DNA of 37,125 nt from Porticoccaceae bacterium (GTDB lineage Bacteria; Pseudomonadota; Gammaproteobacteria; Pseudomonadales; Porticoccaceae), in NCBI GenBank assembly GCA_029246925.1, contig JAQWMF010000021.1, positions 1 to 37,125 on the forward strand. The letters run 5' to 3'. The notes below the pieces were generated by a model. It did no database searches. It worked only from the letters and a program-made list of their open reading frames with translations, and was not told the DNA's origin. The position numbers and the translations under genes are program-made. Each line of letters begins with the position of its first letter. Position 1 is the stretch's first letter. This document shows, in pieces, positions 1 to 37,125 of this stretch.

Positions 1-296
1 GTAAAACCGGTACCCATCTGATAAAACTTTACCTGCGGGCAATGATCCCGCAGATAGATCTCTTCGCCAGACAGCTGCTCACCCTTAATAAACTGCACCA
101 CAGCGACTTTATGTCCATAACCCAACGCGCGCATCACCATACCAAAGGCAGAGCTAGTTTTACCCTTGCCATTGCCCGTCAGTAAAATAAACACGCCACG
201 CTCCAAAGAAGCAGACTCAATAGAGGCATCGATAGTCTCTTTCAGCTTCTGCATTTTGGTTTTGTGCTGTTCATTATTTTTTACTTTATTGTCCAT
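1..296 (-). CDS. cobO: Cob(I)yrinic acid a,c-diamide adenosyltransferase (CobO/BtuR), N-terminal part, truncated by the window edge
   Basis: Reading the - strand from ATG at 296..294: MDNKVKNNEQHKTKMQKLKETIDASIESASLERGVFILLTGNGKGKTSSAFGMVMRALGYGHKVAVVQFIKG..., with the CobO/BtuR P-loop (GNGKGKTSSAFG). Next to btuB and a B12 riboswitch. Confidence 0.9.
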   Translation of the reverse strand, partial: MDNKVKNNEQHKTKMQKLKETIDASIESASLERGVFILLTGNGKGKTSSAFGMVMRALGYGHKVAVVQFIKGEQLSGEEIYLRDHCPQVKFYQMGTGF

Positions 297-340
297 AAGC
301 TTCTCTAGTTATGGCCCCCAAAGAAGGCCATAGTTTACAG

Positions 341-2218
341 TTACAGGCTTGGGGTATAGGCTATGGTCAAGAATAACTCACGGCCCATTGAGCGGTAGTT
401 GCCCAAAAAACCACTGGCAGTAACATATTCTTTATCAGTTAAGTTATTAGCATTTACTTTGACTGCCCAGTTATCACTTAAGTCAAAGTTAGCGCGCAAG
501 GCTAATGTAGTATAACCGCCATATCTTACAGTATTAGCCGCATTGTCAAAGGTGTGACTTTGGCTATAAATAGAAAATCCAGCGCCAAAATTACCTGCAG
601 AATAATCAGCATCCAATGATGCTGAACGCTCAGCACGACGTCTTAATAGATTGCCGGTAGATTTATCTTCAGGATTCAACAAGGTTCCCGACAAGCCAAC
701 CATCCAACCAGCTACCTCAGTATCCAAAGAAAATTCAATTCCAGAAATTTCAACTTCTGCAGTTTGGTCTGTCGCCTGGGTTGCAAAATTGTACTGAATC
801 AAATTTTCCAACTGATTATTGAAAAGTGTTACACCAACAGTAGAACTATCCCAGTTCGCTTTTAACCCGACCTCGATATTTTTGGACTGTTCAGGTAAAA
901 AGTCAGGATTGCCTGAATCCGGATAATAAAGGTCATTAAAGGTTGGGGCTTTAAAACCCTCTCCATACGAACTAATAAGCCTTAAGTTATCATTAAGATC
1001 GACGCCAGCCAGCACTGAACCTGTGGTATGCATACCAAACTGCTCATTATCATCACGTCGCAGGCCGAAATTAGTCTCTATAGAACCAATATTTGACTGA
1101 TACTGAACAAATGCTGCTTTATTGTCTCTGCTACTTTCATCATAATCCTCAGAACTAACAACCTCATTATTTTGATAGTCAAAACCAAAAGATAGAGTAC
1201 TTTTATCGGCTAGGCTCAGGACGTTAAACCATGTTGCTTCAGTCTTCTCTGTGTTAAAAATACCATCATCACCTGTGTCACTTAAATTGATATTACGAGC
1301 AAATTCTTCAGCCTCATCAACACTTCTACCAAACTGAATATTACTAACCCAGGTATCGTTTATTTCATAATCTAAAGATGAAGATAATGATGCAATTTTT
1401 GTATCTGTGTAGATATCACAATCTTTAACATCCTGAACCCAGCCAACCCACGGGCCACAAGTCTTATCATAATCTGTGGTCGTGTCGTTACTCGTGTAGG
1501 AAAGCTTCCACTTAGCCTTGCCATCATCATATCGATAGCTGAAAGCCACACCATCATTGGTATGACCATCTTTATCACCATTTAAAGAAGATGCGTCATA
1601 AGTACTGTCAATACCATCAGTTTCGAAGGTATTTAGAAGCACAGAATAACTGTGAGGACCATTATTTGTACCCGCAGAAACTGTAGTCTCTTGGGTTCCA
1701 TTACTACCTGTAGAAGATTTTAAGAGCAGTGAATCTGACTCAGATGAATCACGGGTAATAATATTGACTACACCCCCAATTGCGTCCGCACCGTAGAGGT
1801 TTGACTTTGGGCCACGCACAATCTCAATACGCTCAATAGAGTTAGTATTAATCAAACCTAGGGTAGCACTTCCAAGCGTCGCGCTACCTATGCGAACACC
1901 ATCAACTAAAAATAGCGAATGATCTCCCTGATTACCTCTAATTGATAGGCTAGTAGCCGTACCCTTACCACCATTTCTTAGCAGAGAAACACCCGGTAAT
2001 CGCGCCATTAAGTCATATAGATCAGAGGCTTGATATCTTTCTATATCTTCGCGCTCTATTATGGAAATTGAACTTAGACTTTCTGAAACAATCGTTGGAA
2101 TTCTACTTTCAGTCACAATAATATTTTCAACATCTTGAACTTCTTCAGCATTCACCGAAGACAGCGCAAAAAACGGAACTAGGCTTAAACCTAGGGATAG
2201 ATTGATAAATTTTTTCAT
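341..2218 (-). CDS. btuB: TonB-dependent vitamin B12 outer-membrane receptor (BtuB-like)
   Basis: Signal peptide, TonB-box-like segment (DVENIIVTESR), plug domain (LPGVSLLRNGG...IRGNQGDHSLFLVDGVRIG...IERIEIVRGPKSNLYGADAIGGVVNIITR), C-terminal aromatic beta strand. Preceded by a cobalamin riboswitch. Confidence 0.9.
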   Translation of the reverse strand: MKKFINLSLGLSLVPFFALSSVNAEEVQDVENIIVTESRIPTIVSESLSSISIIEREDIERYQASDLYDLMARLPGVSLLRNGGKGTATSLSIRGNQGDHSLFLVDGVRIGSATLGSATLGLINTNSIERIEIVRGPKSNLYGADAIGGVVNIITRDSSESDSLLLKSSTGSNGTQETTVSAGTNNGPHSYSVLLNTFETDGIDSTYDASSLNGDKDGHTNDGVAFSYRYDDGKAKWKLSYTSNDTTTDYDKTCGPWVGWVQDVKDCDIYTDTKIASLSSSLDYEINDTWVSNIQFGRSVDEAEEFARNINLSDTGDDGIFNTEKTEATWFNVLSLADKSTLSFGFDYQNNEVVSSEDYDESSRDNKAAFVQYQSNIGSIETNFGLRRDDNEQFGMHTTGSVLAGVDLNDNLRLISSYGEGFKAPTFNDLYYPDSGNPDFLPEQSKNIEVGLKANWDSSTVGVTLFNNQLENLIQYNFATQATDQTAEVEISGIEFSLDTEVAGWMVGLSGTLLNPEDKSTGNLLRRRAERSASLDADYSAGNFGAGFSIYSQSHTFDNAANTVRYGGYTTLALRANFDLSDNWAVKVNANNLTDKEYVTASGFLGNYRSMGRELFLTIAYTPSL

Positions 2219-2316
2219 TATAAGAACCTGTGTACTCTCACCCGAGCATAATTATTTTAGTTTTTCACAGGGTATAGACAGGCAAATAGACAGCAAAAAC
2301 TGTCGACCAGCACAAG

Positions 2317-2331
2317 ACCACACCCCGTGGT
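2317..2331 (-). promoter_or_regulatory. Small hairpin just 3' of the riboswitch core, possible part of the expression platform
   Basis: Perfect 5-bp inverted repeat ACCAC-N5-GTGGT (2317-2321/2327-2331), followed downstream on the - strand by a second one (GACAG/CTGTC at 2289-2293/2300-2304). Confidence 0.35.
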
Positions 2332-2340
2332 TTGTCTGCA

Positions 2341-2535
2341 TAGCGACAGGCCGGTCTCCGGACTTGTAAGTGAGCCACTACTTAGTGTCTCTGCTAGATT
2401 ACCTTCCCATGCCTCATTGGAGCACAGTGGTCATACAACCTAACATTCTTACCTACCGTTGCGGGGGCAGTATTGGAATAGCTGGATCTTTTACTAACAA
2501 AAGAACAAACGCACCAATTTCCCGTTTCACTCTTC
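2341..2535 (-). promoter_or_regulatory. Cobalamin (AdoCbl-type) riboswitch upstream of btuB
   Basis: On the - strand: ...AAACGGGAAATTGGTGCG...CTGCCCCCGCAACGGTAGG...ATGGGAAGG...AAGTCCGGAGACCGGCC. These match the conserved GGGAA..GGTG, CCCCGCAAC and AGUCCGGAGACCGGCC blocks. The leader precedes btuB on the same strand. Boundaries approximate. Confidence 0.9.
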
Positions 2536-2623
2536 GATTTAAGAATTCAATCAAAGAGAACCTGTTGCCGAAGCAAGTGGCAATTTAACCATAGAAAAAC
2601 CAGAAGTTAAACCACTTAATTAA

Positions 2624-3994
2624 TTATGATAAAGCCTCTAGGGCTTGGTTGACTGTGCGCACCGCGGTCACTTTCATACCCTTAATGGGCTGTTTAGGCT
2701 TATTGCCAGCAGGGATAATAGCGTGTTTAAACCCATGTTTCGCTGCCTCGCGTAAGCGCTCCTGACCATTAGCCACGGGCCTAATCTCCCCTGCCAAACC
2801 CACCTCACCAAACACCACAAGGTCTTCAGGCAGCGGACTATCTCTAAAACTGGAAATAACCGCCATTATTAGAGCTAAGTCAGCACTGGTCTCTAGCACT
2901 TTGACTCCGCCAACTACATTGACAAAAACATCTTGATCCCCAGCCATAATGCCGCCGTGCCGATGCAGTACTGCCAATAGCATAGATAAGCGATTATGAT
3001 CCAAACCCACGGTTACCCGACGCGGATTTCCCAAATGGCTATCATCGACCAATGCCTGCAATTCAACCAAAAGAGGTCTTGTCCCCTCCCAAACCACCAT
3101 GACCACACTGCCTGAAGAGACATCTTCACCACGCTGAAGGAAAATTGCCGAGGGGTTAGCCACTTCAACCATCCCTTTATCGGTCATGGCAAAAACCCCA
3201 AGCTCATTGACTGCGCCAAAGCGGTTTTTATGACTGCGCAGGGTTCTAAACTGGCTATCACTGTTACCCTCAAGCATTAATGAGCAGTCAATCATATGCT
3301 CAAGCACTTTCGGCCCTGCTAATGAGCCGTCCTTGGTCACATGACCCACCAAAATCAATACGGTATTGGTCTGTTTGGCATAGCGCACCAACATGGAGGC
3401 ACTTTCACGCACCTGCGAGACACTACCAGGGGCTGATGTGACCTCTTCCATATGCATTACTTGAATGGAATCGATTACCATAATCTTAGGTTTTTTCTGC
3501 TGAGCCACTGCACAGACAGTTTCTACCGAAGTTTCAGCCATGATTTCTAGCTTATCCGTGGGCAGCTGCAATCGTGACGCGCGCATGGCCACCTGCTGAG
3601 GTGATTCCTCACCGGTAATATAGAGTGCAGATTCTGTATCTGCTAACTTACATAAGGTCTGCAATAGTAATGTACTCTTCCCGGCCCCAGGTTCACCCCC
3701 CACCAAAATCACTGAGCCCGGCACCAAGCCACCGCCCAATACCAAATCCAACTCGCCCACTGAGGTGCTTATTCGAGGGATTTCATCCAGAGTAATTTCC
3801 GCCAGTGTTTTCACCTGACCATCAACCGCTGCCGCAAAACCCGTTCTTGATATAGGCGATGAGCGAGTCGCCGCCCCAAGGCGGACCTCAGCTAAGGTAT
3901 TCCATGCCTGACAGTCATTACACTGCCCCTGCCACTTACGATAATCCGAGCCACAGTCATTACAGACATAGGCTGTTTTGGTTTTAGTAGACAA
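2624..3994 (-). CDS. radA: DNA repair protein RadA/Sms
   Basis: N-terminal C4 zinc finger (TAYVCNDCGSDYRKWQGQCNDCQAWNT), Walker A GGEPGAGKSTLLLQ, RadA KNRFG motif (HKNRFGAVNELGVF), Lon-like C-terminal domain. The track extends to 4135, but a TTG at 3994 with GGAG 8 nt upstream gives the expected RadA N-terminus (STKTKTAYVCNDCG). Confidence 0.93.
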   Translation of the reverse strand: MSTKTKTAYVCNDCGSDYRKWQGQCNDCQAWNTLAEVRLGAATRSSPISRTGFAAAVDGQVKTLAEITLDEIPRISTSVGELDLVLGGGLVPGSVILVGGEPGAGKSTLLLQTLCKLADTESALYITGEESPQQVAMRASRLQLPTDKLEIMAETSVETVCAVAQQKKPKIMVIDSIQVMHMEEVTSAPGSVSQVRESASMLVRYAKQTNTVLILVGHVTKDGSLAGPKVLEHMIDCSLMLEGNSDSQFRTLRSHKNRFGAVNELGVFAMTDKGMVEVANPSAIFLQRGEDVSSGSVVMVVWEGTRPLLVELQALVDDSHLGNPRRVTVGLDHNRLSMLLAVLHRHGGIMAGDQDVFVNVVGGVKVLETSADLALIMAVISSFRDSPLPEDLVVFGEVGLAGEIRPVANGQERLREAAKHGFKHAIIPAGNKPKQPIKGMKVTAVRTVNQALEALS

Positions 3995-4008
3995 ACACTT
4001 AACTCCAT

Positions 4009-4028
4009 TACTGTTTTTATATACAGTA
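4009..4028. promoter_or_regulatory. LexA (SOS) box
   Basis: TACTGTTTTTATATACAGTA: CTGT-N8-ACAG core inside a 20-mer with TACTGT/ACAGTA ends, very close to the E. coli consensus TACTGTATATATATACAGTA. 15 bp upstream of the radA TTG start, in the radA/DnaT-like divergent region. Confidence 0.85.
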
Positions 4029-4122
4029 ACCGAAACAGGCATTATTTTCAATCTCAATTTACTGTAAACATTAGTCAGAAAAGTTATATTTTCTCGTTCA
4101 TTGGGATTGTTTCTGATAGAGT

Positions 4123-5244
4123 ATGAGCATGTCATTAATACCTGAAAAATCCATCATATTTTCGCCAACCTTAGCAGCAACCCTAGGTTTAGAGGAGGCA
4201 ATACTACTTCAGATACTGCAAGAGTGCGTCAGCCACTCTGAACAGGTAACCAGTAGTGGTTTTGCGTGGACATCCATATCAGGCGAAAAGCTACAGGCGC
4301 TGAGCCCCTTCTGGAATGAACAGGATATTCGACGATTAACCGCGAGCTTGCACGAAAAAGGTCTACTACTTGTTGGCGGCGGAGCATTTGTTACCCGTCA
4401 AGAATTTCGCTTTGCCTTTAATGAAAATAGTTCGACCTCAAGTAGCCCTAAAGCACGCATTAAACCGCCGCAGACAACACCAAAAGCACACTCAGCACAG
4501 ACCATTGGTAATAGCTGGCAACCCAGCCAAGATTGCCTGCGACAGCTTGCACAGCTGGGGGTAACCAATGAATTTGCCTACCAACAGATTCCCCAATTTG
4601 TCACCTATTGGCGCAACCGCAATGTGCCTCGCCACAGTTGGGAGGCAAAATTTATTAAAGAAGTGTGGCGCAACTGGCAGCAAGCTGAAGCGATCAATCA
4701 TCGTAAAAACAAACAACAGCCCATGATCGGCGACTGGTATCCCTCGCAAGACGCACTGGATATCCTTTGCAAACAGGGCTCGATCAATGGCAACTTTATT
4801 GAAGATGCCATTCCTGAATTTATTCTCTACTGGCGCGGTACAGGAGAGGCCTCAAGCACTTGGGATTCTAAGTTTGTACAGCATGTTCGACGCCAGTGGC
4901 AGTTCTTTAATGGCATGATGAATCAAGATAAAACACCAAAGACAATGAGTGCTGCATGGAAGCCCAACGAGTCAGTATATGATGTATTACAAATGGCCAA
5001 TATCGATCGCAATTTCGCCGAAAGACTAATCCCTGAATTTGTGCTTTACTGGCAAGAAAATGGCTCTGCACAGTGCTCGTGGAGCACTAAATTTTTACAA
5101 TATGTTAAACGTCAGTGGGCGCGACATATTCAACCCCAGACAGCGGACAATAACTATGGCAAGCAACAAGGATCTAGTTCAACAGGTCGTATCCGAGATC
5201 GCAACATCATCGACGCGCTCTCAGACAGAAGCTGGGCATCCTGA
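4123..5244 (+). CDS. Protein with N-terminal winged-helix-like region and three tandem DnaT-like ssDNA-binding domains
   Basis: Three aligned ~56-aa repeats: WQPSQDCLRQLAQLGVTNEFAYQQIPQFVTYWRNRNVPRHSWEAKFIKEVWRNWQQ, WYPSQDALDILCKQGSINGNFIEDAIPEFILYWRGTGEASSTWDSKFVQHVRRQWQ, WKPNESVYDVLQMANIDRNFAERLIPEFVLYWQENGSAQCSWSTKFLQYVKRQWA. They fit the DnaT C-terminal domain pattern (W.P....L......F......F..YW......W...F...V...W). Confidence 0.82.
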   Translation: MSMSLIPEKSIIFSPTLAATLGLEEAILLQILQECVSHSEQVTSSGFAWTSISGEKLQALSPFWNEQDIRRLTASLHEKGLLLVGGGAFVTRQEFRFAFNENSSTSSSPKARIKPPQTTPKAHSAQTIGNSWQPSQDCLRQLAQLGVTNEFAYQQIPQFVTYWRNRNVPRHSWEAKFIKEVWRNWQQAEAINHRKNKQQPMIGDWYPSQDALDILCKQGSINGNFIEDAIPEFILYWRGTGEASSTWDSKFVQHVRRQWQFFNGMMNQDKTPKTMSAAWKPNESVYDVLQMANIDRNFAERLIPEFVLYWQENGSAQCSWSTKFLQYVKRQWARHIQPQTADNNYGKQQGSSSTGRIRDRNIIDALSDRSWAS

Positions 5245-5821
5245 TAATGGGCCTCAGAATCCGCACCTGATTGATGCTATCAATCAGGTGTTTGCGCTGT
5301 TTCAAATTAACTACCATAACCAGTATTTCAGTGCCTTTGGCGATAACACTAAATCAGAAAATTTAGCTAAAAATCTATGGCTTAATAAGTTATCTCAATT
5401 TAGTGACGAGACTATTTGTGGGGCGGCAGAAAAAATTATTGCCGACAATGATTACCTACCCACACTGCATAAAATGCTTGAAGCCTGTCGCCAAGTAGGC
5501 ATGCCAAAAGGTCTGCCTACCCCGCGCAATGCCTATATGGAAGCCTGTAACAAACCTAGCCCCAAAGCGGCGCAGGATTGGTCACATGCGGCAGTTTATC
5601 TTGCAGGTCGAGACTGCGGATGGCATCTACTTGCCAATGAGATAGAGCGAAAAGCCTTCCCGCTATTTAATGAGTGCTATCAGAACTACTGTGATCTTGT
5701 GTTAGCTGGGGATCAGTTAACCATTGAACCACCCAAAGAATTACCTGAAACCTCTGCAAAAAAAGCTAGTCATCAACAAAACCTCGAACAACTTAAGAAG
5801 TTAAAGCAATTAATCGACTGA
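5156..5821 (+). CDS. Lambda replication protein P-like (putative DnaB helicase loader)
   Basis: MASNKDLVQQVVSEI...INQVFALFQINYHNQYFSAFGD...NLAKNLWLNKLSQFSDETICGAAEKIIADNDYLPTLHKMLEACR...LPTPRNAYMEAC resembles the phage replication protein P family. ATG at 5156 is more likely than the track start at 5039; overlaps the upstream DnaT-like gene by 89 nt. Confidence 0.75.
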   Translation: MASNKDLVQQVVSEIATSSTRSQTEAGHPDNGPQNPHLIDAINQVFALFQINYHNQYFSAFGDNTKSENLAKNLWLNKLSQFSDETICGAAEKIIADNDYLPTLHKMLEACRQVGMPKGLPTPRNAYMEACNKPSPKAAQDWSHAAVYLAGRDCGWHLLANEIERKAFPLFNECYQNYCDLVLAGDQLTIEPPKELPETSAKKASHQQNLEQLKKLKQLID

Positions 5822-5843
5822 TTTTATGTAGACGCCATACTAT

Positions 5844-6341
5844 TTAGGGATAGGCAACAAATACCGAACGCTCTTGCTTCGCCATTTCAATACCATCAAT
5901 ACCTATGGCGGTTAATCGCCAACCGTTGGCAATCAATTCTCCTTCCTTAAAGGATCGATCATTAGCAAATAAACGGTTGGATTTGGAACCCTCGGCGAAG
6001 TACATATGACCGCTTATCTCCAATATAGGCAATGCTAATGGATCAGGCTCAACAAACAACGGAGATTGATTAGGTTGCTCCTCAATTGCTTCCGGTATTG
6101 ATACGCTATCAGGTTCGCTTTTGCTTGGCTGGCTAGGTGGCTTCAAAACATCCAGATAAATCACTAGCACTAAACTAAGAATCGCCACAAAAACAAAAGC
6201 CAATACAACAATCGTCTTGCTAGATGATGGCTTCTGCTCATAGGGGTCCCAACGGGCACTAGCAAAATCTTCCAAATCTTTGGGGTCATCGCGCAATCGA
6301 TCTTGCTCAGCTTTTTTAAGCGCGTTCAATATAAAAGACAT
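5844..6341 (-). CDS. gspB: Type II secretion assembly protein GspB
   Basis: MSFILNALKKAEQDR N-terminus, single TM helix, C-terminal GspB-like domain (GHMYFAEGSKSNRLFANDRSFKEGELIANGWRLTAIGIDGIEM). Abuts gspA. Confidence 0.88.
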   Translation of the reverse strand: MSFILNALKKAEQDRLRDDPKDLEDFASARWDPYEQKPSSSKTIVVLAFVFVAILSLVLVIYLDVLKPPSQPSKSEPDSVSIPEAIEEQPNQSPLFVEPDPLALPILEISGHMYFAEGSKSNRLFANDRSFKEGELIANGWRLTAIGIDGIEMAKQERSVFVAYP

Positions 6342-8005
6342 TAAATATTATCCTCTGCAACCTGATCACCGCTTAATCGCGGCGTCGAAGGATTAATCAA
6401 CTGATTAAGCTTCATAACAGTCTGCCGACCAACAACGCCATCCGCTCGGATTCCTTGTTGCTTTTGAAAAGCTAACACCTGATCACGAACTGCTTCGTTG
6501 TAATAACCACCAGTAATCAACGGCAAATAATGACTATCGACAAGTTGTAACTGTGACTGCAGCCAGTTAAGCGCCGACAGGTCTTTATCCCCTAGACGCA
6601 AACTTTGAATATCGGAAGGCCTGTACCAAAGATAAAGATATGATCCATTCCAGCGATCGCTAAACCACTCTAAAGATTCACGACGCTCTCCAGCGGCAGT
6701 CTTTAATAACACCGACTCATTATCTAAGGCGCTTAATAGGTAGCTTTTTAAGCGTCCATTATCCTCTTGAATCCATACAATACCGGGTCTATCTATAGTT
6801 ATTAATTTAGACACTTCGGTATGGGTCAGTTTTTCAGCTCCCAGATCATTGACAGTCGCAAGGGCATAGACCTCTTCTTCTGAAAATAAGGGCTCAACTT
6901 CAATCGACCAACTTGCAAAAAGATCAGAAAATGGATTATTCATTGTGGGCGGCGGCGCTGCAACCTGCTCACTAGGCTCTATTAAAATTTCTTCAGATTC
7001 GACAAGCTCAAATAAGGCCTGAGTGTGCTCTATAGTTTTGGAGTCTAAATTGACAACAGGTTCAGCTTCCTCAAAAGGAATATCTGCTTCGTTAGAGCCA
7101 TAGCGATCAGCAACTAGTACAGTGAGAATTCCTGCAAGCAATAGCGTCACTAACCACCTACCGGATGATTTGTTTTCCACAAATTGCGTATCAAATATTT
7201 CCACAGCAGCTTTCTTAACCAATTTAGCCGATACCGTTTTAACCCCTGTGGCATAGGCAGCAAGCAATGCATGATGGCAGATAAGGTTTATCAGTCGAGG
7301 GACACCTTTGGTAAGCTTGTATAATGCTGTCATAGCCGCATTTTCAAAGATAGCGCGATTGGCACCCGCATGATGCAAACGATGATTTACATAGTTGGAT
7401 ACATCTGATTTAGCCAATGGCAAAAGGTGAAAACGGGCAACTACACGCTGATTAAGCTGTCGCTGATCTTTTTGAGCGAGGGTTTCTAAAAGCTCTGGTT
7501 GACCTACCAATAAAATATGCAGCAGTTTATGCGTCGCTGTTTCAAGGTTACTTAATAGGCGCAGTATTTCCAATACCTCGGGGCTTAAATTCTGCGCCTC
7601 TTCAATAACCACCAAGGTTTTCTTACCCCCAGTATGAGCTTCAATAAGATCGCTGTTTAGGGCATCAATACAATTTTTTGTAAGAGAGGTTTTTGATGAC
7701 TTAGGCAACTCAATGCCAAGCTCCTGACAGATACTTGCCAATACATCGGTTACCTCAAAGGTGCTATTAAGCACATAGGCTACCCGCACATGAGCAGGGA
7801 GACGTTTAAGCAACGTACGTGTCAGGGTGGTTTTACCGGTGCCCACCTCGCCAGTGAGCAATACGAACCCGCCCTCGCGATCAAGGCCATACTTTAGATG
7901 CGCTACAGCCTGACGATGCTGGCTACTGGGATATAAAAATCCCGGATCCGGAACAATCGAGAACGGCTCACAATTAAGGGCAAAATACTGCTGGTATATG
8001 CTCAT
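6341..8005 (-). CDS. gspA: GspA/ExeA-type AAA ATPase with C-terminal peptidoglycan-binding domain
   Basis: YFALNCEPFSIVPDPGFLYPSSQHRQAVAHLKYGL, Walker A TGEVGTGKTTLTR, and PG_binding_1-like C-terminus (YNEAVRDQVLAFQKQQGIRADGVVGRQTVMKLNQ). Confidence 0.92.
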   Translation of the reverse strand: MSIYQQYFALNCEPFSIVPDPGFLYPSSQHRQAVAHLKYGLDREGGFVLLTGEVGTGKTTLTRTLLKRLPAHVRVAYVLNSTFEVTDVLASICQELGIELPKSSKTSLTKNCIDALNSDLIEAHTGGKKTLVVIEEAQNLSPEVLEILRLLSNLETATHKLLHILLVGQPELLETLAQKDQRQLNQRVVARFHLLPLAKSDVSNYVNHRLHHAGANRAIFENAAMTALYKLTKGVPRLINLICHHALLAAYATGVKTVSAKLVKKAAVEIFDTQFVENKSSGRWLVTLLLAGILTVLVADRYGSNEADIPFEEAEPVVNLDSKTIEHTQALFELVESEEILIEPSEQVAAPPPTMNNPFSDLFASWSIEVEPLFSEEEVYALATVNDLGAEKLTHTEVSKLITIDRPGIVWIQEDNGRLKSYLLSALDNESVLLKTAAGERRESLEWFSDRWNGSYLYLWYRPSDIQSLRLGDKDLSALNWLQSQLQLVDSHYLPLITGGYYNEAVRDQVLAFQKQQGIRADGVVGRQTVMKLNQLINPSTPRLSGDQVAEDNI

Positions 8006-8014
8006 AATTCACGC

Positions 8015-9931
8015 TCACTCAGCCTCTTGTGGTTGCCCTTCTTCCAAAATTTCTCTAAGTCTTTCATTTAACTGACTCTGTGCTTTACCATCAAGATCAC
8101 GACGAATAAGATGCTTAAACCTATCTTCTGAAAGCTTATTAGCATCCTCTGGATTACGAATAATCGTAGGACGAATAAACATCATTAGCACCTGCTGGTT
8201 CTTTGCTTTTGAGGTAGATTTAAACAACCGACCCAATAATGGAATATCCCCTAGCAATGGCACCTTAGTCCCGCCATCTGTGGAAGTATCCTCAATGAGA
8301 CCCCCTAGGATCAGTAATTCTCCATCCTCAATCATAACATTGGTTTTAATGGTGTTCTTAGTAGTAGTTTGCAAACCAGTCGCACCATCTTCAACCTTTG
8401 ACGACTCCTGTTCTATCTCTAGTCGCACCGCATTGCCTTTACTAATTTGCGGCTTAACCTTGAGTAAAATACCTACCTCTTCTCGATTATAGGTCGTAAA
8501 TGGATTGCTGCTGCTGCTAGATCCGGAACTACTATTGGAATAGCTTCCCGTCTGAAATGGCACCTCTTTACCAGAGGACAATGTCGCCTCCTCGTTATCC
8601 AGCGTTACCACCGATGGCGTGGATAAAATATTGGTATCAGTATCCGACTTAAGGGCCTTAATGAGCAGCCCCATTCCCTCACCCGATGTCGGATCAAATT
8701 TTCCGCCTACAGCCGTCAACGCACTACCCAAAGAGCCACCTAAAGTGACCAAATTGACATCTGTACCCTCCAGACCCGCACTACCAAGTAAGCTGCTCAT
8801 TGCACCATCAAAATTGGTGATATAACCACCGCGATTTTTATCAGAAGAAAATAGATTTGCACTCAATTCATTCTTCTGTTTCTCCGACAACTGCGCAATT
8901 ACCGCTTCAATTAATACCTGTGGACGAGAAATATCCAATTTGTCCACAATATTTTTAACCTCACGAATCACTGCCGCAGGCGCCGCTAAAATTAAGGCAT
9001 TATTAAGCTCATCGATTTCCACTTTGTAGGCAGATTTGGCTCCACCTTTTTTGCCTTTAGAGGTGGTTTCACCCGCCAATCGCAAAAGTATATCTGACGT
9101 TAAAAGGCCATCTAACACTGGCTTCAGCTCTGCAGCACGGGAATAGTTAAGGTAGATAACCTCAACACTGCCTTTTTTACTTAGAGGCACATCCAAAGAT
9201 TGCAGCATGGCCTTAAATGCAGTTCTGGCTGATCCTGGGCCGCTGACAATCACTCGATTATTGAGATCATCTTCAACGAGTGAAAGCTCCTGTTTTTGCA
9301 GCTGCTTTAATTGCCCTGCAATATGCACGGCTTCAGCGGCTGATATATGCTCTAGACTGATTACCTCAACAGCTGTCTGATCAGGGTCATCAAGCTCATT
9401 AAGCAGCATTTTCAAGCGATCCACATTGGAGCGGATATCAGAGACCACCAAATAATTACTTTGATTGTAGGCCTGAACACGCGCACCATTACTCATAAGA
9501 GGCTTTAAAACTGGTATTAACGTGGCCGCCTGCACATAGCGGACTTTAAGAATTTCAGTAACTAACGAACTTTGACCACCACCCGCTAAATTAAAAGACT
9601 GATTAAACGGCACAATTCTGGTGACCGCACCATCGCGAATCGCCTGATAACCCTGAACCTGAATTGCCGAAAGTATGGCCTCATAAAGCAGTGACTTATC
9701 AATAGATTCAGGAGAAATAATGGTTACCTTACCCTTTACTCTGGGGTCTAAAACAAAGGATTCCCCCGTAATTTCGGCAACACTTTCAATAACACTTCGA
9801 ATATCTGCATCACGAAAATTAATTTTCACCATATCCGCAGCAATTGCCTCAGCGACAAAAGCCATTGAAATAAGTAGAGTAGCGCCCCATTTAACAAGAC
9901 CTGAGCATTTTCTCAATTGACCCACTTTCAT
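8015..9931 (-). CDS. gspD: Type II secretion secretin GspD
   Basis: Signal peptide, N0-N3 repeats (VKINFRDADIRSVIESVAEITGESFVLDPRVKGKVTIISP), secretin core (VPFQTGSYSNSSSGSSSSSNPFTTYNREEVGILLKVKPQI...LGGLIEDTSTDGGTKVPLLGDIPLLGRLFKSTS). Confidence 0.97.
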   Translation of the reverse strand: MKVGQLRKCSGLVKWGATLLISMAFVAEAIAADMVKINFRDADIRSVIESVAEITGESFVLDPRVKGKVTIISPESIDKSLLYEAILSAIQVQGYQAIRDGAVTRIVPFNQSFNLAGGGQSSLVTEILKVRYVQAATLIPVLKPLMSNGARVQAYNQSNYLVVSDIRSNVDRLKMLLNELDDPDQTAVEVISLEHISAAEAVHIAGQLKQLQKQELSLVEDDLNNRVIVSGPGSARTAFKAMLQSLDVPLSKKGSVEVIYLNYSRAAELKPVLDGLLTSDILLRLAGETTSKGKKGGAKSAYKVEIDELNNALILAAPAAVIREVKNIVDKLDISRPQVLIEAVIAQLSEKQKNELSANLFSSDKNRGGYITNFDGAMSSLLGSAGLEGTDVNLVTLGGSLGSALTAVGGKFDPTSGEGMGLLIKALKSDTDTNILSTPSVVTLDNEEATLSSGKEVPFQTGSYSNSSSGSSSSSNPFTTYNREEVGILLKVKPQISKGNAVRLEIEQESSKVEDGATGLQTTTKNTIKTNVMIEDGELLILGGLIEDTSTDGGTKVPLLGDIPLLGRLFKSTSKAKNQQVLMMFIRPTIIRNPEDANKLSEDRFKHLIRRDLDGKAQSQLNERLREILEEGQPQEAE

Positions 9932-9964
9932 AAACTGTAACCGTCTCTTAATTTAATATTCATA

Positions 9965-10786
9965 TTAGGGCTTAAATCCTAAATTAGGCATCATTTTAGC
10001 CGATAGACTAGAAGCATTGATATAGATAACCTGCTCTTTACCGTCTCTTATTACTGATACCGGCAAATTAGTTGAAGCACTGAATTTAAGCCAGTTTGAT
10101 GGGTCTGCCATTATATCGCGCATTGACACCCCATCTACCTTAGTAACCACATCACCTTCACGGATATCCGCTAACGACTGCACTTCCGTTGACAAATTAT
10201 TTATCTTAAACCCAGAGCCTCCTGCCGTCATAACAGGCACTGCACCAAACATATTAGCAAGCGCAAAACCATTGCTAGGTGATCCGTTGGTAGCTTCTGA
10301 GCCCTTGGTTTGCTGAATAATAGTATCGGGCCTTTTCATTACCATTTGTTTATTAATACCATCCTGAAGAACGACTATTCTATGGCTTTGAATGTCCACA
10401 ATTTTTGTTTGATCGTCTAGCTTATCTCCAACAAAGTGAACAACCTCTTTAGTGCCACCAAATTTAATAGCCACCGTTGATTCATCGCCCGCTAAAACGA
10501 TTCCCAATAATTGGCCATTAATATTAGCCGTTGGCAAGACTTCTGGAATATTCGCCAAATCCAGCTCTTTCTGCGGCTTTGCCTCACCGCCAAACCAATC
10601 AAAGTTAACCCTTCCAGGGGACCTAACCTGTTTAATGGCGGCGATATCAAGTTGCCCTTGAGCCTTAACCATCAATACAGCGGTAAGTAGCGCAAGGCTT
10701 AGCAAACCCAACACTAAAGCAGGCACCCAATGAACCGTTCGCATTCCAGCTTTGTCTAGAAACTTAGTTAACACGCTCAACCTCAA
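9965..10786 (-). CDS. gspC: Type II secretion protein GspC (with PDZ-like C-terminal region)
   Basis: N-terminal TM, HR domain (INGQLLGIVLAGDESTVAIKFGGTKEVVHFVGDKL), PDZ-like C-terminus (LADIREGDVVTKVDGVSMRDI). Immediately upstream of gspD. Confidence 0.9.
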   Translation of the reverse strand: MRLSVLTKFLDKAGMRTVHWVPALVLGLLSLALLTAVLMVKAQGQLDIAAIKQVRSPGRVNFDWFGGEAKPQKELDLANIPEVLPTANINGQLLGIVLAGDESTVAIKFGGTKEVVHFVGDKLDDQTKIVDIQSHRIVVLQDGINKQMVMKRPDTIIQQTKGSEATNGSPSNGFALANMFGAVPVMTAGGSGFKINNLSTEVQSLADIREGDVVTKVDGVSMRDIMADPSNWLKFSASTNLPVSVIRDGKEQVIYINASSLSAKMMPNLGFKP

Positions 10787-11255
10787 ACGTTGCTTTTATT
10801 TTCGATAAATCATCATCTTCAACCTCAAATATGACATTGCCCAACATATACCCTCGGCAAGCAATTTGATGCATTAATTTTAGGAAATGGTTACTTTTAC
10901 TTCCACCGATAGCCATAGAAACAAGATTCTCTTTTTCTATAGTGGTTAGAACCTCTAATTGATTGCGTCTAATCAGCTGAGTGAGATCCGCCTTTAAGCC
11001 CTCTTCTGCCTGACGTAATTTCGGGCAGTTATTTGCAAGCTCTGCAACCACTTCACGGTTTTCTTGCAACCAAATCATATCTGATTGAAGAGTATCTCGT
11101 TGATGTTTAAGCTGAGAATAGGATTCCCACCTAGGCAGCAGCAGTAGCACCACCAACGTAATTGCCAAAACCGCCGCTCCAGCTTTAATCATCAACCTTT
11201 CACGCGGCTGTAAGCCCGCAAAAAAATCTGTTATTACTGCCATAATATCTGTCAT
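10764..11255 (-). CDS. gspM: Type II secretion protein GspM
   Basis: AGLQPRERLMIKAGAAVLAITLVVLLLLPRWESYSQLKHQRDTL, the typical GspM single-TM N-terminus. Position between gspL and gspC. Confidence 0.9.
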   Translation of the reverse strand: MTDIMAVITDFFAGLQPRERLMIKAGAAVLAITLVVLLLLPRWESYSQLKHQRDTLQSDMIWLQENREVVAELANNCPKLRQAEEGLKADLTQLIRRNQLEVLTTIEKENLVSMAIGGSKSNHFLKLMHQIACRGYMLGNVIFEVEDDDLSKIKATFEVERVN

Positions 11256-12391
11256 TGATCCGCTCCCGTCTTAGTCGGGGTTAGTCGAAGCTCTATGGCG
11301 TTTTCATCCTCACCAGCCTGCTGAGTAATACCAACTCGGTAGCCTGGTATATTAAGCTTGCGTTTTTTCAGTGCGGAACCATTTTCGATCTGCATCACTA
11401 ATGCATTTTCAGAAAAGCTTAGGCCACTCAGCTGGCAACCGCAGCCCTTCATCAGCCTATCTAGCGCCAACAGCCCAGCAATTGGCTGCGACTTTAAACT
11501 ATTTTGCTGCGCAATCAACACCGATATACGAGAATCCGCTTCAGCTCTTACATCTTTGACCGCAGGCCTTCGACCATCAAATAAACGCGAGTAACTCTGG
11601 GTCAGACGATTTTCTAGCTGACTGATTTCTGATGACATATTAGCGCTAGCGATTTGCAAATAAATAACCGATAAAAGAATCGAAATCACCCCCAACAACG
11701 TTGCTGGAAGCCACGCGAGTAGCGCGGTATTTGAAAATGTTGCCCTGTACTCTCCTTGGAGTAAATTGCATTGGCTAGGTAACTGAGAAAATTGCCAATC
11801 TAGCTCGGAATTATTGATATCGGCACACTCAACTATAGACGCTGGCACTACCGCGTCATCTGGAATTGATAGCGACAACTTCAACGACTCATCTTGCTGC
11901 AACAGTGAATCGATCATTGACCATGCCATATCTGGGCTAGCAGCAAAGCCATCAACCACACCATAGCGCACTACATATACCCCATCACGCCATCCAACAC
12001 TAACCCGTCCATCCTCATAGGGCAATGCCATATAGTCGGGATACATTGACTGGGCCACAACACCTGAATTTTTTGAAACACGCTGCCAATTTTGTACATC
12101 TGACTGACTGACTACCAAAACCTGTAACTGCCCCTCAGCACTCTGACCACAAACCACAAAATGAACATCTTCAACTGGCTGTAAAAGCCTATCTTCAAGA
12201 ATCCAAGGTATCAGTTCCGCCCATTTGCGCTTGGGCGCCGAGGGAGGATCTATAAGATGTATAGCGACTGATTCAGATGGCACCCATAAATCCATGCTAA
12301 CCAAATCAGCATCTGCCACCGACTCAAAGGCCTCACCCTCATTGGTGATATAGCTATCAAGATTATGAATATGGTCCACTGGCAGTGTCAT
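11252..12391 (-). CDS. gspL: Type II secretion protein GspL
   Basis: Actin-like cytoplasmic region (KRKWAELIPWILEDRLLQPVEDVHFVV), central TM, ferredoxin-like C-terminus. Position. Confidence 0.92.
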   Translation of the reverse strand: MTLPVDHIHNLDSYITNEGEAFESVADADLVSMDLWVPSESVAIHLIDPPSAPKRKWAELIPWILEDRLLQPVEDVHFVVCGQSAEGQLQVLVVSQSDVQNWQRVSKNSGVVAQSMYPDYMALPYEDGRVSVGWRDGVYVVRYGVVDGFAASPDMAWSMIDSLLQQDESLKLSLSIPDDAVVPASIVECADINNSELDWQFSQLPSQCNLLQGEYRATFSNTALLAWLPATLLGVISILLSVIYLQIASANMSSEISQLENRLTQSYSRLFDGRRPAVKDVRAEADSRISVLIAQQNSLKSQPIAGLLALDRLMKGCGCQLSGLSFSENALVMQIENGSALKKRKLNIPGYRVGITQQAGEDENAIELRLTPTKTGADQ

Positions 12392-12392
12392 T

Positions 12393-13541
12393 TTAGGCCC
12401 CGATCATTACGCAAGCTGGAAGCACTTGCTGGTCATCTATTATTTCTTCTGATTCTTTATCAGATTTCGAACCTGCCAACAGCTTCTCCAACAACACTGA
12501 AGCGCTGTTTTTATCGACACTAGCCGGCACGGTGGTTAAGTCTCTGGAGATTATAACCGAATCTGCATTAGAACTGCGCATTATAATGCTTCTAACTTCA
12601 ATTCTCGCTTCGCCAAGCATAACCTCGATATATAGTTCAAAATAATCAGATGCCACAGTCACCAGTGTATTTGGCCATCGACGCTCTACATCACTCGGAG
12701 ACAGGGCTAAATCAGTCTCCAGCTGTCTGTGAAAATCTGTCAATTCATCAAAGGGCCGATTCATTATAACGGCGTCCCTAAACTGCATATCAAACGTATC
12801 GCCCAAAGCTAATAGCAATTCTTCAGAGGCCGTATTTACATTGATACTGACCGGAATTTGCTTAACCCCTGGAGTAATATCATCAATCGGCAATGTGGTT
12901 ATCCAAGGCATTAATCTTTGCACCTCAAAAATTTTATAACCCAACACTGAGGCTAATTCACTAGGCTCGACCATAGCCGAGTCAGCAATCATTCGCGGCG
13001 GTATAGCGCCAGCATATTCATCTTGTTCGGCGCCATCTGGGCCAATCTTTGACGAGTCCTTGTCCAACCAATCGATAATAGCTTCAACGCGCCCAGGGAA
13101 AACTGGCATATCTAGGTAGCGCAGCAAATTATTCCATGTTTTAGCAAAGCTACTTTCATTGCCACTAAGCGCCGCATTAAGCGCCCCCGAGGACCTATAG
13201 CCCACCAAAAAATTATTTAGGTTAAACCGACCCTGAAGATCTGAGATACAGCCATTTATCATTCCACCGTCAACTGGCATTGCCGGTATAGCCTGAGCCC
13301 ATAATTCCCCAAAATGATCCGCCTTCGAATCAGTTAAATCTTCTTCTAATAACTGCCTTGCCCAACTCTCTGCACTTAGCGCTAAAAGAAAGGCCTGATC
13401 TTGATGAATAGAAAGCGTCGCCTGTGCAACATTAATTTGATGACGATAAAAAATATTTCCCAAAATAAACACAATGCTGGTCATTAACAGCAACGCTGCA
13501 ATTAGGGCAACACCGGATTGACGAGAGAAAAACGGCTTCAT
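12393..13541 (-). CDS. gspK: Type II secretion minor pseudopilin GspK
   Basis: Pseudopilin N-terminus (SRQSGVALIAALLLMTSIVFILG), GspK body (WARQLLEEDL...MINGCISDLQGRFNLNN...INVNTASEELLLAL). Confidence 0.95.
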   Translation of the reverse strand: MKPFFSRQSGVALIAALLLMTSIVFILGNIFYRHQINVAQATLSIHQDQAFLLALSAESWARQLLEEDLTDSKADHFGELWAQAIPAMPVDGGMINGCISDLQGRFNLNNFLVGYRSSGALNAALSGNESSFAKTWNNLLRYLDMPVFPGRVEAIIDWLDKDSSKIGPDGAEQDEYAGAIPPRMIADSAMVEPSELASVLGYKIFEVQRLMPWITTLPIDDITPGVKQIPVSINVNTASEELLLALGDTFDMQFRDAVIMNRPFDELTDFHRQLETDLALSPSDVERRWPNTLVTVASDYFELYIEVMLGEARIEVRSIIMRSSNADSVIISRDLTTVPASVDKNSASVLLEKLLAGSKSDKESEEIIDDQQVLPACVMIGA

Positions 13542-14176
13542 GAAGGACTTACCCCCAAAAATACTCTCGATGTTTCAGCCCCATTATTGAGTGTAATGGT
13601 AACTCGAATCATTTTTGGCAAAGGAATAGAAGATTTGCGCCGCTTTACAGGCGGCCAATCTGGTGTAAATGTATTATTAGCATCTAAATGCTCAAATAAA
13701 ACTTCATCTACATCCTCTAAAAGAACCAGAGTGACACCCTCGCTGTATCTAATAGATTCGGTTATACCCCATGACTGACGAATGAGCTGCTGTTCATCAT
13801 TAAGATTATAATAGACTCTTCTAATACCGCTGGGATTAGGGGTTACCATGGGCCCGCCACCACGACTAAAACGAACGCCAAAGTCACTACTATCAGTGAA
13901 GTAAGGTAACTCCTCAAGACCAAGGCCATCTTTAAAGGGACGATTCCTCATATGCATTAGATCGCGGTGGATAATTTTCCAAGCTCTCTGAATTTGCGTT
14001 TCGCCCATTTGTTTTGAGCGACTTCGCTCATCGGCACCTATCACTACCTCAATTGCCTGATAGGACATCATTGAAATAATCGCCAACAATGACAGGGCAA
14101 TAAGGGTTTCAATCAGCGTAAAGCCCAATTGATTTTTAGGCTGATAAACGTGCCTTGAGGATATAATTAAACACAT
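13538..14176 (-). CDS. gspJ: Type II secretion minor pseudopilin GspJ
   Basis: Prepilin motif LGFTLIETLIALSLLAIISM; GspJ signature (AWKIIHRDLMHMRNRPFKD...VRFSRGG..NP.....RRVYYNL). Confidence 0.95.
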   Translation of the reverse strand: MCLIISSRHVYQPKNQLGFTLIETLIALSLLAIISMMSYQAIEVVIGADERSRSKQMGETQIQRAWKIIHRDLMHMRNRPFKDGLGLEELPYFTDSSDFGVRFSRGGGPMVTPNPSGIRRVYYNLNDEQQLIRQSWGITESIRYSEGVTLVLLEDVDEVLFEHLDANNTFTPDWPPVKRRKSSIPLPKMIRVTITLNNGAETSRVFLGVSPS

Positions 14177-14178
14177 AA

Positions 14179-14568
14179 TTAATCTTCAATAATATAAATA
14201 GCTAGAGAGCTTGCGATACGATCACTGCCAACTGCACTTACCCTAGCTTCATAGCGATACATATCTTTTCCTACCGCAGGCTTGACGTCTAGCTCCCAAT
14301 TCCAGTCTCGCCCAAACTGATTTTGTTTGCCTTTTTTAAACTTACCAGCACGCTTAGAGCTGGCGACCCAGCCTTCAGAATACCGATACTGCTCTAATAA
14401 AATATTCCAAGCGACCTGAGAACTAAACATTTTAGTACTGAGATGATTGCGCTGATCAGCATATTGATGAACCGTAGAAATAGCGCCCCCGAGAACTAAC
14501 CCGAGAATCCCCAGAGCAACGACGACCTCTATTAAAGTGAAGCCTGATTTACGCTTTGAATACCTCAC
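14179..14568 (-). CDS. gspI: Type II secretion minor pseudopilin GspI
   Basis: SGFTLIEVVVALGILGLVLGGAISTVHQYADQRNHLSTKMFSSQVAWNIL; position. Confidence 0.94.
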   Translation of the reverse strand: MRYSKRKSGFTLIEVVVALGILGLVLGGAISTVHQYADQRNHLSTKMFSSQVAWNILLEQYRYSEGWVASSKRAGKFKKGKQNQFGRDWNWELDVKPAVGKDMYRYEARVSAVGSDRIASSLAIYIIED

Positions 14569-15158
14569 TTTTTCTGCTTTTCCATTTTGATACGCAAATC
14601 TTCAATGTCCCAACTATAACTATAGCTTATTTCATAATCTTTGTAGTTCAGCTCAATGATACCCTTAGGCTCCACATAGCCATCAGGCAAAAAAGCCAGC
14701 GTCGGCTCTAAAAAATTATCCTCGTCTTTTGCGGTACGCATATTACCCTCTTCAATCTCTTCACGCGAAGGTAATGCCGCCTGCTGATAGACTAATGGCT
14801 CTTGATCAGTATCATCGGTTAGCCATGCAATACTCGCGCCCTCACCGAGCTTATAAGGCTCAGGAAAAGAAACTTCCACCCATTGATTTCTGTAATATAT
14901 AACCGCACTCAGCTGAGTCGTGCGTTTTGTTTTTTCGTTAACTTTAGAGAGCACACCAAATGCAGCCCCCTGCATAACAGAAAAGTCCGCTAACTGATTT
15001 AGCCAAATGGATAATTTTTCCGCTTCACTAGAATAGCGCCTGTTAAGCGTTTGACCGATAGACGCCGCTGCCACCGCTGCTATTAAAGCAAGAACGGCAA
15101 TCACCACCATAATTTCTATCAGCGTATAGCCTTTCTGGCGGCGACGTTTTGCAATCAC
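14565..15158 (-). CDS. gspH: Type II secretion minor pseudopilin GspH
   Basis: KGYTLIEIMVVIAVLALIAAVAAASI prepilin motif; position between gspG and gspI. Confidence 0.92.
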   Translation of the reverse strand: MIAKRRRQKGYTLIEIMVVIAVLALIAAVAAASIGQTLNRRYSSEAEKLSIWLNQLADFSVMQGAAFGVLSKVNEKTKRTTQLSAVIYYRNQWVEVSFPEPYKLGEGASIAWLTDDTDQEPLVYQQAALPSREEIEEGNMRTAKDEDNFLEPTLAFLPDGYVEPKGIIELNYKDYEISYSYSWDIEDLRIKMEKQKK

Positions 15159-15194
15159 AATTATTCCTCAGTAAATATTATCGGCTCAGCTCAC

Positions 15195-15626
15195 CTATTG
15201 AACATTCCAATTACCCCAGTCCTTATTTGAACCTTCACCGCCTGAAACACCATCAGCTCCGTAGGTGAATACGTCAATGTCTTTGCCGCGAGCACCTGGA
15301 TTTGCATATAAGTACGGCGTCTTCCAAGGATCATTAGGCACTGCATCCAAGTACGGGCCATTCCAATTATCTGAATTAGACGGGGGCGACACTAAGGCCT
15401 CTAAACCCTGCGCCTGTGTTGGATATCGAAAATTATCTAATCGATAAAACTTAAGCGCGTTTTCTACCACTCTAATATCTTGCGCCACTCTGGTTCGCTC
15501 TGCTTTTTCAACCTGATTAAAAACTCTTGGCCCAACCATAGCTATAAGCAGCCCAATCACCGCAACCACAACCATCATTTCAATTAGAGTAAACCCTGCC
15601 TGCTTTCTTTTATTTAACGCTTTCAT
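15195..15626 (-). CDS. gspG: Type II secretion major pseudopilin GspG
   Basis: AGFTLIEMMVVVAVIGLLIAMVGPRV...YRLDNFRYPTQAQGLEALV...WNGPYLDAVPNDPWKTPYLYANPG: classic GspG. Confidence 0.97.
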   Translation of the reverse strand: MKALNKRKQAGFTLIEMMVVVAVIGLLIAMVGPRVFNQVEKAERTRVAQDIRVVENALKFYRLDNFRYPTQAQGLEALVSPPSNSDNWNGPYLDAVPNDPWKTPYLYANPGARGKDIDVFTYGADGVSGGEGSNKDWGNWNVQ

Positions 15627-15678
15627 TATCGATCCCCTTCTTTACCTTTAGATGACAGACCCTTAGACCTGCCAAGTC

Positions 15679-16884
15679 TTAAACCATATTACCCATATCC
15701 ATAATTGGCAACATTACCGCCGCTACTACCGACAAGATAATGCCACCCATAAAGATGATAAGCACTGGATTGATTAGCTTTAGAAATACCTCAACCGCAT
15801 TTGCTAAGCGCAGCGAGTAATATTCTGAAACCCGCATTAACATCTTATCTAATTCACTTGAGGCCTCACCACTACCCACCATATGAATCAGGAATCCACT
15901 GCCTACCTGATTTTCTTCTAGCGCTTTCTGTAAGGATACACCTCGGCGCATGCTTTCAGTCACCTGCTCCATTTTACTGCGCATATAAAGATTGCTGACG
16001 ACCGACGAAGATATTTTTAGCGCCGCCAACGCAGGCACCCCGTTACCAAGCAATACGCCCAAACTACGCGACCAATCGGCAACATTAGCCATGGTTGTCC
16101 AACGCCCCAACCCTGGCATTCCCAAAACAATTTGGTGCCAGCGCCTTCTGCGTTCGATATCCCGCAAAAGCCAAGAACAAACTCCACCTAAAATTAACGC
16201 AACTAATAACACAAACAAACCATATTGCTGAGTAAAATCACTGACTGCGATAATAACTTTTGTAATGGTAGGCAATTCGCGATTAGAACTAATAAAAATC
16301 GCGGTTATCTTAGGCACAACCCAGACCATCATCATGGATACCACTAACATTGAGGCGCCGAGAAGTGTCGCTGGATAAATTAACGCCCTTGTGACGGTTT
16401 TTCTATTTTCAGCGCTGGTTTCTATATCTTCAGCTAAACGCATTAAAACGGTATGTAAATGACCACTTTCTTCACCAACGCCAACCCCTGCTAGAACGCT
16501 TTCTGGAATTTTGTAGGGTGAGCGACGCATAGCCTCAGAAAAACTGCGTCCCTCAATAATTTCTGAACGCCAACTTTCAACCATTCTTTTTTGACGATCA
16601 GTTTCGGCTTGCTCAATGGTCATACGCATTGCATCTTCTAGAGGCAAGCCCGACTGAATTAATATAGCCTGCTGCTGCAAAACCAATGAAAGATCAAATT
16701 CATTGACCTTAGAACTTCTTCCAAATCTAGACTTAGAGGGTGATTTTGCAACTTCGGTGAGCTTTGATGGCAGAAGCTTCTTTTCTTTAAGAATACGCCG
16801 AGCATGACGCTCGGAATCTGCAGAGACAACACCATCTACTAATTTTCCGGAAGCATCATAAGCTGCATAATCAAAAGTTGGCAT
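15679..16884 (-). CDS. gspF: Type II secretion inner-membrane platform protein GspF
   Basis: MPTFDYAAYDASGKLVDGVVSADSERHARRILKEKKLLP...; two GspF domains with QQAILIQSGLPLEDAM and SRSLGVLLGNGVPALAALKI. Confidence 0.96.
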   Translation of the reverse strand: MPTFDYAAYDASGKLVDGVVSADSERHARRILKEKKLLPSKLTEVAKSPSKSRFGRSSKVNEFDLSLVLQQQAILIQSGLPLEDAMRMTIEQAETDRQKRMVESWRSEIIEGRSFSEAMRRSPYKIPESVLAGVGVGEESGHLHTVLMRLAEDIETSAENRKTVTRALIYPATLLGASMLVVSMMMVWVVPKITAIFISSNRELPTITKVIIAVSDFTQQYGLFVLLVALILGGVCSWLLRDIERRRRWHQIVLGMPGLGRWTTMANVADWSRSLGVLLGNGVPALAALKISSSVVSNLYMRSKMEQVTESMRRGVSLQKALEENQVGSGFLIHMVGSGEASSELDKMLMRVSEYYSLRLANAVEVFLKLINPVLIIFMGGIILSVVAAVMLPIMDMGNMV

Positions 16885-16890
16885 AATAGA

Positions 16891-18360
16891 TTAGACGCTC
16901 GTAACTCGTAGAACTTCTTCTACTGTGGTAATCCCTTCACGCACAAGATTAAATCCAGCATCACGAATACTTGGAACCTGCTGTCGAATTGACTGCTCCA
17001 ACTCAATTTCACCCGCATTTTCATGAATGAGAGACTGTAATTCAGCGCTAACAGTGACCAATTCAAACAGGGCTTGGCGACCGAAAAAACCAGTATTGTT
17101 GCACTTTTCACAACCTTGGGATTCAAAAATTGTGGTGCCTTTGGATAAGCTCAATAGATTACAGTGGTACTCGTCAGACGAGACCTCTTTGCGACAATCC
17201 ATACATAGCCTGCGCATCAGTCTCTGAGAAATAATTCCTCTAACAGTGGACGCCAATAAGAAACAATCGACACCCAGATCTTGTAATCTAGTAATTGCCC
17301 CCGCCGCTGTATTGGTGTGCAAGGTAGATAGCACTAAGTGCCCTGTAAGACTAGCTTGAGTTGCAATTTCTGCGGTTTCGCCATCACGGATCTCACCGAT
17401 TAGAATTACATCTGGATCCTGCCGGAGAATAGCCCGCAGTCCGCGAGCAAAGGTCATACCAGCACGAAGATTAATTTGCGTCTGGCTCACGCCCGGAAGA
17501 TCGTATTCCACTGGATCTTCCACCGTCATAATATTGCGTTGCTGACGATCCATTTGCTGTAATGCTGCATACAGCGTTGTGGTTTTACCCGAACCTGTAG
17601 GGCCTGTCACCAAAATAATGCCGTGCGGCCTTGAAATCAGTTGGTCCAATTCTTCTTTGGTCTCTTGCGGCATCCCGAGCTGCTGCGCTTTTAGCTTACC
17701 TGCATCCTTATCTAGCAAGCGCATAACCACTCGCTCTCCATGACTAGACGGCATGGTAGATACACGCAAATCGATATTGCGACCACCAATTAAAACACTC
17801 ATGCGACCATCTTGAGGTAACCGCTTTTCAGCAATATCTAACTTAGACATTACTTTAATTCGCGAGATTAATAATGGCGCAATTTGCACCGATGGCGTCA
17901 AAACAGTTCTTAGCACGCCATCTAGACGAAAACGCACCAACGCTTCTTTTTCATAGGGCTCTATGTGGATATCTGAGGCATTTTCTTTAAGAGACTCTGT
18001 AAGCACTGCATTGAGCAACCTTACGATAGGCGCGTCATCGTTTTCCGCATCTAAAAGATCGCTGACATCTTCTAGGTCAGCTGCCGCAGACTCCATATCG
18101 ACAAAGTCTCTGATATCCTCCATCACTGATTCGGATGTACCTGAACGACCGCTGTAGATTTGACTAAGATGCACATCAAATTCCGCTTCTGCTAAATGAG
18201 TCACCGGCAAATTAACCCGAGTCACGCGACTAACTTCAGTGACTGCCCAAAGCGGCGCCGACGGGCCAACTAGCAGTTGCTCTTGTTCACTATCCACGAT
18301 AACTCGATTAATTCGAGCAAATTCGAAAGGCAATAATTTTAGCGCCTGCTGTTCCAACAT
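16891..18360 (-). CDS. gspE: Type II secretion ATPase GspE
   Basis: Walker A (GPTGSGKTTTLYAAL), Asp box/Walker B (RQDPDVILIGEIRDGETAEIATQASLTGHLVLSTLHTN), C4 zinc motif (CMDCRKEV..CEKCNNTGFFGRQALFE). Internal ATG at 18360 (MLEQQALKLLPFEFARIN) preferred over track start 18432. Confidence 0.96.
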   Translation of the reverse strand: MLEQQALKLLPFEFARINRVIVDSEQEQLLVGPSAPLWAVTEVSRVTRVNLPVTHLAEAEFDVHLSQIYSGRSGTSESVMEDIRDFVDMESAAADLEDVSDLLDAENDDAPIVRLLNAVLTESLKENASDIHIEPYEKEALVRFRLDGVLRTVLTPSVQIAPLLISRIKVMSKLDIAEKRLPQDGRMSVLIGGRNIDLRVSTMPSSHGERVVMRLLDKDAGKLKAQQLGMPQETKEELDQLISRPHGIILVTGPTGSGKTTTLYAALQQMDRQQRNIMTVEDPVEYDLPGVSQTQINLRAGMTFARGLRAILRQDPDVILIGEIRDGETAEIATQASLTGHLVLSTLHTNTAAGAITRLQDLGVDCFLLASTVRGIISQRLMRRLCMDCRKEVSSDEYHCNLLSLSKGTTIFESQGCEKCNNTGFFGRQALFELVTVSAELQSLIHENAGEIELEQSIRQQVPSIRDAGFNLVREGITTVEEVLRVTSV

Positions 18361-18546
18361 AAATCCTACTCTGAAAATTACTTTAACTAGCCATAGTTTA
18401 ACAATAAACTCTAGCCAAACCTTACCATACACTTATCTAAAGTATACACCGCAGTTAATGTTTAATAACCTATTTAAATACCGCATCAACGATTATTTAT
18501 TAATAAAAAATTTTTCGCTATCAAATTATTTAGTATGCGGGCAATT

Positions 18547-18885
18547 TTATTCTTTTACTGGCTTAACACCCGCCACGCTGGGAAAGGGAAATGGGCTAAT
18601 ATTTCCACCCTTGGGGGCTTCTGATATCTTGCAAGTGCCTTCCTTTTCAACCTCATCAATTCTCACAACGGACTGCATCGGAATAAAGCTACGCTTTATT
18701 GATGAAAACTCGCTCTTTAATTTTTCTTCGGCTGGATCAACAATCATTTTTGACCGCTCTCCAAAAACAAATTGCTCTACCTCTAGGAAACCCCATAGCT
18801 CACTTTGAAACACATGCCTTGCATATATTTCATAAACCTGTCCCTGATTAAAGAAAGTAATTCTGTAAATAGGCTCATTAATCAT
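18547..18885 (-). CDS. DUF1820-family-like conserved small protein
   Basis: MINEPIYRITFFNQGQVYEIYARHVFQSELWGFLEVEQFVFGERSKMIVDPAEEKLKSEFSSIKRSFIPMQSVVRIDEVEKEGTCKISE. ATG at 18885 preferred over track start 18981. Family assigned from memory of the motif. Confidence 0.8.
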   Translation of the reverse strand: MINEPIYRITFFNQGQVYEIYARHVFQSELWGFLEVEQFVFGERSKMIVDPAEEKLKSEFSSIKRSFIPMQSVVRIDEVEKEGTCKISEAPKGGNISPFPFPSVAGVKPVKE

Positions 18886-18949
18886 TAAAATCACACGTAT
18901 ATCGTTAAAAAAATGGCGGCAATCATACCACAAATCATACGGGATAATA

Positions 18950-18977
18950 TTGCCAATTAATGTCGTAAAGCTATAAT
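18950..18977 (+). promoter_or_regulatory. Predicted sigma70 promoter for miaB
   Basis: TTGCCA (18950-18955), 16-bp spacer, TATAAT (18972-18977), 40 bp before the miaB ATG. Confidence 0.6.
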
Positions 18978-19017
18978 GCACGTCTCTTATTAATCAATCA
19001 CTTAAAGCGTTTCACCA

Positions 19018-20355
19018 ATGGCAACTGACTCTGTTAAAAAACTGCATATTGTGACCCATGGCTGTCAGATGAATGAATACGATTCATCGCGCATGGCAGA
19101 TTTATTGGGCGAAAGCCACAATATGGTAGCTACAGAAAATGCGGATGAAGCGGATGTATTACTGCTAAACACCTGCTCAATTCGTGAAAAAGCACAGGAA
19201 AAAGTATTCCATCAACTAGGGCGCTGGAGAAAACTAAAAGAGAAAAACCCTGATCTGGTTATTGGTGTAGGCGGCTGCGTAGCCAGCCAAGAGGGCGAGG
19301 CTATCGCCAAGCGCGCGCCTTTTGTCGACGTTATTTTTGGCCCGCAAACGCTACATCGCTTGCCCGAAATGATTGAAACACAAAAGCAGGATGGCACTGT
19401 AGCAGTTGATATTAGTTTTCCTGAAATAGAAAAATTTGATCGTTTACCGACACCTGAGGCAGATGGCGTCAGCGCCTTTGTTTCCATTATGGAAGGCTGT
19501 TCTAAATACTGCACATTTTGTGTGGTGCCGTACACTCGTGGCGAAGAAGTTAGTCGCCCGCTAGCAGATGTTCTATCTGAAATTAGCGCACTTGCTCAAC
19601 AGGGTGTTAGGGAGATTAATCTGTTAGGCCAGAATGTTAATGCCTATAGAGGCGATATGCCTGATGGGTCAATCTGTGATTTGGCCGAACTTATCACCTA
19701 TGCAGCTGACGTTGAGGGCATTGACCGTATTCGCTTCACCACGTCACACCCAGTAGAATTTTCCGATGCCTTAATTGATGTCTACGCAAAAGTGCCGGAA
19801 CTAGTTAGCCATTTGCATCTTCCCGTTCAAAGTGGCTCAGATAAAATTTTAATGGCCATGAAACGTGGGCATACCGCCATTGAGTACAAATCAAAAATAC
19901 GTCGCCTTCGCGCAATACGCCCCGATATAAGCATTTCTTCAGATTTTATTATTGGCTTTCCGGGTGAAACGGAAGCAGATTTTGCCGCCACCATGAAACT
20001 TATTGAGGATATTGGCTTTGATACCTCATTTAGTTTTGTCTATAGCGCTCGACCAGGTACTCCAGCGGCAGACCTTCCTGATACTGAAGATGAAAACATC
20101 AAAAAACAGCGACTTAAAATTCTTCAAGATCGAATCCTTCAGCATGCCTTCGAAATCAGTCGCCGCATGGTTGGAACTAAGCAGTCCCTGCTGGTAACCG
20201 GAGTGTCCAAGAAAGATCCAGGCCAGCTTCAAGGGCGCACCGAAAATAATCGCGTAGTTAACTTCTCAACTGATAACCATGCGCTAATAGGGCAGTTTGT
20301 AAAGGCTGAAATAACAGAAGCATTGCCTAACAGCCTGCGCGGCACCCTCTGTTAA
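19018..20355 (+). CDS. miaB: tRNA-2-methylthio-N6-dimethylallyladenosine synthase MiaB
   Basis: [21 protein letters not shown], radical [24 protein letters not shown]-terminal TRAM domain. Confidence 0.97.
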
Positions 20356-20413
20356 TTTTTGCAGACCGAAAAACATTTTCAGTGATCAGGTGAACAATTA
20401 GTCATAAAAAGTA

Positions 20414-20443
20414 TTTACCCTGAGATTATTTTCGCGCTATGCT
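20414..20443 (+). promoter_or_regulatory. Possible sigma70 promoter for the phoH-ybeY-corC-lnt group
   Basis: TTTACC (20414-20419), 18-bp spacer, TATGCT (20438-20443), about 37 bp before the GTG start. Confidence 0.4.
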
Positions 20444-20479
20444 AGCCCTATCTACTTTTTAGAGGTATAGAAATAACTA

Positions 20480-21484
20480 GTGAATCGACTGGAATCACTA
20501 TCATCCGCTCACAGCATTAACCTCGAGCCCAATGACGCGCATCGCCTTGCCTCTCTTTGCGGTCAATTTGATGAGAATCTGCGCCTGATTGAACAGCGAC
20601 TAGGTGTTGAGATTCGCTCGCGTGATAATTTCTTTGCTATCTATGGCGAACCTAAAGCCTGCCAACATGCACTAGATATTTTATTTAACCTCTATCAACA
20701 GACCGCTCATTATCCAGAATTACCTATTGAAGAAGTTCATCTCAACCTCCGACAATCTGAGAGAGAAAAACCTATGACCCAAAACGCTAGCACTATCGAA
20801 TCATCAAACAATATTGAAAATTTTTCGGTAATTAGAACCAAGAAAGGCAATATTAAGCCTCGAGGGTTAAATCAACAGCGTTACGTAAGAGCCATTCAAA
20901 CTCACGATATTAATTTTGGCATTGGCCCTGCAGGTACTGGGAAAACATACCTTGCAGTAGCCTGTGCTGTAGAAGCATTGTTGCGCGATGAAGTGGAGCG
21001 CATTCTCTTAGTTAGACCTGCCGTTGAGGCCGGCGAACGACTGGGCTTTCTTCCTGGAGATTTGGCGCAAAAAGTAGACCCCTATCTCCGCCCTTTATAC
21101 GATGCTCTTCATGAAATGCTTGGATTTGAGGCCGTCGCTAAATTACAGGAGCGCGGAGTGATAGAGGTTGCGCCGCTAGCTTATATGCGAGGTAGGACTT
21201 TAAATTCGGCTTATATTATTCTGGACGAAAGCCAAAATACGACGCGTGAACAAATGAAAATGTTCCTGACAAGAATCGGTTTTGGCTCTACGGCTGTAAT
21301 CACGGGGGACTGCTCTCAAATTGACCTTCCTAAAGGGGTAAGCTCAGGATTGGTTCACGCTCAAGAAGTTTTAAAATCAGTTGAAGATATAAGCTTTACT
21401 GATTTTATCTCTAGAGATGTGGTACGCCATCCGGTGGTTCAAAGCATTGTTGACGCCTACGATGACCACGAAGCCAAATCCTAA
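20480..21484 (+). CDS. ybeZ: PhoH-family ATPase (YbeZ/PhoL type)
   Basis: GPAGTGKTYLAVACAVEALL, VRPAVEAGERLGFLPGDLAQKVDPYLRPLYDAL, ILDESQNTTREQMKMFLTRIGFGS; GTG start; conserved miaB-ybeZ-ybeY order. Confidence 0.95.
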   Translation: MNRLESLSSAHSINLEPNDAHRLASLCGQFDENLRLIEQRLGVEIRSRDNFFAIYGEPKACQHALDILFNLYQQTAHYPELPIEEVHLNLRQSEREKPMTQNASTIESSNNIENFSVIRTKKGNIKPRGLNQQRYVRAIQTHDINFGIGPAGTGKTYLAVACAVEALLRDEVERILLVRPAVEAGERLGFLPGDLAQKVDPYLRPLYDALHEMLGFEAVAKLQERGVIEVAPLAYMRGRTLNSAYIILDESQNTTREQMKMFLTRIGFGSTAVITGDCSQIDLPKGVSSGLVHAQEVLKSVEDISFTDFISRDVVRHPVVQSIVDAYDDHEAKS

Positions 21485-21501
21485 TACATAAAACTACCAT
21501 A

Positions 21502-21957
21502 ATGACTATTATATTAGATATTCAGATGGCTTCATCATCTGAAGATGCGCCAGACGAACAGAGTATCAAGCGCTGGGTAAGCGTTGCTGTAGGCTCTAAA
21601 ACTGGGGATACCGAGCTAAGTGTTCGTATTGTAGACGAGCAAGAAGGTCAGGCACTCAATGAAAAATACCGCGGCGCCAATGGTCCAACCAATGTGCTTT
21701 CATTCCCATTTGATGCACAAATTCCAGAACCCCTTCCACTCATTGGCGATATAGTTATCTGTGCACCAGTTGTCGCCAGAGAGGCTAAACAACAGAATAA
21801 AGATCTCAAAGCACATTGGGCTCACATGATTATCCATGGTGTGCTACATTTGCTAGGCTATGATCATCAAAATGATTCAGAAGCGGTAATTATGGAAACG
21901 CTTGAAACGGACATTATGCAAAATTTGGGGTTTCCCCCACCCTATGCATACCAATAA
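21502..21957 (+). CDS. ybeY: Endoribonuclease YbeY
   Basis: LNEKYRGANGPTNVLSFPF and metal motif MIIHGVLHLLGYDHQND. Confidence 0.96.
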   Translation: MTIILDIQMASSSEDAPDEQSIKRWVSVAVGSKTGDTELSVRIVDEQEGQALNEKYRGANGPTNVLSFPFDAQIPEPLPLIGDIVICAPVVAREAKQQNKDLKAHWAHMIIHGVLHLLGYDHQNDSEAVIMETLETDIMQNLGFPPPYAYQ

Positions 21958-21967
21958 GAATAGAATA

Positions 21968-22810
21968 ATGAACGACGAAACAGACAAAGCGCAGCAGGAT
22001 AAAACACTTCTACAAAAACTGTGGGAAACGTTCTCGCCTGCACCATCAAATAGTGATGATGTTATCGAAATTTTGCGCGATGCTGAGGATCAAGCAATTA
22101 TTGACCCTGGCGCGCTGCAAATTATGGAGGGCGCTTTAAAAGTGTCCGACCTTCAGGCGCGCGAAATCATGGTTCCAAAATCACAGATGATGGTGATTGA
22201 AGAAGATTTTACACTGGAGCAAATTTTACAGGTTGTTATTCAATCACAACATTCCCGCTTTCCAGTTATTGGCGAATCCTCCGATGATATTAAAGGCATT
22301 TTGTTAGCCAAAGAATTATTGCCACTGGTTTTATCTGGCAAAGAATCCTTTGAGCTCCAGCGCATGCTTCGACCAGCCACTATTATTCCTGAAAGTAAAC
22401 GGCTGAATGTGTTGCTTCAAGAGTTTCGCGAGCAACGCTACCATATGGCGATTATCGTAGATGAGTATGGCGGGGTATCCGGCCTACTGACTATTGAGGA
22501 TGTATTAGAAGAAATCGTTGGTGAAATCGAAGATGAAACTGATGAGCATGAGGCAGAACAAATCATACAGATATCGGACAACTGTTATAGCGTTGAGGCC
22601 ATTACTACCATCGATGACTTTAATGAATTCTTTGATGTCGGGTTTCCCGATGATGAATTCGACACCGTTGGCGGGCTTGTTGTTAGCGCCTTTGGCCATC
22701 TGCCTAGTATTGCTGAAAATACCCAAATATCTCAGTTCGATTTCAAGGTTCTGAACTGTGATAATCGTAAAATTACACTGCTTGAAGTTACTAAAGAACC
22801 TCAAGCCTAG
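21968..22810 (+). CDS. corC: CBS-domain protein CorC/YbeX (HlyC/CorC family)
   Basis: ALQIMEGALKVSDLQAREIMVPKSQMMVI, CBS pair, VDEYGGVSGLLTIEDVLEEIVGEIEDE. ATG at 21968 (MNDETDKAQQ) preferred over track start 21902. Confidence 0.93.
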   Translation: MNDETDKAQQDKTLLQKLWETFSPAPSNSDDVIEILRDAEDQAIIDPGALQIMEGALKVSDLQAREIMVPKSQMMVIEEDFTLEQILQVVIQSQHSRFPVIGESSDDIKGILLAKELLPLVLSGKESFELQRMLRPATIIPESKRLNVLLQEFREQRYHMAIIVDEYGGVSGLLTIEDVLEEIVGEIEDETDEHEAEQIIQISDNCYSVEAITTIDDFNEFFDVGFPDDEFDTVGGLVVSAFGHLPSIAENTQISQFDFKVLNCDNRKITLLEVTKEPQA

Positions 22811-22819
22811 ATCGCTAAT

Positions 22820-24307
22820 ATGCGCCCTAATTCGCTTTTAATTTATACAGGTTTACTTTTAGCAGGGGCATTATTTCCTTTATCTCTGGCGCCTTTTTCT
22901 TATTGGCTCGCCGCCATTATTAGCATGGCGGCGCTCTTTGCCAGCCTTCCTGATCAAACGGCAAAAGAGTCATTTAAGCGAGCCGCAATTTTTGGTTTTG
23001 GCATGTTCGGCGCTGGCGTCAGCTGGGTTTTTGTCAGCATGTATTCCTTTGGTGATGTTTCCTTTTTATTCGCCCTGATTGGCACCCTTTTATTTTGCGC
23101 ATTAAATGCCAGTGTTTTTGCCTTGCCTTTTATGCTTTGCACATTAATACCAGAAAGAAAGGCGCTATGGCTTATCGCATTACCTGCACTATGGGTTATT
23201 AGCGAATGGTGTAGAAGCTGGGTTTTAACGGGCTTTCCTTGGCTCTATGCAGGCTATAGCCATACCGATACATGGCTTAGCGGCTGGGCTCCTATTGGCG
23301 GCGTTCTTCTGCTTAGCTATTTTATTGGCCTTGTGGCAGTCGTGCTAGCCCAATTTCGCTGGCAGAAGGATCATCGCGCGCAATTGCTAGGGAGCATCTT
23401 AATATTAGCGATTTTTTCAAGCGGCTTAGCACTGCAGAAAATCAACTGGACCCAGCCTTTAGAAAAGGCCGTTTCTGTAGCGCTAATCCAGCCCAATGTG
23501 GATCAGAGTGACAAATGGTCACTGTCTATGCGTAGCCAAATTATCCATAATCTATTGGCACAAACGCAACCCTATTGGGGAGCGCAAATCATAATATGGC
23601 CGGAAGGCGCAATTCCCGTAATTTACACTCAAATTGCCGATTTTCTGGATACTATTCATCAACAAGCTTTAGAACACCAAACAGCTTTGATTGCCGGACT
23701 GCCTTCTAACACCAAACCCGAAGGGCCTTACTATAATTCAATGCTTGCATTGGGAGTGGGCGATGGCAAATACAATAAAACACGATTAGTGCCTTTTGGC
23801 GAATATGTACCTTTAGAGACATTGATTCGCGGCCTCAATAACTTCTTTGACCTACCTATGTCATCATTTTCACTAGGCAGTCAACATCAAACACCACTGA
23901 TGGCTGCAGGACTCAATATTTCAACTGCAATCTGTTATGAGATAGCCTACCCAGATCTAGTTGCCAAAAATACCCGTAACACCCATATAATTTTAACCGT
24001 AAGTAACGATGCCTGGTTCGGAGATTCAATTGCGCCACATCAGCATATGCAAATGGCAAGAATGCGCGCTATTGAAAACGCTAAACCTGTGATGCGCGCC
24101 ACAAATAACGGTATAACTGCACTGGTTGATCATCAAGGAAAAATTTACCAGCAATTAAACCAATACACGGACAGCGTGTTAGCGGGTGACGTCATTCCCC
24201 ACTCAGGGGATACTCCCTTCTCTAAATTTGCAAGCTGGCCAATCGTGATTTTTAGCCTTTTGGTCATATTATTGCTTGCCGTGAACCGGTTACTTAGAAA
24301 ATTTTAG
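22820..24307 (+). CDS. lnt: Apolipoprotein N-acyltransferase
   Basis: N-terminal multi-TM region, nitrilase domain with IIWPEGAIP, KTRLVPFGEYVPLE, ICYEIAYPDLV, LTVSNDAWFGDSIAPHQH. Confidence 0.96.
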   Translation: MRPNSLLIYTGLLLAGALFPLSLAPFSYWLAAIISMAALFASLPDQTAKESFKRAAIFGFGMFGAGVSWVFVSMYSFGDVSFLFALIGTLLFCALNASVFALPFMLCTLIPERKALWLIALPALWVISEWCRSWVLTGFPWLYAGYSHTDTWLSGWAPIGGVLLLSYFIGLVAVVLAQFRWQKDHRAQLLGSILILAIFSSGLALQKINWTQPLEKAVSVALIQPNVDQSDKWSLSMRSQIIHNLLAQTQPYWGAQIIIWPEGAIPVIYTQIADFLDTIHQQALEHQTALIAGLPSNTKPEGPYYNSMLALGVGDGKYNKTRLVPFGEYVPLETLIRGLNNFFDLPMSSFSLGSQHQTPLMAAGLNISTAICYEIAYPDLVAKNTRNTHIILTVSNDAWFGDSIAPHQHMQMARMRAIENAKPVMRATNNGITALVDHQGKIYQQLNQYTDSVLAGDVIPHSGDTPFSKFASWPIVIFSLLVILLLAVNRLLRKF

Positions 24308-24317
24308 GAGATGCAAA

Positions 24318-24854
24318 ATGAAATTTATCACTATAGGAATAGCCGCACTTGCAATACTTGCATCAGGTGCCTCTTTTTCATTGGACGTTGGCGATGTGGC
24401 ACCCAACTTCTCTTTGCAAGCATCCGATGGAAATACCTACAGCCTAGAGCAATTTAAAGGTAAGCAGGCGATTGTAATGGCTTGGTATCCCCGCGCCTTT
24501 ACCTCGGGTTGCACCATTGAATGTAAATCATTAGCCGAAAATGGTTATCTACTTAAACAATTTGATATCTCTTACTTTATGGCTAGCGTAGATCCTTTGG
24601 AAAAAAATATTGCCTTTGCGGAATCCACTAAAGCAGACTTTCCATTACTGAGTGACCCAAGTAAACAAGTCGCCAAAGCATACGATGTGTTAACGCTTAA
24701 TCTTTTTTCAAAAAGGCATACCATCTACATTAGCAAGGAAGGAAAAATCCTTATGGTTGATCGAGATATCAACGCAGCAACTTCTGCGCAGGATATAGCG
24801 GCTAATTTGGAAAAATTGGGCGTCTCTAAAATTGCCCTATCATCTAACAAATAA
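24318..24854 (+). CDS. Exported peroxiredoxin (AhpC/TSA, Bcp/PrxQ-like)
   Basis: Signal peptide; DVGDVAPNFSLQASDGNTYSLEQFKGKQAIVMAWYPRAFTSGCTIECKSL, peroxiredoxin active-site context. Confidence 0.85.
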   Translation: MKFITIGIAALAILASGASFSLDVGDVAPNFSLQASDGNTYSLEQFKGKQAIVMAWYPRAFTSGCTIECKSLAENGYLLKQFDISYFMASVDPLEKNIAFAESTKADFPLLSDPSKQVAKAYDVLTLNLFSKRHTIYISKEGKILMVDRDINAATSAQDIAANLEKLGVSKIALSSNK

Positions 24855-24893
24855 CACTTAAAGCTTACAAAATCGTTTCGCTTTACTTAATCG

Positions 24894-24923
24894 CTGTTAG
24901 AGAGGCGTTGGTTCGCCTATAAT
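24894..24923 (+). promoter_or_regulatory. Possible sigma70 promoter for leuS
   Basis: CTGTTA (24894-24899), 18-bp spacer, perfect TATAAT (24918-24923), about 30 bp before the leuS start. Confidence 0.5.
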
Positions 24924-24953
24924 TCTCGACTGTTAACCAACTTTGTCCCAGCA

Positions 24954-27560
24954 GTGAGCCCAATGATCCAAGAACAGCAATATAATCCGGCTAAAGTAGA
25001 GCAAGAAGCGCAGACATTTTGGTCTGAAAATAAAACATTTGAAGTCGGTGAAGATAAAGATAAAGAAAAATTTTATTGTTTAGCCATGTTTCCTTACCCC
25101 AGCGGTAAGTTACATATGGGGCACGTGCGCAATTACACTATCACCGATGTTATCGCTCGCTTCCAAAAAATGCAGGGTAAAAATGTTCTGCATCCAATGG
25201 GCTGGGATGCTTTTGGCCTGCCCGCTGAAAACGCGGCAATCCAAAATAAAACCGCTCCGGCTAAGTGGACTCTTGAAAATATAGCGTATATGAAGACCCA
25301 GCTTAAATCGCTGGGCTTTGGCATCGACTGGTCTCGAGAGCTTGCTACCTGTCAGCCAGACTATTACAAATGGGAACAATGGTTCTTTACCCGCCTTTAT
25401 GAGAAAGGCTTGGTATACAAAAAAACCAGCGCGGTAAACTGGTGCCCAAACGATGCTACCGTTCTAGCTAATGAACAGGTTATTGACGGCTGTTGCTGGC
25501 GCTGTGATGCAGTGATTGAGCGAAAAGAAATACCTCAGTGGTTTATCCGAATTACTGACTATGCCGATCAATTACTCAACGACTTAGATCAGCTTGAGCA
25601 CTGGCCAGAGCAAGTAAAAACTATGCAGCGCAACTGGATTGGCAAAAGTCGCGGCATCAATATGAGCTTCAAATTGAACGAAGCTATTGATAATCATGAA
25701 AGTTTTGATGTCTACACTACACGTCCTGATACTCTAATGGGCGTAACCTATCTTTCTTTAGCGCCGCAACATCCAATTGCTCTGGAGCTGGCAAAATCTA
25801 ATTCTGTGTTAGCTGATTTTATCGAACGCTGCCAATCCCAGCAGGTATCAGAAGCTGAAATGGCTACTATTGAAAAATCCGGTGTGGCCACTGGGATTAA
25901 CGCTGTACACCCTCTTACAGGCAAAGAAATACCCGTCTGGGTAGGCAACTATGTACTGATGGACTATGGTTCTGGCGCAGTTATGGCGGTGCCAGCCCAT
26001 GATCAGCGCGATTATGAATTTGCTCAGAAGTATCAGCTACCGATTAAACAGGTGATTGCGCCAATTGATCACCAAGATTATGACCTAAGCGAACAAGCTT
26101 TTACTAACAGGGGCAAGCTGGTCAACTCAGGTGAATTTGATGACCTTGATTTCGACCAAGCGTTTGACGCCATAGCTTCCGCCTTGGAAGCCAAAAATCT
26201 TGGCACAGTCACTACTCACTTTAGATTGCGAGACTGGGGTGTAAGCAGACAGCGCTATTGGGGTGCACCTATCCCAATGTTTAATCTTGGGGACGGCAAC
26301 GATATCCCAGTGCCTCTTGACAAATTACCTGTACTTTTGCCTGAAGATGTTGAGATGGATGGCATTCAATCACCTATCAAAGCAGATCCTGAATGGTGCA
26401 AGGCAGTATTAAACGGTCAACCCGTAGAGCATGAAACCGATACCTTTGATACCTTTATGGAGTCATCTTGGTACTACGCTCGCTTCACCTGCCCTGACGA
26501 GCAGCAATCTATGTTGAATCCCGATCGGGCTAATTACTGGCTTCCAGTTGATCAATATGTCGGCGGTATTGAACACGCCATTTTACACCTTCTATATTCG
26601 CGATTTTTTCACAAACTTTTAAGAGATGAAGGGTTTGTAACCAGTGATGAACCATTTAAACGCCTGCTATGCCAGGGTATGGTTTTAGCAGAATCTTTTT
26701 ACACGGAGAAAGAGGGTCGCAAAGTATGGCTTTCTCCCTCAGACGTTGATATTGAGCGTGATAACAAAGGCCGAACGATTAAAGCTATAGACCGCAACAC
26801 GGGAGAGGAAGTCCAGAGTGGCGGCACTATAAAAATGTCAAAATCTAAAAACAATGGCGTCGACCCTCAATCAGCTATTAAAAAACATGGCGCAGACACC
26901 GTTCGGTTATTTACTATGTTCGCTGCACCCCCAGAGCAAACCCTAGAGTGGAGTGACGATGGCGTCGCCGGAGCCCACAGGTTTTTGCGCCGGTTATGGC
27001 TAGCCGTTATGGCCCACTGTGAATCAGAACAGATACCGCAACTCGAGTCTGCTATTCTGAATAACAAGCAAAAAAACCTGCGCCGCAAAACCCACCAAAC
27101 TATCGAAAAAGTAAGTGATGATTTTGGGCGCCGCTATACATTTAATACGGCTATAGCCGCTGTTATGGAGCTTCTAAATGATATTGCTCAGCTCTCGGAT
27201 AATGAACCTCAAACCATCGCCGTAAGGCATGAGGCGCTGACATCGGCGATCCTATTATTAGCACCTATTGTCCCCCATATCTGTCACAGTCTGTGGGAAC
27301 AAATGGGAAACAAAGGCAGCATAGCAGAGACAGCATGGCCTGAAGTCGATTCATCTGCCCTAGTTCAAAGCTCTATTGAGCTAGTGGTTCAAGTGAATGG
27401 CAAAGTACGCGGAAAAATTCAGGTAGCTGTTGATGCGCCAAAAGATGCCATTGAGAAACAAGCTATTGATGAACCTAATGTACAGCGTTTTATTGAGGGA
27501 AATACAGTTAGAAAAGTTATTGTGGTTCCTGGAAGATTGGTTAATATTGTTGCGAACTAA
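24954..27560 (+). CDS. leuS: Leucyl-tRNA synthetase
   Basis: [26 protein letters not shown] (HMGH), editing domain ([21 protein letters not shown]), [16 protein letters not shown] at 24954 or ATG at 24963 ([13 protein letters not shown]). Confidence 0.98.
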
Positions 27561-27590
27561 TAAAAATGACTTAGTTTAAAGGTGTGAGTA

Positions 27591-28106
27591 ATGTCAAAAA
27601 AATGGGTGCTAATTAATCTGACATGGGTCTTTCTAACCCTAAATGCTTGCGGCTGGCAGCTGCGAAATACTCAGTTACTCGGTAATAGTCTAGGAACTGT
27701 TCACGTCAGCTACTCTGGGTACCAAAGCTCACTAGCGGTTGAACTAAAACATGCACTTAGAGCTAACGACGTGCAACTTGTGGGCGCTACAGACAATGCT
27801 GATTACCAAGTAAAAATAATAGATACTAATCAATCACGGCGAATCAGTGCACTCAACGCAAGTGCGCGAGCAGCTCAATACCAAATATATCAAACTGTAG
27901 ATTATATGGTGTTAGATCCATTGGGAGCGCAAATTATCCCAATGACCACTGTTTCAGCGGAAAGTACTTATAACTTTAATGAATCTGATGTCTTAGCCTC
28001 ACAAAACGAGGAAGCCCTTTTGCAAAATAATTTGCGCTCGAAAATTGTCAGGAAAATCATTCGCCGTCTTGGCGAAGCTTCTGACAGCCATAAAGTCTAC
28101 CCGTGA
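27591..28106 (+). CDS. lptE: LPS-assembly lipoprotein LptE
   Basis: Lipobox-like LNAC-GWQLR; position between leuS and holA is canonical. Confidence 0.92.
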   Translation: MSKKWVLINLTWVFLTLNACGWQLRNTQLLGNSLGTVHVSYSGYQSSLAVELKHALRANDVQLVGATDNADYQVKIIDTNQSRRISALNASARAAQYQIYQTVDYMVLDPLGAQIIPMTTVSAESTYNFNESDVLASQNEEALLQNNLRSKIVRKIIRRLGEASDSHKVYP

Positions 28107-29164
28107 AAATTAAACCTGATCAGCTTAAATCTCATCTGCAAAATAGCTTGCAAACTAAACAGCTCTCACCCATTTTTATTATTAGTGGCGATGAACCCCT
28201 TTTATCTCAGGAGGCAGCCGATAGCATTCGCAGCACTGCTCGGCAGCTAGAATATACTGAAAGAGAAACCTTTGATGTGGATGCTAGATTCGACTGGAAT
28301 CTAGTCTTCAATGAAACCAGTGCACTGTCTCTATTTGCAGATAAAAAAATACTAGAGTTGCGAATTATCAACGGAAAACCTGGGGACAAAGGTAGCAAGG
28401 CGCTCTGCGAGCTCTGCGAGAATCTCAATGACACCAACTTGCTGCTTATTATTTTACCCAAACTAGAAAAAGGCGCCTATCAAAGCAAGTGGATGAAAAC
28501 CTTAGAGACTCATGGTGTTCACATTCAAGTTTGGCCAGTCAGCCCAGAGCAACTGCCACGATGGATTAATCAGCGCCTTATGCAGTCTGGTATTAATGCC
28601 AGCCAAGCAGCAGTAGATATTCTCGCTGATCGCGTCGAGGGCAACCTTTTGGCGGCTATGCAAGAAATTAATAAACTCCAATTATTATCCTTAGAAGGCA
28701 AGGTGGACGCTGACATTATGTCCACAGTTGTCGCCGACAGTGCCCGCTACAATTTATTTTCTTTTGTCGACAATATCTTGGATGGCAATGCTCAGTCTGC
28801 CGCAAAAGCATTGCGTGGATTAAAAAATGAGGGCGCTGAACCCCTAGCTCTGCTCTGGGCGATTACTAGAGAATTGCGAATACTGAATAAAGCTAGCCAT
28901 CAGATTTTACTTGGCAGCCCAAAGGATAAAGCATTAAAAAGTGCTGGCGTTTGGGATAAGCGTATCCCGCTCTTTAGAAAGGCCTTGAGCCGTCTCTCCC
29001 CTGCTCACTTGCGCATGCTTATACATCAAGCGGGTGCCATTGATCGCGGAGTAAAAGGGTTGCGAAAAGCCGATATTTGGGATGAACTAACTACCCTAGT
29101 GCTTTCCTTTGCGGGCAGTCAAACTCTTCACCCAAAGAATATAAAAACCCTGCTACAACAGTAA
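28103..29164 (+). CDS. holA: DNA polymerase III delta subunit HolA
   Basis: MKIKPDQLKSHLQNSLQTKQLSPIFIISGDEPLLSQEAADSIR...; GTG start overlapping lptE by 4 nt; order leuS-lptE-holA. Confidence 0.94.
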   Translation: MKIKPDQLKSHLQNSLQTKQLSPIFIISGDEPLLSQEAADSIRSTARQLEYTERETFDVDARFDWNLVFNETSALSLFADKKILELRIINGKPGDKGSKALCELCENLNDTNLLLIILPKLEKGAYQSKWMKTLETHGVHIQVWPVSPEQLPRWINQRLMQSGINASQAAVDILADRVEGNLLAAMQEINKLQLLSLEGKVDADIMSTVVADSARYNLFSFVDNILDGNAQSAAKALRGLKNEGAEPLALLWAITRELRILNKASHQILLGSPKDKALKSAGVWDKRIPLFRKALSRLSPAHLRMLIHQAGAIDRGVKGLRKADIWDELTTLVLSFAGSQTLHPKNIKTLLQQ

Positions 29165-29506
29165 TCAACTACCGCGTCTTACCCGATACAGTAAAGCCGC
29201 GACTAAAATGCCTGCTATATTTGCCAACAAATCCATTAAATCTGCTTGGCGATAACCCGTATAAGACTGAGCGAATTCAATACAACCGCCAAATAGGATT
29301 AATAAAATGGTTAATTTCCATATTTTTTGCTGCTTTTCATAGGCAGCGAGCAGTATCCAACATAATCCTGTATACGCTAAAAAATGGTGCAACTTATCCT
29401 GCCAGTTTAACATTTGTGGCATTGGCTGAAGTGCCACCATAGAAAGCGTCCCCACAGCTGTTAGCAAAAACCAAAAGGCAATCTTATAAGTTGTTACTGA
29501 AATCAT
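29165..29506 (-). CDS. VanZ-like family membrane protein
   Basis: Small 4-TM protein with DKLHHFLAYTGLCWILL and GGCIEFAQSYTGYRQADLMDLLANIAGILVAALL, typical of the VanZ-like family. Confidence 0.85.
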   Translation of the reverse strand: MISVTTYKIAFWFLLTAVGTLSMVALQPMPQMLNWQDKLHHFLAYTGLCWILLAAYEKQQKIWKLTILLILFGGCIEFAQSYTGYRQADLMDLLANIAGILVAALLYRVRRGS

Positions 29507-29533
29507 TGAGCATCCTATTTTTATCCTTCATTT

Positions 29534-30217
29534 TTAATGGCCATCCAGCAGTTCGTTAAGATTTTTATACCGATCAACCGTACCAACATCACACCACTGA
29601 CCTCTATAAATATCGCCAACAACCTGTTGTGCTTCAATTGCTGGTCGCAATACGTCACGCAGGGGAAAACATTTCTGCGCACCAACGCTTTTACCCTGTT
29701 GAATTAATTGTGGCCTAATTAAACTAATCCCGCTGAAGGTAAATTTTACCTGCGGCTGGTAACTGACTCTGTCATGCAAAAGACCAAAATCACCTTTGGG
29801 ATTGTGATCTGGATTTTCAACCAACAGTAGCCAAGCCATCTGATCCGAACTCAATTGATAGTTTGCAGCCGATAAAAGCGGAAAATCAGTCCATATATCT
29901 CCATTGATTAACAAAAATGGCTGTTCACCCAAAACAGGTAGTGCTTTACTTATGCCTCCGCCCGTTTCGAGCGGTTCGCTCTCTCTGGACCAGGTAATAT
30001 TGACTGCATAATCTGAACCATCACCAAAATAGTCCTCTATTTTCTCTGCCAACCATGAGGTATTTATGACTAACTCAGAAACTCCCATAGCGGCCAAGCG
30101 TTCAATATGGTGCTGCAAAAGCGGCTTACCTGCTACTGGCAACATTGGCTTAGGTGTTTTTTCAGTTAAAGGCCGCAGTCTTTTGCCATAGCCCGCCGCT
30201 AATATCATTGCTTTCAT
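29534..30217 (-). CDS. murU: N-acetylmuramate alpha-1-phosphate uridylyltransferase MurU
   Basis: Nucleotidyltransferase N-terminus MKAMILAAGYGKRLRPLTEKTPKPMLPVAGKPLL; adjacent to an AmgK-like kinase next to lptD, as in Pseudomonas. Confidence 0.9.
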   Translation of the reverse strand: MKAMILAAGYGKRLRPLTEKTPKPMLPVAGKPLLQHHIERLAAMGVSELVINTSWLAEKIEDYFGDGSDYAVNITWSRESEPLETGGGISKALPVLGEQPFLLINGDIWTDFPLLSAANYQLSSDQMAWLLLVENPDHNPKGDFGLLHDRVSYQPQVKFTFSGISLIRPQLIQQGKSVGAQKCFPLRDVLRPAIEAQQVVGDIYRGQWCDVGTVDRYKNLNELLDGH

Positions 30218-31248
30218 TGCGCAGCATCCGAATAATCAGAGTACCACGGCTGCTGGGCAAGCAAAGGGGCGATTTTTTCCTTAAACCATTGATTAAATTG
30301 TGCTGTTTGTGGGTATTGCGCGGATGCCTCAAGGCAGTAGTGAACCACTAATGGAATGTCATTTAAGTAAGTATCCTTATTATCCCTTAGTGCCAGTCGA
30401 GAGAAAATACCCAAGACCTTTACATGACGCTGCAGCCCCATAAAATCAAACCACTGAAGAAATTGCTTATCATCCACATTGCTCAATACGCCAGCCTCTT
30501 CCGCGCGCTGTTTATACCTAAGGGCACGCTGTCGCACCCAATTTGACGGCCAGCGCACATAGCAGTCTTTAAGTAGAGACACCAAATCATAGGTGATTGC
30601 ACCTAACATTGCGTCTTGAAAGTCTATTACACCCAGCTTGTCAGCATCTAATATCATCAAATTACGCGAATGGTAATCCGCATGCATTAATACCTGCGGC
30701 TGCTGTTTGGCACTACTCATTAAATGGTTAAAAAAATCATCTAATAAGCATTTTTCATCCGCACTCAATTTGTAATCAAGCAATTTATTCAAAAACCATT
30801 GCTCAAATAAAGCCAACTCTTCACTCATCTTGTTATCGTCATGCCGAGGGATGACCGGAGCTCGCCGTGTAGCGCATTGAATCCTAATTAATTCTGTTTC
30901 AGCTTGATGATAAAGCACTGCCGGATCAATCACTTTAAGTTGATGACCGAACAATGTAGAACCAAAATCTTCAAGCAACATATACCCCTGACTGTAATTT
31001 ACCGCATGAATTTTCGGCGCTATCAGCCCCTCTACCTGAAGAAACAAAGAGAGCCTGACGTATTCTGGATTTTTTTCTTTTTCTGGAGGAGAGTCCACCG
31101 CAATTAAACTAGGTAGGGTATTAACCCGAAAATAGCGCCGAAACCCTGCATCTCCGGCAAGCGCCTCAAGCTGCAAAGAACTTGGTTCGGTCACGCATAC
31201 GGGCAATGACCGTCCAATCCAATTAAAAAAAACCTGCTGATCTTGCAT
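30214..31248 (-). CDS. amgK: N-acetylmuramate/N-acetylglucosamine kinase AmgK (aminoglycoside phosphotransferase fold)
   Basis: LEALAGDAGFRRYFRV, MLLEDFGSTLF, VLMHADYHSRNLMILDADKLGVIDFQDAMLGAITYDLVSLLKDCYVRWP; overlaps murU by 4 nt. Confidence 0.9.
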   Translation of the reverse strand: MQDQQVFFNWIGRSLPVCVTEPSSLQLEALAGDAGFRRYFRVNTLPSLIAVDSPPEKEKNPEYVRLSLFLQVEGLIAPKIHAVNYSQGYMLLEDFGSTLFGHQLKVIDPAVLYHQAETELIRIQCATRRAPVIPRHDDNKMSEELALFEQWFLNKLLDYKLSADEKCLLDDFFNHLMSSAKQQPQVLMHADYHSRNLMILDADKLGVIDFQDAMLGAITYDLVSLLKDCYVRWPSNWVRQRALRYKQRAEEAGVLSNVDDKQFLQWFDFMGLQRHVKVLGIFSRLALRDNKDTYLNDIPLVVHYCLEASAQYPQTAQFNQWFKEKIAPLLAQQPWYSDYSDAAQ

Positions 31249-31273
31249 AGAAATATGTATTTATATGAATCCA

Positions 31274-31339
31274 AATCCATTATATCCCTAATAACCTATT
31301 AACTTTCAAGCAAAGAGGCAGAAATGACTATAATGGATT
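31274..31339. promoter_or_regulatory. Symmetric divergent promoter region of amgK and lptD
   Basis: Perfect 11-bp inverted repeat AATCCATTATA (31274-31284)/TATAATGGATT (31329-31339); each arm gives an outward-facing TATAAT. Dyad centre coincides with CTT-tc-AAG (31303-31310). Confidence 0.55.
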
Positions 31340-31406
31340 AGCTTTAATTCGCATAGAATCATCAATTCCACGCCCATTTCAGTTAGAATAATGGGGTTTT
31401 AAATTA

Positions 31407-33893
31407 GTGACGAGAATTATTTTGTTCAACCCAGTTAAATATAACCTTTCAACTGCAAAATTTTGCCTCTGTATATTGGGTTTTTTACACGCAATATCGG
31501 TTTCCGCCGATGAAGGACTTGTAGCTCCTGAGCACGGAAGTAAAACGCTATCTGAGCGCACAGAGCCGCCAAGGTTAGCGCCAGTTAATAATTTAGACTG
31601 GGTCAAAAAAGAACAAATGACACCAGAGCAGCAAACCTCGGTGGCTAAATACTGTTGCGGTGCTTATCTTGAGCCCGAGCGCGACTATCAAGACGCTGAC
31701 AAACATCCAGATGAGTCACCACTTCGAGTTAATGCTCTTAGCACTGCGGCCCAAAGCGATTCAGTCGCCCTGCTTGAGGGAGATGTCAATATTGCACAGG
31801 GCTATCGTCAACTTCGAAGTGATAGCGCGATTGTAGACCAAAAAAACCGTCAGATTACCTTAAATGGTAATGTTCGCTTCCGTGAACCCAATATGCTGTT
31901 AACAGGCAACCATGCACTACTTGATCTAGATAGTGAAGAAGTGCACATTAAAAATGCGACCTATGTACTGCATCAAGCTTCCATTAGGGGCGCCGCTGAA
32001 TCACTTCGCAGAAAATCCGATGGTATTATTACTATTACGGACTCCTCCTTTACCAGCTGTGAGCCATCAGTTAATACTTGGAAATTACAAACCAGTGAAA
32101 TTAGCCTCGACCAAACTTCTGGTTTTGCAACTGTCAAAAATGCACGACTTGATATTGGAAAAGTACCTGTTTTTTATTTTCCCTATGTCAAATTTCCCAT
32201 TACCGAGCGCAGATCATCTGGCCTACTATTTCCAAGTATTTCAAGAGACCAAAAGAACGGACTAGATTTTTCTCAGCCCATCTATTTAAACTTGGCGCCT
32301 AACTATGACGCTACAATAACCCCGCGCTATATTCAGCATCGCGGCACCGCAATCGATCTCACCTACAGACATCTAAATCAATGGTCCAACACCCAAGTCT
32401 CTGCAGGGTTTTTAGACAATGATAAAGGTGGCAATCAAACATATAGCCCAGACACTAGCACCGGACTCTATCCAAACCAAGGTGAAGATCGCTATATGAT
32501 GAGCATACAACACCAGGGATATTTTGCTCAGTCATGGTCATCTTTTCTAGATTTCAATCAGCTCAGCGATAAAAATTACCTCTATGATATTGGCCAATTA
32601 ATCGGTGAAGAAAATAATCCAACTCACTTACGTCGCATAGGCTCATTAAGCTACCAAAAGGATCACTGGCTATTTTCCGTTGAAACTCAAGACTATCAAT
32701 CAAACACTGTAGGTATATCTGACCCCTACAGAATCGCATCGAGACTATCTCTGAATGGGAATTATAGATTTGGACATTCTTTTACTTTTGATATAAGAAA
32801 TCAACACACCGAATTCCAGCATGACGACCCCAATTTGATGACTGGAGGAAGATCTAAATTAAACTACAATATTGGCTTGGATAAGCGCTGGAGTTGGGGC
32901 TACTTAAAACCAAAATTTGGGATTCGCCACCTAGATTATCAGCTAAATATACCAAGCGCCCAAAATCAATCTGCTGAAATGGACACCAACCCCTCCATTA
33001 CGGTTCCAGTACTAAGTATAGATAGCGGCATTATTTTTGAAAAACACAGCGAATTGTTCTCTGGGTTTAGACAAACGCTTGAGCCGCGCCTCTTCTATGT
33101 AAAATCTAAATTTCGCGACCAACAATCCTTACCTGACTTTGATACCAAAGAAATTGGGCCCGCCTATTCACAACTTTTTAACGATAATCGCTTTATAGGA
33201 GGGGACAGAATTTCAGATGATCATCGACTCACTATTGGATTATCCACCAGCCTAATAAATAAAAAAAATGGTAATGAAAAATTTCGTGCTAGCGTAGCTC
33301 AGGCTATTTATTTGGATGATCGCAGAGTAGCCCTACCCAATAATGCTGAAGTGCAACCTGATCTTGAACGAAAAAAGTCAGATTTAGCGCTTGAAATGAT
33401 TTATAACATAAATGACCAATGGCGATTAAGTAACGAGGTTGTCTATAGCAACCAAAATACGTACTGGGCCAATGGATCCGCCAACTTATACTATAAGAAT
33501 AAAGATAAACTATTCAATATAAGCTATAGGTATTCGCGTCTTGAGCCTGAACTAAACAACAGCCTACCAATAGAACAACTTGATATGTCATTTTATATCC
33601 CTGCTGGAAATGACTTTAATTGGGTCGGTCGGTGGCATCATGATTATACAAATAATCGGGAACTTGAACTGTTTTCTGGGTTCGAATATAACAACTGCTG
33701 CTGGCGCGCAGGGCTAGTTGTTCGGCGCTGGCTTGATAGGCAGAATGAAAGCCAAATACCCGAGCAGGAGCTGGCAATGAGAAACGGTGTATTCTTACAA
33801 ATACAATTTAAGGGCATTGCTGGAACCGGTGGGCGTGTGGCCTCAATTTTGAAAAAAGGAATCTATGGTTATGAACCTCTGGAACATTTTTAA
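31407..33893 (+). CDS. lptD: LPS-assembly outer-membrane protein LptD
   Basis: Signal peptide, OstA-like domain (VALLEGDVNIAQGYRQLRSDSAIVDQKNRQITLNGNVRFREPNMLLTGNHA), beta-barrel (FPYVKFPITERRSSGLLFPSIS), C-terminal CC pair (NNCCWRAGLVVRRWL). GTG start. Confidence 0.97.
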   Translation: MTRIILFNPVKYNLSTAKFCLCILGFLHAISVSADEGLVAPEHGSKTLSERTEPPRLAPVNNLDWVKKEQMTPEQQTSVAKYCCGAYLEPERDYQDADKHPDESPLRVNALSTAAQSDSVALLEGDVNIAQGYRQLRSDSAIVDQKNRQITLNGNVRFREPNMLLTGNHALLDLDSEEVHIKNATYVLHQASIRGAAESLRRKSDGIITITDSSFTSCEPSVNTWKLQTSEISLDQTSGFATVKNARLDIGKVPVFYFPYVKFPITERRSSGLLFPSISRDQKNGLDFSQPIYLNLAPNYDATITPRYIQHRGTAIDLTYRHLNQWSNTQVSAGFLDNDKGGNQTYSPDTSTGLYPNQGEDRYMMSIQHQGYFAQSWSSFLDFNQLSDKNYLYDIGQLIGEENNPTHLRRIGSLSYQKDHWLFSVETQDYQSNTVGISDPYRIASRLSLNGNYRFGHSFTFDIRNQHTEFQHDDPNLMTGGRSKLNYNIGLDKRWSWGYLKPKFGIRHLDYQLNIPSAQNQSAEMDTNPSITVPVLSIDSGIIFEKHSELFSGFRQTLEPRLFYVKSKFRDQQSLPDFDTKEIGPAYSQLFNDNRFIGGDRISDDHRLTIGLSTSLINKKNGNEKFRASVAQAIYLDDRRVALPNNAEVQPDLERKKSDLALEMIYNINDQWRLSNEVVYSNQNTYWANGSANLYYKNKDKLFNISYRYSRLEPELNNSLPIEQLDMSFYIPAGNDFNWVGRWHHDYTNNRELELFSGFEYNNCCWRAGLVVRRWLDRQNESQIPEQELAMRNGVFLQIQFKGIAGTGGRVASILKKGIYGYEPLEHF

Positions 33894-35184
33894 TCCATCA
33901 CAGAAAGGCGCTTTCACTTTAAGCTTTATTGTTTGTGCTTTAGTCTCAACCTCTATTGAGGCTAAGGTTGCTCTGCTGGATCGCGTGGCGGCCATCGTAA
34001 ACGATGACATAGTACTGCAAAGTGAACTCAATCAACGCACGGTATCCGTCTACAGTAGTATACAAAAATCCGGGACACAGCCCCCAGCTGAAGATATATT
34101 GAAAAAGCAGGTTTTGGAGCGCCTAATCTCTGAACGTTTGCAACTTAATATAGGCTTTAATGCAGGTGTTCGCATTGCAGATCAAGAAATAGACCAAACA
34201 ATTTCACGGCTGGCAGCGGATAACAACCTCAGTGTGCAAGACTATATTGCACAGGTCCATGCTAGCGGCTCTACCATGACTGCCCTGCGTCAGGATATAG
34301 CCAATGAAATGATAATGGCACAAGTCCAACAGGGTAGCGTTATGCGCGGTATTCATATCAGCGATCAAGAGCTCAATAACTTTCTGAACTCTCAAGAGGG
34401 CAAATTAATGACCTCTCCAGAGATTAAACTTGGGCAAATCCTTATTTCAGTTTCTTCCGCTGCAACAACCAGCGAGATTAACGATGCGCAAAAAAAATTA
34501 GATTCCATCAGTGAGAAAATTAATCAGGGCGATGATTTTAAACAGCTAGCGATCGTCAATAGCGATGACCAAAGTGCTCTTGAAGGCGGCAATCTTGGCT
34601 GGCGCAAACAGGCTCAACTACCCAGTCTCTTTACAGAGGCTCTAAAAGGACTTAAGCCCGGCGAAGTAACCAAGTCTATTAGAAGTGGCGCTGGCTTTCA
34701 TTTACTTAAACTATATGAGCGCAGAGGTGGCGAGAAAAATCTTATCGAGCAACATTTTGCACGGCATATTCTGTTAAAACCAAACCAAGTCCGCGATAAA
34801 GCGGAAACTGTCAAATTTCTCGCTGACCTTCGCAAAAAAATTCTGGCAGGTAATGACTTTTTCGCCCTAGCAAAACAGCATTCCGAAGATCCGGGTTCGG
34901 CACTAAAAGGTGGCGATCTCGGCTGGTCAACGCCTGGTTTGTTTGTCCCAGAGTTTGAGCAAACTATGAGCAGTATTGCGCTCAATGAGATCAGTGAACC
35001 TTTCCAGTCACAATTTGGCTGGCACATACTGCAAGTAACCGAACGTCGTATGCAGGATTTTAGTGATGATATATTACGTAATCGCGCTGACAACCTGTTG
35101 AGACAGCGCAAGTACTCAGAAGAGCTACAGGTATGGCTGCAAAAAATTCGTGATGAAGCTTATGTCGAAATCAAAGAGATCTAA
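33865..35184 (+). CDS. surA: Periplasmic chaperone/peptidyl-prolyl isomerase SurA
   Basis: [22 protein letters not shown], two parvulin domains (KLGQILI...[18 protein letters not shown]...[21 protein letters not shown]); overlaps lptD by 29 nt. Confidence 0.97.
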
Positions 35185-35189
35185 TTAAT

Positions 35190-36185
35190 ATGACCTTCAC
35201 ATTGGCGGTGACGCCAGGGGAACCTGCAGGCATTGGGCCCGACCTTTTAATTCAATCGGTACAGCAGGGTTGTACTCAAGAATTGGTAGCCTTTGCCGAT
35301 CCAGATCTATTAACGCAACGCGCCAAGCTTTTAGGGCTACCCCTAAAGCTTAGAGTCTTTGACCAAAATCAAGCTCCAACCCCGCTTCTATCTGGAGAGC
35401 TTTGCATATACCCTGTTCAACTCGCCAAGCCAAGCCAAGCTGGAACACTAGATATCGACAATGCCAGTTACGTACTAGACTGTTTGGACGCCGCGATAAA
35501 TGCCTGTAAGGCTAACCAATGCGACGCATTAGTTACGGGGCCCGTTCAGAAATCAATTATCAATGATGCGGGTATCGATTTTTCAGGCCATACAGAATAC
35601 CTAGCACAAAAAACTAATACCGATACTGTTGTAATGATGCTGGCAACAGCAGAAATGCGCGTTGCACTAGCGACCACACACCTACCACTGCGTGAGGTTG
35701 CAGATGCCATTTCTCAAGACCTATTACATAGTGTTATTAAAATACTCAACCATGATCTAAAAACTAAATTCGCTATAAAACAACCAAAAATACTCATTTG
35801 CGGTCTTAACCCCCATGCCGGTGAAAGCGGGCATCTTGGTAGCGAAGAAATTGATACTATTGCTCCAGTTGTACGTCATTTTCAAAAACAGGGCATGGAT
35901 ATAGTGGGCCCACTGCCAGCTGATACATTGTTTACTGCAAAGTACCTTAACTCAGCTGACGCTGTTTTAGCCATGTACCATGACCAAGGCTTGCCGGTTC
36001 TTAAACATAGTGGTTTTGGCCGAGCCGCTAACATTACTCTTGGCTTGCCCATTATTAGAACCTCAGTAGATCATGGCACAGCTTTAGATCTAGCAGGAAA
36101 AGGTATTGCTGATTCAGGAAGTTTTGAAGTTGCCATTGCCACGGCTGCCCAAATGGCAACTATGCAAATGGATGGTGTTGATTGA
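35190..36185 (+). CDS. pdxA: 4-hydroxythreonine-4-phosphate dehydrogenase PdxA
   Basis: [92 protein letters not shown]. Confidence 0.98.
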
Positions 36186-36985
36186 ACATTCAACATAAAC
36201 CCAGAAAACGATTTGGCCAGAATTTCCTAATTGACCAGCAAGTGATAGGTCAAATTGTGGCGGCTATTAATCCGTCCCCCGAAGATAATCTTATCGAAAT
36301 TGGCCCTGGAATGGGGGCAATCACTGAACATCTAGTCAAGCTATGCCCTAGCATGACGCTAGTCGAATTAGATCGTGACCTTATAGAATTTTTAGCGCAT
36401 AAACTTGCTAGCTACCCTTCAGTATCCATTATTAATAGCGATGCATTAAAAACGGATTTTTCTCAGTTTTATCAGGGCAATAAACTGCGCCTAGTTGGAA
36501 ATCTTCCTTATAATATTTCAACGCCTCTTCTCTTTCATTTGCTAGAGACTGGAGAACAGATTCGGGACATGCATTTTATGCTTCAGCGAGAGGTAGTTGA
36601 TCGGCTAAGTGCTTCTCCAGGACAAAAAAGCTATGGCAGATTATCCGTCATGATTCAATACCACTGCCGTGTAATGCCACTTATTCCAGTACCGCCAACA
36701 TCATTTAATCCGGCGCCAAAAGTACAGTCGGCCGTTGTTCGTCTAACGCCCTATTCTGAGGCTCCGTATAAGGCTGACAACCTCAAATTACTTAGCCAAA
36801 TTGTCAATCTATGTTTTCAACAGCGTCGTAAAACATTAAAGAACTGTTTGAATACATTGACTCAATATCTTTCACAGGATACAGCGGTTGTCGACCTAAC
36901 AAAGCGCCCAGAACAGCTCACTGTGGAAGAATTCGTCACCCTGTGCAATTGCATTAATAAAAATATGGGGCCATCAGATGAGTGA
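36182..36985 (+). CDS. rsmA: 16S rRNA dimethyladenosine transferase RsmA/KsgA
   Basis: [77 protein letters not shown] start overlapping the pdxA stop. Confidence 0.97.
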
Positions 36986-37125
36986 TATTGAAAATATCAT
37001 CAATCCATTCGATATCAACGTATCTGTTGAAACCGAATACCTAGCCAAACAATCAACACCAGATGAAAATCAATACGCTTTTGCCTACCATATAACCATT
37101 ACCAACAATTCAAGCACTGGGGTAG
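36978..37125 (+). CDS. apaG: ApaG, N-terminal part, truncated by the window edge
   Basis: ATG at 36978: [49 protein letters not shown]; follows rsmA in the canonical order. Confidence 0.9.
   Translation, partial: MSDIENIINPFDINVSVETEYLAKQSTPDENQYAFAYHITITNNSSTGV

Follow-up and report, generated by a model that had tools for sequence, protein, structure and literature searches.

Loading of the replicative helicase is essential, yet it is carried out by unrelated proteins in different bacteria. In phage lambda, the C terminus of the O protein contacts the P protein. Adjacent O-derived and P-derived genes were reportedly named DopC/DopE by Brezellec et al. in 2017 (Genome Biol Evol). DopE is mentioned as a loader family in a later paper (PMC13326638), and the DopC/DopE work is also cited in another (PMC6784150). 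The order Cellvibrionales had been flagged by Brezellec et al. in 2016 as lacking both DciA and DnaC/I, with the replacement left open (PMC5109545). The locus described here most likely fits the published DopC/DopE system, with a P-derived gene next to a putatively O-derived one in a lineage of the Cellvibrionales that lacks dnaC/dnaI and dciA.

The window analyzed is a stretch of 37 125 nucleotides from a Porticoccaceae bacterium (contig JAQWMF010000021.1) with a genome of 1.55 Mb. The host belongs to the SAR92 clade, and the named genomes closest to it are bins from that clade and from Porticoccaceae, in the order Cellvibrionales (NCBI taxonomy). An earlier note on this DNA had placed RadA/Sms, a protein with three DnaT-like domains and a P-like loader at one locus, and all three were recovered by profile match. 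The gene order is radA on the minus strand (2624–4003), a LexA box (4009–4028), and then dopC (4129–5244) and dopE (5156–5821) on the plus strand. The identity of RadA/Sms was unambiguous, with a score of 677 bits to TIGR00416, whose cut-off is 403. Its start is probably the GTG at 4003 or the TTG at 3994, and not the ATG at 4135 given by the longest-ORF listing, because for many relatives the alignment does not set in before about codon 15–20 of the longer frame. The locus is flanked by a TonB receptor gene with a cobalamin riboswitch and by type II secretion genes, and no phage genes were present nearby. The riboswitch (RF00174, 100.6 bits) lies at 2332–2580 on the minus strand, immediately upstream of the TonB-dependent receptor gene at 341–2218, an arrangement consistent with control of B12 uptake.

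The product of dopE (221 amino acids) matched the ‘P-like helicase loader’ family phrog_109 over almost its full length (1.6e-13), and lambda P itself matches this family too. Direct sequence similarity between DopE and lambda P was weak. A profile comparison of DopE with lambda P aligned 180 columns at E = 4e-4 with a low probability of 34%, the Pfam lambda-P model did not match DopE, and a PDB sequence search with the DopE profile returned nothing credible, but fold comparison did find lambda P. DopE was modeled with AlphaFold2 from an alignment of the window protein with those of relatives, and a Foldseek search of the PDB with this model (mean pLDDT 77) gave lambda P chains of the DnaB–lambda P complex 9oa1 as the top three matches, the best of them with E = 1.3e-4 and a probability of 1.00. 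Taken together, the profile match and the modeled fold place DopE in the lambda P family as a predicted member. As the earlier note had it, the start of this P-like protein overlaps the DnaT-like gene: placing it at ATG 5156 gives an overlap with dopC of 89 bp, and the overlap in relatives is of near-constant length, typically ~ 86 bp. Within the overlap in the window (5156–5244), residues are conserved in both frames.

The dopC gene probably starts at 4129 (MSLIPEK, conserved), whereas the ORF listing has an ATG six bases earlier, at 4123. Its product carries three PF17948 (DnaT) domains (E = 1.5e-65), in agreement with the earlier reading of the first plus-strand gene, together with a winged helix at about residues 10–98. 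The N terminus matches phrog_6493 and resembles DnaD-like loaders. Foldseek comparison of the DopC model (pLDDT 80) identified initiator N-terminal domains of the RepA type (4pt7, 5kbj, and 4pql) and DnaT84–153 (4ou6 and 6aeq), with probabilities of 0.92–1.00 and weak E-values of 0.06–0.3, the latter being attributed to single-domain matches within a multidomain chain. A separate DopC profile search gave DnaT at E of about 1e-3, and a single-sequence PDB search gave weak DnaT matches alone. Profile and fold comparisons, which had been proposed for both proteins, thus returned the P fold for DopE and DnaT and initiator-type matches for DopC. DopC has the DnaT single-strand-binding domain in common with E. 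coli DnaT, but it has three such domains per chain and falls well below the DnaT equivalog cut-off (NF002770, 10.5 bits vs 201), the domain alone being common to both.

No direct match of DopC to a lambda O family was seen in the PHROG profile search. DopC nevertheless resembles O proteins in the position of its gene, upstream of and overlapping its partner, in its initiator-type winged helix, and in an O-type tail. The likeness to lambda O/P comprises the P fold and family of DopE, the O C-terminal tail motif of DopC and the gene order, while the differences are the three DnaT domains and RepA/DnaD-type winged helix of DopC and the chromosomal location of the pair. DopC ends in L[ST]DxSWA. 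A relaxed form of this motif was found in 74 of 76 DopC proteins, whereas among 602 other ORFs only 2 had it. Lambda O closes with the relaxed motif too (LTNTDW), as do 32 of 36 distinct phage O proteins encoded upstream of P (many of them closely related to each other), but the pattern was picked after DopC and several phage tails had been viewed, so that these counts are descriptive and not a test. Because the tail-coding region overlaps dopE in another frame, part of the tail conservation may reflect dual coding; the tail is nonetheless retained in distant relatives whose overlaps differ. Given the contact of the lambda O C terminus with P, the DopC tail may, by analogy, dock DopE.

The divergent arrangement of radA and dopC-dopE was kept in most loci of the order, over many families, so that the synteny with radA extends well beyond this strain. 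Named hosts of the pair include SAR92, Porticoccus, Halieaceae, Simiduia, and Exilibacterium, and the pair is vertically conserved in the Cellvibrionales. The distribution of the P-like gene was compared with that of DciA (PF05258). Among 50 genomes of the genus, the P-like gene was present in 45, while DciA was absent from the host genome and from all but one of the 50, the exception (G048) being 74% complete with 4% contamination. Among 37 other families of the order, the P-like gene occurred without DciA in 22 and DciA without the P-like gene in 13, while two had neither and none had both (Fisher 3e-8, uncorrected for phylogeny). When 370 genomes from across the class were sampled, the P-like matches ranking first to fourth, the host genome included, all came from DciA-negative genomes. 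A search of the host genome for DnaC/DnaI (PF01695) gave one match, which was below the cut-off, and this DnaC candidate (20480–21484) was rejected as PhoH. PriA was present in the host genome, PriC was not found, and there was no separate DnaT, the DnaT domains of the genome all lying within DopC. Because the host genome is 91% complete, these absences rest on the relatives. With DciA missing from the lineage and DnaC not detected in the host genome, and with its P-derived partner and Cellvibrionales host, the pair can be placed alongside DopC/DopE, as the earlier note had surmised. The pair is like DciA and DnaC/DnaI in its presumed role as DnaB loader but is unrelated to them in sequence; within the order, DopE and DciA are mutually exclusive.

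The favored explanation, to which a probability of roughly 0.8 is given, is that dopC-dopE, a phage O/P pair since domesticated, acts as a constitutive replicative helicase loader in place of DciA/DnaC, and that radA alone is controlled by LexA. An alternative, put forward in the earlier note, is that DNA damage induces a dedicated fork-restart module: LexA would repress the genes on either side of the box, and the pair would put DnaB back onto collapsed forks. The LexA box itself (TACTGTTTTTATATACAGTA, 4009–4028) is near-consensus, lies between radA and dopC, and has the same sequence in the host and its five nearest relatives. The host has an SOS regulon: CTGTN8ACAG sites number 21 in its genome against five for the reversed control, the radA box is among them, and further AT-rich sites lie upstream of recA, lexA, and umuD, which makes SOS/LexA control of radA likely. 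Nothing clear on such control of radA was seen in literature titles and abstracts. RadA, a helicase of the DnaB type, works together with RecA (PMC5512693), which would suit a damage-induced module. The position of the box argues otherwise. In the 44 loci with a box, its distance to radA codon 20 was 23–89 bp (SD 17), whereas its distance to dopC was 81–1544 bp (SD 575), because GNAT/SDR genes are inserted between the two and, in genome G049, an oppositely pointing gene, codirectional with radA, parts the box from dopC. Where plus-strand genes are inserted, a divergent operon with dopCE at its end might still be controlled from the box, but no good second LexA box was found near dopC in those loci. 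Outside Porticoccaceae, the box was absent from most loci and found in few.

The dopC gene has, moreover, a promoter-like element of its own. A conserved CTCGTTC block (−35-like) and an extended −10 (TGaTAGAGT, 4114–4122) together span 4094–4122 on the plus strand, ~ 66 bp beyond the LexA box. The element is locked in position to the dopC ATG: the extended −10 (TCTGnTAnAGT) lies six bases 5′ of the ATG in every SAR92-type locus read, one of which has TAAGGT, and slightly altered forms of it recur in several further genera. This spacing implies a leaderless start, with the ATG at about +1, and positions 4094–4129 are predicted to form a leaderless dopC promoter. On these grounds, control of the loader pair by SOS was rejected. 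The pair also occurs away from radA in some DciA-less relatives and outside the order, and the sole detected loader of a cell would have to be always on. A damage-induced module is therefore considered unlikely, though in the host window, where the box is ~ 100 bp from dopC, some LexA influence on dopC is conceivable. Of the coupling to radA and a LexA box that had been proposed as new, the box proved real and is assigned to radA, while SOS control of the loader was not supported; this assignment guards against wrongly claiming that damage induces helicase loading. The pair could instead be limited to PriA-dependent restart as a DnaT-plus-loader substitute, with an undetected factor loading helicase at the origin. 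The DnaT domains are of the restart type, and PriA occurs without PriC or a separate DnaT, but the exclusion with DciA, which is the origin loader in other bacteria, implies replacement of the general loader, and the restart-only reading is improbable. It is possible, at somewhat less than even odds, that DopC unites initiator and restart functions in a single chain, with the winged helix for the origin, the covalent DnaT triplet in place of the DnaT trimer for PriA-dependent restart, and the O tail docking the P-type loader; origin firing and restart would then both depend on this pair in a cell without DnaT, PriC, DnaC, or DciA. The O/P ancestry of the pair would also fit a prophage remnant or cargo of phage origin with no role in the host, but this reading is contradicted by the intact frames at the same place in many families and by the lack of phage genes nearby, and no close homologue was found among viral contigs with the window protein P0002 as query. 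This candidate was rejected as highly improbable, and the pair looks domesticated, as had been suggested.

In the constitutive loader explanation, DopE would use its lambda-P fold to bind DnaB and open its ring, and DopC would bring DopE to DNA. The winged helix of DopC may contact duplex DNA or an initiator, the three covalently linked DnaT domains would hold single-stranded DNA, standing in for the DnaT trimer within one chain, and the C-terminal tail could hook DopE as the O tail does P. Expression of dopC-dopE would be constitutive, from its own leaderless-type promoter, with LexA acting on radA only, and the long dopC-dopE overlap suggests translational coupling. The pair would most likely be essential to the cell. 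Marine SAR92 and related clades appear to depend on a captured phage loader. The loader mechanism is open to direct testing through its O-type tail and DnaT triplet and through the clear-cut exclusion with DciA.

As far as checked, the new elements are the tail comparison, the anatomy of promoter and box, and the finding that some small genomes outside the order carry the pair. In three loci of distant relatives (L090, L091, and L092, in genomes G092, G058, and G064), the P-like gene is accompanied by a short form of DopC that has one DnaT domain, with no radA beside it. Each of these loci adjoins an apbC-like gene, and L090 a MetRS-like gene as well (named by eye from sequence), and the three families concerned are DciA-negative. 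Outside the order, three genomes of ~ 1.2–1.3 Mb (G250, G342, and G417; loci L207, L208, and L209) have dopC-dopE next to aroG and genes for RND efflux. Linkage to radA is therefore not required. No DciA was found in these three genomes, which possibly represent another lineage using the dopC-dopE loader.
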